Shown piece by piece: positions 1-64,000 of a DNA stretch of 64,000 bases. Numbering within the stretch: the stretch's first letter is position 1; every line of letters starts with the position of its first letter. The notes beneath the pieces were generated by a model that saw only the letters and a program-made list of their open reading frames with translations, had not been told where the DNA came from and searched no databases. A program made the position numbers and the translations under genes. Origin of the DNA: Synechococcus sp. NOUM97013 (GTDB lineage: Bacteria; Cyanobacteriota; Cyanobacteriia; PCC-6307; Cyanobiaceae); contig NZ_CP047941.1 in NCBI RefSeq assembly GCF_014279815.1, positions 248,001 to 312,000 on the forward strand, read 5' to 3'.

Positions 1-150
1 ATTGCACTGGAGCAATGTGTATTGCTCGAGGTATCTACACCTCATTTCAATGATCGTGTGAGAGTTGAATCTCTGTATGGTCTCACTACAAGCGATACAA
101 ACTCTTCATTACCATCAACATCACTCCTTGAGATCCGTAATGAATTCTAA
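1..150 (+). CDS. C-terminal end of a sugar-related cupin protein (partial)
   Basis: An open frame enters from the left edge and stops at TAA 148-150, giving 49 residues. The segment reading LLEVSTPHFNDRVRVESLYG resembles the tail of cupin domains of the mannose-6-phosphate-isomerase type that often sit in nonulosonic-acid or heptose clusters, where the usual pattern is EVSTPxxDDVVRxEDxYG. That match is from memory. The following gene is another glycan enzyme, which fits. The start and the metal-binding half lie outside the window, so the exact role cannot be given. Confidence 0.55.
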   Translation: MALEQCVLLEVSTPHFNDRVRVESLYGLTTSDTNSSLPSTSLLEIRNEF

Positions 151-179
151 CCATGAGTAATACTCGAATGAGCACTTAA

Positions 180-1589
180 GTGCACACACTTGATTTTCTT
201 CAACTTCCTCATCACACACTCTTTTTTACTGTGTATCTATTCCCCTCTCCCAAGCCTGTTGACAAAGCCCCATTTCTGGCCTCTGATCCAAATTTGGCAC
301 TGTATGGATTGCCTTTAGATGTAAAGTTTTGCAATTCTTGCGTTATCAGTAATCAGCGCCCATCAAGTACTGTTGAGTTTAAAAATGATGGTACAACCGC
401 AAAGTCGGCCATTCATTTTGATAGCTTTGGTATTTGTGACGCTTGTCGCGTCAAAGATCAGAAAAATGAGATTAATTGGGATGAGCGCGAACAAGAGCTG
501 CGTGATCTTTGCGATCGTCATCGTCGAAATGATGGCCGCTATGATTGTTTAGTTCCTGGTAGTGGTGGAAAAGATAGTTTTATTCAAGCCCATCTACTTA
601 AGTACAAATATGGTATGCACCCCCTTACATGCACCTGGGCACCGCACATCTACACCGATTGGGGTTGGAAAAACCATCAAGCTTGGATTCATGCAGGCTT
701 TGACAATTTGCTTTTTACACCTAATGGTAGGGTTCACCGCTTGATTACTCGTTTGGCTGTTGAGAATTTGTTTCATCCCTTCCAGCCGTTTATCCTTGGT
801 CAAAAAAATCTTGCGCCGAAGATCGCTGCTCAGTACGATATTCCTTTAATATTTTACGGTGAAAATGAAGCTGAATATGGTAATCCAAAGGGAGATATTG
901 GTTCAGCTAAAAGAAGTTGGAACTATTTTTCGGCTGCGAATGAGGATGATATTTTTTTAGGAGGCTCTTCATTGTCTCAGCTCAGGGAGCTTGGTCTAGA
1001 GCCAATTGATTGGGATCCCTATATGCCTACTAATCCTAATATAATTGATGAAAAGAAGATAGAGGTTCATTACCTTGGTTATTATGAAAAGTGGCACCCT
1101 CAAGGTGCATATTATTACGCAGTTGAGCATGGGGGTTTTCAAAGTTCTTCCGAGAGAACTGCAGGTACCTACAGTACATACAATTCAATTGATGATCGCA
1201 TCGACGATTTCCATTACCATACAACTTGGATAAAGTTTGGTATAGGGCGTGCAACTTATGATGCGGCTCAGGAGATTCGTTCTGGAGATATTACTCGGGA
1301 AGAAGGAGTTGCGCTTGTGCGTAAATATGATGGTGAGTTTCCTGAGCGTTGGGCTGATGAAATCTTCAAATATTTGAGCTTGCCAGACAATCATTTCCCT
1401 AAGGCATCGATGGCTTTTGAGAGTCCAATTTTTGATCGAAATTACTATGATCTTTTGTCGGATAATTTTCGCTCCCCTCACCTTTGGCGTTACTCCGAAG
1501 ATTACGGATGGCAGCTCCGCCATCGCGTATTTGACAATGAGACTATGAGTCAGGAGTTGTCAGCTTCTATGTGGCAAGGTAATAATTAA
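180..1589 (+). CDS. N-acetyl sugar amidotransferase, WbpG/PseA family
   Basis: This enzyme family adds ammonia to an N-acetyl group of a nucleotide sugar or nonulosonate, forming an acetamidino group, using NH3 from a HisH-type glutaminase. The PP-loop SGGKDS at residues 128-133 marks an ATP-dependent adenylating enzyme. Two cysteine pairs, C51/C54 and C86/C89, look like the family's zinc site. The frame opens with GTG at 180 directly after TAA 177-179. Family members normally begin just before the first cysteine pair, so the first 45 or so residues are not typical, and a TTG at 309 is a possible true start. No good ATG exists nearby, so the start is unsure. The next gene, 9 bases downstream, encodes the matching HisF-HisH partner. 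Function as an amidotransferase is likely; the sugar substrate is not known. Confidence 0.85.
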   Translation: MHTLDFLQLPHHTLFFTVYLFPSPKPVDKAPFLASDPNLALYGLPLDVKFCNSCVISNQRPSSTVEFKNDGTTAKSAIHFDSFGICDACRVKDQKNEINWDEREQELRDLCDRHRRNDGRYDCLVPGSGGKDSFIQAHLLKYKYGMHPLTCTWAPHIYTDWGWKNHQAWIHAGFDNLLFTPNGRVHRLITRLAVENLFHPFQPFILGQKNLAPKIAAQYDIPLIFYGENEAEYGNPKGDIGSAKRSWNYFSAANEDDIFLGGSSLSQLRELGLEPIDWDPYMPTNPNIIDEKKIEVHYLGYYEKWHPQGAYYYAVEHGGFQSSSERTAGTYSTYNSIDDRIDDFHYHTTWIKFGIGRATYDAAQEIRSGDITREEGVALVRKYDGEFPERWADEIFKYLSLPDNHFPKASMAFESPIFDRNYYDLLSDNFRSPHLWRYSEDYGWQLRHRVFDNETMSQELSASMWQGNN

Positions 1590-1598
1590 GTCAGATCT

Positions 1599-3092
1599 AT
1601 GGCGCTTTGCAAACGTTTAATTGCTCGTCTTGATGTTAAGGGAAGCCGCTTGATTAAGGGTGTGCGATTTGAGGGAGTGCGCGTGCTTGGTGATCCTTCC
1701 GAAGCAGCCCTTCGCTACGCGCAGGCTGGGGCTGATGAACTACTTTATGTTGATGCTGTAGCGAGTTTGTTTGGACGTAATAGTTTATCTGACTTGCTTA
1801 GAAAAACTTGCATTGAGGTTTTTATTCCAATTACTGCTGCTGGTGGTGTGCGCTCCGTCGAAGATGCTGCAGCTCTTCTTTCAGCTGGTGCCGATAAAGT
1901 TGCTGTAAATACCGCCGCTCTTGAGCGCCCCGAGTTGATTACTGAGCTTGCTGAGGCTTTTGGTAGGCAGTGCGTGGTTGCTTCTATTCAGGCAAGGCGT
2001 ATTGCTTCTGGTTCGTGGGAGGCTATGAAAGAAGCCGGTCGTGAACGAACAGGTCGTGATGTGTGTGAATGGATTAAATGTCTAGAAGAGTTAGGTGCTG
2101 GGGAGATTTTGCTCACTTCCGTAGACCAAGACGGAACATGTAGCGGGCCTGATCATCATTTGATTAATGTAGCGTCGTCCATTACATCCGTCCCATTGGT
2201 TGTCGGAGGTGGTTTTTCTGACTTTGATCAAATCCAATCTGCGTTGATGCAGAAGAACGTTTCAGCGGTCAGTTTAGGAGCTTCTCTTCATTCTAATCGT
2301 CTTAACCTCGCATCGGTCAAAAAGAAAATTGAGAAATATAGTCCGATTATTCCTTTTAGATCTATATCATCAGCGCCTACTTCTCTGGCGTCTGATGACT
2401 CTCCATTATGTGGCGTTAAAGATTCTTCGCTATCCGATTGCCGTATTGGCGTAATCAATTACGGCATGGGTAACCAGCAGAGCTTAATTAATGCATTAGA
2501 GACTCTTGGTGCTGAGGTCTTGTTAACTGACAAACCTAGTATTCTTGCATCGTGTGATTTACTGACTCTTCCTGGCGTTGGAGCTTTCCCAAAGGGAATG
2601 GATTCTTTGCGTCTTAGAGGTTTGGATGTTTGGTTACGTAATGAGTGGGTTGCACTAGGTAAACCCTTGCTCGGCATTTGTTTGGGTATGCAAATGTTGT
2701 TTGAGTCTAGTAGTGAATTTAAGAGGACTTTGGGTTTGGGTTTTGTGCGAGGGCATGTTAAGTCCTTGCCATCTATTGATCTTTATGGGCTCCCCTTGGT
2801 TTTGCCCCATATGGGTTGGAATCGTTTAATCAATGGTTCTGCACATTTAGGCGACGGTTCTTTTGATCATATTAATCAATATTTTGTTCATACTTTCGCT
2901 GCGGTTGATGTTGATCCCTCGGTAATTATGTTTTACGCTAGATATGGCCATCGAGATTTTGTCGCTGCAGTTCGTTATGGCTCAGTGGTGGGCTTTCAGT
3001 TTCATCCAGAGCGCAGTGGTTCAGCTGGCTTGAGGCTTCTTTCTTCTGCATGTTCCGAGATGATCTTCTCTTTTGACTCCCCCAATTCTTGA
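1599..3092 (+). CDS. HisF-HisH fusion protein, ammonia supply for the WbpG-like enzyme
   Basis: Residues 1-255 form a HisF-like barrel and residues 282-490 a HisH-type class I glutamine amidotransferase, joined by a short serine-rich linker. The HisH half keeps the nucleophile C361 in GICLGM and H469/E471 in FHPE, so glutamine hydrolysis should work. In the HisF half the first catalytic aspartate is kept (D12 in LDVK) but the second, D130 of ordinary HisF, is replaced by Q131 in ASIQARR. This argues against imidazole-glycerol-phosphate synthesis and for a role channelling ammonia to the sugar amidotransferase encoded immediately upstream. Normally the two subunits are separate proteins in these clusters. 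The order is the reverse of eukaryotic HIS7, where the glutaminase comes first. A hisB gene is present elsewhere in the window, as expected if histidine synthesis uses other, regular hisF/hisH copies. Confidence 0.9.
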   Translation: MALCKRLIARLDVKGSRLIKGVRFEGVRVLGDPSEAALRYAQAGADELLYVDAVASLFGRNSLSDLLRKTCIEVFIPITAAGGVRSVEDAAALLSAGADKVAVNTAALERPELITELAEAFGRQCVVASIQARRIASGSWEAMKEAGRERTGRDVCEWIKCLEELGAGEILLTSVDQDGTCSGPDHHLINVASSITSVPLVVGGGFSDFDQIQSALMQKNVSAVSLGASLHSNRLNLASVKKKIEKYSPIIPFRSISSAPTSLASDDSPLCGVKDSSLSDCRIGVINYGMGNQQSLINALETLGAEVLLTDKPSILASCDLLTLPGVGAFPKGMDSLRLRGLDVWLRNEWVALGKPLLGICLGMQMLFESSSEFKRTLGLGFVRGHVKSLPSIDLYGLPLVLPHMGWNRLINGSAHLGDGSFDHINQYFVHTFAAVDVDPSVIMFYARYGHRDFVAAVRYGSVVGFQFHPERSGSAGLRLLSSACSEMIFSFDSPNS

Positions 3093-3099
3093 CAGGAAT

Positions 3100-4155
3100 A
3101 TGACTCTCGATGTGTCAAAATTTTTTGTTAGGCCATTTCAGTCTCTGAAGCATGCGATGAGATTTATTGATCAAGGCGGTGCTCAAATTGCTCTGGTTGT
3201 TGATGACAAACAGCGATTGCTCGGCACTCTTACTGACGGTGACATTCGTCGTGGCCTTCTCCATGGCGAAACACTTGATGCTCCAGCTGAACGGCTTATG
3301 AACCGTAAGTTTCGCTTTGTTCGCAGTAGCGAGGATAAGGCTTCGGTACTGCAGATGATGCGTACCGAAGCGTTGCGGCAGATCCCTTTGTTGGATGAGC
3401 ATGGCCGTGTTGTGGAACTCCTTTTGTTTCAGGAGCTCCTTAATCCTCACCAGCTCAGCAACGCTATCGTTATCATGGCTGGTGGTAAAGGAACTCGTTT
3501 GTGGCCACATACTAAGCATTGCCCAAAGCCAATGTTGCCAGTTGGTGATCAGCCCATGCTGGAGATTTTGTTAGAACAATGTATCGCTAGTGGTTTCCGT
3601 ATATTTTATTTTTCTGTTAATTATTTGAAGGAACAGATCATAGAATATTTTTCTGATGGATCGCACTGGGGTGTATCGATAAATTATTTAGTAGAAAATG
3701 AGCCTCTAGGTACTGCCGGTTCACTTCGGTTGCTTCCTGATTCGGTGAGAGAACCATTTGTAGTACTTAATGGAGATGTGTTGACGCGTCTTGATCCCAT
3801 CCAATTGTTGAATTTTCACGCTGAGCACCAAGCTCATGCCACGCTTTGTGTTCGTGAGCATGAATTCACAGTGCCTTTTGGAGTGGTGCAGACCAATGGT
3901 GTGGAACTGGCTGGTTTCGTTGAAAAGCCCACGTACCGGAATCAGGTGAATGCGGGAGTTTACGTGATTGATCCCCAGTTGCTTCCTCTATTGCCCCCTC
4001 ATCAGTTCACCGACATGCCCAACCTTCTTCTTGATGCTCATGACGCTGGTTACAGGGTCTTCGTTTATCCGATTCATGAATATTGGCTAGATGTTGGTCG
4101 TCCAGAGGCCCTTCTGAAGGCTCACCGTGAGTGGCCTAACTCTGATCAGCCATGA
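3100..4155 (+). CDS. CBS-domain sugar-1-phosphate nucleotidyltransferase (PtmE/LegE-like)
   Basis: The protein has two CBS repeats in about residues 5-115 followed by a nucleotidyltransferase domain with the signature MAGGKGTRLWPHTKHCPKPM at residues 126-145. This architecture is that of PtmE, the glucosamine-1-phosphate guanylyltransferase which makes the GDP-sugar that starts legionaminic acid synthesis. The frame is open from TTG 3073, but ATG 3100 is chosen because it has an AGGA ribosome binding site 4-5 bases upstream and avoids a 20-base overlap with the previous gene. Its stop overlaps the next start in ATGA, so it is translationally coupled to the CMP-sugar synthetase. Nucleotide and sugar specificity (GDP and GlcN-1-P) is inferred from context. 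Confidence 0.85.
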   Translation: MTLDVSKFFVRPFQSLKHAMRFIDQGGAQIALVVDDKQRLLGTLTDGDIRRGLLHGETLDAPAERLMNRKFRFVRSSEDKASVLQMMRTEALRQIPLLDEHGRVVELLLFQELLNPHQLSNAIVIMAGGKGTRLWPHTKHCPKPMLPVGDQPMLEILLEQCIASGFRIFYFSVNYLKEQIIEYFSDGSHWGVSINYLVENEPLGTAGSLRLLPDSVREPFVVLNGDVLTRLDPIQLLNFHAEHQAHATLCVREHEFTVPFGVVQTNGVELAGFVEKPTYRNQVNAGVYVIDPQLLPLLPPHQFTDMPNLLLDAHDAGYRVFVYPIHEYWLDVGRPEALLKAHREWPNSDQP

Positions 4156-4826
4156 GTCTTCTGGCTCTCATTCCAGCGCGGGGAGGTTCCAAGGGTATTC
4201 CCCGCAAAAACATTCGATCGTTTTCTGGCAAACCCCTTCTTCAATGGTCGATTGATGTTGCTCTAGCTTCACCAAGCGTAGATCGGGTTGTGGTAAGCAC
4301 TGATGATCTTGAGATTGCAGAGATTGCGCTCGCCGGCGGAGCCGAAGTTCCGTTCCTCAGGCCATCTGAGCTTGCGACTGATACTTCTCCTGGAATTGCT
4401 CCAGTTCTACACGTTCTGGAGCAATTGCCTGATGTGACCGATGTCTTACTTATGCAGCCTACCTCTCCTCTTCGCCTGATTGACGATGTTGAGGGTATTA
4501 TTGCTTTAAGCCAAAAAATAGTTAGCGATGCAGTGGTTTCAGTAACGACCACTAGCAAGCACCCGGCATGGATGTATACGCTTACTCTAGATCATACACT
4601 GCAGCCTCTTATGGATATCCCTGGTGTTTCCTGTCGCCAGCAGCTGCCATCTAGCTATATTCTAAATGGGTCTCTTTATTTTGGATCTCGTGCCTTGCTA
4701 GAACGACAAGGAAGTTTTCTTTCTCCTCGTACTCTGGGTTATGTGATGCCCCCAGAGCGATCAGTCGATATTGATACCTTGCTTGATTGGCAGTGGGGAG
4801 AATTTCTTATGGAACAACAGGGTTGA
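4152..4826 (+). CDS. neuA: CMP-nonulosonic acid synthetase (acylneuraminate cytidylyltransferase)
   Basis: It activates a sialic-acid-like sugar (Neu5Ac, legionaminic or pseudaminic acid) with CTP to give the CMP-sugar used by transferases. The N-terminal motif PARGGSKGIPRKN at residues 8-20 is the CTP-binding signature of the family, and QPTSPLR with a conserved acidic metal site is present in the middle. The length of 224 residues is normal. It starts in an ATGA overlap with the gene before it and is followed after 10 bases by the LegB-like gene. In legionaminic acid clusters the same gene is called legF or ptmB; sequence alone does not tell which nonulosonate is used. Confidence 0.9.
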   Translation: MSLLALIPARGGSKGIPRKNIRSFSGKPLLQWSIDVALASPSVDRVVVSTDDLEIAEIALAGGAEVPFLRPSELATDTSPGIAPVLHVLEQLPDVTDVLLMQPTSPLRLIDDVEGIIALSQKIVSDAVVSVTTTSKHPAWMYTLTLDHTLQPLMDIPGVSCRQQLPSSYILNGSLYFGSRALLERQGSFLSPRTLGYVMPPERSVDIDTLLDWQWGEFLMEQQG

Positions 4827-4836
4827 GGTACACACA

Positions 4837-5838
4837 ATGATGAGGAAAGTTCTCGTTACCGGCTCCGATGGTTTTATAGGTTCTCACCTTGTCGAGTCTT
4901 TGGTTGCGGCTGGTCACCAAGTACGTGCTTTTTGTCTCTACAACTCCAATGGAAGTTGGGGTTGGCTAGATATTCTGCCGGATTCCATCAAGTCCGAGTT
5001 GGAGGTGGTATTGGGTGATATCCGTGATCCTCTGTGCGTCAGAGAGGCGATGCGAGGCTGTGATCAGGTTTATCACTTGGCGGCCTTAATTGCTATCCCT
5101 TACAGCTATGTGGCTCCAGCCAGCTATGTGGATACGAACATTCATGGCACTTTGAACATTTTACAAGCTGCTCGTGATTTGGGTGTCAGTCGCGTTGTTC
5201 ACACTTCTACTTCTGAAACATATGGTACCGCCCAGTTCGTACCGATTACAGAAGATCATCCTCAGGTGGGTCAGTCGCCCTATGCTGCGAGTAAGATTGG
5301 TGCAGATCAGATTGCACTTAGCTACTGGCGTAGCTTTGACACGCCTGTTTCTGTCTTACGTCCGTTTAATACCTACGGTCCTCGTCAGAGTGCTCGCGCA
5401 GTCATCCCTACGATCATCACTCAAGTAGCTGCAGGTCAGCGCCAAATTCGTTTGGGTGCTCTTTCTCCGACCCGCGATTTCAATTATGTGGCTGACACAT
5501 GTGCTGCTTTTATGTCCATTGCTGACTGTGATGATGCCCTTGGGCAAGTTGTGAATGTCGCCAGTAACTTTGAGATTTCGATCGGCGATACGGCTTCGTT
5601 GATTGCTCAGGTGATGAATGTTCAGCTGGAGATCGTGACGGATGAACAGAGAATCCGGCCGGAGGGTTCTGAGGTGAATCGTTTGTTTGGCGACAATAAC
5701 CGCCTACGCCACCTCACTGGATGGCAACCGCTCTATGGCGGTCTCGAGGGCTTCCGACGTGGTTTGGCTCAAACTGCAGAGTGGTTCATTGATCCTTCCA
5801 ATCTTGCGCGCTATCGCCCTTGTTCCTATGCGGTCTGA
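4837..5838 (+). CDS. legB: NAD-dependent nucleotide-sugar 4,6-dehydratase, LegB-like
   Basis: This is an extended short-chain dehydrogenase. It has the Rossmann motif TGSDGFIGSHL at residues 8-18, the active-site segment HTSTSETYG at 122-130 and Y149-xxx-K153. The stretch around YNSNGSWGWLD and the AALIAIPYSY segment are characteristic of LegB, which converts GDP-GlcNAc to the 4-keto-6-deoxy sugar in legionaminic acid synthesis. The frame extends upstream to 4771, inside neuA, but ATG 4837 (followed by a second ATG) has a GAGGT ribosome binding site 8 bases before it and matches the family start. The gene that should act next, legC, is broken immediately downstream, so the product may be a dead end or be used by another aminotransferase. 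Confidence 0.85.
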   Translation: MMRKVLVTGSDGFIGSHLVESLVAAGHQVRAFCLYNSNGSWGWLDILPDSIKSELEVVLGDIRDPLCVREAMRGCDQVYHLAALIAIPYSYVAPASYVDTNIHGTLNILQAARDLGVSRVVHTSTSETYGTAQFVPITEDHPQVGQSPYAASKIGADQIALSYWRSFDTPVSVLRPFNTYGPRQSARAVIPTIITQVAAGQRQIRLGALSPTRDFNYVADTCAAFMSIADCDDALGQVVNVASNFEISIGDTASLIAQVMNVQLEIVTDEQRIRPEGSEVNRLFGDNNRLRHLTGWQPLYGGLEGFRRGLAQTAEWFIDPSNLARYRPCSYAV

Positions 5839-5865
5839 GGTATGGCATTTCCCGCGATTTCCAAC

Positions 5866-7037
5866 GTGAAGTCTCTTTAGGAGGCAATACAACAGGTGGT
5901 GTGTCCCAGCTCGAAGTAGATTCCCATCAACTTGCATGAACCTGATTTCAGTGGCACCCAGGCCTGGCACTATGTGATGGACTGTTTTGATACCGGTTGG
6001 TTGAGCACCAGGCAGTTTGGTGAGTCGGTTTGAGCATGAGTTTGTTCTATGACTGGTGCAGGTCATGCGCTGGCCGTGTGCAATGGCACTATCGCTCTTC
6101 GTTTGGCTCTTCATGTAGTCGGTGTTGGCTATGGCGATCAAGTTTTGCTGTCTCCGTTGAGCTTTGTGGCAACAGCCAATGCGGTTGCTCACCTAGGGCC
6201 TGTGCCTCACTTTGTCGATGTTGAACACAATTTTTTAGGTCTGTGCCCGGTTGCCTTGTCTGCTCGCTTAAAGGCCATTACTGAGAGACGCGAAAACACT
6301 CTTTCCAATAAAGTAACAGGTCGGCGTATCGCTGCAGTGCTGTCAGTTCATGTGCTCGGTCTTCCTGCTGAGTTGCATCAGCTTCGCGAGGTAGCTGATA
6401 TTTGTGGTTTACCCTTGGTTGAAGATGCAGCTGAAGCTCTCGGCAGCCGGTGAGAAGACACCCATTGCGGTTAGTTTGGGTCGGTGGGCATTCTTAGCTT
6501 CAACGGCAACAAACTAATTACTACTGGTGGCGGCGGTGTTTTGCTCACTAATGATTCTCAACTAGCCACACGTGCTCGTCATTTGTCCTATTGCCAAGCA
6601 GCCACATCCTTGGGCGTTTGATCACGATTCTGTCGGTTGGAATTATCGGCTCTTAAACATTAATGCAGCACTTGGACTTGCTCAGCTTGAGGATTTGGAT
6701 CGCCGGCTTTATGCCAAGCGTCACCTTACCCAACTCTATAAAGAATACCTTGCTGAGCTGGACGGTGTGGAGCTAGTTTCGGAACCAAGAGATTGCAGCA
6801 CCAATTATTGGTTGGTTTGTTTGCGCTTTACGACAGAAGATCCTTTAGCTGCACCACCAGAGCGGCTGCAGCTCCTCGAACTCGCACACGGCCGGCCTTT
6901 TGCTTCGCCCAATCTGGACCCCATTGCATTATCTTCCGATGTTTGAGGCGTGCCCTCCAGGTTTTCTTGCTGTGACGGAGAATCAGGCACTGAGACTGGT
7001 CAACCTGCCTAGTAGTCTCCAGCTCATGGACGGTTGA
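5866..7037 (+). pseudogene. Broken LegC-type PLP aminotransferase
   Basis: Translated pieces align in order with LegC aminotransferases of the DegT/DnrJ family: LHEPDFSG near 5932, ALAVCNGTIALRLAL from 6067, VEDAAEALGS near 6420-6450, ILSFNGNKLITTGGGG with the PLP lysine near 6490-6535, GWNYRLLNINAALGLAQLE from about 6638, and VNLPSSLQLMDG ending at TGA 7035-7037. The pieces lie in three successive frames. There are two frameshifts, near 6590 and 6920, and in-frame stops at 6031, 6037, 6451 and 6472, with another at 5917 near the expected start. So many lesions cannot be one sequencing error. LegC would add the amino group at C4 of the LegB product. Confidence 0.9.
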
Positions 7038-7143
7038 GTTGCATGAAACCGCTTCTTCCAATCACTGATGTTTATTCATCCTCTTAATCGTCAATTTATC
7101 TTTTGTCGGTAGAGCCAATTTTTGTTGTTTTTGTTGACGAATT

Positions 7144-8043
7144 ATGAGCCTCTCAAATCTTTGCATTGGCTACTTTGCTGATGGTCCGTGGTCTCACAGA
7201 GCTCTTGACCTGCTTATTTCTGATCCTGAACTAGAGGTTTCTTTTATCTGTGCTAGGTTCTCAAGTCCTGACCAGTATCTTAGAGAAAAGGCGGATGAGC
7301 TAGGCATTGATTTCTACATCTCTGAGGATGTTAATTCTGATAATTTTTTAAGTACAATTAGTATTTACAAATGTGATCTTTTTGTTTCAATGTCTTTTGA
7401 CCAAATTCTCCGAGAGCGTTTCTATTCGTTTCCTCGTTTGGGGACTATAAACTGCCACGCCGGAAAGCTCCCTTACTATAGAGGGCGCAACATTCTGAAT
7501 TGGGTGCTTATTAATGATGAGAAGGAATTCGGTATCACCGTTCATTATATTGATGACGGAGTGGATACAGGAGATATTGTGCTTCAGCGTACTTATCCAA
7601 TAAGTGACTCTGACGACTATGGATCTCTTTTGGCTACGGCTTACGGTGAATGTCCCTTGCTGCTGCATGAAGCAATTAAATTAATAAAATCGGGCCAAGC
7701 TTCTCGATTGCCTCAGAAATCTGTTCAACCTTGTGGCAGTATTTATAGTCAGAGAAGGTTGGGCGATGAAACCATTGATTGGAACTCGTCTTCAAGAGAA
7801 ATCTTTAATTTTGTCAGGGCCCTGTCTTATCCGGGCCCATTGGCTCAAACAAAATTTAAGGGTATCAACGTTTATATTGCTAAAGCTGAGCTAGTCGATG
7901 GAGCTCCCAAGTATAAATGCATACCAGGAGCGCTTCTTGCTAGGGATGATTTTGGTTTTTTGGTTAAGACTGGAGATTCTTATATTCGTATTGTTGAATG
8001 GATTTCTGAATCTAGGCTTTACGTTGGCGAGAGGTTTTTTTGA
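7144..8043 (+). CDS. Formyltransferase of the methionyl-tRNA formyltransferase fold, probably acting on an amino sugar
   Basis: The N10-formyltetrahydrofolate-dependent formyltransferase triad is present: N103 and H105 in INCHAGKLPYYRG and D141 in DGVDTGDI. The length of 299 residues with a C-terminal domain resembles ArnA and sugar N-formyltransferases as well as Fmt. Its place between the broken legC and neuB suggests it formylates the 4-amino group made by the aminotransferase, where LegH would otherwise acetylate it. It starts at ATG 7144 and its TGA overlaps the ATG of the synthase gene. A housekeeping fmt is expected elsewhere in the genome. Substrate assignment is inference. Confidence 0.8.
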   Translation: MSLSNLCIGYFADGPWSHRALDLLISDPELEVSFICARFSSPDQYLREKADELGIDFYISEDVNSDNFLSTISIYKCDLFVSMSFDQILRERFYSFPRLGTINCHAGKLPYYRGRNILNWVLINDEKEFGITVHYIDDGVDTGDIVLQRTYPISDSDDYGSLLATAYGECPLLLHEAIKLIKSGQASRLPQKSVQPCGSIYSQRRLGDETIDWNSSSREIFNFVRALSYPGPLAQTKFKGINVYIAKAELVDGAPKYKCIPGALLARDDFGFLVKTGDSYIRIVEWISESRLYVGERFF

Positions 8044-9038
8044 TGACCATCATTATTGCTGAAGCAGGTGTGAATCACAATGGTGATTTACAGCTCGCCA
8101 AAAAACTTGTTGATGCTGCTAGAGATGCGGGCGCTGATGTTGTCAAGTTCCAGACCTTTCATGCAAGCCTATTGGCGACAGAACATGCAGCACAGGCGGC
8201 TTACCAGCAGAAGGCTTTGGGTGTTTCTGAAGGTCAGTTGTCCATGCTTAAGCGTCTTGAACTCCATCCGGACTGTTATGCAGACTTAATAGATTATTGT
8301 GACCGGTTGAGTATTGAATTTCTTTCCACAGCTTTTGATATGGCGAGTATCAAGCTGCTGGCTTCCCTGAAACCCAAACGCTGGAAGATTCCCTCAGGCG
8401 AAATTACCAATCTCCCTTATCTGCGCGAGATTGGCCGGCAATCCCAGCCTGTGTTCCTCTCGACGGGCATGGCCAACTTGGGCGAGATCGAAGCCGCACT
8501 TGATGTTCTGGAGCAGTCGGGTACTCTCCGCAGCAAGATCACGGTACTCCACTGCACTACTGAGTACCCCGCTCCCGTAGAGGAGGTGAATCTCTGCGCA
8601 ATGAACACAATCGCTCAAGCCTTCGGTGTTGCTGTGGGCTACTCCGACCACACCGATGGTATTGCGGTGCCTATCGCGGCTGTGGCAAAGGGTGCCACTG
8701 TCATCGAGAAGCACCTCACCTTGGATCGCAAGCTGTCCGGGCCTGACCACCAGGCCAGCCTTGAACCCGATCAGTTCGCTGCCATGGTGCTTGGTATACG
8801 CACAGTTGAGAAGGCCTTGGGGGATGGCATCAAGCGGCCTTCCCCCAGTGAGCAGGTGAATTTGCCAGTTGTGCGTAAGTCTTTGGTGGCGTCTCGTTTC
8901 ATTCGAGCCGGTGAGTTGTTCAGTGAGGCGAATCTCATCGCTAAGCGGCCTGGTACTGGTCTTTCCCCTATGCAATGGGACGCTTTTATAGGCCGGCCCG
9001 CATCCCGTGACTTTGTTGCCGATGAGCTGATCGAATGA
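8043..9038 (+). CDS. neuB: Nonulosonic acid (sialic/legionaminic) synthase
   Basis: This enzyme condenses phosphoenolpyruvate with an N-acetyl-mannosamine-type sugar to make a nine-carbon acid. It has the NeuB barrel with EAGVNHNGD at residues 7-15, VKFQTF, and FLSTGMA, then a C-terminal SAF/antifreeze-like domain (about residues 275-331). The start is ATG 8043, overlapping the previous TGA; a TTG at 8040 also precedes it. It overlaps the following epimerase gene by four bases, the usual neuB-neuC coupling. Whether the product is Neu5Ac or legionaminic acid depends on the sugar supplied, and the broken legC makes this an open question. Confidence 0.92.
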   Translation: MTIIIAEAGVNHNGDLQLAKKLVDAARDAGADVVKFQTFHASLLATEHAAQAAYQQKALGVSEGQLSMLKRLELHPDCYADLIDYCDRLSIEFLSTAFDMASIKLLASLKPKRWKIPSGEITNLPYLREIGRQSQPVFLSTGMANLGEIEAALDVLEQSGTLRSKITVLHCTTEYPAPVEEVNLCAMNTIAQAFGVAVGYSDHTDGIAVPIAAVAKGATVIEKHLTLDRKLSGPDHQASLEPDQFAAMVLGIRTVEKALGDGIKRPSPSEQVNLPVVRKSLVASRFIRAGELFSEANLIAKRPGTGLSPMQWDAFIGRPASRDFVADELIE

Positions 9039-10183
9039 GCATTTCCTGTTTCAAAATTTGCGTCGTCACCGGTACTCGAGCTGAATATGGTCTACTGCGT
9101 TGGGTGATGCAGGGGATTTTGGCTTCGGAGGTGTTCGATCTTCAGTTGATTGTCACTGGTATGCATCTCTCTCCGGAATTCGGGTTCACGGTGCAGGAGA
9201 TCGAAGCCGATGGGTTCATCATCGATCGCAAGGTTGAGATGCTCCTGAGCTCAGATACTCCTGTTGGGATTACTAAGTCAATGGGATTGGGCATGATTGG
9301 ATTTGCTGATGCCTTGGTAGAGCTGCAGCCCGATTTATTGCTCGTTCTCGGTGACCGGTTTGAAACCTTTGCTGCCGCCTCTGCAGCGCTTATCGCTCGA
9401 ATCCCTATTGCTCATTGCCATGGTGGTGAGCTCACCGAAGGAGCCTTTGATGATTCCCTACGCCATTCGATTACCAAGATGGCACATCTTCATTTTGTTG
9501 CTGCTGAGGAATATCGTCAGCGAGTGATCCAGATGGGCGAACACCCAGATCGAGTGTTCCTTGTGGGTGGCCTTGGTGTTGAGGCCATTAAACGCAGCAA
9601 GCTTTTGAGCCGTGAAGAGATTGAAGTTCATCTCGACTTTAAACTGGGAACTCGCAACCTGTTGATCACCTTTCACCCTGTGACGCTTGAGCAGAACACC
9701 AGTGCACAGCAGATGGGAGAATTGCTTGCTGCTCTCGATCAGTTGCCGAACACCCACTTCATCTTTACTATGCCTAATGCTGATACTGATGGCCGTGTGT
9801 TGTTCCGGATGATTAAAGAGTTCTGTGCCATACGTGATCATGCTAAGGCTTATACATCATTAGGTCAGTTGCGCTATTTTTCCTGCATTCGTTACTGCGA
9901 TGCGGTGGTGGGTAACTCTTCTAGTGGCTTACTTGAAGTGCCATATTTTAATATTCCCACCGTTAACATCGGAGATCGCCAAAAGGGCAGGATAAGAGAA
10001 AAAAGTGTCATAGATTGTGGCCCTTTCAAAGAACAAATATCAACAGCAATTCAAAAAGCGCTAGAACTCAATTTGCATTTCGATTCACCCCTTGAGGTAT
10101 TACCTTCTTCAGCTCTAGTACTCAACGCTTTGGAGTCATGTTGTGATTTAAATTTAAAGAAGGAATTCTATAAGCCACTATGA
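9035..10183 (+). CDS. neuC: UDP-N-acetylglucosamine 2-epimerase (hydrolysing), NeuC/LegG
   Basis: This GT-B fold enzyme removes UDP and epimerises C2, giving ManNAc (NeuC) or the 2,4-diacetamido-mannose precursor of legionaminic acid (LegG). The start TGTRAEYGLL, the segment LLVLGDRFETFAAA, the HCHGGELTEGAFDD stretch and GNSSSGLLE near the C-terminus are typical. The length of 382 residues is normal. It is translationally coupled to neuB. With NeuC, NeuB and NeuA all intact, the minimal route to CMP-Neu5Ac is present even without legC. The last 60 or so codons become AT-rich, at the junction with the low-GC part of the island. Confidence 0.9.
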   Translation: MSISCFKICVVTGTRAEYGLLRWVMQGILASEVFDLQLIVTGMHLSPEFGFTVQEIEADGFIIDRKVEMLLSSDTPVGITKSMGLGMIGFADALVELQPDLLLVLGDRFETFAAASAALIARIPIAHCHGGELTEGAFDDSLRHSITKMAHLHFVAAEEYRQRVIQMGEHPDRVFLVGGLGVEAIKRSKLLSREEIEVHLDFKLGTRNLLITFHPVTLEQNTSAQQMGELLAALDQLPNTHFIFTMPNADTDGRVLFRMIKEFCAIRDHAKAYTSLGQLRYFSCIRYCDAVVGNSSSGLLEVPYFNIPTVNIGDRQKGRIREKSVIDCGPFKEQISTAIQKALELNLHFDSPLEVLPSSALVLNALESCCDLNLKKEFYKPL

Positions 10184-10344
10184 TGTTTCTAACGAGAATT
10201 TTCACTGCTTATTGCCCGTATGTTAAATTACTTATATTGAATTCCTTTTTTAGTCGCATGTACATTGCTAATCATTGGTCAAGGTCTATAATAAAAAAAC
10301 ATTCTTGGCCTCATATCATGTTGCCTCCAATTAGTGTTGATTGA
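10180..10344 (+). CDS. Possible 54-residue small protein coupled to neuC
   Basis: An open frame starts with two ATG codons at 10180 and 10183, overlapping the neuC stop as ATGATG, and ends at TGA 10342-10344, just before the next gene. It is hydrophobic near the N-terminus (KLLILNSFFS) and basic in the middle. I recognise no family. It fills the only gap of more than 150 bases inside this operon, so it may be a real small gene or the remnant of a larger one. Chance cannot be excluded in AT-rich DNA. Confidence 0.25.
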   Translation: MMFLTRIFTAYCPYVKLLILNSFFSRMYIANHWSRSIIKKHSWPHIMLPPISVD

Positions 10345-10350
10345 TGGCCT

Positions 10351-11421
10351 ATGAGTTCTTTATTTATTGCTTCCCGTATAGATCATCTTTCAACACTAAA
10401 AAAATTTGCTAGCCATCAGCAAAATTCTAGCTCAATACATGCAAATGTATTGCTTTATATTACTAGAAATTTTGACCGATGTTCTTTACTAAATTATAAA
10501 ACCCATTACTCGCGCATAATTGTAAAACCGTGTCTTGAGATACCTACAACTAAAAATCTTGTACGCAACGCTCAGCGTATTGCGAAAATAGTTTCGTTTT
10601 CACAATGGCTTAGAGCAATAATTGTTGGTGAAAATATCCAATTTGTATTTGCATATCCTGGAGATTTAATTAATGTTTTGGCGTATAATATTTCCATTGA
10701 AAAGCATGCAAAGTTTATAATGTACGAAGATGGTTTGGCTTCATACCAGTATTTTTCTAAGCAGTCACCTTCCCGGAGAAAAATCTCACTCGTCTGCCTA
10801 TATTATTCCATACTTAAATTATTTATTAAAGACCTACGGTCTTCTCAGCTTAACCATAATAAGTACGAGAAGTATTTTTTTGCTAAGGGCAGATCTATAC
10901 ATTATCATTACAGCTATTCCATTGATTTTTGTTATGGCAATACTGCATTACTCTCAGTTCCTATTCCCTCTACTCGATTCCCTTACTTATCAAACATAGC
11001 CTCGAAGCACTTTCAAACTGTTTGTCTTTATCTCCAACCGTTATATAAACTTGGTTTCTGCTCAAGACACCAATTGATTAATTTTTATTGTGACGTTTTG
11101 GGACGCTTCCCCTCACACTTACCTCAAATAATATTACCTCATCCTTCTGATGACCCTGACTTTGTTAAAAGTCTTTTCACCAAGTTAGGTATTCCTTTAG
11201 CACCAATTGCACAAAAAGATAATACTAATTTTTATCGACAAGAAAAAAAATGCGTTCATATTTCCATATTCTCTTCGATAATGTGCTTTAATGAACCAGA
11301 TGAAACATCTGTTTGTATATTCATGCTCTCTCTATTCTGCAAAAAGTTCCCAGACAGTTACGACTTTCTAAATTCAATTCGCCTTTTTTTGTTTAATAAT
11401 GGCTTTTCTGACTACCACTGA
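10351..11421 (+). CDS. Glycosyltransferase with bacterial sialyltransferase motifs
   Basis: No close family is recognised over the full length, but three short motifs appear in the right order and spacing for bacterial sialyltransferases (GT52/GT38/GT80 type): E126-D127-G128 in MYEDGLASY, H264-P265 in ILPHPSDD, and the S308-S309 pair in IFSSI. In those families the acidic motif is the catalytic base, HP binds the CMP phosphate and the serine pair also contacts CMP. The gene lies right after neuA, neuB and neuC. I infer that it transfers the nonulosonic acid from its CMP form to the surface glycan. It overlaps the next gene by 23 bases. Codon use is very AT-rich. Confidence 0.6.
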   Translation: MSSLFIASRIDHLSTLKKFASHQQNSSSIHANVLLYITRNFDRCSLLNYKTHYSRIIVKPCLEIPTTKNLVRNAQRIAKIVSFSQWLRAIIVGENIQFVFAYPGDLINVLAYNISIEKHAKFIMYEDGLASYQYFSKQSPSRRKISLVCLYYSILKLFIKDLRSSQLNHNKYEKYFFAKGRSIHYHYSYSIDFCYGNTALLSVPIPSTRFPYLSNIASKHFQTVCLYLQPLYKLGFCSRHQLINFYCDVLGRFPSHLPQIILPHPSDDPDFVKSLFTKLGIPLAPIAQKDNTNFYRQEKKCVHISIFSSIMCFNEPDETSVCIFMLSLFCKKFPDSYDFLNSIRLFLFNNGFSDYH

Positions 11422-12295
11422 TAGTGATTTAAAACCCATTTTATCTATTGTTGTCCCCACATGCAATTCAGCATCTACTATTAGTAGACTTTTCGATTCG
11501 CTTGATAAGCAACTGCTGTTGTGTTTTGAAGTGATTTTTGTCGACTATCACTCTTTTGATGAAACACTTAGTATTATCTATTCCCATCCTTCAAATTATC
11601 AGAAGATTGTCTTATCAATTGATGAGCCCGGTATTTATAATGCTATCAATTTTGGAATATCTCACGCTTGTGCAGAATGGATCCTCATTTTAGGATCAGA
11701 TGATAGTCTTTATTGTGCTCATACAGTTAGTTCAATCGTTCAATATTTAATGGTTTTAGACTATCGCACATCCCTCATATATGGAACCGTATTTTTAATG
11801 CAGGATAGAAAAAGATTAAATCAATTTTTTTCACCCAATGATCATTTTACAACCTCATTATGTCAACAATCAATTGTCTATAGAAAACAAGCCATTATAG
11901 ATACAGGATGGTTTGATACACAATACAAATCAACTGCCGATTATGTTCTCAATTTAAAAATAATTGAGCATTTCTCTTTTAGCAGTCTTGAATTTGTCGA
12001 TTTAATTATTGCGAATTACAATCAATCTGGCTTTAGTTCACGTTATACCGATAAGATGTATTTAAAGTCTTCAATGTTTATCCGCTTAAAGTCGCTTGGA
12101 TTACTCGTAAAAACAAGTCTGTTAATTAGGTCATTCTTTTCTCGGAATAGTGTTTTGGCTAAGATCCTGGGTTTTCAATTGACATCTGCTTACAAGCTGA
12201 GTTGTTTATATCTAGAAATTATTGTGAAAAGAATTTTTTTAACTAAACCCACTCCAAATCTTACCAACCTTCAATCTAAACCTTTGATTAAATGA
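11399..12295 (+). CDS. GT2-family glycosyltransferase
   Basis: The protein starts with the GT-A nucleotide-binding strand LSIVVPTCNSASTI and has the DEPGIYNAINFGISHA and LGSDDSL segments, in which SDD is the metal-binding acidic motif of family 2 enzymes that resemble WcaA or the WbyL group. The length is 298 residues. It should transfer a sugar from a nucleotide donor to the growing lipid-linked repeat unit at the inner face of the plasma membrane. ATG 11399 lies inside the upstream gene and the stop overlaps the polymerase start, so it is part of one operon. Donor and acceptor are unknown. Confidence 0.8.
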   Translation: MAFLTTTDSDLKPILSIVVPTCNSASTISRLFDSLDKQLLLCFEVIFVDYHSFDETLSIIYSHPSNYQKIVLSIDEPGIYNAINFGISHACAEWILILGSDDSLYCAHTVSSIVQYLMVLDYRTSLIYGTVFLMQDRKRLNQFFSPNDHFTTSLCQQSIVYRKQAIIDTGWFDTQYKSTADYVLNLKIIEHFSFSSLEFVDLIIANYNQSGFSSRYTDKMYLKSSMFIRLKSLGLLVKTSLLIRSFFSRNSVLAKILGFQLTSAYKLSCLYLEIIVKRIFLTKPTPNLTNLQSKPLIK

Positions 12296-13491
12296 TTAGG
12301 CTTAATTTTAGCACTCTCATTCCTGTTAGCCTTTATATTATTTCATTTATAAGTCTTTCTCCTTCTATTCTACGGTTTGTGTTGCCTTTTGCTAATGGGG
12401 TTACGTTCCTTGGCGCTTCCATATGTGCATTTTGTCTTCTTTTTTTTAAACAACGATTGAATCTTCCGCTTACTAATAAATATTTTATCAGCTCTATATA
12501 TATAAGCGCATTTTACTATTTGCTCCTTTCTTTAAAGTCGGACAATATGATTTATTTTGTACGTTTTACGCAATTCCTTGCTGCCATACCAATTCTTCTT
12601 TTGTTATGGAGTATAAAGTTTAAGAGTATTCCATTCAACAAGCTTTTCTATAGTTTTTTTTGTATCCTTTCTGCTCTGAATGTATTTACAATTTTGTACT
12701 GTATTAGTTTTAAGCCTCTCCCATTTGTTTCCTTTAGCTACTCCACCTACGGTGTATCATATTTAGTTCCTTTCTCATTTACTAACATTTATTCTCAATA
12801 TTCTGGTTTTATACGTCCATCATCATTTTTTGATGAATCAAGTACTTTCGGACAATATGCATTTTTCATTTTTTTATCGGCATCTAGATATTTTCAACCT
12901 GCCACTAACTTTGTTTTCACAATTATCAGTAGTGCATGCTTATCACTTGCCCTTTTTTCATCCTATGTTGCATTCCAAGTAGTTCTATTAGTTGGCACAT
13001 TGATAAATAGTGTAAAGAAAGGTCTTAATCGATACCTAATTATAACAAGGTCTTTTCGCATTTTATTGCTTGCATTTTTAGGCATCTCCTTTGTGTTGCT
13101 TGCGTTTTTAGTGGTTGATACATCCATAATCTCGGAATATATATTATCAAGGTTTAGTATTGATAAAATTGCTGATTCGGGAAGGTACTATAACTTATTT
13201 CGGGATCTTTCAGCCTTCACTAAGTATCCATTTTTTGGCGTCTCTATTTTGGGAAAGGGCGCTGCTGGGAATAATCCATTTTCAATTCTTGCTGAATACG
13301 GTATAATTGGATTTTTAATATATTATATGCCGTTCTTGTTTTTTATCTTGAAATCATTGAATAAATATAATCTTAAACATAGAATTGCATTTTTAGTCTC
13401 TTTGATTCCTTTTATGATATCAAAGCCAGAAATTGGATCAGCAAGTATATTACTGTTGACCGGTGGTCTTATTCATCCATCTGATACCTGA
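12292..13491 (+). CDS. Wzy-like O-antigen/capsule polymerase, multi-pass membrane protein
   Basis: The 399 residues consist mostly of hydrophobic segments separated by short loops, roughly ten or more membrane spans, with a large loop at about residues 140-190. The segment FRPSSFFDESSTFGQYAFF and GRYYNLFRDLSAFTKYPFFGVS resembles loops of O-antigen polymerases and ligases, where arginine and histidine/glutamate residues act. It is the only multi-span protein in the operon, and such loci need one Wzy to polymerise repeats. No Wzx flippase is visible in the window. The start overlaps the preceding gene in ATGA. Confidence 0.7.
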   Translation: MIRLNFSTLIPVSLYIISFISLSPSILRFVLPFANGVTFLGASICAFCLLFFKQRLNLPLTNKYFISSIYISAFYYLLLSLKSDNMIYFVRFTQFLAAIPILLLLWSIKFKSIPFNKLFYSFFCILSALNVFTILYCISFKPLPFVSFSYSTYGVSYLVPFSFTNIYSQYSGFIRPSSFFDESSTFGQYAFFIFLSASRYFQPATNFVFTIISSACLSLALFSSYVAFQVVLLVGTLINSVKKGLNRYLIITRSFRILLLAFLGISFVLLAFLVVDTSIISEYILSRFSIDKIADSGRYYNLFRDLSAFTKYPFFGVSILGKGAAGNNPFSILAEYGIIGFLIYYMPFLFFILKSLNKYNLKHRIAFLVSLIPFMISKPEIGSASILLLTGGLIHPSDT

Positions 13492-13499
13492 AAGTTTCT

Positions 13500-14249
13500 A
13501 TGTTAAATTTGCTTGTTGTTACTCCTACGCTTAATTCTGAAAAGTATTTACTTGAGACTTTGACCTCTGTTCAAAATGTTTTATCGCTAATCCCTAATTC
13601 TCGTCATGTAATTGTTGATAGTTTCTCATCTGATAATACTGTGACTATAGCAAAAGAGTTTGGTGCTCTTGTTATTTATGAAAAAGCTGGATCTATGTAT
13701 AAAGCAATAAATACTGGAATCACTGCTTATCCGTCGAAATGGATTACCTACATCAATTCTGATGATAAGTTAAATTGTAACCTTGCCACTTTGATTAATT
13801 CTGATTTTATTAATACCTATGATATTATTTCTGGCGCGTTCGCGTTGATTGATTCAAGAAGTAGATGTTTCCATCAACGCCTTGCTTTTCCTATTCTTTT
13901 CCATCGGATTTCTTATTTTGTGGGCGGAATGCCTTTCCCACAATCTGGGACTGTAATTTCTCGTGATTTATATAATCGTCTTAATGGATTTTCATTGAAA
14001 TACAAATATGCATCAGATTTTGATTTTTTTCTGAGAGCAAATCTACAGAATTCGAAAGTTTTTTTGTCAGTTAAAATTTTGTCCTCATTTCGATTGCATG
14101 AAGAGCAACTTTCGCATGTCAATAATTCTGCACATCTAAATGAAATTAGAGCAATTCTTAAATATAATACATCTAAACCCTCCTTGTTTGCCTTGCTATT
14201 GTTTAGATGTGTATACTTAATTTGTGTTAAATTGTTCGTTCGTTTTTAA
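13500..14249 (+). CDS. GT2-family glycosyltransferase
   Basis: A second family 2 enzyme of 249 residues: LLVVTPTLNSEKYLLETL at the N-terminus, an IVDSFSSDNT segment, YKAINTGI and the acidic motif NSDDKL, then a conserved YASDFDFFLRA segment typical of the WcaA/colanic-acid group. It lies 8 bases after the polymerase gene, and its TAA overlaps the ATG of the next gene. It probably adds one sugar of the repeat unit. Specificity cannot be read from sequence. Confidence 0.8.
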   Translation: MLNLLVVTPTLNSEKYLLETLTSVQNVLSLIPNSRHVIVDSFSSDNTVTIAKEFGALVIYEKAGSMYKAINTGITAYPSKWITYINSDDKLNCNLATLINSDFINTYDIISGAFALIDSRSRCFHQRLAFPILFHRISYFVGGMPFPQSGTVISRDLYNRLNGFSLKYKYASDFDFFLRANLQNSKVFLSVKILSSFRLHEEQLSHVNNSAHLNEIRAILKYNTSKPSLFALLLFRCVYLICVKLFVRF

Positions 14250-15355
14250 TGTACCATTGTTTGTTCGACCTCTCTTCATATTCAAAAGGTCAGTCTGCTG
14301 GCTTCAATAGCTTCATAGAAGCTTTGATTCCAGCGCTTGATAAATTCTCATCAATTGAGTGTGACATAAAGTTTACTTTTATTGTGCAAAAGTCCCAATC
14401 TCAATTCATAAAGCTATTAGCACCTACTTCACAAGTATCTCACTTTGCAGGTTCCCCAAAAATTATTGGTCCACTAATTCGTAATATTTTTCTACCATTT
14501 ATCTCTTGCTTTTATGATCTTCTGATTTGCCCCCGTCAGTATGCACCTCTTTTTGCGTTGTCAAAAACTTTTTTAATTGTACATGACTTACAGAGTCAAC
14601 CTGTGGAATCATGTCCATCAAATATTTATCGTCTTCTTAAAAAGCTGCGATTGCTTTTGTCTTGCCATTGTTCAGATGTTATTTCGACAATAAGTCAATT
14701 TACTGCGACTGAATTAAAGAGCCACAATGTTATGCCCAAGTATATTATTCCCAACCCATACTCACCAAACCTTCTTTTATCTTCTGATACTTTAGATGAA
14801 TACTTACCATCTGATGTGTCTAAGGATAACTATTTCATTACACCTTCTTCATTGGCTGATCATAAAAATATTTCAAATGCTTTATCGGCCTTTCATTCTT
14901 TTTGTGAGTCTAGTCCTTCACTTTCTTATCAGTATATCTTAATTGGCAACTGGTCTATTGAATCCTTTTACAATCTTTTCCCGCTATACATTGACTGTCC
15001 GCGTATCGTTCCTCTTGGCTATGTTGATGAAATGACCAAAGCAGCACTTTTTAAATTTTCCTCAGCATTCTTGTTGCCAAGTATTTATGAAGGTTTTGGT
15101 ATTCCTTATTTAGAGGCTCTATCTTTGTCTAAACCTCTAATCTGCTCCGATATTCCTGTTTGCAGAGAAATATGCATTAATCATCCCTTTTATATTTCAT
15201 CTCCATTTGATAGCGTATCAATTTATTATGCTTTAATGAGTTGCTTATTGTGCATCAAAGAATATTCTTATTCATATGATGTTTCCTCTTTCTCTCCTGA
15301 ATCCATAGCTTTAAGGTATTTGACTGCATTTAAAGCAATAATGTTGCCTAAATGA
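14249..15355 (+). CDS. GT4-family (GT-B) glycosyltransferase
   Basis: The C-terminal half has the retaining GT4 signature: PSIYEGFGIPYLEALSLSKP, with E-x7-E glutamates that bind the donor, followed by CSDIPVCREI. A segment ITPSSLADHKNISNALSAF corresponds to the usual donor-site lead-in. The length of 368 residues is normal, and there is no signal peptide. It belongs to the same overlapping operon, coupled at both ends (TAATG at the start, ATGA at the stop). It is likely a mannosyl-, rhamnosyl- or hexosyltransferase; the sugar is unknown. Confidence 0.8.
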   Translation: MYHCLFDLSSYSKGQSAGFNSFIEALIPALDKFSSIECDIKFTFIVQKSQSQFIKLLAPTSQVSHFAGSPKIIGPLIRNIFLPFISCFYDLLICPRQYAPLFALSKTFLIVHDLQSQPVESCPSNIYRLLKKLRLLLSCHCSDVISTISQFTATELKSHNVMPKYIIPNPYSPNLLLSSDTLDEYLPSDVSKDNYFITPSSLADHKNISNALSAFHSFCESSPSLSYQYILIGNWSIESFYNLFPLYIDCPRIVPLGYVDEMTKAALFKFSSAFLLPSIYEGFGIPYLEALSLSKPLICSDIPVCREICINHPFYISSPFDSVSIYYALMSCLLCIKEYSYSYDVSSFSPESIALRYLTAFKAIMLPK

Positions 15356-16443
15356 TGAAGTATATATTTTATAATTTTAACTTGCCTCGCAGTGACCTAT
15401 ATGAGTTGATTCGGTCGCGTTATTCAATAGATAGTGTTGAGTGCATATCTTTAGTCAATTCAAGAAAGATATCATTTATTGCGCGATTTATGTTAACACT
15501 TGTTAGTCCTTTTCACTTTATTTGCATTTTAATTTCCAATCTAGGTCGACCTGTACACATTATTTTTCTTACCCAGCCCCCTTTGTTCCAACCTATCTAT
15601 GCTTCTATAGCCAGTATTTTTGGATATGAGTTTTCAATTTTAATTTACGATTATTATCTTTCAATCTTCTCTTTGTCTAAGCACCCTTTCCTGCGATTTC
15701 TGAGCAATTTATTTAGATCGTTATGGTCTACTTTTCTTCTCCGATGTCGGCATGTTTTTGTACTATCTCTTTCGATGAAGTCGCTCGTAAAGTCATCTCT
15801 AGGCCCAAATTATGTCCATCATTTAGCCTTTTTCCCTGTTGATCTTTCTTCTCACTTTCTATATGATTGCTTTAAGTTTCCCATTTCCTTCTATTTAAAT
15901 GCGCCCAAAGAGTATGATATTTGTTATGTAGGATCTTTCTCTTCTCCTCACTCAGTTCATGGCTTTATCTGTCTCATCGATGTTTTGCCATTTTCTTCAC
16001 AGATTCTTATTAGTGAGTCAGTCTTCAACGAACTAAGGCAACTTCACCCTTTTGTTCGACAATCTCTTAATTGCTATAAGTTCAATGAACATTATTTTAC
16101 TGTCCTGCCTTACTTGTCGCCATCTTCCTATAAATCCGAAGTTCTTAAATCTAAAATCGGCTTTGTCTCGCTTAAAAGCAACTATACTGGAGTTTGTTAT
16201 CCTAGCAGAGTTTTCACTTATCTAGAGCTGGGAATACCTGTTTTTTTTGATGGCAATAAAGAATCCATTGACTCACTTCTTTCAAGGAATGAAATGGGAA
16301 TCGAAGTCGATGTTCTGAATACCCCACCAGAACAACTTGCTGAATGTCTTCACCTTCTATTTTCTAACCCTGATTATCCAATAAATGCTCTAAACTATAT
16401 TAGTGGAGCATCGTCAAAGTCTCCTTTGCCACTTTTTAATTAA
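15352..16443 (+). CDS. Probable GT-B glycosyltransferase, divergent
   Basis: The 363-residue protein has a hydrophobic N-terminal third containing IIFLTQPPLFQP and FSILIYDYY, like the membrane-associated acceptor domain of WbuB-type transferases. A later YDICYVGSF and a C-terminal LELGIPVFFDGNKESIDSLL look like the donor-binding half of GT-B enzymes. The usual E-x7-E motif is not clear. Two ATG codons (15352 and 15355) start it in an overlap with the previous gene. The position in the operon supports a transferase role; family assignment is weak. Confidence 0.6.
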   Translation: MMKYIFYNFNLPRSDLYELIRSRYSIDSVECISLVNSRKISFIARFMLTLVSPFHFICILISNLGRPVHIIFLTQPPLFQPIYASIASIFGYEFSILIYDYYLSIFSLSKHPFLRFLSNLFRSLWSTFLLRCRHVFVLSLSMKSLVKSSLGPNYVHHLAFFPVDLSSHFLYDCFKFPISFYLNAPKEYDICYVGSFSSPHSVHGFICLIDVLPFSSQILISESVFNELRQLHPFVRQSLNCYKFNEHYFTVLPYLSPSSYKSEVLKSKIGFVSLKSNYTGVCYPSRVFTYLELGIPVFFDGNKESIDSLLSRNEMGIEVDVLNTPPEQLAECLHLLFSNPDYPINALNYISGASSKSPLPLFN

Positions 16444-16445
16444 TT

Positions 16446-17324
16446 GTGAATTTATCAAGCCCTCCAGTTATTATTGTTGGTGCCCCAAGATCTGGAACTA
16501 ACATTTTGCGGGATACCATTGTTTCCGTGAAACCGTTTATTACATGGTCTTGTGATGAAATTAACCATGTTTGGCATTTCGGTCAAAGTAATGTTAGTAA
16601 CTATGATGATCTACCTGTCTCATCTTTAAATTCGGATATCAAATATTATATACGAAAACGTTTTTGCTCTTTAGCCGCTTCTTCTAATGTTGAGTCACCT
16701 ATTGTTGTTGAAAAGACTTGTGCAAATTGTTTGAGGTTACCTTTTGTAGATGCAATTTTCCCGAACGCAAAGTATATTTATATTAGGCGGCAGCCTCTAC
16801 CCGTAATATTTTCTGCAATGAAGAGGTGGACTTCATCACCGAATCTTTCTTATTCTCTCAAAAAATTATTGCATATACCTGCGTCTTCAGCTATACCTGT
16901 CTTGTTTAATTTTACGCTCATGAGAGCAAAGCAATTCTTTTCGCCTGAAAGTCTTTTGCCTAATTGGGGCCCATCTTTTTATGATCTAGATGTTTTAAAG
17001 GAGACATACTCGCTTGAGAAAGTTTGTGCTTTGCAGTGGTCTAGATGTGTTGCATCGGCAGAACAGTTTTTATTTAATAATTTAGATCATTCAAGAGTCG
17101 CGGCCATATCATATGAAGATTTTGTTTTAAACCCTTTTCACACTCTTTCAATTGCTTTAGATCATTTGCAATTATCTGATCTTATTATTGAAGATGAGCT
17201 GCGAATGGCTTCAACCTTTGTTCATAAAGATTCGCTTACTACTTCTTGTCCACTTGATTCAGATAAGAAGAATGATTTAATTGCGTATTTAGACTCATTA
17301 GATACACCAAATTATTTATTATGA
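16446..17324 (+). CDS. Sulfotransferase, PAPS-dependent
   Basis: The N-terminal motif IIVGAPRSGTNILRD is the 5'-phosphosulfate-binding loop of sulfotransferases. IYIRRQPLPVIFSAMKRW matches the 3'-phosphate-binding region, in which an R-x-P-x8-S arrangement is usual. The length of 292 residues is normal for a cytosolic sulfotransferase and no membrane anchor is seen. The start is GTG 16446, two bases after the preceding TAA. It should sulfate the surface polysaccharide or a lipid-linked intermediate. Sulfated exopolysaccharides are known in cyanobacteria. The acceptor here is unknown. Confidence 0.8.
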   Translation: MNLSSPPVIIVGAPRSGTNILRDTIVSVKPFITWSCDEINHVWHFGQSNVSNYDDLPVSSLNSDIKYYIRKRFCSLAASSNVESPIVVEKTCANCLRLPFVDAIFPNAKYIYIRRQPLPVIFSAMKRWTSSPNLSYSLKKLLHIPASSAIPVLFNFTLMRAKQFFSPESLLPNWGPSFYDLDVLKETYSLEKVCALQWSRCVASAEQFLFNNLDHSRVAAISYEDFVLNPFHTLSIALDHLQLSDLIIEDELRMASTFVHKDSLTTSCPLDSDKKNDLIAYLDSLDTPNYLL

Positions 17325-17953
17325 CGCCTCTTTTGACTGACCGTCAGCTTAGAATTAAGAGATCTTTTGATTTTTTTCTGTCGTTTTTATTGGTCACCGT
17401 CTTTCTTCCTTTTTTTCCCGTCCTCTTTTTGCTTTGTTCTATCGATACTAATGATTTTGGGATGTTTTGCCAAGTTCGCATAGGAATTCGTGGGCGTCCC
17501 TTTGTTGTTTATAAATTTCGCACTATGTCTACACGATTTAGTCCTGCCACTTCGTCAATTACATTGTTTTGCGATAAGAGAATTTCTGTTTTTGGACGAT
17601 TTCTCAGAAAGACTAAGCTTGATGAGTTGCCCCAGATTTTCAATATATTAAAAGGTGACATGTCATTTGTTGGACCGCGACCAGATGTTGCTGGTTATGC
17701 TGATAAGCTTGTTGGTAATGATGCTTCGTTGCTTTCAGTGCCCCCCGGGGTTACTTCTGTGGCCTCTTTGTTTTATATTGACGAAGAATTTATCTTGTCT
17801 GATCAGATCGATCCAGGCTTTTACTATCACAGTGTTATCTGGCCAGCGAAAGTGCGTCTTAATCTTGACTACTATCGAAATTGGGTCTTGACTAAAGATT
17901 TTATGCTGATAATTAAAACAGTTTACATTTTGTTATCTCGTATATTTAGATAG
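17321..17953 (+). CDS. Initiating undecaprenyl-phosphate sugar-1-phosphate transferase (PglC/WcaJ C-terminal type)
   Basis: This short (210 residue) polyprenol-phosphate phosphoglycosyl transferase has one N-terminal hydrophobic segment after KRSFDFFLS, then VRIGIRGRPFVVYKFRTM, KTKLDELPQIFNILKGDMS and VGPRPD, all signatures of the family. It moves a sugar phosphate from UDP-sugar to undecaprenyl phosphate at the inner membrane face and so starts repeat-unit assembly. The short PglC-like form usually uses UDP-diacetamido-bacillosamine or a similar sugar, which agrees with the aminotransferase and dehydratase genes just downstream. It is coupled at both ends to its neighbours. Confidence 0.88.
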   Translation: MTPLLTDRQLRIKRSFDFFLSFLLVTVFLPFFPVLFLLCSIDTNDFGMFCQVRIGIRGRPFVVYKFRTMSTRFSPATSSITLFCDKRISVFGRFLRKTKLDELPQIFNILKGDMSFVGPRPDVAGYADKLVGNDASLLSVPPGVTSVASLFYIDEEFILSDQIDPGFYYHSVIWPAKVRLNLDYYRNWVLTKDFMLIIKTVYILLSRIFR

Positions 17954-18483
17954 TGCCTGTGCGTGGTCTTCTTTTTTATACACCTCTTGATTACTTGAGG
18001 CGTTTTATGTGGTCTTTTTTGCGACCGTTTTGGCGCTTTTCTCCTAGGTGCTGTTGGTTTTGGAGGATTTTTATGCTAAAGATTTTTGGCTCGGAAGTTT
18101 CTTGGAGTTCCAAGATTTATCCATCTGCGCGTGTCGATCAGCCATGGAATCTGGCTTTGTCCCGTTTTACATCAATTGGACCTTTTGTTCATCTTTATTG
18201 CTTGTCTAAGGTGAGCATAGGCTCCTACACGCGAGTTTCTTTTCGGTCAACTGTTTGCTCTGCTACTCATGATTATAATGACGCTTCTTTCCCTCTTCTA
18301 AGACAGCCCGTATCTATCGGTAGTAATGTTTGGATTGCAAGCGAAGCATTCATTGGGCCAGGTGTTACTGTTGGCAATGGTTCGGTAATTGGTGCTCGTG
18401 CGGTATGTTTTTCTGATATTCCTGATAATGTAGTTGCTATTGGCAATCCTTCTATGATCATTAAATCTGTATCGTCAACCTGA
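17953..18483 (+). CDS. Left-handed beta-helix acetyltransferase, WcaF-like
   Basis: Hexapeptide repeats run from about residue 75 to 170 (IGSNVWIASEAFIGPGVTVG, VIGARAVCF), with a conserved histidine in CSATHDYND, as in WcaF/colanic acid and serine O-acetyltransferase-like enzymes. The length is 176 residues. GTG 17953 overlaps the stop of the sugar transferase gene (TAGTG). It may O-acetylate a sugar of the repeat, or N-acetylate the 4-amino sugar produced by the next two genes as PglD does. It looks more like WcaF than PglD because it lacks PglD's N-terminal Rossmann half. Confidence 0.8.
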   Translation: MPVRGLLFYTPLDYLRRFMWSFLRPFWRFSPRCCWFWRIFMLKIFGSEVSWSSKIYPSARVDQPWNLALSRFTSIGPFVHLYCLSKVSIGSYTRVSFRSTVCSATHDYNDASFPLLRQPVSIGSNVWIASEAFIGPGVTVGNGSVIGARAVCFSDIPDNVVAIGNPSMIIKSVSST

Positions 18484-18492
18484 TGTAAGCGT

Positions 18493-19659
18493 ATGCATCT
18501 TTCTGCGTGGCCTTGTTTTGATCAAGAACAGCTTGCTGTCGTTCAAGAGGTCTTGAGGTCTGGAAAGGTTAATTACTGGAGTGGTTCGCATGGTCGCTTG
18601 TTTGAGAAAGAATTTTCTCGCCTTTGTGGGACTGAGTATGCAGTCGCTTTGGCGAATGGTTCGCTTGCATTGTCATCAGCCTATTTGTCTCTAGGAATCG
18701 GTGAGTCTGATGAGATTATTACTACGCCTAGATCATTTATTGCAACTGCTTCTAGTGCCATTTTGTTAGGGGCGAAGCCAGTTTTTGCAGATGTTGACCC
18801 TGATTCGGGCTCCATAACAGCTGAAACAATTGAACCCCTGATCACAGCCTGCACCAAGGCTATCTCTGTTGTTCACCTTGGTGGCTGGCCTGCCGACATG
18901 TCCGCGATTCTCGACTTGGCCCGTGGCAACGGTATCGCTGTTGTTGAAGATTGCGCTCAGGCTCATGGTGCCCGCATCCAAGGTCAGTCCGTGGGCAGTT
19001 TTGGCGACGTTGCCGCATGGAGTTTTTGCCAGGAAAAAATTATCTCTACTGGCGGAGAAGGCGGGATGGTGACTACCAACCGAGCTGATCTCTGGGATTT
19101 GATGTGGGCCTTCAAAGACCATGGCAAAACCCATGAGGCAGTTTACGACCGCGATCATCCACCTGGCTTTCGCTGGCTGCACGAACGCTTTGGTTCCAAC
19201 TTCCGCCTTACTGAAGTCCAGAGCGCTATTGGCCGCATCCAGCTCCAGCGCCTGACCGAGTGGATCACCGCGCGCACGCGTAACGCTCTTATGCTCGCTC
19301 AGGCATTGGCGGATTGCTCTGCGGTGCGCGTACCTCTCCCGCCGGAGGGTATCACTCACGCCTGGTACAAGTTTTATGCTTTCGTAAAATCTGATGCTCT
19401 GTCAGATGGCTGGAGTCGCGACCGCATCCTCAGCGAGATTGAATCCCTTGGCTATCCAGCCCTTGCTGGTAGTTGCAGTGAGGTTTATCTGGAGAAGTGC
19501 TTTAAGGAGGCTGGGTTGTCACCTCCTAAGCGGTTGCCAGTTGCGCAGGAGCTTGGGCAGACCAGTTTGATGTTTTTAGTTCATCCTTCCATCACCCCAG
19601 AGCAGATGGCTGGCTACGCCGATGCAGTGCGTTCGGTTGTGATCCGGGCATGCCGGTGA
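18493..19659 (+). CDS. DegT/DnrJ/EryC1 nucleotide-sugar aminotransferase (WbpE/PglE-like)
   Basis: A PLP-dependent aminotransferase of 388 residues: the Schiff-base lysine is K182 in FCQEKIISTGGEGG, VVEDCAQAHGA carries the cofactor-ring aspartate, and FRLTEVQSAIGRIQL is the usual C-terminal-domain lead-in. It most likely aminates the 4-keto sugar made by the dehydratase encoded immediately downstream, to give UDP-4-amino-4,6-dideoxy sugar. The GC content rises again within this gene, and codon use after about 18.85 kb looks like the core genome. It could in principle stand in for the broken legC, though its preferred donor would be a UDP-sugar. Confidence 0.88.
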   Translation: MHLSAWPCFDQEQLAVVQEVLRSGKVNYWSGSHGRLFEKEFSRLCGTEYAVALANGSLALSSAYLSLGIGESDEIITTPRSFIATASSAILLGAKPVFADVDPDSGSITAETIEPLITACTKAISVVHLGGWPADMSAILDLARGNGIAVVEDCAQAHGARIQGQSVGSFGDVAAWSFCQEKIISTGGEGGMVTTNRADLWDLMWAFKDHGKTHEAVYDRDHPPGFRWLHERFGSNFRLTEVQSAIGRIQLQRLTEWITARTRNALMLAQALADCSAVRVPLPPEGITHAWYKFYAFVKSDALSDGWSRDRILSEIESLGYPALAGSCSEVYLEKCFKEAGLSPPKRLPVAQELGQTSLMFLVHPSITPEQMAGYADAVRSVVIRACR

Positions 19660-21593
19660 AACCAGTTTTATTGGGCCAGCTTGTTCGAATGTCTCCGTTA
19701 GCCCGTCGGATGCTTTTGATCGGTATTGACGCCCTACTGTTGCCCCTGGCTGTATGGCTCAGCTTTTGGTTGCGGCTGGCCCATCCGCATCATCCCAGCT
19801 TTCTTGCTGCCGGCATCTGGATGTTGCCAGCGGCGCTGTTGTTTGGTCTGCCTTTGTATGCCCTCACCGGGCAATACAAAGGGCTTACGCGCTACGTCGG
19901 TAGCCGTGCTCTTTATCGCCTCGCTTTTCGTAATGGATTGCTTGTGTTGTTGTTGGCTTGCTCCGGGGCGATGCTTCGCCTGCCGATGCCCCCCCGCAGC
20001 AGTTGGATTCTGGTTTGGTTACTGCTCACCGCTTTGACCGGAACGGTGCGCTTTGCTCTGCGAGATCTGCTTCTGTCGCTGCGCTCAGTTGCCCCGAAGC
20101 AGATGATACGCGTTGCCATCTATGGCGCTGGTGAAGCCGGTGCTCAGCTCGCCGCCGCTCTGCGGCTGGCCGGCAACCATCAGATCATCACTTTCCTTGA
20201 TGATTCGCCCAGTCTCTGGTTGCGCACTATCAACGATATACCGATCCAGCCGCCCCAGGTGTTGAATGAGATTCAGGATCAGCTCGATCAGGTGCTGCTG
20301 GCGATTCCCTCCCTTCCTCGCAGTGAACGCCGTCGCATCGTGGTTGAGTTGCAACAGCAGGTGATTCCGGTATTGCAGATCCCGTCGGTTGACGACCTCA
20401 CCTCCGGCAGGGCCCGCATCGATGCGCTTCGCCCCGTGGCCATTGAAGATCTGCTCGGTCGTGATTCAGTACCACCTGTTCCGGAGTTGCTAGGTCCTGG
20501 GCTGCGTGATGCTGTTGTTTGCGTCACCGGTGCCGGTGGTTCGATCGGTTCAGAGCTTTGTCGTCAAATCTTGCAGTTAGCTCCGAAGCTTTTGATTCTG
20601 CTCGAAAGCAGTGAACCGTCGCTTTATGCTCTAGAGCAAGAGTTGCTCCAGCAGCTGCCTTCTTCGGTGGAGTTGATGCCGGTGCTCGGTAGCGCCACCG
20701 ATCTGGCGCTGGTGAATCGTCTGTTTGCAGGCTATGGCGTGCAGACAGTTTTCCATGCCGCTGCCTACAAACACGTGCCGCTGGTGGAGGCGAACCCGCT
20801 TGCGGGCTTGGCCAACAACGTCGGCTCCACCCGGGTCGTCTGCCAGGCTGCTGTTGCCGCTGGCGTCAGTGAGTTGGTGCTTATTTCCACCGACAAAGCG
20901 GTTCGTCCCACCAATGTGATGGGTGCCAGCAAGCGTCTGGCTGAGCTGGTGGTGCAGGCATCGGCATTGGAGCTAGCCCAGAGCGCCGGGGGGGGTGGCC
21001 ATTTCCGCACCCGACTGGCGATGGTGCGCTTCGGCAATGTGTTGGGCTCTTCTGGGTCGGTGGTGCCCCTGTTTCGCCGCCAGATCGCTGCCGGCGGGCC
21101 GATCACACTCACCCACCCCGAGATCATCCGCTATTTCATGACGATCCCGGAAGCAGCTCAGTTGGTACTCCAGGCCGCCACTCTCGCTAAAGGCGGTGAT
21201 GTGTTCTTGCTCGACATGGGAGAGCCGGTGCGTATCAAAGATCTTGCCCAACAGATGGTTCGCCTCGGAGGATTGTCTCTTCGCGATGCTCAGAATCCCG
21301 GCGGAGATATTGAGATTGTCTGCACCGGTTTGCGTCCCGGCGAGAAGCTCTATGAAGAACTATTGATCGATGCCGAATCCGAATCAACGCGGCACCCCCT
21401 CATCTTCCGTGCCCAAGAACGAGCGCTTCCTTTAGATCAGCTCTGCTCTCGCCTTGATGTTCTTGATTCGGCAATCGAGGCCCAGGATGTGGAGGGTGCC
21501 TTGGCTTTGCTTGCGGAACTGGTGCCCGAATGGCACAGGGTCGGCTCCCATGCAAAATTTACGTCTTCAGGGACTCTCAAGGCTTTGCCTTAA
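19650..21593 (+). CDS. Membrane UDP-GlcNAc 4,6-dehydratase, WbpM/PglF/CapD type
   Basis: The protein has four N-terminal membrane segments (about residues 22-42, 52-72, 92-112, 116-136), then a first Rossmann-like domain (IYGAGEAGAQLA at 157) and a catalytic SDR domain beginning VCVTGAGGSIGSELCRQ at 290. STDKAVRPTNVMGASKR is the active-site segment of WbpM-type enzymes, in which methionine replaces the usual SDR tyrosine. It converts UDP-GlcNAc to UDP-4-keto-6-deoxy-GlcNAc. The full length of 647 residues matches the family. It overlaps the aminotransferase by 10 bases, and together they form a PglF-PglE pair. Confidence 0.92.
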   Translation: MPVKPVLLGQLVRMSPLARRMLLIGIDALLLPLAVWLSFWLRLAHPHHPSFLAAGIWMLPAALLFGLPLYALTGQYKGLTRYVGSRALYRLAFRNGLLVLLLACSGAMLRLPMPPRSSWILVWLLLTALTGTVRFALRDLLLSLRSVAPKQMIRVAIYGAGEAGAQLAAALRLAGNHQIITFLDDSPSLWLRTINDIPIQPPQVLNEIQDQLDQVLLAIPSLPRSERRRIVVELQQQVIPVLQIPSVDDLTSGRARIDALRPVAIEDLLGRDSVPPVPELLGPGLRDAVVCVTGAGGSIGSELCRQILQLAPKLLILLESSEPSLYALEQELLQQLPSSVELMPVLGSATDLALVNRLFAGYGVQTVFHAAAYKHVPLVEANPLAGLANNVGSTRVVCQAAVAAGVSELVLISTDKAVRPTNVMGASKRLAELVVQASALELAQSAGGGGHFRTRLAMVRFGNVLGSSGSVVPLFRRQIAAGGPITLTHPEIIRYFMTIPEAAQLVLQAATLAKGGDVFLLDMGEPVRIKDLAQQMVRLGGLSLRDAQNPGGDIEIVCTGLRPGEKLYEELLIDAESESTRHPLIFRAQERALPLDQLCSRLDVLDSAIEAQDVEGALALLAELVPEWHRVGSHAKFTSSGTLKALP

Positions 21594-21779
21594 CCGACAG
21601 GTGGTTTTGGGCCAACTGCCGGGGCCCAATTCACCACGATCACTGACCAACACCATCGAAAGCGATCAAACCTTGGCACTTTCCTTACAAGGGCGGGTTG
21701 AGCCACTGCGCCATTGATTCGCTTGTGAGCGCGCTGGATCAGTCAAAGAAGTGCTAGCCGCTCACCAGTTCATCGCATG

Positions 21780-22173
21780 GCGCCGCGCGTTACTGCGGGT
21801 GTAGTCGCTGCGGTTGGATTGGCCGCAGTGGGTTCCACATGGGCCACCTGTTTCCAGAGATCCTGAAGTGCCCAGCGCACCGTGTGGGTGACCCTGTCGT
21901 GCTTGATCACATAGCACCAATGGCTGCGACCGCATTTGGGCGTTACAGCTCTCCGAGATATTTGTTGTAAAGCAATTACACCGGGTAAGTGTTGAGTATC
22001 AGCTCCGCCTTTTTGGCGGTAATGTCCCGCTGATGCAGCTGTTCCGGCTGCAGTAGATGCAGGTAGTCCTTCTTGCCGTTGCCCTGGATCTGTCGATCCG
22101 GATGTGCCGGATAGAACAACTCCCACTGCCGATATTGATACCCATCCTGGAGGCAGTTCCCTAGCCTACCCAT
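21780..22173 (-). pseudogene. Decayed copy of the cysteine-motif protein found intact at 26395-26859
   Basis: Minus-strand fragments match the intact gene in order: PAHPDRQIQGNGKKDYLHLL and ITAKKAELILNTYPV (22173 to 21979), a stop at 21976-21978, then in another frame HWCYVIKHDRVTHTVRWAL and LWKQVAHVEPTAANPT. There is at least one frameshift plus a stop, and the first cysteine of the intact protein has become tyrosine (FYPAHP against FCPAHP). This is a clear paralogue or a relic of duplication. No promoter is evident. The 180 bases upstream, back to the end of the dehydratase gene, show nothing I can identify. Confidence 0.85.
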
Positions 22174-22204
22174 GGCCGCTGTGGTTTCCCTCCGGTGGAC
22201 GGCT

Positions 22205-22642
22205 AAAAGCTACGACTAGATTCGACCCGCTCGCTACCACTCGATCATTGGCGGTGACGGCCGCGTCCACCGGTTGCATTCCTACAACGTGGATCTGCCA
22301 GCACACACCTATGGCAGCAAAGGCATCAGCATTGCCCTCCTCTGCGCCTGCATGGGCGTTATCTCCGATCCCCTTTCCCCAGCCGACCACCATCGCCCAG
22401 CTCAATGCCCTCTGCGCAGAAACCGCATCCATCGCTCGAGATTGGGGTGGCGTCAGTTCGACATCACCATCCAAACGGTGATGATCCATGCCGAGGTTGA
22501 TCCCAATCGTCATGGCTGTGGGATACACGACAACTACGGCCCGATGCTTTGAGGCACGGGCGAACGCTGGGATCTTCTTCAGCTTCAGATAGGTGGCCCC
22601 AACGACGGGGGTGACCAGTTGCGCTTCGCGGTTGCTCTTTAA
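22205..22642 (+). pseudogene. Broken peptidoglycan amidase-like gene
   Basis: Plus-strand reading gives a conserved-looking order: YHSIIGGDGRVHRLHSYNVD from 22235, KGISIALL, then in another frame TTIAQLNALCAETASIARDW, then back in the first frame TVMIHAEVDPNRHG and IHDNYGPM. A TGA at 22550-22552 takes the place of an expected tryptophan and is followed by GTGERWDLLQL and a stop at 22640-22642. The pattern of HxxI..DG, AHT, VMxHAE and GERWDLxQL is that of N-acetylmuramoyl-L-alanine amidase/peptidoglycan-recognition-like domains. Two compensating frameshifts and one nonsense codon show it is broken. The family call is from memory of the pattern. Confidence 0.7.
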
Positions 22643-22665
22643 AGGCGACACTGTGATCCAGGCTT

Positions 22666-23020
22666 GTGGTTAGGATCAAGAGTGGAATCGATCACCATGG
22701 CCGAACCTGGGCCTTGGCGGCTGACCTGCCGGAGCGTTATGACTTTCCCCATGCATGGGAAGTAAGCAGGCAATCAATTTTAATTGGTGCTTTGGATCTG
22801 GCTCCGACTTACCGTGATGACGCTCTGCATGCTTCCATCGGTTGGGCCTTGGTGGAACTTGCTTTGCAGACGGGCAACGCACCGGTGATCCTCACCGGCA
22901 CTCTTCGGCAGGGGGGCGACGGCGATCGCTCATAGTGCCGGGTGCTGGAATTCGCCGAGGAGTTCGGAATCTCCGCCAGCTTCAACCTTTTGGTGCTGGC
23001 AGAGCGCCTGGGAGGCTGGA
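22666..23020 (+). pseudogene. Unrecognised ORF interrupted by a stop, possible pseudogene
   Basis: A frame opens with GTG at 22666 and runs to TAG 22933-22935. The same frame then continues sensibly (RVLEFAEEFGISASFNLLVL) up to the broken YdcF-like gene. The first part contains WALVELALQTGNAPVILTG. I do not recognise a family. Because it is flanked on both sides by decayed genes and interrupted once itself, it is more likely a remnant than a working gene, but a short functional product ending at 22935 is possible. Confidence 0.35.
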
Positions 23021-23771
23021 GGGTCATTGCTTATCTCCTCAGCAAGCTTCTTCCCCTGGCTCTGTTGCCCTTGGGCCTCAGCTTCATCCTGCTGGTGGTG
23101 GCTTGATCGGCCGTTGGCGCTGGCCGGTGATCACCGCGGCCCTGCTGCTCTGGGTCTTCTCCCTGGGGTTTGTGAGCCAGAGTCTCTGGCGTTGGCTGGA
23201 GGCCCCCTGGTAGCGTCGCGAAGTGACGCCGGCGCCGAGAGCCGATGCGATTTTAGTATTGAGTGGCATTAGTCATCCAGCCCCCGGTGCCGCCCGGGTT
23301 AGTGAGTGAGTGGATCCTGATCGCTTCTTCGCCGGTCTCGATCTCTACCGTGGCGGCAAGGCGCAGCGCCTGCTGTTTACCGGCGGGGCCAGCCCCTTTC
23401 GCCATGGTCAACCCCCCGAAGGCCAGCGTTACCTTTACCTCACCGAGGCAGCCGAGTTGGGAATCCCCGCGGCGGCCATGGCCAGCACGCCGCCGGTGAT
23501 CAATACAGCTGAAGAGGCGGTGGCCATCCGCCAGCTGCTGCCCGCCAGTCAAGCCCGGGTGCTGTTGGTCACCAGCGCCTTTCACATGCGCCGCGCCCAG
23601 AGGCTTTTCGAGCGGCAGGGCTTGGAAGTGCAGCCCTTTCCGGTGGATTTTCAGGCCCGTGGTCGCTGGGCCGGTCCGCTTTGGCAAGACCCCACCCAGT
23701 GGTTGCCCAGCGCTGCTGCTCTTGACCACAGCTCTCGCGCCCTGAGTGAACTCTTGGGCCGGCTGATCTAA
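23020..23771 (+). pseudogene. Broken YdcF/DUF218 (SanA-like) membrane protein gene
   Basis: YdcF-like proteins have two N-terminal membrane spans followed by a DUF218 domain. Here the first span (YLLSKLLPLALLPLGLSFIL) is in one frame ending at TGA 23104-23106. The second (TAALLLWVFSLGFVSQSLWR) is in another, followed by in-frame TAG 23211-23213 and TGA 23307-23309. The DUF218 body then reads through from 23310 to 23771: YRGGKAQRLLFTGG, INTAEEAVAIRQLL and TSAFHMRRAQRLFE are family motifs. One frameshift and two stops argue for a pseudogene, though the 153-residue domain from 23310 (GTG) could still be expressed. Confidence 0.8.
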
Positions 23772-23884
23772 CGGGCCTGGTGAACGCTGCAAGGATGACC
23801 ATCATGCGCACCGGCCCTCGATTCAGTCTGGAGAGCCAGAAACAGCGATAGCCTGCGGCGATCAACGGTTTTTTAGCCCCACTG

Positions 23885-25327
23885 ATGCCGGCTGCTTCCA
23901 TCCGCTCCATCTGCTGCATCGGTGCTGGTTACGTGGGTGGCCCAACCATGGCGGTGATCGCTGACCGCTGCCCGACTGTGCAGGTGACAGTGGTTGACAT
24001 CAATCAGACCCGCATCGACGCCTGGAATGACAGTGATCTGAGCAAGCTTCCTGTGTACGAACCTGGCTTGGATGCGGTGGTGGGACGCGCCAGGGGCCGC
24101 AATCTTCATTTCTCCACCGCAGTGGATGACGCCATCGCTGCCGCGGACATGGTTTTCATCTCTGTCAACACGCCCACCAAGACCAAAGGACTGGGAGCGG
24201 GCCAGGCCAGTGATTTGCGCTGGGTGGAAGCCTGTGCCCGCCAGGTGGCCAAGTCGGCCACAGGTCACACGATCGTGGTGGAGAAAAGCACGTTGCCGGT
24301 GCGCACAGCTGAGGCAGTCAAGGCGATTCTTTCCGCCAAAGAACAGTCTTCCGATGGAGCACAAAAGAGCTTTGCTGTGTTGTCTAATCCTGAATTCCTG
24401 GCGGAAGGAACTGCGATTCCTGATCTGGAATCACCCGACCGTGTATTGATCGGTGGCGAGCATCCCGAAGCGATCGATGCATTGGCCTCGATTTATGAAA
24501 ACTGGGTTTCTCCGGATCGCATTCTGCGCACCAACCTCTGGAGCAGTGAGCTTTCCAAGCTCACGGCAAATGCCTTTTTGGCGCAGCGAATTAGCTCCAT
24601 CAACAGCGTTGGTGCTCTCTGTGAAGCCACCGGCGCTGATGTGCGAGAGGTGGCCAGAGCGATCGGCACCGACAGTCGTATTGGCTCCAAATTCCTGCAG
24701 GCGGGTCCCGGCTTCGGCGGCAGCTGTTTCCAGAAAGACATTCTCAACCTGGTTTATCTCTGCCGTCATTTCGGCTTGCCGGATGTGGCCGACTACTGGG
24801 AATCCGTGGTGACGGTCAACACCTGGCAGCAGCACCGCATCGCGCGCACGGTGGTGCAGAAGCTGTTTGGCACAGTGACTGGCAAACGCCTGGCGATACT
24901 CGGTTTCGCCTTCAAGGCCGACACCAACGACACCCGCGAAGCTCCGGCGATCCGCATTGCTCAGGATCTGCTTGAGGAAGGTGCTCAGTTGGCGATTCAT
25001 GATCCCAAGGTGGACGCTGAGCAGATCGCTCGCGATCTCAAGCTTCCGGCCAGCTCTGCTCCTGATGCGGATTCCGGTCCCACGCGTGCTGCTTTGAGTG
25101 GTGAAGGCACCTGGTGGCCTAGTGAGGACATTGCTGCTGCAGTGAGTGGTGCTGATGCGGTGCTGATCCTCACCGAATGGCAGCACTATCGAGACCTCGA
25201 CTGGTCTCATTTGGCGCCTTTGATGCGTCAGCCCGCCTGGGTGTTCGATGCGCGTTCGGTGGTGAAGCCCGCTGACGTCCTGAAGGCAGGATTGCAGCTC
25301 TGGCGTGTGGGTGAAGGCCAGCCATGA
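23885..25327 (+). CDS. ugd: UDP-glucose 6-dehydrogenase
   Basis: It oxidises UDP-glucose to UDP-glucuronate with NAD. The N-terminal Rossmann motif CIGAGYVGGPT is at residues 11-21, the catalytic cysteine is C281 in GFGGSCFQKD, K225 in SELSKLTANAF is the substrate-binding lysine, and AILGFAFKADTNDTREAP opens the C-terminal domain. At 480 residues with inserts such as FISVNTPTKTKGLGAGQASD, it resembles the longer animal-type UGDH rather than the short 430-residue bacterial form. It starts 113 bases after the broken YdcF gene. Its stop overlaps the start of the epimerase gene, so the two act in series. Confidence 0.93.
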   Translation: MPAASIRSICCIGAGYVGGPTMAVIADRCPTVQVTVVDINQTRIDAWNDSDLSKLPVYEPGLDAVVGRARGRNLHFSTAVDDAIAAADMVFISVNTPTKTKGLGAGQASDLRWVEACARQVAKSATGHTIVVEKSTLPVRTAEAVKAILSAKEQSSDGAQKSFAVLSNPEFLAEGTAIPDLESPDRVLIGGEHPEAIDALASIYENWVSPDRILRTNLWSSELSKLTANAFLAQRISSINSVGALCEATGADVREVARAIGTDSRIGSKFLQAGPGFGGSCFQKDILNLVYLCRHFGLPDVADYWESVVTVNTWQQHRIARTVVQKLFGTVTGKRLAILGFAFKADTNDTREAPAIRIAQDLLEEGAQLAIHDPKVDAEQIARDLKLPASSAPDADSGPTRAALSGEGTWWPSEDIAAAVSGADAVLILTEWQHYRDLDWSHLAPLMRQPAWVFDARSVVKPADVLKAGLQLWRVGEGQP

Positions 25328-26367
25328 GCACTAAGCGCGGATCGATGACACGTCCCGTTCTGATCACGGGAGCCGCCGGTTTCATTGGTGCGGCTCTGGC
25401 ACTTCGTCTGCTTGAACGCGGCGAGCGGGTTGTTGGGATCGATAACCTCAATACTTATTACGACCCAGCTCTCAAGCGTGCTCGGCTGGCGCGGGTTGAA
25501 GTTGCTGCTCCCTCTGGCTCCTGGCGGTTCGAGCCATTGGCGTTAGAGGACGGCCCTGAACTGATGGCTCTGTTCGCGGATGAGCAGCCCCGGGTGGTGG
25601 TGAATCTGGCCGCCCAGGCAGGAGTTCGCTATTCCCTCGAGAATCCTGCCGCCTACATCCAGAGCAATCTGGTTGGTTTCGGGCATATTCTCGAGGGTTG
25701 TCGCCATCACGGCGTCGAGAACCTGGTATACGCATCGAGCAGTTCGGTGTACGGGGGCAATCGCAACCTCCCCTTCCATGAGCGACAGCCGGTGAATCAT
25801 CCGGTGAGCTTGTATGCCGCCAGCAAGAAGGCCAATGAGCTGATGGCCCACACCTACAGCCACCTCTATGGCTTGCCGGCAACTGGTTTGCGCTTTTTCA
25901 CCGTGTACGGCCCTTGGGGACGTCCGGATATGGCTCCCATGCTGTTCGCCAGAGCGATCCTGGCTGGGGAGCCCATCAAGGTGTTCAATCACGGAAAGAT
26001 GCAGCGTGACTTCACCTACATCGATGACATCGTCGAAGGGGTGCTGCGCTGTTGTGACAAGCCGGCAACGGCCAACCCAGAGTTCGATCCTCGGGCCCCC
26101 GATCCCGCAACGGCGGCAGCGCCCCATAGGGTGTTCAACATCGGCAACAGTCAGCCCACAGAGTTGCTCCGCTTTATTGAGGTGATGGAACAAGCGCTCG
26201 GACGCGACGCGGTGAAGGACTTTCAGCCCATGCAGCCCGGGGATGTCGTGGCGACGGCTGCAGACACCCAGGCCTTGGAGGATTGGGTCGGGTTTAGGCC
26301 CAGTACCCCGATTGAAACCGGAGTGGATCGATTTGCGCGTTGGTACCGCGAGTTCTATTCCGTCTGA
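25324..26367 (+). CDS. NAD-dependent epimerase, probable UDP-glucuronate 4-epimerase
   Basis: An extended SDR enzyme of 347 residues with LITGAAGFIGAALALRL at the N-terminus, SSSSVYGGN and YAASKKANE as catalytic elements. IDNLNTYYDPALKRARL and the FFTVYGPWGRPDMAP segment are typical of UDP-glucuronate 4-epimerases (GAE/CapI/WcaG-like). It would turn UDP-GlcA from the coupled ugd product into UDP-galacturonate. ATG 25324 overlaps the ugd stop; a second ATG at 25345 lies closer to the Rossmann strand and is an alternative start. Both genes probably supply acidic sugars for the surface glycan. Confidence 0.85.
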   Translation: MSTKRGSMTRPVLITGAAGFIGAALALRLLERGERVVGIDNLNTYYDPALKRARLARVEVAAPSGSWRFEPLALEDGPELMALFADEQPRVVVNLAAQAGVRYSLENPAAYIQSNLVGFGHILEGCRHHGVENLVYASSSSVYGGNRNLPFHERQPVNHPVSLYAASKKANELMAHTYSHLYGLPATGLRFFTVYGPWGRPDMAPMLFARAILAGEPIKVFNHGKMQRDFTYIDDIVEGVLRCCDKPATANPEFDPRAPDPATAAAPHRVFNIGNSQPTELLRFIEVMEQALGRDAVKDFQPMQPGDVVATAADTQALEDWVGFRPSTPIETGVDRFARWYREFYSV

Positions 26368-26394
26368 GTCAATCGAGGGCTCTGCGGGGACTGT

Positions 26395-26859
26395 TCAGTC
26401 GTAGAACCGACGCCCATCGGCGCGTTTGTGGCGATGCCGTTGCGCTTCGCGGCGGGTGTACTGACTCACGCTGGGATTGGCAACCACCGGATCCACATGC
26501 GCCACCTGTTCCCACAGTTCGCGCGGTGCCCAACGCACCGTGTGCAGCACCCGGTCGTGTTTGGTGACATGGCACCAATGCAAAGTTCCGCATTGGGGGC
26601 AATACAACTCCTCCAGCCATTCATTGCTGAGCACCAGCACGGGATAGGCGTTGATGATCAAGCGGGCCCGTTTGGCTGAGATCCCACGCTGCTGCAGTTG
26701 CTCAGGGCTGAGCAGGTGCAGAAAATATTTCTGGCCATTGCCTTCGATCCGTTGCTCTGGGTGAGCCGGGCAGAACAGTTCCCGACGTTTCGGCCGACGA
26801 TTGCGGCTGTGTTCGGGGCGTGTCGCAGCATCAGGCTGCTTGGGAGGTCCAACAACCAT
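26395..26859 (-). CDS. Conserved protein of unknown function with cysteine/histidine pairs
   Basis: The 154-residue basic protein contains C30-PA-H33 and C87-PQ-C90 followed by C96, an arrangement that could bind zinc. It ends in a strongly basic tail (RREAQRHRHKRADGRRF). I know no function; such proteins appear to be limited to cyanobacteria, from memory only. A second, inactivated copy lies at 21780-22173 on the same strand, so the region between has a duplicated gene at each end. It lies convergent to the epimerase gene and downstream of the psbEFLJ terminator, so it probably has its own promoter between 26860 and 26956, where no clear motif is visible. Confidence 0.75.
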   Translation of the reverse strand: MVVGPPKQPDAATRPEHSRNRRPKRRELFCPAHPEQRIEGNGQKYFLHLLSPEQLQQRGISAKRARLIINAYPVLVLSNEWLEELYCPQCGTLHWCHVTKHDRVLHTVRWAPRELWEQVAHVDPVVANPSVSQYTRREAQRHRHKRADGRRFYD

Positions 26860-26956
26860 GAAGGTTGTGCATCACTCAAACAACTTATTCCTGCCGGTCG
26901 GCTGTTGTCTCTGCCCTATGCGAGAACCGCACGAACAGGCTCGAGCTCGCTTGGCC

Positions 26957-26991
26957 AACAAAAAAGCTTCCAGCACAACGCTGGAAGCTTT
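26957..26991 (-). terminator. Rho-independent terminator of psbEFLJ
   Basis: A perfect 12-base inverted repeat, AAAGCTTCCAGC at 26963-26974 and GCTGGAAGCTTT at 26980-26991, has a 5-base loop. Read on the minus strand it is followed by a run of T (the A-run at 26960-26965 of the plus strand). It lies 32 bases after the psbJ stop and ends the operon. Confidence 0.85.
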
Positions 26992-27023
26992 CGAGTGTTA
27001 ACGCGATCGATTGAATCCTTGAT

Positions 27024-27224
27024 TCAGGCGGAACCCACACCGGTGTAAGAGCCGTAGAAGAACAGGCCCACCACAAAGATCACTGCCATGCCACCGGCAG
27101 TTGCCACGAGCCACAGAGGCAGAGTTCCCTCGGTCCAGCGGGAACGCCAGGCGACGGCCGGCCGGCCATCAGGGAGACGATCGGGAATACGACCGTCAGG
27201 AAGACCTGATTTCTTACCACTCAT
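27024..27224 (-). CDS. psbJ: Photosystem II protein J
   Basis: A 66-residue protein with one membrane span ([20 protein letters not shown]) ending in [12 protein letters not shown], the diagnostic PsbJ C-terminus. It sits in the thylakoid membrane near cytochrome b559 and affects plastoquinone exchange in photosystem II. The N-terminal part, with [17 protein letters not shown], is longer than in plants, as is common in marine Synechococcus. It is the last gene of psbEFLJ, 11 bases after psbL. Confidence 0.97.
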
Positions 27225-27235
27225 GATTCAAGTCC

Positions 27236-27355
27236 TCAGTTGAAGAAGTAGCTGGAGAACAAAATGCCGGTCACAAAGACGAACAGCAGACCCAGATAGA
27301 GACTGGTTCTGTTGAGTTCAACAGGCAAAGTATTGGGGTTTTTGTTGCGCTCCAT
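27236..27355 (-). CDS. psbL: Photosystem II protein L
   Basis: A 39-residue protein beginning [20 protein letters not shown] and ending SSYFFN, the conserved PsbL sequence with one membrane span. It stabilises the photosystem II dimer and the QA site. It lies between psbF (17 bases upstream) and psbJ and is transcribed with them. Confidence 0.97.
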
Positions 27356-27372
27356 GGTGATTGGTGGGGTGA

Positions 27373-27510
27373 TCAGCGGCGGATGAACTGCATGGCGGCC
27401 AGGCAGCCAAGGAAAAACACCGTGGGAACCCCCAGGGTGTGAACAGCAAGCCAGCGCACCGTGAAAATCGGATAGTTGCGCGGCGTGGACGTGGCGGGAG
27501 ACTGAGTCAT
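27373..27510 (-). CDS. psbF: Cytochrome b559 beta subunit
   Basis: A 45-residue protein with the heme ligand H24 in [11 protein letters not shown] and a single membrane span ([13 protein letters not shown]) ending in IRR. Together with PsbE it binds one heme in photosystem II and is needed for assembly. It lies 8 bases downstream of psbE. Confidence 0.97.
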
Positions 27511-27518
27511 GAGTCGAG

Positions 27519-27767
27519 TTATTTCAGGCGCAGGTCAAGGTCGGACTTGCCTTCGTAGCGCTGGCTGACGACAGGCGCTTTGCTTTCGCTGGCCTGGAAG
27601 TAAGCGTCAGGGCGAGGAGTTCCAAAAGCGTCGTAGGCAAGGCCTGTAGACACGAACAGGAACCCGGCCAAGAAGATGGAGGGAAGTGTGATGGCGTGGA
27701 TCACCCAGTAGCGAATGCTGGTGATGATCTCGAAAAACGGGCGTTCCCCGGTGGAGCCGGCAGCCAT
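27519..27767 (-). CDS. psbE: Cytochrome b559 alpha subunit
   Basis: An 82-residue protein: [18 protein letters not shown] carries the heme ligand H24, followed by the membrane span [20 protein letters not shown] and a lumenal tail. It is the first gene of psbEFLJ. The 106 bases between it and the end of ycf48 should hold the operon promoter, but I could not single out a convincing -10 element. Confidence 0.97.
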
Positions 27768-27873
27768 GGCTTCGGGTGTATCAGCTCGGTGATCCTAGGG
27801 GTAGGGCTTCGACCACTGCGCCAGCCCCCCGGTCTTGGTTACAGAGCGTTGTTTGTCGGGGGCTGGATTGGCC

Positions 27874-28884
27874 TCAGCTGACGGCGGACCAGCGCAGCAT
27901 CAGGCCACGTTCGCCCAGAAGGAAGGCGTGGCGTTGGTTGGCGCTGTCGTCGAAGACAAAGCGGGTGAAATTGGTCGGGGCCTGAGCGCTTTCGGGGTCG
28001 CGTTCCCAGCTGTCACCGCCATCACGGCTGACGAGCAGCGTTCCATTGCCGCCTCCGGCCCAGATGGCGCCATCGTCTGACCAGGCCATGTCGAGGTAGC
28101 CGTAGCCATTGGTGATCGGGATGATCGGCTTGCTCCAGCTTTCCTTGTCGCTGGCGTTGTCGTTCAGGCGGATCTGTGCACCGCGGGCCACCATCCAGAG
28201 GCGTCCATCCGGTTGATATCCAATGCTTTGCAGCCTCTGGCTGCTGACCCGTTGGTGCACCTGCCAGACGTCCTGACCTTTGTCCCAGGTGGCATAGAAG
28301 TTGCCAAGGCTGCTGACACTCACGTAGGAGCCATCAGCGCTGCGACGCAGGTCGCGCACTGCCCCTGCCGCATCACTCACCTCGGCGTCCCAGCTCCCGC
28401 CACCGTCGCTGGTGCGATAAACGGCGCCAACGTTGGTGGCGAGCTCGGCGCTGTTGGGGCCGAGGGCGGTAATCAGGTAAGGCTCCCCAGGCAGCTTCGT
28501 GTCCAGGAACAAGCGGGTCCAGTTCTGCCCACCGTCGGTGGTGTGCATCAGCAGTCCAGGCTGACCGGCAATCCAGCCATCGTCACCGTCAAACGCAATG
28601 CTGATCAGGCGGAAGTTCTCCTCGTCCGGCAGGTCGAGGCTGCGCTCGCTCCAGCTGGAGCCACCATCGTTGGTTTCAAGGATCAGACGGTTGCTGCCGA
28701 CCAGGAAGCCGTGGTTGGCATCGGTGAACGCCACGTCCAGGGGGTTGGCCTCGGTGTTGAGATCCACCACCTGCCATGGGCTGGTGGTGGCCGTGGGGAC
28801 GCGCGTGGTGACGCAGCCGCCCAGGCCGAAGCCGATGAAGGCCACCAGGGCTAATTGAGCGAGGATTTTGAAAAGGGATTTCAT
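27874..28884 (-). CDS. ycf48: Photosystem II assembly factor Ycf48 (HCF136)
   Basis: A seven-bladed beta-propeller lumenal factor that helps insert D1 and acts early in photosystem II assembly and repair. It has a signal peptide with a lipobox (LGGC, C24), so it is probably a lipoprotein. Repeated motifs of the type DGGSSW, DGGQNW, DGGGSW and DGGDSWE mark the propeller blades. The length of 336 residues is typical. It lies between rubA upstream and psbE downstream on the same strand, an order conserved in many cyanobacteria. Confidence 0.96.
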   Translation of the reverse strand: MKSLFKILAQLALVAFIGFGLGGCVTTRVPTATTSPWQVVDLNTEANPLDVAFTDANHGFLVGSNRLILETNDGGSSWSERSLDLPDEENFRLISIAFDGDDGWIAGQPGLLMHTTDGGQNWTRLFLDTKLPGEPYLITALGPNSAELATNVGAVYRTSDGGGSWDAEVSDAAGAVRDLRRSADGSYVSVSSLGNFYATWDKGQDVWQVHQRVSSQRLQSIGYQPDGRLWMVARGAQIRLNDNASDKESWSKPIIPITNGYGYLDMAWSDDGAIWAGGGNGTLLVSRDGGDSWERDPESAQAPTNFTRFVFDDSANQRHAFLLGERGLMLRWSAVS

Positions 28885-28925
28885 GCCGGGATGGGGGGTG
28901 GCAGGCGTGAGGCCAGGGTCCGTGC

Positions 28926-29417
28926 TTAGCGCAGGGAGTAAAGGGAGAGGAAGAAGGCGAAGCCCAAGGCCAGGCTTCCGAAGATCAACACATTCTTCTG
29001 CCCCGGGGTCAAACGGTTCACGCCCAGCCCGTAGTTGAGGTTCTCTTCGAAGCCGCTTGCTTTGGAGCGGGGACCGATGTCCCGGAAGGCACCCACCTTG
29101 CTGCGACAGACCGGGCAGCGGAAAGTAATCGTGTCCAAATCCTCGAAGGCTGTGCCAACAGGAATGTTCTGTTTTTTCACCCCCTCTTCGGGGTCATACA
29201 CGTAGCCGCAGCTCCGGCACTCAAATCGATGGGTTCGGGGGTCACTTTCCTCCTCCTGCTCTTCCTGGGTGACCTCTTCCACAGCCGATGGACCCGTTTC
29301 GGCGGCGCCGTCTTCGGCCGTGCCGCTTGTGGCGGCAGAGACTTCGAGAGATTGCTCTTCTGCAGTCTTCTCTTCGGTAGCAGTGTCTTGAGAAGCTGGT
29401 ATCTCTTCGCTCACCAC
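28926..29417 (-). CDS. rubA: Membrane-anchored rubredoxin (photosystem assembly)
   Basis: The iron site is C67/C70 in [15 protein letters not shown] and C101/C104 in [10 protein letters not shown]-terminal membrane span (about residues 142-160) anchors it to the thylakoid. RubA-type rubredoxins are needed for photosystem assembly. Residues 1-60 are a very acidic, alanine- and glutamate-rich extension predicted to be disordered. Two GTG codons, 29417 and 29414, are the start choices for this frame; an internal start nearer the rubredoxin domain cannot be ruled out. It is divergent from ndhC with 95 bases between starts. Confidence 0.94.
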
Positions 29418-29512
29418 GGTTGGGCAGGGGAAACCACTCTATCGACGCTGACACGGCAAACGTCAGCTCGTGGCTGCAAATGCCAGACTGCCCCCAGATC
29501 GGATCAGCCCAG

Positions 29513-29875
29513 ATGTTTGTGCTTCCGGGGTATGACGCCTTCCTCGGCTTTTTGCTGATCGCTGGGGCCGTACCGGTGCTCGCATTGGTCACCAACAAGC
29601 TGTTGTCGCCCAGCAGCCAACTCGGAGAGAGGGAGCTCACCTACGAGTCTGGGATGGAGCCGATTGGTGGCGCCTGGATTCAATTCAATATTCGCTATTA
29701 CATGTTTGCTTTGGTCTTCGTCATTTTTGATGTGGAGACTGTCTTCCTCTATCCCTGGGCTGTGGCGTTCCACCGTCTCGGCTTGTTGGCCTTCATCGAG
29801 GCTCTGGTGTTCATCGCCATCCTCGTGGTCGCTCTGGCCTACGCCTGGCGCAAGGGCGCACTGGAGTGGAGCTGA
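29513..29875 (+). CDS. ndhC: NAD(P)H-quinone oxidoreductase subunit 3
   Basis: A 120-residue, three-span membrane subunit of the NDH-1 complex for cyclic electron flow and respiration. ATG 29513 gives the expected start [15 protein letters not shown]. The frame extends back to 29420 but that part is not conserved. [19 protein letters not shown] and [12 protein letters not shown] are signature segments. It starts the ndhCKJ operon. Confidence 0.97.
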
Positions 29876-29878
29876 TTC

Positions 29879-30652
29879 ATGACCTCATCCATCGACCGTT
29901 CAGCCATGGCAGGCGATTCCCCCTCCATCAAGGCATTGCGTGATCTGCGCGAAGCCAGCTGTGGGCCTGTGGCCGGCGCTGCCGAAGGTGCCCCCACCGT
30001 CACGCAAGACCTCAGTGAGAACGTCATTCTCACCAGTCTTGATGACCTTCACAACTGGGCCAGGTTGAGCAGTCTGTGGCCGCTGCTGTACGGAACGGCG
30101 TGCTGCTTCATCGAGTTCGCCGCTCTGATCGGCTCCCGGTTCGATTTCGACCGCTTCGGTTTGGTTCCCAGAAGTTCGCCACGTCAGGCGGATCTGTTGA
30201 TCGTGGCCGGCACGGTCACCATGAAAATGGCTCCGGCCCTGGTGCGCCTCTATGAGCAGATGCCCGAGCCCAAGTACGTCATTGCCATGGGTGCCTGCAC
30301 CATCACCGGTGGCATGTTCAGTGCGGACTCCACCACCGCCGTTCGTGGAGTGGACAAGTTGATTCCGGTGGACCTTTATCTGCCTGGATGTCCTCCACGT
30401 CCGGAGGCCATTTTCGATGCCGTGATCAAGCTGCGCAAAAAGGTGGGCAATGAATCTGTCGCCGACCGCCGTCAGCTGCGGCAGACCCATCGTTATTGCA
30501 CGGTCGAGCACGCGATGACCCCGGTCGAGCCGATCGTCACCGGTGCCTACCTCAACGCTGAAACACAGATCGCTGCCCTGAAACCTGGAGCGGGTCTGCC
30601 CATGCCTGCGCTCGAAACCGCTGAAGCTGTCACCCCCTCAGACCCGTCATGA
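29879..30652 (+). CDS. ndhK: NAD(P)H-quinone oxidoreductase subunit K
   Basis: The peripheral-arm subunit that carries the N2 [4Fe-4S] cluster. Ligands are C75 and C76 in [10 protein letters not shown]140 in MGACTITGG and C171 in LPGCPPRPE. The 257-residue length includes a 50-residue N-terminal extension and a 40-residue C-terminal tail, common in cyanobacteria. It starts 3 bases after ndhC and overlaps ndhJ by four bases. Confidence 0.97.
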
Positions 30653-31197
30653 GTGCCACACCCGACAAGCCATCCAAGACTGACTCTCCTGTTGTCACTG
30701 CTCCACAACCTGGACCCGTCAGTCAATGGTTGACCCAGCAGGGCTTCGAGCATGACGTGCTTGAGCCGGATCATCTGAACATTGAGCAGATCGGCGTTGA
30801 GTCACTGTTCTTGCCTGTGATTGCCGCCGCGCTGAAAAGTCACGGCTTTGATTATCTGCAGTGTCAGGGGGGCTATGACGAAGGCCCTGGTGCTCGTCTG
30901 GTCTGCTTCTATCACTTAATCGCGATGGCCGAAGTGGCTGTCGGCCGCTCCGATGCCGTGCGCGAAGTGCGCGTGAAGGTGTTTCTCTCCCGAGAGGGCC
31001 AGCCCAGCGTGCCAACGCTTTATGGCCTGTTCCGCGGAGCGGATTGGCAAGAGCGTGAAACCTTCGACATGTACGGGGTCAACTTCGAAGGTCATCCCCA
31101 TCCCAAGCGTCTGCTCATGCCTGAAGACTGGACCGGCTGGCCGCTCCGAAAGGATTACGTGCAACCTGATTTCTACGAAATGCAGGACGCCTACTGA
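30649..31197 (+). CDS. ndhJ: NAD(P)H-quinone oxidoreductase subunit J
   Basis: The 30-kDa (NuoC-like) peripheral-arm subunit, 182 residues. [40 protein letters not shown] and [17 protein letters not shown] are the conserved signature stretches. It is the last gene of ndhCKJ, coupled to ndhK through an ATGA overlap. Confidence 0.97.
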
Positions 31198-31256
31198 TCA
31201 ATCCCATTCATCAGTCAGCACTTCATCCCTGCAATTGGTCTTTAACGCATCACCTG

Positions 31257-32663
31257 TCAGCCGGCTGCTGAAGTCGGCTCTTTTTTGTGCCTGCGATAGA
31301 AGCGCATGACGGCCAAAGCCAGGCTGCGTGGATCGTGCCGCAGTGTGGCTGTGGGTCTGCTGCCCTGCAAAGGGGCTTCCATCACGTCGTATCCCTCGCC
31401 TTCCAGGGAACGGCGATCGCAGCGCACCGGTTCAGCGCCGCGAGAGCGGTAATGACTGATTAGGGGAGACTCGGCGATCGGTTCCTGGGCCAGCACGGAA
31501 TCAAAGAGGCGCTGACTGACGCCCAGTGACGCCAGTTGGGCTTCAATCGCTCGCAGGTGGCCGCTCACGTCCAGGCCATCGGTTTCACCGGGCTGGGTCA
31601 TCAGGTTGCAGATGTAGAGGCGCGGTGCGCGGCTGCGCTGGATGGCCGTCACCAGTTCAGGCACCAGCAGGTTGGGCAGCAGCGAGGTGTAAAGACTGCC
31701 TGGGCCCAGCAGGATCAAATCCGCATGGGCAATCGCTTCCAATGCTCGCGGTAGAGCTGGCGGGCGTTCCGGTAAGCAGCCCAAACGCACGATTGGGCTC
31801 GGCGCCTTGCCAATGGAGGATTCACCTTCAATGCGACGGCCGTCTTCCAGTTCCGCCCAGAGCTTCACGTCCACATTGGTCGCCGGGACCACCTGCCCCT
31901 GAACCGCGAGCACTCGGCTGGAGGCCGTGATCGCCGTTTCCATGCTCCCTGTAATGGCCGTGAGCGCCGACAGAAACAGATTGCCGAAGCTGTGCCCCTC
32001 CAGACCTCCACCAGCTGAAAAGCGGTACTGAAACAGGCGGGTGAGCAGCGGTTCTTCAGTTGACAGTGCAGCCAGGCAGTTGCGGATGTCGCCTGGCGGC
32101 TGCACACCCAGTTCCCGCCGCAGCACGCCGCTGCTGCCGCCGTCATCAGCCACGGTGACGATCGCTGTGATGTGGCTGCTGTAGCGCTTCAGGCCACTCA
32201 GCAGGGTCGAAAGTCCGGTGCCGCCACCGATGGCAACGATGTTCGGTCCGCGATTGAGGCGGCTTTTGGCCCGCAGGGCATCCACCAAAACGGTGTCCTT
32301 CTCCGGCGCCAGAGCCTGTTGGATCGAGCCAAAGCTCCGGCCTTGTCCCCACAGCAACAGGCCGATGCCGATCACCAGCACCAGGGGGCCAGTGATGCCA
32401 CGCGGCAGCACCCGGGTGATCCAGCCCAAGGATTCCTGGATGGCCCAAAGGGTCCAGTAGATCGGCTGCAGGTCGGCCCATACGGCTGCACCAAGGAGGG
32501 CGAGCACGAGGCCGATGCCGGAGGTGAGCAGCCAGCGCTTCACCACCAGACCGGGCTGCAGCCAACGCATGGCCCGACGCGAGCGCAGCATCAGATCACG
32601 CTGCCGCTGGGCCTGCATGGCACGGATGCGTTGACGTTGTCCGCGGCGGATGGGGGTGGTCAA
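31257..32663 (-). CDS. CofD/YvcK-family protein with N-terminal membrane segments
   Basis: The catalytic-like body begins VAIGGGTGLSTLLSGLKRY (GGGTG at 146-150) and continues with VTVADDGGSSGVLR, PPGDIRNCL and LLGPGSLYTSLLPNLLV, the YvcK/GlmR signature. YvcK proteins bind UDP-GlcNAc and help direct carbon into cell-wall precursors; some resemble the phospholactate transferase CofD. Unlike Bacillus YvcK, residues 44-64 and 91-106 look like two membrane spans, so the protein is probably membrane-bound. The start is TTG 32663. It is convergent with ndhJ and divergent from the ABC ATPase. Confidence 0.88.
   Translation of the reverse strand: MTTPIRRGQRQRIRAMQAQRQRDLMLRSRRAMRWLQPGLVVKRWLLTSGIGLVLALLGAAVWADLQPIYWTLWAIQESLGWITRVLPRGITGPLVLVIGIGLLLWGQGRSFGSIQQALAPEKDTVLVDALRAKSRLNRGPNIVAIGGGTGLSTLLSGLKRYSSHITAIVTVADDGGSSGVLRRELGVQPPGDIRNCLAALSTEEPLLTRLFQYRFSAGGGLEGHSFGNLFLSALTAITGSMETAITASSRVLAVQGQVVPATNVDVKLWAELEDGRRIEGESSIGKAPSPIVRLGCLPERPPALPRALEAIAHADLILLGPGSLYTSLLPNLLVPELVTAIQRSRAPRLYICNLMTQPGETDGLDVSGHLRAIEAQLASLGVSQRLFDSVLAQEPIAESPLISHYRSRGAEPVRCDRRSLEGEGYDVMEAPLQGSRPTATLRHDPRSLALAVMRFYRRHKKEPTSAAG
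31259..31286 (+). terminator. Probable terminator of ndhCKJ, inside the end of the convergent yvcK gene
   Basis: AGCCG at 31259-31263 pairs with CGGCT at 31275-31279, extendable by a G-T pair, followed by C and six T (31281-31286). It lies 62 bases after the ndhJ stop and overlaps the last codons of the convergent minus-strand gene. The stem is short. Confidence 0.45.
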
Positions 32664-32767
32664 GTGCGATCCAGTGAGGGCGTCAGTTCGCTTGCGATGA
32701 GTGAACTGTACGGAAGTTGTCCCTTAAGGCCATCCCTTCGTTTCAAACGCGGCAGGATGGGCGCAAC

Positions 32768-33595
32768 ATGCACTGCGGCCCCGTGCAGACTCGGCCGGAC
32801 TTCACACCTCCATCATCACCATCGCCAGTCGTGGAGATGCGCAACCTCACCATGCAGTGGGGGCCGAAGCCCGTTCTCGACAATGTGTCCCTAACGATGC
32901 AACCGGGAGAGCGCATCGCGGTCGTGGGTCCCTCCGGTGCCGGTAAGTCCACGGTTCTGCGTCTGTTGGCCGGGTTGCAGCTTCCCAACGCAGGCGAACT
33001 GCGGTTGTTCGGGGAGCCACAGACTTATCTGCGACTGGATCAGCGTCGCCCGCCGGATGTGCGCCTGGTGTTTCAGAACCCAGCCCTACTTGCTTCACTC
33101 ACAGTGGAGGAAAACGTCGGCTTCCTGCTGATGCGCTTGGGCAGGCTCAAGCCGCAGCAGATCCGCGAGCGGGTGCTGCAGTGTCTTGAAGCCGTCGGTC
33201 TTAACGATGTGGCGGATAAGTATCCCGGCCAGCTCAGCGGCGGCATGCAGAAACGCGTGAGTTTTGCCAGAGCTTTGATCGATGACCCCGACCGCGAAGA
33301 AGGGGCGATGCCATTGCTGCTCTACGACGAGCCCACCGCTGGCCTGGATCCGGTGGCGTCCACGCGGATTGAGGATCTGATCGTCAAGACCACAACGGTT
33401 GCGCAGGGCTGCTCCGTGGTGGTGAGTCACGTGCACAGCACCATCGAGCGTTCTGCGCAACGGATTGTGATGCTCTACGGCGGCCGTTTTCAGTGGGACG
33501 GCACGGTCGAGGAATACCGCGCAACCGACAACCCCTATGTCGTTCAGTTCAGGACGGGTAACCTGCGCGGACCGATGCAACCCTCCGACCACTAA
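32768..33595 (+). CDS. ABC transporter ATP-binding protein of an Mce/MlaF-type lipid transporter
   Basis: Walker A is GPSGAGKST, the signature LSGGMQKRVSFARAL, and Walker B LLLYDEPTAGLDP. The LSGGMQKR form is typical of MlaF/TGD3 ATPases that work with Mce proteins. The next gene, 3 bases away, is such an Mce protein. The frame is open from TTG 32717, but ATG 32768 is preferred, giving 275 residues; an ATG at 32836 just before the ATPase domain is also possible. The permease (MlaE/TGD1) is not in the window. Its role is probably lipid movement between membranes. Confidence 0.9.
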   Translation: MHCGPVQTRPDFTPPSSPSPVVEMRNLTMQWGPKPVLDNVSLTMQPGERIAVVGPSGAGKSTVLRLLAGLQLPNAGELRLFGEPQTYLRLDQRRPPDVRLVFQNPALLASLTVEENVGFLLMRLGRLKPQQIRERVLQCLEAVGLNDVADKYPGQLSGGMQKRVSFARALIDDPDREEGAMPLLLYDEPTAGLDPVASTRIEDLIVKTTTVAQGCSVVVSHVHSTIERSAQRIVMLYGGRFQWDGTVEEYRATDNPYVVQFRTGNLRGPMQPSDH

Positions 33596-33598
33596 GCC

Positions 33599-34528
33599 AT
33601 GCGCCGTAGTGTCCGTGAAGCCATCGTTGGGTTCTCGATCGTTGGAGCGATCGCAGGATTTGCTGGAACGATGCTCTGGCTCAGAGGCGTCCGGCTTGGC
33701 TCTGAAACCTGGACCGTGACGGCTGATTTCCAGAACGCTGGGGGTTTGGCCGCGCGTTCTCCCGTGACGTTCCGGGGAATCATGGTGGGAACAGTGCGCT
33801 CGGTCCAGGTCACGCCGATGGCAGTGCGAGCCACCCTGGAAATCAACAATGAGTCCCTGCAACTTCCGCTTCCGGTGAAGGCGGCGGTGTCGTCCGCTTC
33901 TTTGTTGGGCGGTGACGCTCAGGTGGAATTGGTGACCACGGCTGTGCCCTTGCCGAAGGATGCACCGGGGCCGAAGTCACGCCGTTGCAAGGACAGTGCA
34001 ATCCTCTGCGATGGAGCCACGATCCGCGGTGAATCTGCAGCGAGCCTGGCCACGATCACCGCCACTCTGGAACAGCTGCTCAGTGAGGCGGAGAAGGCCA
34101 ACCTGATCCCTGCGTTGGTGGAATCCACCAAGCAGTTCGGCATCACCAGCCAGGATGCATCCACGTTCCTGAACACCGCCGATGAGGCGGCTGAGAATGT
34201 TGACGCGCTGGTGCAGGAGCTGCGTGATGAACTGGCTCGGGCCCAACCCACGGTCGACAATCTCAACCGAGCAACAGCGGAGGCTGCTGCTGCTGCCGCC
34301 AACATCAACGCGCTGGCCGAAGCCTTCAACAACCCCGAGACCGTTGGTGACCTCAAGCAGACGGTGACCAATGCCCGTGATCTCACCGCTCGGCTGGATT
34401 CCGTCGGCGGTGATATCGAGCAACTCACCGACGATCAGCGCTTCATGGCCGGTCTGCGCAACGTGATGATCGGTTTGGGGGCCTTCTTCGAGGAGGTCTA
34501 TCCAGTGCAAACCGGACCATCGAATTAG
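33599..34528 (+). CDS. Mce-domain (MlaD/TGD2-like) lipid transport protein
   Basis: An N-terminal membrane anchor (about residues 8-28) precedes an Mce domain at about residues 38-115 (VTADFQNAGGLAARSPVTFR, GIMVGTVRSV). The C-terminal half is an alanine-rich, coiled-coil-like helical region. The length of 309 residues fits single-Mce proteins. It is translated directly after its ATPase and should form the hexameric substrate channel of the complex in the envelope. Confidence 0.9.
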   Translation: MRRSVREAIVGFSIVGAIAGFAGTMLWLRGVRLGSETWTVTADFQNAGGLAARSPVTFRGIMVGTVRSVQVTPMAVRATLEINNESLQLPLPVKAAVSSASLLGGDAQVELVTTAVPLPKDAPGPKSRRCKDSAILCDGATIRGESAASLATITATLEQLLSEAEKANLIPALVESTKQFGITSQDASTFLNTADEAAENVDALVQELRDELARAQPTVDNLNRATAEAAAAAANINALAEAFNNPETVGDLKQTVTNARDLTARLDSVGGDIEQLTDDQRFMAGLRNVMIGLGAFFEEVYPVQTGPSN

Positions 34529-34538
34529 ACCCCGTACC

Positions 34539-36698
34539 TCATGTCACGGAGTTGATGGCATCCATGGCCACTGCGGCAATGGCCTGATCGCTTGCTTTGG
34601 GAAGCTGAACGTATTTGCCTCCGGCGGCTTCGGCCAGGTCTTTGCCCATGCCACTGCCGATGAATTTGCGTTCAGTGTCGATCACCAGCAGTTTGATCCC
34701 GAGCATGCGGTAGCGGCTGGCGACATCCAGCACCTCCTGTTTGAGGTCGGGCTTGTCTTCGCCCTCCAGTTCCGGTTGTCCAAGGGAGGCGCTGAGGGGC
34801 ACATTGCCGCGCCCGTCGGTGATGGCGACCACCACCACCTGACCCAGATCACCGGTGGCGAGCGCATTGGCGCCGACGCGGGCCGCCTGGGTGAGGCCGT
34901 GGGCCAGCGGTGAACCACCCCCACAGGGCATCGACTCCAGCCGTCTGCGGGCTGCTGTGATCGATCGCGTGGGCGGCAGCAGCACTTCAGCCTGATCGCC
35001 GCGGAAGGGGATCAGGGCCACTTCATCGCGATTTTCATAGGCCTCCGTCAGCAGACGGATCACGGCCCCTTTGGCGCTCTGCATCCGGTTCAGCGCCATG
35101 GAGCCACTGGCATCCACCAGAAAGATCACTAGCGCTCCAGCCTGACGCTGAAGAAGCTTGGCCCGCAGATCAGCTTCCTCCACGATCACGGTGCGATCCG
35201 GCTGCCGCTCGCGCCTGGCCTTCTGGTACGGCGCAGCGGCGCGCAGGGTGGCGTCGACCGCGATCCGACGGACCGGGCCGCGGGGCAGCATCGGCTTCAC
35301 GTAGCGGCCGCGGCTGTCGCTGAGCACCACGGAACGGCTGCCACTGCTGCCGCTTTTGCTCTTGGCGGCGTTGAACAACAGCAAGTCGGAGTCAATGGCC
35401 ACGGCTTCGGGATCGAGCATGAATTCCTCCGGCACCGCGGGTGGTGCCTGGTCTTCATCCGAGTCGTCGTCGTTGTTGTCGTCGTCCGTGTTGTCGTCGC
35501 TGTTGTCCTCGGGTTGATCGTCTTGATCCTGGTCAGATCCCTCCGGTGGCGGCGGCTGGTCCTCCGGGTTCTGTTCACCGGCGTCCGGTGGCGGCGGTGG
35601 CGTTTCGTCTTGAGGAGGCTCCGGCGGCGGTGGCGGCTCCATCTGCTGATCCGGGGGAGGCAGCTGGGAGGCCCGTGGTGCGATCACCAGGGCCACCGCC
35701 ACCTGCAGGTCCTCGGCGTCAACCTGATCCCGACCGCTCAGGGCGGCGTGGGCCTTGGCCACACGTACGGCATAGAGCTCGGAACGATGCCCTTCAACAC
35801 CACCGCGGATCGCTTCGGTGACAAGGTATTCGATTTGCTCACGACTGATCGACACATCCGGCAGCCACTGGCGGGCCAGCAACAGCTGGGTGGCGAGCGC
35901 GTCGGTGTCCTCTTTCCAGCGTTCCGCAAAACTGCGGCTGCACTGGCCATGACTGAGCACAGCGTTAGTGATCTCCACCCGCTGTTCGGTGCTCACCAGC
36001 TGATCGGCCGACAGGGCGATGGCAAAGCGGTCCAGCAGGTGGTCGCGGACGTTGCCTTCCTCCGGGTTGTAGGTCGCGATCAGCAGCGGTCTGCAGGGGT
36101 GGCTGAGACTTAAGCCTTCCCGTTCCACCTGGTTCTCGCCTGCGCCAACGGCTGCCAGCAGCAGATTGACGATGCCGTCGTCCAGCAGGTTGAGCTCATC
36201 GACGTAGAGCACTCCCCGGTGGGCTTCCGCCAGCAGGCCGGGCTGGAATACAGGGCTGCCGCTCGCCAGCGAGGCCGTCACATCGACGGCTCCCACCAGG
36301 CGATCTTCCGTGATGCCCAGCGGGACCTGCACAAAGGGAGCGGGAATCACCGTGGACGGCGGTTCGGTGCCGAGGGTTTCTCGGAGGCTGCTGCCCCATT
36401 CCTCCGGCCGTTTTGGATCCAAATTGCGCCCCGGTCCAATCGGCACCTGGGCATGGGCTGGGTCGAGAATTTCAATCGGTGGAAGCAAGGCATGAAGCCC
36501 CCTGGCCAGCACCGATTTGCCAGTGCCTCGGCCGCCGGCGATGATCACGCCTCCCAGTCCTGGATCCACAGCAGCCAGCATCAGGGCGAGCTTCAGCGTT
36601 CCATGGCCGGTGATCGCCGCCAACGGAAAGGCTCGGTTGGCTTGATCCATCGCTGCTGTGCTGGCCACGCCGCTGGCGACCCCTCCACCTGAAACCAT
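34539..36698 (-). CDS. chlD: Magnesium chelatase subunit D
   Basis: ChlD, with ChlI and ChlH, inserts Mg into protoporphyrin IX, the first chlorophyll-specific step. An AAA+ domain starts [20 protein letters not shown], with the modified Walker region [17 protein letters not shown]. It is followed by a proline-rich then very acidic linker and a C-terminal von Willebrand A domain with the MIDAS motif DASGSMA. The open frame runs up to 37247, but that extra part is antisense to folK. MVSGGG at 36698 gives 719 residues; MDQANRAF at 36650 (703 residues) is the other candidate. It is convergent with the Mce gene. Confidence 0.95.
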
Positions 36699-36719
36699 GA
36701 ACGTTTGCCGGCCCATCGC

Positions 36720-37229
36720 GTGAGCGCCAGTCTCGCTGATCAGGCTTGTTCTCTGGCAGTGGCGTTGGGGGCCAATCGTCCGAGTGCTGCGGGCAGCCCC
36801 CGACAGACCCTGATCCGCGTGCGTCCAGAGCTCGAAACGTTGCTGTGCGACTGGGCCCAGACCAGCCCTTCCCGCATCTGCTGTTCCTGGTCGCCTCTGC
36901 TCGAAACGGTTCCGGTGGGAGGGCCGCCGGGTCAGCCGATGTATTGCAACGCGGTGGTCTTGATCGGCGGTGTGCCTGGTCCTCCAGGGGTGGAGGCGGC
37001 GCTGGCGCTGCTGGATCGTCTTCAAGCGCTGGAGGCGCAGTACGGCCGTGATCGTGACCGGGAAGAGCGTTGGGGCCCCCGGTCCTTGGATCTGGATCTG
37101 CTCTTTTGGGGCGACTGGCGGTTGGAGCATCCCCGGCTGGTGTTGCCGCATCCACGCCTGCATCTCCGTTCCTTTGTGATGGAACCTCTGCTCGCGGCCA
37201 TGCAGCGCTCCACGCTCTGGCGCGCCTGA
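36720..37229 (+). CDS. folK: 2-amino-4-hydroxy-6-hydroxymethyldihydropteridine pyrophosphokinase
   Basis: FolK transfers pyrophosphate from ATP to the pterin alcohol in folate synthesis. Family signatures are [16 protein letters not shown] near the start, YCNAVVLI, and [15 protein letters not shown] with [16 protein letters not shown]. The start is either GTG 36720 (chosen, 169 residues) or TTG 36705. It is divergent from chlD, with only about 20 bases between starts, so promoters must lie inside the coding regions. Its stop abuts the convergent exporter gene, which ends at 37231. Confidence 0.9.
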
Positions 37230-37230
37230 G

Positions 37231-38964
37231 TCAGCTGCCAGCCGCAACCGTCCCGAGGTCGATCACGACATCGGCCAGGGTCAACAAATCCGGGTCGTGG
37301 CTGCTCACGAGCACCAGACGCTGCCTGGACCGTTCTTGAATTACCTCGCGCACCTGGGCTGCAGCGACAGCGTCCAGAAACGCAGTTGGTTCATCGAGCA
37401 CGTCCACCGGCCGGTCCCGTAGCCAGGCGCGTAACAGTCCGAGTCGGTGAATCTCTCCACCGGAAAAGGGGCTCTGGGCCAGAGCCATCGGGGCCTCTAG
37501 GCCTTCCGGACGATCCAGCAGATGCGCAAGCCCCAGGCAGTGCAGCCAGCTGGCGATCGTGGCGTCCGGCAGCTCGCGGCCCAGGAGCAGGTTGTCGCGC
37601 AGGCTGGCCTCAAACAGCGCTGCATGCTGGGGCGCGCAGGCCATCAATTGATGCAGTTGCCTGGCGCCCGCTGGCCCCGAGAGCTGCCAGCGGGCGCTGT
37701 CGCAGGTGATGGTCCAGGCACTGTGTTCCTCCTCCTGCAAGCCGCTGATCTGATCCAGCAGGGTGGTCTTGCCGCAACCCGAGGGCCCTGTCACCGCAAT
37801 CAGCTGGTTGGAGCGCAGGCGCAGGCTTTGGGGTCTGCCGTCCTGTTTCGTGGTGCTGCACCAGTCCAGCTGCGTCCAGCGGCTGCCATCCAGCGTTGTG
37901 AGTGCAGGACCATCCAGAACCATGCCCGTGACCTGTTCTGGACCTGGGCGCAGTTGCTCGCGGCGCAGGCAGAGGGCTTCATAGCCGGGGAGGTTGCCCA
38001 GGCACAGACGCCGGGCCTGGACCACACCACTCAGGGAGGATCCGGCTCGGTAGGCCAGCACCAGGGTGGTGGTGAGCACCTCGGCGGTCAGGGCGTCACC
38101 TTGCAGGAGCAGCCAGAGGCTGGCGATCGCCACCACGAGCGTGTCGCGCCAGGCGTTGTAGCCCGCGCGGCGGCGCACCCGTTCGCGCAGCAGCCATCGC
38201 CCCTTGGCGGTTTCCTGCGCAAACCGATCCAGGAGCCAGTGTTCGGCTGCCGCCGCTCGCACGGCCTTGAGGCCATGCAGGCCATCGCCCACGGTGCGCT
38301 GCAGTGCGGCATTCAGGCGGCTCTGAATTCGGCCCAGACTCCAGCTTCCCGATCGCTGCAACAGTGCGGCGATGGCGGTGGCCATCAGGGCCATCAGCAG
38401 TGGCCAGGCGGCGGTCCGACCCACCAGCAGCACGCTGGCCAGGTAGATCACCATTGCCAGCAGGGCCTGCAGCATGCGCACCGCCTGGTCCATGCCCAGG
38501 GCGGTGCGGTTGATGTCGGCCATGAGCAACGCCAGCAAATCGCCGCGGCCGAGTTGATCCAGCTGGTTTGAGGATGCTGAGAACACCTGTTGCAGCAGTT
38601 GCTGGCGCAGGCGATCCGTGAAACCGGAGCGCAGGCGTTCCCGGCTCACAGCCACGCGTCCCTGGATCAGTCCGCGCAGGAGGATCAGAGCCACCAGCAG
38701 GGCCAGGCTTGCCGTCAGCGGCAGGCTGACGTTCAGCCCCTGCATCGCGTTGGTGTTCGATTCATTGCCCAGCAACAACGTGATGGCCAGCCCCAGCCCT
38801 GCGATGTCCAGCACACTGCTGACCGCACTCAATCCGGCCAGGCGGCTCAGATGGCCCCATCCCGCCTCCTGGGCCAGTGCCTTGAGCAGCTGCAGCTGCC
38901 GCCGCCGGGGCAACACGGTGGGTGCCGTTGTGGGGGCAGCGGTGGTCGGCGCGTGATCGTGCAA
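37231..38964 (-). CDS. ABC exporter with fused membrane and ATPase domains
   Basis: The 577 residues comprise a six-span membrane domain (about residues 40-310) and an ATPase domain with Walker [12 protein letters not shown], a deviating signature [16 protein letters not shown], and Walker [15 protein letters not shown]. The organisation is that of MsbA/LapB-like half exporters that dimerise. The substrate is unknown. A weak Q-loop region ([20 protein letters not shown]) follows normal exporter patterns. It is convergent with folK and divergent from the NUDIX gene. Confidence 0.85.
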
Positions 38965-39015
38965 GGACGGGTGGCCCAGCCGGTGATGTGCTGACGATCC
39001 TGCCGCGCAACCGCC

Positions 39016-39603
39016 ATGCTGGTGCCCGCTTTGCTCTCTCTCATGGCATCACTGCCGGCCCCTGAGCCCTACGAGCTTCTGGAGACCATCGAAGCCCTGG
39101 ATGCCCGCAAGGTGCGCTTTGAGCGCAATCGCATCAAGTTGCCCATGGGGGTGGAGGGCACCTTCGGGATCATTCGCCATCCCGGCGCATCCCTCGCCGT
39201 GCCGATCACCAATGACGGTCAGGTGGTGGTGCTGCGTCAGTACCGCTTTGCCGTTCAGGCGCGATTGCTGGAATTTCCAGCCGGCACGTTGGAGGAGGGG
39301 GAAGATCCGCTGGAGTCCATGCAGCGGGAACTCGGGGAAGAGGCCGGTTACAGCGCGGCCCGCTGGGACGCCCTTGGTCCGATGCTTCCCTGCCCCGGGT
39401 ATTCCGATGAGGTGATCCACTGCTTCCTCGCCAGGGATCTCACGGCACTGGAGAACCCGCCTGCAGGCGATGACGATGAAGACCTGGAGGTTGTGCTGAT
39501 GCGTCCAGCGGAGCTGGATGCCCGCCTGGCCTCAGGAGAGGAGTGGCTGGATGGCAAGAGCGTCACCGCCTGGTATCGCGCCAAACAACTGCTCAATCTC
39601 TGA
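39016..39603 (+). CDS. NUDIX hydrolase, ADP-ribose pyrophosphatase-like
   Basis: The NUDIX box is complete: GTLEEGEDPLESMQRELGEE followed by AGY, with REL-x-EE metal-binding glutamates. The preceding VVLRQYRFAVQARLLEFPAG is typical of ADP-ribose/nucleoside-diphosphate-sugar pyrophosphatases. The start is ATG 39016, with ATG 39043 as an alternative. The gene is followed 14 bases later by a photolyase gene, probably in one transcript. Confidence 0.9.
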   Translation: MLVPALLSLMASLPAPEPYELLETIEALDARKVRFERNRIKLPMGVEGTFGIIRHPGASLAVPITNDGQVVVLRQYRFAVQARLLEFPAGTLEEGEDPLESMQRELGEEAGYSAARWDALGPMLPCPGYSDEVIHCFLARDLTALENPPAGDDDEDLEVVLMRPAELDARLASGEEWLDGKSVTAWYRAKQLLNL

Positions 39604-39617
39604 TCAAGACCATTCCG

Positions 39618-41096
39618 ATGACCGCTCCCCGCACGCTTTTCTGGCACCGTCGCGATCTTCGCCTGGCGGACAACACCGGCCTGCAGGCGGCTGCGGCCCT
39701 TGGGCCTGCGGTCACCGGGGTGTATGTCCTGGACCCCGCCATTCTCAATCCACCCGCTGAGCTGCCGCCGATGGCGCCGGCGCGTCTCTGGTTTCTGGTG
39801 GAGAGCCTGGTGGAACTGCAGCAGCGTTGGCGCGACGCTGGCAGTCGTCTGCTGGTGGTGGCCGGGGATCCGGTGCAGCGTCTGCCGCTGCTGGCCTCGC
39901 TTCTGGAGGCCGCGGCGGTGGTCTGGAGTCGGGACGTGGAGCCCTACGCGCGCGAGCGCGACCGTCAGGTGGCGCGGGCTCTGCAGGCCTCCGGCCGCAA
40001 GGTGCTGGTCGACTGGGATCAGCTGCTGGTGGCTCCGGAGCTGCTCAAGACCGGCGGCGGTGATCCATACCGCGTCTATGGCCCCTTCTTGCGCAACTGG
40101 CGTGGACAGGTGGAGCGCAGCGAACCTGGCACCGTCGATGCTCCGACGGGGTTGATCGATCTGGATGCCGGCAGTCTGGAGGCATTGCAGACGGCTGCGG
40201 GTGAGCTCGGTCGCCTCTGCGCTGAAGGACAGCGCGAACTGGAGCAGCTCCGCTCCGGCCATGGCTTCCAGGGCACGGACCTCTGCCCCTGCCGTCCCGG
40301 TGAAGCGGCGGCGGCGGGACAGTTGGCTGCGTTCGTCGATGGTCCGCTGCTGGGTTACGAGCCGGATCGCAATTTCCCTGGGATGCCCGGCACGTCGTTT
40401 CTGAGCGCTGCTCTGAGTGTGGGCACCGTCAGCCCTCGCCAGGCCTGGTGCGCCGCTCAGGAGATCAAGGACGTGGCACGCAGTGATGAGCAGCGTCACG
40501 CCATCACCGTGTGGGAGCAGGAGCTGGGTTGGCGCGAGTTCTACCAGCAGGCGCTGTTTCACTTTCCTGAATTGGCGGATGGGCCCTACCGGGAGCAATG
40601 GCGTCGCTTCCCTTGGGACAACAACGAAGACTGGTTTGATTTCTGGAAGGACGGTCAGACCGGCATGCCGATCATTGATGCGGCGATGCGTCAGCTTAAT
40701 CAGACCGGTTGGATGCACAATCGCTGCCGCATGATCGTGGCCTCCTTTCTGGTCAAAGACCTGATCTGCGACTGGCGCTGGGGAGAACGCGCCTTCATGG
40801 AGCTGGAGGTGGATGGTGACCTTGCCGCCAACAACGGTGGCTGGCAGTGGAGTGCCAGCAGCGGCATGGATCCCAAACCTCTGCGCATCTTCAACCCCGC
40901 GACGCAGTCAACGAAGTTTGATGCGGATGGTGAGTACATCCGGCGATGGTTGCCGGAGCTTCGCCATGTGAACACCAAGGATCTGCTCAGCGGTGAGATC
41001 GGCGCTCTGGAGCGTCGCGGTTATCCCGAACCGCTGATCGATCACAAGAAGCAGCAGGCCCGCTTCAAAGCGCTCTACGCCACGATCCGATCGTGA
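39618..41096 (+). CDS. phr: Deoxyribodipyrimidine photolyase (CPD class I)
   Basis: This light-driven DNA repair enzyme has an N-terminal antenna domain starting TLFWHRRDLRLADNTGL and a C-terminal FAD domain. Signature segments are WEQELGWREFYQQ, GQTGMPIIDAAMRQL, TGWMHNRCRMIVASFLVKDL and DLAANNGGWQWSASSG with DPKPLRIFNP. In class I enzymes these bind FAD and the thymine dimer. ATG 39618 gives the expected start and 492 residues; the frame upstream to 39543 overlaps the NUDIX gene and is not conserved. It is convergent with the DegT gene. Confidence 0.95.
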   Translation: MTAPRTLFWHRRDLRLADNTGLQAAAALGPAVTGVYVLDPAILNPPAELPPMAPARLWFLVESLVELQQRWRDAGSRLLVVAGDPVQRLPLLASLLEAAAVVWSRDVEPYARERDRQVARALQASGRKVLVDWDQLLVAPELLKTGGGDPYRVYGPFLRNWRGQVERSEPGTVDAPTGLIDLDAGSLEALQTAAGELGRLCAEGQRELEQLRSGHGFQGTDLCPCRPGEAAAAGQLAAFVDGPLLGYEPDRNFPGMPGTSFLSAALSVGTVSPRQAWCAAQEIKDVARSDEQRHAITVWEQELGWREFYQQALFHFPELADGPYREQWRRFPWDNNEDWFDFWKDGQTGMPIIDAAMRQLNQTGWMHNRCRMIVASFLVKDLICDWRWGERAFMELEVDGDLAANNGGWQWSASSGMDPKPLRIFNPATQSTKFDADGEYIRRWLPELRHVNTKDLLSGEIGALERRGYPEPLIDHKKQQARFKALYATIRS

Positions 41097-41099
41097 AGC

Positions 41100-42323
41100 T
41101 CAGGCGGCGACCTGGCAGGCCTGATCGCTGGTTGAGGGGCGTTGCTTGAGAAGGCCGCGCAACACGGAGATCACCTGGTTCTGCTGGTCTTCGGAAAGTT
41201 CAGGGAAGATCGGCAGGCTCAGCACTTCACTGCAGAGCTGTTCGGTCACAGGGAAACTGCCGGCCGCGAGATTCAGATCCGCGTAGGCCGGTTGGCGGTG
41301 AATGGGGATTGGGTAATAGATGATTGTGTTCACTCCCTGGTCCTGCAGGCTCTGTTTCAGCCAATCGCGGCAGCGGCTGCTGGGCAGACCGAACTCACTG
41401 GGAGTGTCGCTGCATTGACCCGCGCAATGGTTTTGTCCGTCGGGACAGAGGCTCACGCGCACCACAAATTGGTTCCAGCCATGGCCACAGCCCTGGGCTG
41501 GGTCAGGCAGCTGCAGTCCATCGAGATCAGCGAGGGCTTCGTGGTAGCGCGCTGCGATGGCCGAGCGTTTGGCAACCCATCCGTTCAAGTGCGGCAGCTT
41601 CACGTTCAGGACGGCGGCCTGCAACGCATCGAGCCGGCTGTTGTAGCCGAGCTCGGTGTGCAGATAGCGGCGCGGCATGCCATGCACCGCCAGTTCCCGC
41701 ATGCGCTGGGCGATGGCGGCGTCATGACAGGTCACAGCACCACCATCACCGGCAGCACCAAGATTTTTGGTGGGGAAGAAGCTGAAGCAACCCACGTCCC
41801 CCCAGCTGCCGACAGGGCGTTGATCCCACGCGGCACCGGTGGCTTGGGCGCAATCCTCCACCACCTTCAGGTGGTGTTTCTGGGCAATGGCCATCAGACT
41901 GGTCATGTCCACAGGACGCCCGAACAGATGCACGGGGATCAGCACTTTCGTCGCTGATGTGATCGCTGCTTCGATCTGCTCCAGATCAATCAGATAGGTG
42001 TTCGGGTCCACATCCACGAACACCGGAGTGGCTCCCACCGCACTGATCGCCTCTGCGGTGGCAAAGAAGCTGAAGGAGGCGGTGATCACCTCATCGCCAG
42101 GTCCGATGCCAAGGCCTCGGAGAGCCAGGATCAGCGCATCGGTGCCGCTGTTGCAGCCCACGGCATGGGGCGTCCCAACAGCAGCGGCGAACGCGGTTTC
42201 AAACGACTTGATGTCGGGGCCGCCGATGTACTGGCCGCTGCGCAGCACCCGCAGCACGGCTTCATCGAGTTCCGGTCCCAGATCGGCAAGTTGCTGACTG
42301 AGACTGAAGGGAGGCACCTGCAT
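41100..42323 (-). CDS. DegT/DnrJ/EryC1/StrS-family sugar aminotransferase
   Basis: A PLP enzyme of 407 residues starting VPPFSLSQQLADLGPELDEA, with CNSGTDALILALRGLGIGPG, VVEDCAQATGA and the Schiff-base lysine in SFFPTKNLGAAGDGG. It belongs to the group that aminates 3- or 4-keto nucleotide sugars (WbpE/DegT). It lies far from the glycan island, between photolyase and a redoxin gene, and could serve LPS or S-layer sugars. It is a further possible back-up for the broken legC. The substrate is unknown. Confidence 0.88.
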   Translation of the reverse strand: MQVPPFSLSQQLADLGPELDEAVLRVLRSGQYIGGPDIKSFETAFAAAVGTPHAVGCNSGTDALILALRGLGIGPGDEVITASFSFFATAEAISAVGATPVFVDVDPNTYLIDLEQIEAAITSATKVLIPVHLFGRPVDMTSLMAIAQKHHLKVVEDCAQATGAAWDQRPVGSWGDVGCFSFFPTKNLGAAGDGGAVTCHDAAIAQRMRELAVHGMPRRYLHTELGYNSRLDALQAAVLNVKLPHLNGWVAKRSAIAARYHEALADLDGLQLPDPAQGCGHGWNQFVVRVSLCPDGQNHCAGQCSDTPSEFGLPSSRCRDWLKQSLQDQGVNTIIYYPIPIHRQPAYADLNLAAGSFPVTEQLCSEVLSLPIFPELSEDQQNQVISVLRGLLKQRPSTSDQACQVAA

Positions 42324-42332
42324 GGAGGCACA

Positions 42333-42950
42333 TTAAGCCGGTGTCCCGAACCATGGGGGTTCCTGTCCGGGATGCCACTTGATGTTGCAGCCGATGGAGG
42401 GCTGCTGGCGTTCACTCACCGCCTCTCCCTTCAGAACGGCATCGAGGGCGGCCCGTAGATCGCGACTATCCAGGGGAACCGCGTTGCCGGGACGACTGGC
42501 GTCCAGTTGGCCGCGATAGCGCAGGGTCTGACGGTTGCTGGCGTCGGGGGCGAACAGAAAAAACTCAGGTGTGCAGGCGCCCTGGAGGGCCTTGGCCAGG
42601 GTCTGCTGCTCATCCAGCAGGTAAGGGAAGCTCCATCCGTGCTGCATGGCTTGGTGTCGTAGCCCCTCGGGGCCGTCCTGGGGGTGCGTGGTGAGGCTGT
42701 TGCTGGCGATGCCGATCAGTGTCACCGCGCTGCCGTAGTTGTGTTCCAGCCGGCTCAGTTCCGGTTCCACATGCTTCACGAAGGGGCAGTGGGCGCAGAG
42801 CAGCATCAACAGCACGGGCCTTGAGGGCAGTTCCGCGTCGCTCAATATTTCCGGGGCCGATCCACCCTCTAGGCGGCCGCTGACCCGGGCCAACTGGAAC
42901 GCCGGCAATGGCGTGCCAAGCGGAAGCATCGTGGAGGGAGTGAGAGCCAT
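42333..42950 (-). CDS. Thioredoxin-fold protein (AhpC/TlpA-like redoxin)
   Basis: The 205-residue protein has the redox motif C-A-H-C in MLLCAHCPFVKHVEPELSRL, then GIASNSLTTHPQD and CTPEFFLFAPDAS, the pattern of the alkyl-hydroperoxide-reductase/thiol-specific antioxidant-like family often named thioredoxin family protein. No signal peptide is seen, so it is probably cytosolic. It lies 9 bases upstream of the DegT gene on the same strand, and divergent from the next gene. The target is unknown. Confidence 0.82.
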   Translation of the reverse strand: MALTPSTMLPLGTPLPAFQLARVSGRLEGGSAPEILSDAELPSRPVLLMLLCAHCPFVKHVEPELSRLEHNYGSAVTLIGIASNSLTTHPQDGPEGLRHQAMQHGWSFPYLLDEQQTLAKALQGACTPEFFLFAPDASNRQTLRYRGQLDASRPGNAVPLDSRDLRAALDAVLKGEAVSERQQPSIGCNIKWHPGQEPPWFGTPA

Positions 42951-43043
42951 GACACCCAGCCGAAAATCGCTGCACTGGTGGTCATCCTCCGCCAGACTCC
43001 GGCCCTGCTGGTCAGTGATCGCGTGCGCAGGCGTGCTCTGGTG

Positions 43044-43541
43044 ATGGGATTCCCCGGCCTGGCCCTGGCTCTCGTGCTCATGGGCTGTTCAGCCAGGACG
43101 GGTCCCAGCTGGAAGGTGTTCCCGCTGTCCAGACGCAGTCCCCATGACGGCCTGGCGGTGGTCAGTCAGCCCGATGGCTTTGGCCTTCATCTCTTTTTGG
43201 AGACGGACACCAGTGATCCGGAGCGATGCGAACCCCGCTGGTTCCCGGACGCCGCGCGATTGTTCAACGGCAATGGCACCGCTCCGTTCAGTGCTGGCTT
43301 GGCGCCTCGCGACGAGTTCTTCGCTGTGGTGCGTCGCAAGGAGGTTCGCGCGGCGCTGCAGAACGAACTGAAAGCGCTGTGTGCGCAACGGGCCCCGCAG
43401 GCGCGCTGGCAGTGGACGGATCCTCCGACTCAGGCCTCTGAGGTGATTCCGGTGCTGTTGCCGGCTTATGAGGGGGAGGATCTGCTCACTGATCCGGCCG
43501 AGGAACAGCAGCGTGAAAAGGCGTTGCTGGGGGAGAGTTAG
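43044..43541 (+). CDS. Putative lipoprotein of unknown function
   Basis: From ATG 43044 the protein starts with a short hydrophobic stretch, GLALALVLMGCS, that ends in a possible lipobox. The frame extends upstream to 42978 with a basic segment, which would also give a signal peptide. Later segments, such as CEPRWFPDAARLFNGNGTAPF, are not recognised. The length is about 165 residues. The stop overlaps the convergent photolyase-like gene by four bases. No function can be given. Confidence 0.6.
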   Translation: MGFPGLALALVLMGCSARTGPSWKVFPLSRRSPHDGLAVVSQPDGFGLHLFLETDTSDPERCEPRWFPDAARLFNGNGTAPFSAGLAPRDEFFAVVRRKEVRAALQNELKALCAQRAPQARWQWTDPPTQASEVIPVLLPAYEGEDLLTDPAEEQQREKALLGES

Positions 43542-43966
43542 AACCCTTCCCAGACGACAGGTTCCGCTTCACGCCAGTAGCGACTGAATCGGCCGAGCCT
43601 CGGTGGCCGCGGTAGTTGCACGAACGGCTCCGGTTCCAGCAATTCCAGATCGATCTGACCGTCAATCGCAGCCGCGATGCGCTCTAGGCGTGGATCCACC
43701 GGCAAGCTGCTGATCACTCCGTCGGCGTTGTGGCGTTTGGCGAATGCGATCACCTCCTCGGCGACGTCGCCTTTGCGCAGCGTCAGTGGCAGGTCAAGCG
43801 CGCTTTCGTAGAGAAATCCAAGGCGCTTGCGACTGATGCTGGCTGTCCGGATCCAGTGGGAGTCGAACACAAACAGTGCCGGAGTGCCCGGGTAGGCGAT
43901 CAGAGCGGGATTGCTGGGGCCCAGAGCTTCCTCATGCACCCAGAGAATCGGTTGTTGAAAGGTCAT
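43538..43966 (-). CDS. Free-standing photolyase/cryptochrome N-terminal alpha/beta-like domain
   Basis: The 142-residue protein resembles only the N-terminal antenna domain of photolyases: ILWVHEEALGPSNPALIAY, PALFVFDSHWIR, LGFLYESALDLPLTLRKGDV and EVIAFAKRHNADGVIS follow the order of WHRRDLRLxDNPAL, PVFVFDP, FLxESLxDL and the RGDP segments. It lies 6 bases downstream of the gene for a matching FAD domain, so the two would form a split photolyase in reversed gene order. ATG 43966 is preferred over the GTG just before it. Confidence 0.65.
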   Translation of the reverse strand: MTFQQPILWVHEEALGPSNPALIAYPGTPALFVFDSHWIRTASISRKRLGFLYESALDLPLTLRKGDVAEEVIAFAKRHNADGVISSLPVDPRLERIAAAIDGQIDLELLEPEPFVQLPRPPRLGRFSRYWREAEPVVWEGF

Positions 43967-43972
43967 CACGGG

Positions 43973-44980
43973 TTAGCGCTGGGGGCGGGCCATGGCGGCA
44001 CTGTTGCCGCGTCCCTGCTGGCCGCGACGGTTGTTGCTGGGACGGTTGTTGCTGCGACGGGTGTTGGGTACGTCACGGATCGCGGCCTGTGCGGCGAAGA
44101 GTTGCGATTCCAGCTGGTCGTAGCTGCCCTCAAAGGGGCACTGATTCGCGCTGGGGCAGTGTTCGCAGAAGCGCCCGTCACTGAAACGCTCGAGGTTGCC
44201 CCTGTTGAAGAAGTAGGGCTTGTGGCTGAAGCTGCTGGCCACCCATTGCCAGCTGAGGTGATTGCTGGCGGGATCGCCGTCGATCAAATGCTGGAGAAAC
44301 CAGTCCGCTCCGGCTTTCCAGTGCACCCGACGCCAGTGCACCACGTAGGCGGCCATCCACATGCGGGCGTGGTTGTGCAGCCAGCCCGTTGTGACCAGTT
44401 CGTTCTGGAAAGCATCCATGCAGGCCAAGTCGGTGCGGCCATCGCGGATGTCTTCTGGAAGGTCCCGCTGATAGGACGCCGGGTCGTGCCCGGTTTTGAG
44501 TTCCTCCTGGCTGTCATGAATGCCGTCACCAAGGTCGACCCACATCCGCTGCCAGAAGTCACGCCAACCCAGCTCATTAATCAATTTTGTGCCGTCGTCC
44601 CGGTTGCGGACGCGCTGGAACACGGCGTCTCGCACTTCGCTGAGACTGAGAACGCCATGGCGGATGTAGGGGGAGAGACCCGTTGCAGCACCCCTGAGAT
44701 GGTTGCGGCTCTTGGCGTAGCGACGCGGATCGACCTTGTTCAAGAGCTTTTCAGCTGCCTGACGCCCTCCCCTTATGGGGCTGAGTGAACCCTCGGCTTC
44801 GGGGAACTGTTCGGCCAGAAGCTGGTCGAGGGCCGTTCGGTCGTGGATCGTTCTGGGCAGATCGTCAGGCTGATCAGGCCATGACAAGGGAGCTGGGGAA
44901 GGCTGCGGCGGCACCGTTTTGGTCGACGTCGTCGGCTCATCCTGTCGATCCGATCGTTCAACCGCGACTGCCGCTGGCAA
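43973..44980 (-). CDS. Photolyase/cryptochrome FAD-binding domain protein with four cysteines
   Basis: The protein contains only the C-terminal helical FAD domain: LSPYIRHGVLS, ELGWRDFWQRMW, TGWLHNHARMWMAAYVVHW and DGDPASNHLSWQWVASSFSHKPYFFN. It has exactly four cysteines, C187, C272, C275 and C281, in ACMDAF and FCEHCPSANQCPFE. Their places match the [4Fe-4S] ligands of bacterial FeS-BCP photolyases such as PhrB and CryB (ACV, then CxxC...CPF). The longest frame starts TTG 44980; a GTG at 44914 is another choice. The C-terminal tail is rich in Asn, Arg and Gly. Activity, whether DNA repair or light sensing, is unknown. Confidence 0.8.
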   Translation of the reverse strand: MPAAVAVERSDRQDEPTTSTKTVPPQPSPAPLSWPDQPDDLPRTIHDRTALDQLLAEQFPEAEGSLSPIRGGRQAAEKLLNKVDPRRYAKSRNHLRGAATGLSPYIRHGVLSLSEVRDAVFQRVRNRDDGTKLINELGWRDFWQRMWVDLGDGIHDSQEELKTGHDPASYQRDLPEDIRDGRTDLACMDAFQNELVTTGWLHNHARMWMAAYVVHWRRVHWKAGADWFLQHLIDGDPASNHLSWQWVASSFSHKPYFFNRGNLERFSDGRFCEHCPSANQCPFEGSYDQLESQLFAAQAAIRDVPNTRRSNNRPSNNRRGQQGRGNSAAMARPQR

Positions 44981-45034
44981 CGCAGGGGCCGGGATGGGTG
45001 AGAATCCCTGGATACTTCAGTGAATTCCGGTCCG

Positions 45035-45817
45035 ATGCTTCTCGATCTCACGGGCAAGAAGATTCTCGTTACCGGTATCGCCAACAACCGATCGATTGCC
45101 TGGGGCATCGCGCAGCAGCTCAGGGCCGCAGGTGCCGAGCTGGGCATTACCTATCTCCCCGATGACAAAGGTCGCTTCGAGGCCAAGGTGCGTGAACTCA
45201 CCGCGCCTCTCGAGCCTTCTCTGTTCCTACCTCTGAATGTTCAGGATGCGGCCCAGATGGAGTCGGTGTTCAGTGAAATTAAGGAGAAGTGGGGTGTGCT
45301 GGATGGTTTGGTGCACTGCCTGGCCTTCGCTGGTAAAGAGGAGCTGATCGGCGATTACAGCGCCACCACCGCTGAAGGGTTTGCCCGTGCCCTTGAGATC
45401 AGTGCTTATTCCCTGGCGCCTCTGTGCCGTCACGCCAAGCCGCTGTTTAGCGAGAAGGCCGGTGTGGTCACCCTGACTTACCTGGGTGCTGAGCGCGCGA
45501 TCCCTAATTACAACGTGATGGGTGTGGCGAAAGCCGCTCTTGAGGCTTCCGTTCGCTACCTCTCGGCTGAGTTGGGCCCTGACAAGCAGGTGCGTGTCAA
45601 CGCGATCAGTGCTGGTCCGATCCGCACTTTGGCCAGCTCGGCCATCGGCGGCATTCTCGACATGATCCACAACGTGGAAGAAAAGGCGCCGTTGCGTCGC
45701 ACCGTCACGCAGACCGAAGTGGGCAACACAGCTGCCTTCTTGCTCAGTGATCTCTCCAGCGGTATTTCCGGACAGACCATCTATGTGGATGCGGGCTACT
45801 GCATCAACGGCATGTGA
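45035..45817 (+). CDS. fabI: Enoyl-[acyl-carrier-protein] reductase (NADH)
   Basis: FabI performs the last reduction in each cycle of fatty acid synthesis. KKILVTGIANNRSIAWGIA is the family Rossmann variant, the catalytic pair is Y-x6-K in NYNVMGVAKAALEAS, and VRVNAISAGPIRTLASSAI follows. ATG 45035 gives the conserved start MLLDLTGKK and 260 residues; a GTG at 45020 is less likely. It is 6 bases upstream of hisB. Confidence 0.96.
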   Translation: MLLDLTGKKILVTGIANNRSIAWGIAQQLRAAGAELGITYLPDDKGRFEAKVRELTAPLEPSLFLPLNVQDAAQMESVFSEIKEKWGVLDGLVHCLAFAGKEELIGDYSATTAEGFARALEISAYSLAPLCRHAKPLFSEKAGVVTLTYLGAERAIPNYNVMGVAKAALEASVRYLSAELGPDKQVRVNAISAGPIRTLASSAIGGILDMIHNVEEKAPLRRTVTQTEVGNTAAFLLSDLSSGISGQTIYVDAGYCINGM

Positions 45818-45823
45818 CTCGGC

Positions 45824-46468
45824 ATGATCGGTTCATCCACGTCGCCGCTGGAGCTGGGCAGCATGCGTACAGGTGAGATCCACAGGGTCACCGGTGAAAC
45901 CGATGTGAAGGTGCGGCTTGGGCTGGATGGCACCGGTCAGTGCCAAGCCAGCACCGGCGTGCCGTTCCTGGATCACATGCTGCATCAGATCAGCAGTCAT
46001 GGCCTGATCGATCTGGAGATCAATGCGGTGGGCGACACCCACATCGATGATCACCACACCAATGAAGATGTGGGGATTGCCGTGGGACAGGCCCTGGCGC
46101 AAGCCCTTGGAGACCGTCGCGGTATTCATCGCTTCGGCCACTTCGTGGCACCCCTGGATGAGGCTCTGGTGCAGGTGGCGCTCGATTGTTCCGGTCGTCC
46201 GCATCTCAGCTACAGCCTGAGCATTCCCAGCCAGAAGATCGGCACCTACGACACCGAACTGGTGAAGGAGTTTTTTGTTGCCGTGGTCAACAACAGCGGA
46301 CTGACGCTGCACATCCGTCAATTGGATGGTGCCAACTCGCATCACATCGTGGAGGCCTGTTTCAAGGCCTTTGCTCGGGCCTTGCGACTGGCGACGGAAC
46401 TGGATCCGCGTCGTGCCGGTGCTGTTCCCAGCAGCAAGGGAGTGCTGGAGCAGGCGGGTGCCAGCTGA
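45824..46468 (+). CDS. hisB: Imidazoleglycerol-phosphate dehydratase
   Basis: The sixth-step histidine enzyme, 214 residues, monofunctional. [34 protein letters not shown] and [20 protein letters not shown] supply the manganese-binding histidines. The start is ATG 45824; an internal ATG at 45863 ([10 protein letters not shown]) is closer to the usual family start. It probably shares a transcript with fabI. It shows the cell makes histidine, independently of the atypical HisF-HisH protein at 1.6-3.1 kb. Confidence 0.95.
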
Positions 46469-46525
46469 TCGGCATCCGCGCTTCACAGTCCGTTACGAGA
46501 GGATGGAGGCCTCTGCCATCACTCC

Positions 46526-48013
46526 GTGACCGTTGCTCCTGCTGCTGAACGCTTCCAACGAGCGGAGTGGGCCAGCGCATTCCGCAATGTGGAGGATGAG
46601 CTCACCGCCGTGCCGGTCAAGGCCGCTCGGGGCACGGTGCCTGCGGAGCTTCTGGGAACGCTGTACCGCAACGGCCCCGGTCGTCTGGAACGCGCCGGTC
46701 AGCGTGTGCACCACCCCTTTGACGGGGACGGCATGATCACGGCTCTGCGTTTCGACGCAGATGGTGTGTCGCTCACCAACCGCTTCGTGCGCACCGCTGG
46801 CTGGCAGGCGGAAGAAGCTGCTGGCAAGGTGCTCTACCGCGGTGTGTTCGGCAGCCAGAAGCCGGGTGGTCGTCTGGCCAATGCCTTTGACCTGCGTCTG
46901 AAGAACATCGCCAACACCGGTGTGGTGCAGCTCGGCGATCAGCTCCTGGCTCTCTGGGAGGCGGCCGAACCGCATGCGCTTGACCCGCACAGCCTGGAGA
47001 CTCACGGGATCTGCCTGCTGGGGGGTGTGCTGAAGAAAGGGGAGGCGTTCAGTGCTCATCCCCGCTTCGATCCAGGTCACCACGACCGTCCCCGCATGGT
47101 CACCTTCGGTGTGAACACCGGGCCGCGCAGCACCATCCGGCTGATGGAATTCTCCACAGAGGATGATGCTGCTGCAGGGATCAAGGCCGGTGACCTGCTC
47201 AATGACCGCCGCGACACGTTCGGCGGTTTCGCCTTTTTGCATGATTTCGCGATCACGCCCAACTGGGCGGTGTTTCTTCAGAACGCGATCGACTTCAACC
47301 CCCTTCCGTTCGTGCTCGGTGAAAAAGGTGCTGCCCAGTGTCTCCGCTCGAATCCCAACGGTCAGGCCAAGTTCTGGTTGATTCCCCGTGACAGCGGCGC
47401 GTTTGCAGGGCAAGCGCCTCGCATCATCGATGCTCCTGACGGGTTCGTGTTCCATCACCTCAACGCATGGGAAGAGGACGGTGATGTGGTGGTGGAAAGC
47501 ATCTACTACAGCGATTTCCCCTCCATTGGCCCAGACGTGGATTTCGCGGCCGTCGATTTTGACCTGATCCCCGAAGGTCTGCTGGAGCAGTGCCGCATCC
47601 ATCTCGATCGCGGCACGGTGGAGACCAAGCGCCTCAGCGAGCGCTGCTGTGAGTTCGCCATGGTGAACCCGGAGCGGGAAGGTCTGCCCTGTCGGTTTGC
47701 CTGGATGGCTGCAGCGGCGCGCGCTCAGGGCAATGATCCCTTGCAGGTGATCAAGAAGCTGGATCTCAGCACCGGTGAGCGTCAGATCTGGAGTGCGGCA
47801 CCGCATGGGTTTGTGAGTGAGCCGCTGATGGTCCCCAGGCCCGGTGCCACCACCGAAGACGACGGATGGGTGCTGGAACTGGTCTGGAACGGTGAGCGGG
47901 AAGGCTCCGATCTTGTGATCCTTGATGCGGCCGATCTGCAAGAACTGGCTGTGCTGGAGCTGCCTCTGGCCATCCCCCATGGCTTGCATGGCAGTTGGGT
48001 GTCCGCCAGCTGA
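46526..48013 (+). CDS. Carotenoid cleavage dioxygenase (RPE65/apocarotenoid oxygenase family)
   Basis: This Fe(II) enzyme cleaves carotenoid or apocarotenoid double bonds. The seven-bladed propeller family markers are present: YRNGPGRLE, HPFDGDGMI, FLHDFAITPNWAVF, FVFHHLNAWEEDGDVVVE and the C-terminal HGLHGSW, which together supply the four iron-binding histidines. The length of 495 residues is normal. The start is GTG 46526. Substrate may be an apocarotenal as for Synechocystis ACO, but this cannot be read from the sequence. Confidence 0.92.
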   Translation: MTVAPAAERFQRAEWASAFRNVEDELTAVPVKAARGTVPAELLGTLYRNGPGRLERAGQRVHHPFDGDGMITALRFDADGVSLTNRFVRTAGWQAEEAAGKVLYRGVFGSQKPGGRLANAFDLRLKNIANTGVVQLGDQLLALWEAAEPHALDPHSLETHGICLLGGVLKKGEAFSAHPRFDPGHHDRPRMVTFGVNTGPRSTIRLMEFSTEDDAAAGIKAGDLLNDRRDTFGGFAFLHDFAITPNWAVFLQNAIDFNPLPFVLGEKGAAQCLRSNPNGQAKFWLIPRDSGAFAGQAPRIIDAPDGFVFHHLNAWEEDGDVVVESIYYSDFPSIGPDVDFAAVDFDLIPEGLLEQCRIHLDRGTVETKRLSERCCEFAMVNPEREGLPCRFAWMAAAARAQGNDPLQVIKKLDLSTGERQIWSAAPHGFVSEPLMVPRPGATTEDDGWVLELVWNGEREGSDLVILDAADLQELAVLELPLAIPHGLHGSWVSAS

Positions 48014-48119
48014 CGGATGGATCCGGTGATCACTTGGCGGTGATCAGTCATGGGCCAGTCACCTCTTGACGCGCGAGCGGATCTAGACATCGGTCGTGGC
48101 TCTGATCCCTGTTCTGCTG

Positions 48120-48824
48120 ATGCGTTCCAGGTTTGTCTCTGTTCCCTGTCTGGCTGTGATGACGTCACTGCTGGCGGGAGTCGTTGTTCCCCCTTCCGTG
48201 CAAGCAGAGAGTCAAGGTCCTCAGTGTCGTGGCACATTGCTGCAGCTGATGGTTCAGGAGCGAGGACAGGCCCGCTCGGAACGCTTCCGCTTCAACCTGC
48301 GCTTGGAGGCTGAGGCCGCCAGCGCTGCGGCTGCGCTGGATCAGCTCAATGCTCGACTTGATGTGCTGCGCCAGGCTCTCACCCCGTTGGTGCAAGACAG
48401 CTTGGTAGTGCCCGCGCCCAGCACTTTCCCGATCGGATCGGCCGCTTCAGCGAGCCGTTATCGGGCTGCGACGACGATCAGCGGCCAGGTCAGCCGCGGC
48501 GACTATGACGCCTTGATTCAACGGGCCGGTCGCTTGCCAGGGGTGCGGCTGCAGGGCATGACATCGCTGGCGTCCTCCAGCGGACAGGAGGCACTTGAGG
48601 AGCGTTTGCTGAAGCGTGCCTTGGAGCGCGGTCAGCGCCAGGCCGACCGCACCGCATCCGCGCTGGGGCTTCGCCGCGCGTCGCTGCTGCGGATTGATCA
48701 GCGCAGCAGGCCTCCGGTTCGCGTATTGGCGATGGCTGCTGATGCCTCCTCTCGCTTCAAACCGGACGAGGCTCCATTGCCCACTGGAACGATCAATCTG
48801 GCTCTGGATTACTGCCTGCGCTGA
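48120..48824 (+). CDS. Secreted SIMPL-domain (DUF541) protein
   Basis: A signal peptide (FVSVPCLAVMTSLLAGVVVP, cleaved near VQAES) precedes a DUF541/SIMPL domain, in which FRFNLRLEAEAASAAAALDQ, ERLLKRALERGQRQADRTAS and ALGLRRASLLRI are typical. The domain is found in periplasmic proteins of largely unknown function. ATG 48120 is chosen over GTG 48096. It is convergent with the BCCT transporter gene. Confidence 0.75.
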   Translation: MRSRFVSVPCLAVMTSLLAGVVVPPSVQAESQGPQCRGTLLQLMVQERGQARSERFRFNLRLEAEAASAAAALDQLNARLDVLRQALTPLVQDSLVVPAPSTFPIGSAASASRYRAATTISGQVSRGDYDALIQRAGRLPGVRLQGMTSLASSSGQEALEERLLKRALERGQRQADRTASALGLRRASLLRIDQRSRPPVRVLAMAADASSRFKPDEAPLPTGTINLALDYCLR

Positions 48825-48860
48825 TGCTCTGGCCACTCCGGAGCGCTCGTGCTGTTCGGG

Positions 48861-50399
48861 TTAGCGATGGCGCCATTCCTTCCAGGCCAGGCGGGGCGCC
48901 GTCCAGAGCGTGCACAGCACCAGCGGGGTGACGGGCACTGCGGCGATCACGATGAAGGCCTGCAGGGCATCGATGGAGGTGCTGTCCCCCAGGCCCGTGC
49001 CGATGCGCAGCAGCACCAGGGTGAGGCTGCCGATCATCAAGGCCCAGAACAGCCGCAGCAGTGCCGGTGGTTGCTTGCGGCCGCTCACCACCATGGCCGC
49101 GGCATAACTCATCGAATCGGCGCTGGTGCACATGAACAGCACCACCAGCAAAAGGCCGATGGGGATCAGAACACCCGCAAGGGGCAACTGACTGAGGATG
49201 GTGAGCAGGGCAGCGGCAGCGCCGTTCTGAGCCAGCGCGTCACCGATGCCACCTCCGGCTAACTCCAGATACAGTCCCGTGCCACCCAGCAGGGTGAACC
49301 ACAGGTTGGTCACGATCGGGCAGAGAATGGCCACCGCCAGCACCAGTTCACGGATGCTGCGGCCGCGGCTGACGCCGGCGGTGAACAGCCCCATCAGCGG
49401 CGCATAGCCGAGAAACCACCCCCAATAGAACACCGTCCAGCTGTTCACCCAGTTCGCCGGCACGGCATTTGGTGTGAGGGCCATCTGCGGCAGATGGATC
49501 AGGTAGGTGACAAAGCCGCTGAGGAAGTGCTGGATCAGCCAGAGACCCGGGCCCAGCAGCAGCAGGCCTGCCGCCATGGCCAGCGTGAGCCACACGTTGA
49601 GCTCCGACAGCCACTTGATGCCTTTCTGAATGCCGCTGACGGTGGAGCTCGCAAAGACGGCCGTCAGCAGCACCACCACGAGAGATTGCAGCCCAGCGCT
49701 GTCGGTCAGCCAGGGCAGTTGCCCTGCGGCGTTGCTCAGTTGCAGGGACAGGAATCCCAGGGGGCCGACGGTGCCGGCGATCGCCGCCACCACCGACAAC
49801 CCATCCGCAAGGTGACCGAGCGGACCATCCACCCAGCGGCGCGGCACGATGTTCACCAACAGGGTGCGGGGACGCAGGGGTTCACCGCGTCGCTCCTGGA
49901 TTGAAAAGGTGATTGTGGTGGTGGTGGCCACCAGGGCCCACGCCAGAAAGCCCCAGTGCAGAAAACTCACCGCCAGGGCGGGATCCACTGCCGCGGCTGT
50001 ACTGCCCTCGACCCCTGCGAACACCGGTGATGGCGTCTGGAAGTGATACAGCGGTTCGGCTGCCGACCAGAACACACCACCCCCCGCTAGCAGGGTGCAG
50101 ATCAGCACCGCGCACCAATCAAAGAATTTGAGGCTTGGTTTGGCGTCCGCTCCGCCGAGCCGGAGTGTTCCGATCGGGCTGATGGCAAGGAATAGTGCGA
50201 TCAGAAAAAGCAGCACCACCATCCATTGCCAGACCCCGCCAAGGGCATCACTGATCACGGCTTTGCCGTTGTCGGTGAACTGTTTGGCCAGGGCCAGGTC
50301 GATGGCCGACACCAGCAGAAAGATCAGCAGAGGAATGGCGCCGACCCAGAGGGGGGGCTGGCGCCACCAGGAGCGCTGGCTCGTGGGGATGTCAGGCAT
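48861..50399 (-). CDS. BCCT-family transporter for betaine/choline-like solutes
   Basis: A twelve-span membrane protein of 512 residues. The family signature NSWTVFYWGWFLGYAPLMGL and FTAGVSRGRSIRELVLAV lies in spans 8-9, FFDWCAVLICTLLAGGGVFWSAAEPLYHF contains span 3 and FMCTSADSMSYAAAM span 11. BCCT carriers take up glycine betaine, choline, carnitine or DMSP-type compounds with Na+ or H+. It is the last gene of a four-gene minus-strand operon, 18 bases after the flavoenzyme gene. The substrate may be the compound handled by those enzymes. Confidence 0.92.
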   Translation of the reverse strand: MPDIPTSQRSWWRQPPLWVGAIPLLIFLLVSAIDLALAKQFTDNGKAVISDALGGVWQWMVVLLFLIALFLAISPIGTLRLGGADAKPSLKFFDWCAVLICTLLAGGGVFWSAAEPLYHFQTPSPVFAGVEGSTAAAVDPALAVSFLHWGFLAWALVATTTTITFSIQERRGEPLRPRTLLVNIVPRRWVDGPLGHLADGLSVVAAIAGTVGPLGFLSLQLSNAAGQLPWLTDSAGLQSLVVVLLTAVFASSTVSGIQKGIKWLSELNVWLTLAMAAGLLLLGPGLWLIQHFLSGFVTYLIHLPQMALTPNAVPANWVNSWTVFYWGWFLGYAPLMGLFTAGVSRGRSIRELVLAVAILCPIVTNLWFTLLGGTGLYLELAGGGIGDALAQNGAAAALLTILSQLPLAGVLIPIGLLLVVLFMCTSADSMSYAAAMVVSGRKQPPALLRLFWALMIGSLTLVLLRIGTGLGDSTSIDALQAFIVIAAVPVTPLVLCTLWTAPRLAWKEWRHR

Positions 50400-50417
50400 C
50401 GGTTGAGGGGTGAGGGG

Positions 50418-51605
50418 TCAGGCGCGGACGGCGTCGCGTTGGTGGCTCCAGCAGGAGAGATCGACGGCGGGTTGTTCGCCGCTGGCGAACCGTGCCAGCG
50501 AATCACCGATCAGGGGAGCGAACTTGAAGGCCTGGCCAGAGCCTCCGGCGAACAGACTCAGCTTCGGGGTGAGCCGGTCGAGAACGAAGTTCACGTCGCT
50601 GGCCATCGAGTACGGGCTGATCACGGTCTCCACCCGCTCCTGCACGCCCTCCAGTTCGTTGAACAGGAAGGTGTCGAGCAGTTCCACCAGGCGTGCTGGT
50701 GGCTCGGTGACCATGGCGTTGGGTTCGGCGACGCGCAGCTCCTGCGGGGCCCAGTCGATGCCGGCCTTGATCCTTGGGCGGCCATCTGCTGTGTGGCTGA
50801 GCACTGGGAAGCCGTAGTAAAGACCACCGTCATCGCCGCGTTCCTGCTGGAAGCAGAACCACTGCGGGTACCGATCGGCCAGCGCCGGGTCGACGGTGTA
50901 ATGGGCCCAGAGCATCGGCCACACCTCCAGCTTGGGAGCCAACCCCAGGGGGGCCAGCAACAGCTGGCTCCAGATCCCGCAGGCCACCACCAGCTGTCCG
51001 GCGGCGATGTGTGCGCCGCTTTCCAAGGTGACGCCACCGCCATCGGGATCGAGGCCCGCCACGGGGCAGTGCTCGATCAGCTGATGGCCGGCGTTGCGAG
51101 CGGTGTTGATCCAGTGGCTCACCACCTTGTCGCTGCGCACGGCACCGGCGGTGGGTTCGAACAGTCCGGTGAAGCCCGCCTTCGGCTTCAGCGGGAAGCG
51201 GGCAGCGATCTGGTCGGCATCGAGGGCTTCGTAGGGAATGCCCTGATCGTCCATGACCCGACGGGCTCCGGGGATCGATCCCTCAATCGTTTCTTCATCC
51301 CAGCTTTCGCCGTAGAAGAGCAGGCCGTGGGTTTCCCTCAGTTGTGCGCCAGCGTGGCTTTCTTCCTCGCGCCAGAGGCGATTGGCTTCCTGGGCTAGAC
51401 GGCAGAGCACCGGGTCGGAGTACATCTCCCGGAACATCCGGGTTTCGCCGTAGCTGCTGGCCTTGGCGTGGGCCAGGGTCTGGGCTTCCAGCAGCACCAC
51501 ATCGCGGATGCCCCGGCGCGCCAGAGATGCAGCGCAGCTGAGGCCCGCCATGCCGCCGCCGACGATGACGACCGCCGCTTGGGTCGGAAGGGATGGTGGG
51601 GTCAT
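50418..51605 (-). CDS. FAD-dependent oxidase of the sarcosine oxidase/DadA group
   Basis: The Rossmann motif VIVGGGMAGLSCAASLARRG (residues 13-32) and the C-terminal FAGGSGQAFKFAPLIGDSLA bind FAD, as in monomeric sarcosine oxidase and N-methyltryptophan oxidase. The position of the cysteine that binds FAD covalently in those enzymes appears as S330 in ISPYSMASDVNF, so flavin is probably bound non-covalently. It would oxidise a secondary or primary amine, perhaps an N-methyl amino acid. It is coupled to the dehydrogenase gene upstream through an ATGA overlap. Confidence 0.85.
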   Translation of the reverse strand: MTPPSLPTQAAVVIVGGGMAGLSCAASLARRGIRDVVLLEAQTLAHAKASSYGETRMFREMYSDPVLCRLAQEANRLWREEESHAGAQLRETHGLLFYGESWDEETIEGSIPGARRVMDDQGIPYEALDADQIAARFPLKPKAGFTGLFEPTAGAVRSDKVVSHWINTARNAGHQLIEHCPVAGLDPDGGGVTLESGAHIAAGQLVVACGIWSQLLLAPLGLAPKLEVWPMLWAHYTVDPALADRYPQWFCFQQERGDDGGLYYGFPVLSHTADGRPRIKAGIDWAPQELRVAEPNAMVTEPPARLVELLDTFLFNELEGVQERVETVISPYSMASDVNFVLDRLTPKLSLFAGGSGQAFKFAPLIGDSLARFASGEQPAVDLSCWSHQRDAVRA

Positions 51606-52657
51606 TGGCCGTCTCCGAAGCTCAGTCCGATGGGTTTGCGTTCGCGTTCAGCCGCCACTTCCTCGAGGGCGGCCCCCACGGATAAGCCTTGCTCGCGTTG
51701 ATTGAGATAGTCACTGGCCCGCTGCCGCACTTCGCTGCGCACAAAGGCGTAGACATCCTCTGCACCGGCGTGCTTCCAGGCTTCGGGTGAGAAGCGTTCG
51801 ATGGAGTCGGCAATCACGGCACCGGCATTCACCAGCGGATCCGGCAGCACGCGAATGCCACGGCGACGCAGATCATCGGCGAGTTGAGGCGTCTGAAACG
51901 GAGCATTGGCTGCTGGAACCACAGACTTCACGCGCAGGGCTGAAGCGATCTCGGTGGTGATTAGCCCGGAAATAGAGCAGGGGAGCAGCAGATCCAGTTT
52001 CAGCTCCCACCACGGGCAGTCGAGTGGCAGGGGGGTCGCACCGACGAAGCCGGCGCGTTCCCGGTGGACATCCACGGTGAACACCGTCCAGCCATGGTCA
52101 ACAAGATCCCGGGCCACGGTGCCGCCGACCGCACCGCAGCCATGCACGAGGGCTCGGCCAGGGCTGGCGTCCTTCAGCGCTTGTTCCAGCACAGCTTCCA
52201 CGGCGCCGAGGGTGCCGTGGGCGGTGGCGGCACTGGCGTCCACCGGGCTGCCGACCGCTGCCAGCACGTGGGGGGTGAGCGCCGTCAGGCGTTCCATGTC
52301 CTCCAGGCTGGTGTTGAGATCGCAGCCTGTGATCATGGCGCCATCAAGCGACTCCAGCAGCTCGGCGGTGACGCTGATCAACTCATCCTTCACGGCAGCG
52401 GGTTCAGCGGCCCGGGCCACGATCTTGCCTCCGGCGAAACCGGTGCCGTAAAGATCGTGTTTGTGGGTCATCAACCCTGCCAGCCGCTGTCCGTCGGCGA
52501 TGCAGGCCTCATCGCTGGGGTAGTTAAGAAGGCGCAGGCCCCCGTTGGCGGGTCGCTTGGCATCGGTGTCTTCCGCCACTACAAACACCGAGAGGTGGTC
52601 GGAGACGTGTTCCGCCAGCACCGACACCGTCGGCGCTGCTGTCTTGCCACTGCTCAT
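51602..52657 (-). CDS. Glu/Leu/Phe/Val dehydrogenase-family protein
   Basis: The 351-residue protein has NGGLRLLNYPS and LMTHKHDLYGTGFAGGKIV, in which the lysines in THK and GGK match the catalytic lysines of leucine dehydrogenase, then an NAD-binding VHGCGAVGGTVARDL and VVPAANAPFQTPQLAD. It should deaminate an amino acid oxidatively or catalyse the reverse. ATG 52657, overlapping the methyltransferase stop as TGATG, is preferred over the longer frame to 52708. The substrate may be the amino acid released or used by the neighbouring flavoenzyme and methyltransferase. Confidence 0.82.
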   Translation of the reverse strand: MSSGKTAAPTVSVLAEHVSDHLSVFVVAEDTDAKRPANGGLRLLNYPSDEACIADGQRLAGLMTHKHDLYGTGFAGGKIVARAAEPAAVKDELISVTAELLESLDGAMITGCDLNTSLEDMERLTALTPHVLAAVGSPVDASAATAHGTLGAVEAVLEQALKDASPGRALVHGCGAVGGTVARDLVDHGWTVFTVDVHRERAGFVGATPLPLDCPWWELKLDLLLPCSISGLITTEIASALRVKSVVPAANAPFQTPQLADDLRRRGIRVLPDPLVNAGAVIADSIERFSPEAWKHAGAEDVYAFVRSEVRQRASDYLNQREQGLSVGAALEEVAAERERKPIGLSFGDGQ

Positions 52658-53712
52658 CAGGCCACCTTCTCCATCATTTGGTGGTGTTCGACGTAATCCA
52701 GACTCCATTCGCTGGGAGCGTCGGCGATGCGCTGCTGCAGGCGCTTGAACACGGTGTCTGCTGCGGCCTCGCCAGCGGCACCGGCAAAGCTGTGGCGGCT
52801 CCAGCTGCGGATCGTCGCCATCAACCCAGCGGCGAAAGCGTCCGTGTCACCGTTTTCGTTCCAGCGGCGGCGGTAGGGGCATTTCACGTAAACCGTGCGC
52901 TCATCCACAAGGCGCAGACCATTGCGGTAGGGCGCCGAGCTGGTGTCCTTCAAGGGAGCCATGAACTCCTCAGGGGATTTGTAGAAGTTCAGAACTGTTC
53001 CGTTGCGGTACTGCTCCTCGCTGATCAGGCCTTCGTCCGCCATGCCACGCCAAATCTGGTGCAGCTGGTCATGCACGTTGCGGGTTTCGCCGCCGTTATG
53101 GCCGAGATAAAGGCCCGCTTCGTCACGGGAGAGGTTCACGGTCAGTAGTCGGCCGCCCACCTTCAGCTCGCGGCTGCGCAGCTCAAGGATGTGGGTCCAA
53201 TCCTGCATCGCCTGGGTGGTGAAGCGCTGGAGCGCGTCGGCATCACCGGAGGCCAGCACATGGGTGTGGCTGTCGAGGGGGCCAGGGGAGGTGCTCAGCC
53301 AATGCATGGCCGTGGCGGAGAAGCCGAAGCTCACGCTGTTCGGCGCTACAGAGGGCTCGTAGAAGCTGCGGGCACTCACCAAAACGGTTGGCTTCGGATC
53401 GCGGGGGATCTGCAGGGCCAGGTTGTTGGCCAACGCAATGTTGTCGTTGCTTGGCAGGTCGTTGCCGATCAGCGTCAGGTGGGCCTTGGGCTGGTTGGCA
53501 TGCAGGCGATCCAGCACCTGATTCCAGAGCCCGACTGCGGTGCCACCGTCGGCAGCCCCGTAATCGATCAGGACATGGCTGTCAGTAACAGCCAGTTGAT
53601 TCACACAAGTCAGGGCCCAGTCGGAGGCGGCTTCGATGCAGAGGAGAGCGCCTTCGGTCTGCGCGCTGTAACCCGTGGTCATGGCGATGGCCATGGACCT
53701 CGTCAGCGTCAA
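52657..53712 (-). CDS. SABATH-like SAM-dependent carboxyl methyltransferase
   Basis: The SAM motif VLIDYGAADGGTAVGLWNQV corresponds to the D-x-G-x-x-x-G region of the SABATH family (salicylate/jasmonate/indole-acetate-type carboxyl methyltransferases). YEPSVAPNSVSFGFSATAMHWLS matches the conserved S-S-A-x-HWLS region. The length is 351 residues. It is the first gene of the four-gene operon. It likely methylates a carboxyl or related group on a small molecule. Start candidates within the frame are ATG codons at 53712, 53694 and 53682. Confidence 0.78.
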   Translation of the reverse strand: MTLTRSMAIAMTTGYSAQTEGALLCIEAASDWALTCVNQLAVTDSHVLIDYGAADGGTAVGLWNQVLDRLHANQPKAHLTLIGNDLPSNDNIALANNLALQIPRDPKPTVLVSARSFYEPSVAPNSVSFGFSATAMHWLSTSPGPLDSHTHVLASGDADALQRFTTQAMQDWTHILELRSRELKVGGRLLTVNLSRDEAGLYLGHNGGETRNVHDQLHQIWRGMADEGLISEEQYRNGTVLNFYKSPEEFMAPLKDTSSAPYRNGLRLVDERTVYVKCPYRRRWNENGDTDAFAAGLMATIRSWSRHSFAGAAGEAAADTVFKRLQQRIADAPSEWSLDYVEHHQMMEKVA

Positions 53713-53769
53713 GTTCCACCGTACAGACTGAGTCTTGTTCAGGCTTGCGATTCGCCTGGTCGGGTGGGA

Positions 53770-54357
53770 TCAGTTCGCCTTCAGCAGTTGGCGCAGTTGC
53801 GGTTCCAGCAATGTGAAGGCTCGCCCCCGATGGCCGTGACTTTTCTTCTCCTTCAGTGACATTTCAGCGAAGGTACGGCCGGTGCCGTTCACTTCGAAAA
53901 TCGGGTCGTAGCCAAATCCCTTGTCGCCACGCGCTGTTTCGGTGATGCGTCCTTCACAGCGGCCTTCCACCTCAAGCAGAACCGTGCCATCGGGAGCCGC
54001 CACGCACAGCGCTGCGCAGAAGCGGGCCGTGCGGTCCTGCTGGTCTCCCAGAGCCTTCAGCAAGCGCGCAATCCGTTCCGGGTCGCTTGGGGCGTAGCGG
54101 GCCGAATGCACCCCAGGTGCCCCATCGAGGGCATCGACACTGAGGCCCGAGTCATCCGCCAGTGCCCATTCACCTGTTGCAGCAGCAACGGCCAGCGCCT
54201 TGATCCGGGCGTTGGCGGCAAAGGTGCTGCCGGTTTCCTCCACCTCCAGACCCTGAGGTTGCGGTCGTACCAGCAGGGGCAGATCGCTGAGCAGTCCTTC
54301 GAATTCCCGGATCTTGCCCTGGTTTCCGCTGGCGATGACCAGTGTGCGCGTGCTCAT
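53770..54357 (-). CDS. rdgB: XTP/dITP diphosphatase (non-canonical purine NTP pyrophosphatase)
   Basis: RdgB/HAM1 removes deaminated purine nucleotides from the pool. LVIASGNQGKIREFEGLL at the N-terminus, ALADDSGLSVDALDGAPGVHSARYA in the centre and GDKGFGYDPIFE are family signatures. The length of 195 residues is normal. It follows the phosphohexomutase gene by two bases, so both are on one transcript. Confidence 0.96.
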   Translation of the reverse strand: MSTRTLVIASGNQGKIREFEGLLSDLPLLVRPQPQGLEVEETGSTFAANARIKALAVAAATGEWALADDSGLSVDALDGAPGVHSARYAPSDPERIARLLKALGDQQDRTARFCAALCVAAPDGTVLLEVEGRCEGRITETARGDKGFGYDPIFEVNGTGRTFAEMSLKEKKSHGHRGRAFTLLEPQLRQLLKAN

Positions 54358-54359
54358 GC

Positions 54360-55841
54360 TCAGGCCGCCTCCGCAAAGCTGCGGGCCCAGGCCAGCACTG
54401 CTGCCACCCGGTCAGCATCGGGTGCTTCGCAGTAGAGCCGCAGCAGCGGCTCGGTGCCCGAGAAGCGCAGCATCAACCAGTAACTGGCTCCCAGCCTCAG
54501 TTTCACGCCGTCGGTGGTGATCACCTCCTGCACCGGCATGCCTGCGATCTCCTGAGGGGGTGTGGTTGCCAGCAGCGATTCGAGGCGGCGGCGGGACTCC
54601 ATGTCGGCCAATCGCAGATCGAGACGGTCGTAATGGCTTGCGCCGCCGCAGCGTTGGCGCAGCGCTTCCATCCGTGCGCCCAGGGGTTGACCGCCCTGCA
54701 CCAAGGCTTCCAGCACCAGCATTGCTGCAAACAGGGCATCCCGTTCCGGCAGGTGCATGCCAAAGCCAACGCCGCCGGACTCCTCTCCGCCGATCAGCAC
54801 CTCTCCGGCCAGCATTTCCGAGGCGATGTATTTGAAACCGACGGGCAGCTCCAGCACCTCACGGCCCAGGTCCTCCGCCACCAGGCGCATCAGATCGGAA
54901 CCACTGACGGTTTTCACCACAGATCCCGGCAGGTTGCGGGTGCCTGCCAGGTGATCGATCAGCAGGGGCATCAGCTGCTGGGTGCTGCAGAAGTTGCCTT
55001 GCTCGTCCACAGCGGCGATGCGGTCGCCATCGCCGTCGAACACCAGGCCCACGGCGGGCTGGCCCCGTTGGCTGCAGGCCTGCACGGCTGCGATCAGTTC
55101 CTTCAGGTGAGGTGCAAGTGGCTCCGGAGGGCAGCCCCCGAACAAGGGATCACGGTTGCTGCGGATCTCCGACACGAGACCGTCGACGTCGGTGCCCAGC
55201 AGGTCCTGCACACATCCGGCTGCGGAGCCGTGCATCGGGTCCACAATCACCCTCAGCCCCATCGATTTCAGCCCTGCGCGGATCCCCTCCAAATCAAGTT
55301 TGCGACGCAGGCCTTCGAGGTGCTCGCTGCGGCCATCGAAGCGTTCCAGTTCGCCGGCGACTGGGACGCTGACCGCTCCAGCGGCCAGTCGCTCTTCCAC
55401 GGCTGCGGTGAAGTCGCCCTCGACCGACCCCCCAAACGGACCCTTGATCTTCAAGCCAAGCCATTCCGGTGGGTTGTGGCTGGCGGTGATCACCAGGGCC
55501 CCGAGGGCCTGGCGTTCCACCACAGTCCAGCTGCAGGCTGGGGTTGGAACGGCTGAGCTGGTCAGTAGGGGTGTGAGGCCGACTCCGCGGACGGCGGATG
55601 CAATCGCTTCGGCCAGTTCCGGTGCCAGGAAGCGACGGTCATAGCCGATCACCACGGTGCGGCTCTTCAGTCCTGCCGGTGCCTGATAAGCGAGCTCCTG
55701 CGCTGAGGCTGCCGCGACGGGCAGCAGCCGTTCCACGGTGATGTCCACACCAAGGATTCCCCGCCATCCGTCAGTGCCGAAGCGGATGGGTGCTGCAGCC
55801 AGAGGGAGGGGAGGCGACGCCATGGGATGCCTGTGCTGCAT
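54360..55841 (-). CDS. Phosphoglucomutase/phosphomannomutase family protein
   Basis: This alpha-D-phosphohexomutase has the phosphoserine loop LVITASHNPPEWLGLKIKG, the metal loop VGLVFDGDGDRIAAVDE, and the sugar-binding GGEESGGVGF. The C-terminal RFSGTEPLLRLY binds phosphate. It interconverts hexose-1- and -6-phosphates for sugar nucleotides and glycogen. Start candidates are ATG 55841 or the more usual-looking ATG 55823 (MASPPLPL). It could feed UDP-glucose to ugd. Confidence 0.93.
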   Translation of the reverse strand: MQHRHPMASPPLPLAAAPIRFGTDGWRGILGVDITVERLLPVAAASAQELAYQAPAGLKSRTVVIGYDRRFLAPELAEAIASAVRGVGLTPLLTSSAVPTPACSWTVVERQALGALVITASHNPPEWLGLKIKGPFGGSVEGDFTAAVEERLAAGAVSVPVAGELERFDGRSEHLEGLRRKLDLEGIRAGLKSMGLRVIVDPMHGSAAGCVQDLLGTDVDGLVSEIRSNRDPLFGGCPPEPLAPHLKELIAAVQACSQRGQPAVGLVFDGDGDRIAAVDEQGNFCSTQQLMPLLIDHLAGTRNLPGSVVKTVSGSDLMRLVAEDLGREVLELPVGFKYIASEMLAGEVLIGGEESGGVGFGMHLPERDALFAAMLVLEALVQGGQPLGARMEALRQRCGGASHYDRLDLRLADMESRRRLESLLATTPPQEIAGMPVQEVITTDGVKLRLGASYWLMLRFSGTEPLLRLYCEAPDADRVAAVLAWARSFAEAA

Positions 55842-55876
55842 GTGGATCTAGCAGCCGGCCGCCGTAACGTCGGCGG

Positions 55877-57388
55877 ATGGGTGACACCCCTTCCGTTGAC
55901 AAGCCACTCAACGACAGACTGCTGCGCAGTTGGACTCGTTGTCGCCGCCGCGCCTGGCTGGATCGCCATGGTGACCCCGCTCTGCGCGTTTACACAGCCC
56001 ACAGGACGCTTCAGCTCGACGATCAGCAGCGCAGCTTCGTGGCCTTGCTGCCGCGCAAGCCAGGTCATGGCATCGACGCCTGTGCACGCGGTGATGCGGG
56101 GGTGGTTGGCCTGCGATTGACGGGTTTCACCGTGGATGGACACCGTCTCGAAGCCCATCCGGTGTTGTTACAGCGTCAGTCAGGCCAGAGCCGATGGGGT
56201 GATTACAGCTACAAGCCGGTGCTGGCCCGCCAGGGGAGACGTCTTACACGCGAGCATCGCCTGCAGCTGGCACTTTCCGCCCGGCTGCTGTCGGATCTTC
56301 AGCAGGCTCCGGTGACCCATGGCTTGGCTCTCGCTGGAGCGGGTCGGCGCTTGGAAAAGGAAACGGTTGCTTTAGGTGACAGCCTGCAGCGCCAGCTGGA
56401 TGAAGCCCTGCGCAAGCTGGCGGCCGACCTGGAACGGCCTACGCCTCCACCATTGGCGGCTGATCGGCGCAAATGCACCCTCTGCAGTTGGCGGGGTGTC
56501 TGCAATGCCGAAGCCCGTCGGGAGGGACACCTCAGTGAGGTCAGCGGCATCGGCGCCAAGCGCCGGGACATGCTGCTTGAACTCGGTATCGACAGCCTGA
56601 AGACGCTGGCCGATGCGGACCCAGTCGTACTGGAAGCGCACTTGAAGCACTTCGGCGAACAGCATGGTGCTATGGCGGCACCGCTGGTGGCCCAGGCTCG
56701 GGCGCAACGGGATGGACAGGTGGAGTCCCTGCTCCCGTCGTCTCCCGCACTGCCGGAACTGGTGGATGCTCCCGGGGTGCTGCTCTATGACATCGAATCC
56801 GACCCGGATGCTCGCGACGACTTTCTGCATGGATTCGTGCGTCTGTCTCGGGATGGGAACGGCAGCTGGGCCCTGGATAGCGCCACCTATCACCCCTTGC
56901 TGGTGCTGCAGGAGCATGGTGAAGCCCGTTGCTGGAAGCGTCTCAGTCGCTTCCTGGCCCACTATCCCGATTGGCCGGTGCTCCACTACGGGGAGACGGA
57001 ATCCCTGGCGTTGCGCAAGATGGCGCAGCGCCAGGGTGTGTCTGAGGCGGATCAACAGGCGTTGCGGCATCGACTGGTGGATGTGCACGCCCGCCTACGC
57101 CTTCACTGGCGGATGCCTCTCAACAGCTACGGCTTGAAAACCGTGGCGGATTGGCTGGGGTTCCGCTGGAGCCAGGTCGGGGTGGATGGCGCTCGGGCTC
57201 TGCTCTGGTGGAGGCAGTGGCGAGGGACCGGTCGTCGCGATCGTGGACCGGTTCAAGCCTTGCGCTGGATCTTCACCTACAACCGGGATGACGGCATGGC
57301 CACCTGGGCCGTGGCCGCCTGGATGTTGGCTCAAGATCGCTCTCTTCAGTCCCCCATCGGTGGATCACAGAACCCTCCGGGCCGTTGA
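55877..57388 (+). CDS. TM0106-family RecB-like protein with RNase-H-like C-terminal domain
   Basis: The N-terminal half resembles a RecB/Cas4-type nuclease with four cysteines, C22 and C200-xx-C203-x5-C209, that could hold a [4Fe-4S] cluster. A helix-hairpin-helix-like segment (VSGIGAKRRDMLLELGIDSL) follows, then a DnaQ/RNase-H-like domain beginning VLLYDIESDPD, in which D-x-E is the usual first metal motif. In the RecB part the expected D-x-K active-site strand reads YSYKPVLARQ, so the nuclease centre may be lost. The start is ATG 55877. Its last 43 bases overlap the convergent ygfZ gene. Confidence 0.8.
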   Translation: MGDTPSVDKPLNDRLLRSWTRCRRRAWLDRHGDPALRVYTAHRTLQLDDQQRSFVALLPRKPGHGIDACARGDAGVVGLRLTGFTVDGHRLEAHPVLLQRQSGQSRWGDYSYKPVLARQGRRLTREHRLQLALSARLLSDLQQAPVTHGLALAGAGRRLEKETVALGDSLQRQLDEALRKLAADLERPTPPPLAADRRKCTLCSWRGVCNAEARREGHLSEVSGIGAKRRDMLLELGIDSLKTLADADPVVLEAHLKHFGEQHGAMAAPLVAQARAQRDGQVESLLPSSPALPELVDAPGVLLYDIESDPDARDDFLHGFVRLSRDGNGSWALDSATYHPLLVLQEHGEARCWKRLSRFLAHYPDWPVLHYGETESLALRKMAQRQGVSEADQQALRHRLVDVHARLRLHWRMPLNSYGLKTVADWLGFRWSQVGVDGARALLWWRQWRGTGRRDRGPVQALRWIFTYNRDDGMATWAVAAWMLAQDRSLQSPIGGSQNPPGR

Positions 57389-58206
57389 AGCGTGATCGGG
57401 ATCGCCTCGGCGCCGGCTTCCAGCCTCTCGGCATCAAGGGCCTGGCGTCGCACCAGGGCTAGACCGAACCATTGGCCTGACTGCGGGTTGCGTGCTGCGC
57501 TGGTGATCACACCGGCCCGCTCGGCGTTCAGGCTCAAGCGGTCGCCGCTCTTCAGTCGAGGCTCCTCAAAGGCTGTGGTGCTGCGCCAGCTGCGCAGTTG
57601 CTGTTTCACGCCACCACGGGACGCGAGCTTGGCCACGGTCTCCTGACCGAGGTAACAGCCTTTGTCGAGTTTCACCCACTGGGCTAGGCCCAGTTCAAAG
57701 GGATTGGTGTCTCCGTTGAGCTCCGCATCGCTCAGCGGCCAGCCCTCCCGCAGTCGCCAGGCTTCCAGCTGCTGCGCTGAAGCCGACGTCGATTCATTCC
57801 AGGCCGCTGGGGGCTCTGCGCCGTCATCCAGCCAAAGCACCGCTTCTGTTGCCGATAACTGTCCCTGTTGAAGGCGCTGCAGCCGGCGCTGATCCCGTAT
57901 CGGGCCCAGTCGCACCCGGTCGGCCGGAAAGATGACCCGATCGAAACCCTGTGTCACGAGCTCGGGGTTGCCGTGCAGCACCAGCACATCGGCTCCTGTG
58001 TCATCCAGTTGGATCTCCAGCAGAGCCTGCACGCGGCCCGTGGCATTCAGCCAGCAGGCCGGAATCAGTTCGCCCTCGCTGGCACTATTCACGCTTGCGC
58101 TGGTCTGGCCGTGCAAAAAGCCGGCGCAGCCGCTGCCCTCGAGTCGGAGGAGCGGGAAGGTGGCGTCCCAGATCAGGCTGTCCATCGCTTGCATTGCTGT
58201 CGTCAC
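57346..58206 (-). CDS. ygfZ: Folate-binding Fe-S cluster protein YgfZ (GcvT-like)
   Basis: YgfZ helps repair or assemble certain Fe-S enzymes using tetrahydrofolate. The diagnostic motif K-G-C-Y-x-G-Q-E appears as [15 protein letters not shown]. The length of 286 residues is typical. It overlaps pyrE upstream by four bases (ATGA), and its 3' end overlaps the convergent RecB-like gene by 43 bases. Confidence 0.92.
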
Positions 58207-58784
58207 TGGGTCAGTTCTGCGGCGCGGGCCGCGATCTCGCTCAGGCGAAACAGGCTCATCAACTGAAGTCCTGCGGCCTCCATCGCTTCGGCTCCGCCTT
58301 CCTCGCGGTCGACGATCGTCACCACGCGTTCCACGCTGTAGCCGGCCTCTTTGAGTTGGTTGACAGCCTTGATGGACGACCCGCCTGTGGTGACCACGTC
58401 CTCAAGCACCGTTACCCGCGCCCCCGCTGCAGGCAAAGGGCCTTCGAGCCAGGCGCCGGTGCCGTGGCCCTTCGCTTCCTTGCGAACGATCAGTGCATCC
58501 AGGGCGCGTCCCTGTTGGGCGGCGGCCATGGCGACACCGCTCACTAGAGGATCAGCTCCCAGGGTCAGCCCGCCCACGGCCGCGGCGTCCGCTTCCACCA
58601 GCGCCAGCATGGCGGGGCTGAGCAACGCCAGGCCACTGCCGCTGAGCGCCACGGGTTTGCAGTTCACGTAATGGTTGCTGCTGCGGCCGGAAGCGAGGGT
58701 GAACTGTCCATGCCGATAGGCCTCTTGGGCCAGGCGGTTGAGCAGGACATCACGGTCCATGGTCGTGTCGGAACGATCGGACAT
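58203..58784 (-). CDS. pyrE: Orotate phosphoribosyltransferase
   Basis: PyrE makes orotidine-5'-phosphate in pyrimidine synthesis. The PRPP-binding motif [18 protein letters not shown] and the [20 protein letters not shown] start region are characteristic. The length is 193 residues; ATG 58784 or a second ATG at 58760 can serve as the start. It is coupled with ygfZ. Confidence 0.96.
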
Positions 58785-58843
58785 GGGGACTGGTGCACAG
58801 CGGATCCTCTGCCTAGTTTGCGCGCAGTGGTGTCTGGTCCCCT

Positions 58844-59353
58844 GTGAATCGGCAACGGTTGGGAGTGCTACTGGTGTTGCTCACGCTGGGTGCAGTCCCG
58901 GCTGTGCAGTCACGGCCGGTGATCTGTTCAACGACCCTGGAAGCGCCTCCACCTGCTCAGGAGCCTGGAATGCCGGTGGAGGTGACCCGTTGCGCACCGG
59001 TGCAGTCCACGACTGCTCTGGTTGAGGAGCGTTTCTATACCTGGACCGCTCCCTTCGCCAGTGGCGTTGACCTGTTGCATCAGGTCACCGATGTGCTCGG
59101 GATCGCAGTGGGAGGCGTTCAGGGCAACCGATTCATGGGTTTCGGCTTCCCCGATCAGACGATCATCTGGGATGGCACGGCGCTTGAGAACACGTATGCA
59201 GTTTTGCTCGAAGAGCAGAGCGACCCTGTGCCCTGGCGCACCGTGGACATCTTCAACGGCTTTGACGGCAGCCTTGCGGATGACGCTCGGCCCTCTGTTC
59301 CGGAGAGAGCAACAGCTGACACCACCTTCCCGCCGGTGCGTGCCCTGTGGTAA
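58844..59353 (+). CDS. Secreted protein of unknown function
   Basis: A 169-residue protein starting at GTG 58844 with a signal peptide ([19 protein letters not shown]). The mature part contains [31 protein letters not shown] and [21 protein letters not shown] do not recognise a domain. Two cysteines (in VICSTT and TRCAPV) could form a disulfide in the periplasm or lumen. It is divergent from pyrE and ends 14 bases before the tRNA gene. Confidence 0.65.
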
Positions 59354-59367
59354 GACCACCGACCAAG

Positions 59368-59440
59368 GGGGGTCTAGCAATCTGGTGAATGCAGCGAACT
59401 CATAATTCGCCTAAGGCGGGTTCGATCCCCGCGACCCCCA
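59368..59440 (+). tRNA. tRNA with CAT anticodon, probably elongator tRNA-Met
   Basis: A full cloverleaf fits: acceptor GGGGGTC paired with GACCCCC, D-arm from TAGCAATCTGG, anticodon stem GCGAA/TTCGC with loop CTCATAA (anticodon CAT at 59401-59403), T-arm GCGGG-TTCGATC-CCCGC, and discriminator A. The first acceptor pair G-C excludes the initiator tRNA-fMet. The same loop is used by tRNA-Ile2, in which C34 is changed to lysidine, so that identity cannot be excluded. Confidence 0.95.
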
Positions 59441-59453
59441 TCACATTGGATTG

Positions 59454-60767
59454 ATGCGCACCCTGCTGCTGATCGCGCTGCTGGTTCTTCCGGCTCTGTT
59501 CGCAGCGGCAGAGGTGGCGCTGCTGCGTCTGCGTCCTAGCCAGGTGCAGGAGCTCACGGAAGAGGGTCGCCCCGGCGCACAGTCGGTGCAGCGCCTGCAG
59601 CGGCGGCTGCGCATCGCACTGCTGATGACCCAGTTCGGAGCCTGCCTGTCCCTGGTGGCTCTGGGCTGGATTGGTCGAGGCTTCGGTCAGCGCTGGTGGC
59701 CCCTGGGGATGCCCTCCGGACGCTGGTGGGACCTGGTCTGGTTTCTGTTGCTGGTCGTGCTGGCGACGCTGGTGGCTGGATTGTTGCCCAGGGCCTGGGT
59801 GCTCAGCCGTCCAGAAATGGCCGCCCTGCAACTCGGCCCTGTGCTGGAGGGTGCGATCCGGGTGATGCGCCCCGTGCTCTCGGCTCTGGATGCATTGGCT
59901 GCGTTGCTGCTGCGTTTGGCCGGGCTGAACCAACGCTGGGATCAACCGGTGCCTGCCCTGACAGCGGGTGAGCTGGAGACGCTCATCGAAAGCGGAGCTG
60001 TGACCGGTCTCAAGCCCGATGAACGCAACATCCTCGAAGGGGTTTTCGCTCTGCGAGACACCCAGGTGCGGGAAGTGATGGTGCCGCGCTCGGGCATGGT
60101 CACGCTGCCTGTGGAAGTGCGCTTCGCGGAGTTGATGGAAGCGGTCCACCGCACGCGTCACGCCCGATTCCCAGTGATCGGTCAGTCGCTGGATGATGTG
60201 CGCGGCGTGCTGGATCTGCGCCATCTGGCCGAACCCATTGCCCGAGGTGAGTTGCGTGAGGACTCATGGCTGGAGCCCTATCTCACCCCGGTGGAGACCG
60301 TGTCTGAGACCAGCAATCTCGCAGATCTGCTCGCGATCATCCAGTCAGGACATCCCTTCCTGCTCGTGGTGGATGAGCATGGTGGCACCGAGGGTTTGGT
60401 CACGGCTGCGGACCTCACTGGCGAGATCGTCGGCGATGAACCCGAAGATGAAACGGATGAACCCGACTTGCTGCCAGTGGCGGAGCAGCCGGGAACCTGG
60501 TCAGTGGCTGGGGATCTCGAAATTGTCGAACTGAACCGGCAGTTGCAGCTGGATCTGCCGGAAGCCGACGACCATCACACGCTGGCTGGCTTCCTGCTGG
60601 AACGCCTTCAGCACATTCCTTCTCCTGGCGAGGCCCTCAGTCACGGAGGCCTTCAGTTCGAGATCGTGTCGATGGCCGGTCCGAGAATTGCGCGGGTCTA
60701 TCTCGTGCAAACAGAGGAACCCGAAGCGCCTCTGGATCCTCACAATCGGGAACAGGGCGCGACGTAA
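59454..60767 (+). CDS. CNNM/HlyC-CorC-family membrane protein with CBS domains
   Basis: The protein has an N-terminal CNNM membrane domain with about three spans (starting LLLIALLVLPALFAAAEVAL), then LKPDERNILEGVFALRDTQV-REVMVPR, which leads into two CBS domains (about residues 215-335), and a C-terminal CorC_HlyC domain (WSVAGDLEIVELNRQL, HTLAGFLLERLQHIP). Such proteins are linked with Mg or other cation transport. ATG 59454 is chosen; a TTG precedes it. It begins 13 bases after the tRNA. Confidence 0.9.
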   Translation: MRTLLLIALLVLPALFAAAEVALLRLRPSQVQELTEEGRPGAQSVQRLQRRLRIALLMTQFGACLSLVALGWIGRGFGQRWWPLGMPSGRWWDLVWFLLLVVLATLVAGLLPRAWVLSRPEMAALQLGPVLEGAIRVMRPVLSALDALAALLLRLAGLNQRWDQPVPALTAGELETLIESGAVTGLKPDERNILEGVFALRDTQVREVMVPRSGMVTLPVEVRFAELMEAVHRTRHARFPVIGQSLDDVRGVLDLRHLAEPIARGELREDSWLEPYLTPVETVSETSNLADLLAIIQSGHPFLLVVDEHGGTEGLVTAADLTGEIVGDEPEDETDEPDLLPVAEQPGTWSVAGDLEIVELNRQLQLDLPEADDHHTLAGFLLERLQHIPSPGEALSHGGLQFEIVSMAGPRIARVYLVQTEEPEAPLDPHNREQGAT

Positions 60768-60822
60768 ACCGCTGGGTTTCGCAGCGATCACCGATAATCA
60801 GCCGGTTCGCGCAGCCGCACTG

Positions 60823-61827
60823 ATGACCGACCCCATGGTTCCGGTGAAGGTCGGTGTGATCGGGATTGGCAATATGGGCTGGCATCACGCCCGTGTGCTC
60901 AGTCTTCTCAAGGACGCGGAGCTGGTCGGTGTCGCTGACCCGGATGCGCAACGTGGTTCCTTGGCCACCGAACAATTCGGATGCCGCTGGTTCGCTGACT
61001 ACCGCGACATGCTCAGTGAGGTGGAGGCGGTGTGCATCGCGGTGCCGACGCTTCTGCATCACCCGGTGGGTCTGGCCTGCCTTGAAGCGGGATTGCATGT
61101 CCTGATCGAAAAGCCGATCGCCGCCAGCCAGGAGGAAGCCGCAGCACTTAGCGAGGCTGCCAGTCGTGTCGGCAGGCTGCTCCAGGTCGGACACATCGAG
61201 CGCTTCAACCCTGCCTTCCGTGAACTCACCAAGGTGGTGGCCAATGAGGAAGTGGTGGTGCTCGAAGCCCGGCGTCACAGTCCTCACGCTGATCGTGCCA
61301 ATGACGTGTCGGTGGTGCTCGACCTGATGATTCACGACCTGGATCTCGTGCTCGAACTCGCCGGTTCGTCGGTGGTGCATTTGGCTGCGGCTGGAGGTCG
61401 CAGCGCTGAGGGGCCGATCGACTACGTCAACGCGACCCTCGGTTTTGAGAACGGTGTGGTGGCCAGCCTCACGGCCAGCAAGATGAGTCACCGCAAGATC
61501 CGCACCCTCAGTGCGCATTGCCGCTCAAGCCTGGTGGAAACCGATTTCCTCAACCACAACCTGCACATTCATCGCAGGGCCCATGAGTGGTACTCCGCGG
61601 ATCACGGAGAGCTGCTCTATCGCAACGACGGATTCATCGAGGAGGTGAGCACCACCTCCATCGAGCCGTTGTATGCAGAGTTGGAGCATTTTCTCCAGTG
61701 CGTCAGAGGCCGCGAGACTCCAGCTGTGGATGGCCAGCAAGCGTCGCGAGCGTTGAAGCTGGCTGATCTGATCGAACAGGCTGTTGAGCAACCTGGCGTC
61801 GGCGTTCCGATTCAGTCCCCGATCTGA
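60823..61827 (+). CDS. Gfo/Idh/MocA-family oxidoreductase
   Basis: The NAD(P)-binding start KVGVIGIGNMGWHHARVL, the EKPIAAS motif with the catalytic lysine, and GHIERFNPAFREL place it in the family that oxidises or reduces sugars, inositols or nucleotide sugars (WbpB/WlbA-like members included). The length is 334 residues from ATG 60823; ATG 60835 is an alternative and the longer frame to 60688 overlaps the CNNM gene. The substrate is unknown; it might take part in glycan sugar synthesis with one of the DegT aminotransferases. Confidence 0.88.
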   Translation: MTDPMVPVKVGVIGIGNMGWHHARVLSLLKDAELVGVADPDAQRGSLATEQFGCRWFADYRDMLSEVEAVCIAVPTLLHHPVGLACLEAGLHVLIEKPIAASQEEAAALSEAASRVGRLLQVGHIERFNPAFRELTKVVANEEVVVLEARRHSPHADRANDVSVVLDLMIHDLDLVLELAGSSVVHLAAAGGRSAEGPIDYVNATLGFENGVVASLTASKMSHRKIRTLSAHCRSSLVETDFLNHNLHIHRRAHEWYSADHGELLYRNDGFIEEVSTTSIEPLYAELEHFLQCVRGRETPAVDGQQASRALKLADLIEQAVEQPGVGVPIQSPI

Positions 61828-61837
61828 TCTGGATCCG

Positions 61838-64000
61838 TCAGTTCAGCCCTGCTTGTTCGGCGAGCTCTCTTAGCGCCTGGATCTGCCACTGGCGGCATTC
61901 CGCTGGGGAAGATCGATAGAACTGCTCCCATGCCGTTGCCTTATGGAGGGGGTAGTCCTCTGTCGGCTGCTCGGGATGGGTGTCTCGCCAGCCCACACGC
62001 ACGGCGTGTCCTATCACCACATCCAGGGCGATGTCGTCGTCGAAGCGCATGCTCGGATTTGCTGTGGCGAAGGCCATCAACGAGAGCAGGCTCTCGGTGC
62101 AGAGCTGGCGATATTCCGGAGCCCCGATGCGGCTGAGCAGGTGCTCCACCTGAATGGCGAAGTTTCGCTCTCCAGGCGTTTTTTCCAGCAGCAAAGCACT
62201 GGTGAGTCGGTTGCGGCGTTCCAGCTTGTCGCCAATCACCAGGCCGCGGCAGTGGTGGAGGAGTGACCAAATCCCGGCGTAGAACTCCTTGGGGACCTGT
62301 TGCAGAGATCCAAGACGAATGCGGTGCTGCAACCAGTTGCTACCGCCAGGGCGTTCGTCCAGGGGTTCCGGGATGTTCCATTGCACCTGTCCGCTTAGGT
62401 GAAGCAGCTCGCGGCGTTGTAGGGCTGCCCGGGCGTGATCGACGTCTGCCAGCACCGTTCGCAAGCGCAGACTGATCTGGTGAGGTGGTTCATCACAAAG
62501 GGCCTCAAAGGCTTCGTCCTGGCTGAGCTGGCGTTCACTGGCCAGCTCTGAGGTCAGCAACAGCAGTAGCTGACCGAGCTGGAATGTCAGAGATCCTCTG
62601 ATCATGTCGGGCTCGCGTCGCGCGATGCCGTCGAGGGCCAGCAGCAGCTCCTGCTGCAACATCCGTTCCCGGCTGTCGATGCCGCAGGTGCGATCAATCA
62701 GAGCGGCGATGGCTTGGCTGGAGATAGGACTGACCAGCCGTGAGTCGCTGGTGTAGTTGCGCCCCACCACCACCTGTTTCTGGCGGCTGAGGAGATCGAT
62801 CACGGCATCTTCCAGCTGTGGATGGATCAGACCGATGGCGCCGGCGCAGCGGCGCGCCACGTTCCAGTCCTCCTGCTTCAGTCCGCGCCGGTAAATCTCC
62901 TCCACAAGCGTGTTCAGCTCCACAGGCGCGCCTTGCGGGCTCGTGAGGATGGCCTGATGCCCCAACCGACGGGTGAGCAGTTCCAGCACCTCCGCCTGTT
63001 CCCGGAGGGAGTGGCTGCTCCAAAGCCTGCGTCGCAGCTCCTTCAGCGGGACGTCGTCCAGTTCTTGTTCCTGCGCTGCCGTGAGGTCGCTCAAGTCGGT
63101 GGAGTCCTGCAGCAGCTCCGCAGCCTGGCCTTCGGCAGTCGGGCTGAAACGGTCAAGCTCAGCGGGTAGCTTCTGCCACTGGGCTTGCTGAGCCAGGGTC
63201 TCCAGGTCGCCGAACTGCACGGTCACCCCTTCCACGCAGCCGCTCTGCAGCCGCGCGGTCAGCTCCAGCAGCAGTCTGCTGCTGCGTTCCAGTAGAGCGG
63301 CCTGCACGGGAATCAGCAGCAGTGGTGCGCCAGGACCTTGCCAGTGCCGTTGCAGCAGATGCAGTTCGTTGACGACCGTGTCCACGAGATGACGTGGGTC
63401 ATGGCTCAGGAAGAAGGTCCCTTCCTCCAACACGGCGGGTAAGAACCCGAGAGTCTGGTCGCCTTGGCGATACAGGCGGGCTGTGACGGTGGTTTCAGGT
63501 CTCAGTGGTGGGTGCCCTGTAAGGCCGAGTGCGGCATCAGCGCCGACATATTCCAGCCGCTCCCTCAGGGCATCGGAGGGCAGCACCTTCAGGCCCGCAT
63601 GGTTGGGCTCACTCACAGGCAGCCCCAGGCTCTGCAGTCGCTGGGCGACGACCGCGTCAGCGGGAACCAGCGCCACCAGCACGGCAGGGCTTCCCAGAGA
63701 CCCCTGATGTCGCCGCCCGCACGGGTCAAGATCCTCGGCTTCGATCAACCCCTCCAGGAGCATCTCTCCAAGCCAGGCCAGGCTCTGGGTCCAGAGCAGC
63801 GGAACGTTCTCATTGGCGACACGCCGTTGGCTGCCGGGGTTGCGTCGTTCCAAGGCCAGCAGCTCTTCAGGAACGAGATACAGCTCAGGGAAGAGGCGCT
63901 GCCCATCGCGGTCCACCTGGAGCGCCTCCAGGCGCTGCCGCCATTGCCTGGCTTCGTCCCAGCGCTGCTCGCAGCAGGCAGTCATCAATTCGTAGGCCAG
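61838..64000 (-). CDS. Glycoside hydrolase 15/phosphorylase kinase alpha-like protein (partial)
   Basis: The frame is open to the right edge, so the N-terminus is missing; at least 720 residues are present. ELYLVPEELLALERRNPGSQ followed by RRVANENVPLLWTQSLAWLG resembles the GH15-like region of phosphorylase kinase alpha/beta subunits and their cyanobacterial homologues. The C-terminal half is helical and contains EVLELLTRRLGHQAIL and IRLGSLQQVPKEFYAGIW, similar to the PHKA C-terminal part. Catalytic glutamates of glucoamylases, if present, would be in the missing part. It may be linked to glycogen metabolism. Confidence 0.75.
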   Translation of the reverse strand: MAYELMTACCEQRWDEARQWRQRLEALQVDRDGQRLFPELYLVPEELLALERRNPGSQRRVANENVPLLWTQSLAWLGEMLLEGLIEAEDLDPCGRRHQGSLGSPAVLVALVPADAVVAQRLQSLGLPVSEPNHAGLKVLPSDALRERLEYVGADAALGLTGHPPLRPETTVTARLYRQGDQTLGFLPAVLEEGTFFLSHDPRHLVDTVVNELHLLQRHWQGPGAPLLLIPVQAALLERSSRLLLELTARLQSGCVEGVTVQFGDLETLAQQAQWQKLPAELDRFSPTAEGQAAELLQDSTDLSDLTAAQEQELDDVPLKELRRRLWSSHSLREQAEVLELLTRRLGHQAILTSPQGAPVELNTLVEEIYRRGLKQEDWNVARRCAGAIGLIHPQLEDAVIDLLSRQKQVVVGRNYTSDSRLVSPISSQAIAALIDRTCGIDSRERMLQQELLLALDGIARREPDMIRGSLTFQLGQLLLLLTSELASERQLSQDEAFEALCDEPPHQISLRLRTVLADVDHARAALQRRELLHLSGQVQWNIPEPLDERPGGSNWLQHRIRLGSLQQVPKEFYAGIWSLLHHCRGLVIGDKLERRNRLTSALLLEKTPGERNFAIQVEHLLSRIGAPEYRQLCTESLLSLMAFATANPSMRFDDDIALDVVIGHAVRVGWRDTHPEQPTEDYPLHKATAWEQFYRSSPAECRQWQIQALRELAEQAGLN

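Follow-up and report, generated by a model that had tools for sequence, protein, structure and literature searches.

The closest described system is the gene pair phr4/phr5 of Haney et al. 2022 (PMC9426592), the consulted part of which points out four Fe-S-type cysteines, records the pair in every marine Synechococcus of an 81-genome set and describes two Cyanobium strains in which both genes are fused as phr6. The same text notes seven G-C pairs between the ORFs in all strains studied, offers joining by a +1 frameshift as a possibility and proposes a (6-4) photolyase; disruption of phr4 in RS9916 is reported there to lower UV-C survival 20- to 30-fold with UV-B survival unaffected, and E. coli carrying phr4/phr5 to be protected against UV-C, light not being needed. 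NewPHL/Phr7 enzymes are described, in the portions of PMC13274461 and PMC9426592 consulted, as single-stranded-DNA CPD photolyases with inverted topology, the FAD domain standing first and the second domain C-terminal, as in the pair. SPLs (Xu et al. 2021 via the consulted parts of PMC9178010 and PMC9649867; SePhrC of S. elongatus) are spoken of in these sources as FAD-only, class I/III-like Fe-S proteins, and PMC9649867 has them lacking the alpha/beta domain and presents them as possible ancestors. A PMC literature search returned nothing on the pair besides Haney et al., Xu et al. 2021 and Emmerich et al. 2020 lying outside its coverage. The pair itself is already known, and the original prediction, which had treated it as unreported, is an independent rediscovery; the additions made here are evidence for two subunits, a link to the SPLs, a cysteine-less branch and the prediction of CPD instead of (6-4) repair.

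The window is a stretch of 64,000 nucleotides from the 2.55 Mb picocyanobacterial genome of Synechococcus sp. NOUM97013. Its minus strand holds a 335-aa open frame at 43973-44980 and, downstream, a 142/143-aa frame at 43538-43966/43969, with the following features in and around them.

39618..41096, plus strand: phr3-like class I CPD photolyase, a separate enzyme (PF00875 3.5e-44, PF03441 4.9e-76; ATG 39618 inferred from the translation)
43538..43966, minus strand: phr5-like gene for a separate, antenna-type alpha/beta subunit, starting at ATG 43966 or GTG 43969 (profile matches; modelled alone at pLDDT 95.4)
43964..43975, minus strand: junction, with phr4 stop TAA at 43973-43975, then CCC, GTG and ATG (43964-43966), phr5 lying in the frame of phr4 (read from the sequence)
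43973..44914, minus strand: phr4-like gene for the putative FAD/catalytic subunit with four conserved cysteines (PF03441 3e-23; the TTG-started frame reaches 44980)
44138..44140, minus strand: codon of Cys281 (CPF), predicted [4Fe-4S] ligand (43-row alignment; hhalign)
44156..44167, minus strand: codons of Cys272 and Cys275 (CxxC), predicted [4Fe-4S] ligands (43-row alignment; hhalign)
44420..44422, minus strand: codon of Cys187 (ACM), first predicted [4Fe-4S] ligand (invariant in the 43-row alignment; FeS-BCP ligand column)

FAD_binding_7 (PF03441) is the sole Pfam domain of Phr4, and the sole match of Phr5 is to the DNA_photolyase antenna (E 0.024, far under the curated cut-off), an order, FAD then antenna, that is opposite to that of ordinary photolyases. 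Together with the fold of Phr5 and the ORFs themselves, this bears out the original prediction of a FAD-only ORF followed by an antenna-only ORF in reversed order; the 6-base gap and the normal CPD photolyase nearby that it had mentioned correspond to the 6 nt between the phr4 stop and ATG 43966 (3 nt to GTG 43969) and to the class I enzyme at about 39.6-41.1 kb. The latter matches TIGR03556 at E 9.9e-192, although its 638 bits fall below the curated cut-off of 884.6. Phr4 more likely begins at GTG 44914 than at TTG 44980, as judged by alignment to relatives, most of whose starts cluster near GTG 44914. Counted along the 335-aa frame, Phr4 has exactly four cysteines (187, 272, 275 and 281); Phr5 has none. 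As far as the consulted text of Haney et al. describes them, their phr4/phr5 are like the window in both ORFs, their order, the four cysteines and a phr3-type gene at a distance of a few genes, but a 7-bp frameshifting spacer is reported there, whereas the window's spacer is in frame; this 7-bp GC spacer, general in that paper, was not counted as defining membership of the pair.

With the FeS-BCPs or prokaryotic (6-4) photolyases (PhrB, CryB, SePhrB) Phr4 has the four Fe-S ligand positions and a similar fold in common, but those are single chains with a DPRP antenna (PF04244) and His366/Leu370, features that the two-chain Phr4/Phr5 is without, no Pfam match to PF04244 up to E 1 being found in the window's Phr4 or Phr5. 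With the class I CPD photolyases (E. coli 1dnp, A. nidulans 1owl) it shares the lesion and FAD contacts and the equivalents of Trp382/Trp359; these, however, carry the antenna N-terminally in one chain, and W306, the distal Trp of their triad, is Tyr170 in Phr4, whose antenna is a separate gene. None of six class I rows has a cysteine at any of the four positions. Phr7 lies on the same side of the tree as Phr4 against class I, and the same CPD residues are found in all nine Prochlorococcus Phr7 proteins, but it is a single gene, lacks the Fe-S cysteines and has a C-terminal part not recognisably Phr5: hhalign of Phr5 to the NewPHL/Phr7 C-terminal Z-domain, a possible homologue, gave E 0.88, and none of the nine Prochlorococcus Phr7 came up when a broad Phr5 profile was run at E<=10.

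Structural models point to an antenna identity for Phr5. The best Foldseek match of its model is 2j07, and alignments to 1iqr (Z 12.3, rmsd 3.7, 130 residues, chain range 2-148) and 4dja (Z 11.8, rmsd 4.0, 137 residues, chain range 2-166) cover ranges by which Phr5 would also take in the beginning of the inter-domain linker. Since universal stress proteins share this fold, with matches up to Z 10.7 against 12.3 for the best photolyase, fold alone is insufficient and the antenna sequence matches matter too. In a 24-protein set the Phr5 profile found seven of ten class I photolyases, the three missed all being from Prochlorococcus, and matched the window's own phr3 at E 1.8e-7 (residues 10-128); neither Phr1 nor any of the four Phr2/FeS-BCP proteins was matched there at E<=10. 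Antenna-domain matches in whole genomes ranged from E 1e-3 to 8e-7, and sequence matches to the PDB were weak (best E 0.06 with the profile; E 1.3, to an unrelated protein, with the single sequence). A read-through chain of both halves was modelled at pLDDT 89.5 and pTM 0.89, a value that stems from a tethered chain, which may favour docking. Its FAD half matched three structures that count as tied: 7ykn (Z 17.2 over 230 residues, rmsd 3.3), 5kcm (Z 17.0 over 265 residues, rmsd 4.0) and 1iqr (Z 16.5 over 252 residues, rmsd 3.9). The modelled FAD half resembles both Fe-S (6-4) and class I photolyases.

We consider it reasonably probable that phr4 and phr5 encode two subunits of one photolyase, a catalytic Phr4 with a predicted Fe-S cluster and an antenna Phr5, acting most likely on CPDs. 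Phr4 would be the FAD-binding subunit that holds the lesion, and very probably it also carries a structural [4Fe-4S] cluster; Phr5, an alpha/beta (Rossmann) subunit corresponding to the N-terminal domain of ordinary photolyases, would dock on it and probably carry a light-harvesting chromophore. Where the genes adjoin, coupled translation would yield two polypeptides, while some lineages would make the enzyme from one fused ORF with the FAD domain first and others from genes lying apart in the genome. Cyclobutane dimers would most likely be split, perhaps with a preference for single-stranded DNA like that of the NewPHL enzymes. Domain content, the conservation and alignment of the cysteines, junction variation and co-occurrence are read directly from the sequences; the heterodimer, coupling, Fe-S content, chromophore and CPD specificity are what we infer.

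The placement of the cysteines like Fe-S ligands, as originally proposed, agrees with hhalign against two cyanobacterial FeS-BCPs (probability 97%, E 2.9e-11), in which the four columns pair one by one with the ligands. All four are invariant in the 43-row cyanobacterial alignment, from which the cysteine-less L211 was left out, and are present in 112/112 readable family loci. Over all relatives, family included, the expectation of conservation holds only in part: the set is found in 214 and absent in 16 of 230 listed pair-type loci, a number in which several genomes are doubled, being in two genome collections, and from which L134, L206 (frame cut short), six class I and nine Phr7 rows had been dropped. 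The 16 comprise one cyanobacterial locus (L211 of G479) and 15 from the wider scan, titled as nine Alphaproteobacteria, two Chloroflexota and four single cases: Gammaproteobacteria, Acidobacteria, Obscuribacterales and a MAG titled Klebsiella. Since all 16 listed cysteine-less loci keep a Phr5-type gene, and keep it directly downstream, the Fe-S cysteine set is dispensable for the pair, and a branch, mostly proteobacterial by record title, retains the pair without the cysteines. These 16 loci, like Tyr170 in place of W306, were counted against the two-subunit proposal. In a 102-row tree the separation of the Phr4 type, Phr7 on its side, from five class I rows is fully supported. Counting Phr7, the cysteine state changes on it no fewer than 4 times, and the split or fused state no fewer than 7; it was built by a 'quick' method after thinning rows more than 80% identical, 54 of its 99 inner branches are weak, and the well-supported ones force just one change for the cysteine-less group and two for the fused group.

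Residues at the lesion site bear on specificity. E274, W277, N341, M345, N378 and W384 of E. coli, which we take to be the contact residues of CPD photolyases, correspond in Phr4, by hand mapping from the alignment, to E136, W139, N203, M207, N240 and W246. Among the 214 listed four-cysteine loci, E136 is kept in 209, M207 in 199 (Leu in the remaining 15) and each of the other four in all 214; Asn203 extends to 230/230 listed pair-type loci, with or without the four cysteines. Since Phr4 has the CPD-photolyase residues at its lesion site, Phr4/Phr5 is expected to repair CPDs, contrary to the (6-4) activity predicted in the consulted part of Haney et al.

That published reading, a (6-4) photolyase with an Fe-S cluster, appears unlikely. 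It accords with the cysteines aligned to FeS-BCPs, with the RS9916 phr4 mutant phenotype, which in the text consulted (PMC9426592) is seen under UV-C and not UV-B, and with the (6-4) photolyase 7ykn heading the fold list, although this match is tied with 5kcm and 1iqr. Nevertheless, by hhalign and the HHxxRL motif the essential His366 and Leu370 of PhrB line up with Asn203 and Met207 of Phr4, the Asn being without exception in the listed loci, and the consulted part of PMC4619345 describes H366N and L370M as swaps to the CPD-photolyase counterparts, of which the former abolishes and the latter lowers (6-4) repair in PhrB. The FAD domain sequence is also closer to class I CPD photolyase (1owl, 4.9e-25) than to FeS-BCP (4dja, 1.9e-4). 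Further, the genome's own Phr2, its sole PF04244 match, keeps HHxxRL without the cysteine ligands and looks, from its sequence, more like a (6-4) enzyme than Phr4/Phr5 does, which makes it the better candidate. (6-4) activity by analogy to FeS-BCPs is accordingly disfavoured, and the likeness to these enzymes drawn in the original prediction does not extend to the lesion site, which is of the CPD-photolyase type.

The UV-C-only phr4 phenotype, which the consulted text of PMC9426592 takes as a sign of (6-4) repair, counts against a CPD photolyase. UV-C protection of E. coli without light, from the same text, is odd for any photolyase and also counts against the proposal; it is the observation that would fit Phr4/Phr5 being a light sensor (cryptochrome) or a light-independent DNA-binding protein and no repair enzyme, which we regard as improbable, the catalytic and CPD-contact residues being nearly invariant and the disruption in Synechococcus reported in that source cutting UV-C survival as noted above.

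Within the genus, a search with Phr4 gave matches at E<=0.001 in 30 of 31 genomes, 29 of them strong; the two genomes without a strong match are 58% and 63% complete. The 29 junctions divide into 14 in frame, 4 offset by 1 and 11 offset by 2 (TGATG overlap), and a 7-nt gap occurs in three, the window not among them. Of the 271 family genomes at least 90% complete, 109 carry Phr5, as do 15 of the 34 genera. Genus and family together gave 114 loci, 112 of them readable after L134 (broken phr4 frame) and L141 (contig starting inside phr5) were dropped; 80 are split (22/10/48 at frame offset 0/1/2), and in the other 32 a single ORF holds both halves. Fused ORFs are always in the order FAD-antenna, in 32/32 family cases and 13/13 among the wider-scan loci listed, some genomes being in both. 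Outside the family, 55 cyanobacterial genomes have both genes, with 32 pairs within 5 kb, 12 on one contig at distances of 26 kb to 4.9 Mb and 11 on different contigs, the last being cases where fragmented assemblies could hide linkage and the genes may still be neighbours. Where phr4 and phr5 adjoin, the ATGA/TGATG-like overlaps suggest translational coupling. Normal joining of the two ORFs by programmed +1 frameshifting or stop-codon read-through, for which the 32 natural fusions and the constant 7-bp GC spacer of the strains in the consulted part of Haney et al. (PMC9426592) could be cited, is very improbable and as a general mechanism rejected, since junctions in all three frames, the rarity of the 7-nt gap and genes lying far apart or on other contigs cannot be explained by a conserved frameshift but can be by two polypeptides.

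With cut-offs of at least 70 bits for the Phr5 profile (85 genomes) and E<=1e-40 for the Phr4 profile (84 genomes), 83 of 386 cyanobacterial genomes have both genes, two Phr5 alone, one Phr4 alone and 300 neither, counts that reflect shared ancestry among relatives and are not phylogenetically independent. In one Phr5-only genome (G240) the contig begins inside phr5; the other (G599) has a 79-residue remnant and no strong Phr4 match; the single Phr4-only genome (G303) has a weaker Phr4 match in which the cysteines are absent. Among 40 fetched loci, 14 have Phr5 without Phr4 within about 5 kb, and in 13 of these 14 genomes a strong Phr4 lies elsewhere. The weakest accepted Phr5 match scores 73 bits and the next about 30 bits or less, most of these sub-threshold matches falling in ORFs as long as a complete photolyase (478-623 residues). 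Natural fusions, co-occurrence and the confident two-domain model argue for an interaction of Phr4 with Phr5.

The pair extends beyond cyanobacteria. A wider pattern scan of the genome collection gave at least 80 loci, and the best 80, which were examined, include Chloroflexota, Acidobacteriota and Alphaproteobacteria; 13 are fused (Planctomycetota, Methylotenera, one Acidobacteria and one Eremiobacterota MAG), in 56 a Phr5 follows on the Phr4 strand, and 11 have no Phr5 in the fetched stretch. These 11 were counted against the two-subunit proposal; in both of the two that were followed (L235 and L241), Phr5 lies elsewhere in the genome. A phage version was also sought by tblastn with Phr4, and none of 10 phage records covered 80% of the query; eight phage records among the matches listed show 26-31% identity, two being annotated as photolyase and the others carrying no annotation.

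Like the SPLs, the window's Phr4 has a class I-like FAD domain and no alpha/beta domain in its chain. In the sources consulted this domain is said to be absent from SPLs, whereas for Phr4 it is encoded in a separate gene, directly downstream in the S. elongatus-type genome G313. There, the CPD photolyase shares 96% identity with the solved A. nidulans/S. elongatus enzyme across 251 residues, the sole other class I-like match is Phr4, with Phr5 next to it, and the third gene is an FeS-BCP. Since this leaves no other candidate, we infer by elimination, from this close relative, that SePhrC would be Phr4 and its 'missing' domain the next gene.

Taken more widely, we put at slightly better than even the chance that these genes represent a multi-phylum family of two-polypeptide photolyases in which SPLs are half-enzymes and the Fe-S cluster is a removable feature unrelated to (6-4) specificity. 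Were such a family confirmed, an antenna gene could lie megabases from its partner, switches between split and fused forms would have occurred repeatedly, and SPLs, from which, as antenna-less forms, all photolyases are said in the literature to descend, would be enzymes with an overlooked half. On that reading Phr4/5 would be a CPD enzyme that has the cluster, and Phr2 of marine Synechococcus a (6-4) enzyme that lacks it. If the enzyme is an obligate two-subunit one, the photolyase antenna would be a detachable partner, antenna transfer between chains could be studied directly, and the case for antenna-less SPLs as ancestral photolyases would be weakened. Two cyanobacterial lesion assignments would then change, Phr4/5 to CPD and Phr2 to (6-4). 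According to the consulted part of Haney et al., all marine Synechococcus in their set have the pair, and loss of phr4 costs UV-C survival.

The Phr4 open frame of the window extends upstream to a TTG at 44980, which is probably too distant to be the start; in the alignment, the majority of relatives have their first residue close to where the GTG at 44914 falls. Fifteen relatives lack the four-cysteine set, yet a Phr5-type gene (for the antenna-type protein) adjoins Phr4 in each (L285-L287, L289-L292, L294, L297-L299, L302, L304, L306 and L307), and nine of the 15, including SAR116, are Alphaproteobacteria by record title. Two records, L287 (Klebsiella pneumoniae MAG by title) and L260 (Tatlockia MAG by title), are perhaps mislabelled or mixed bins, since their genes cluster with other bacteria (L260 among cyanobacteria in the tree). 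At L313 (genome G303), a cysteine-free, Phr4-like FAD domain lies inside a 451-aa frame whose C-terminal part is not recognised by the Phr5 profile.

Genome G599 holds a truncated Phr5 remnant (L210; ~79 matched residues) and no strong Phr4 match, as though Phr5 decays once its partner is gone. Another locus represents either a pseudogene or an assembly error:

G066:C12:98.3-99.6 kb (L134): Phr4 frame in several pieces, Phr5 present

Another photolyase of the source genome bears on the published lesion assignments:

G000:C1:1252381-1253040 (L345): Phr2

The Phr2 sequence lacks the Fe-S cysteines but retains HHxxRL, the residues found at the lesion site in prokaryotic (6-4) photolyases, and on this combination its published CPD assignment may have been exchanged with that of Phr4/5.
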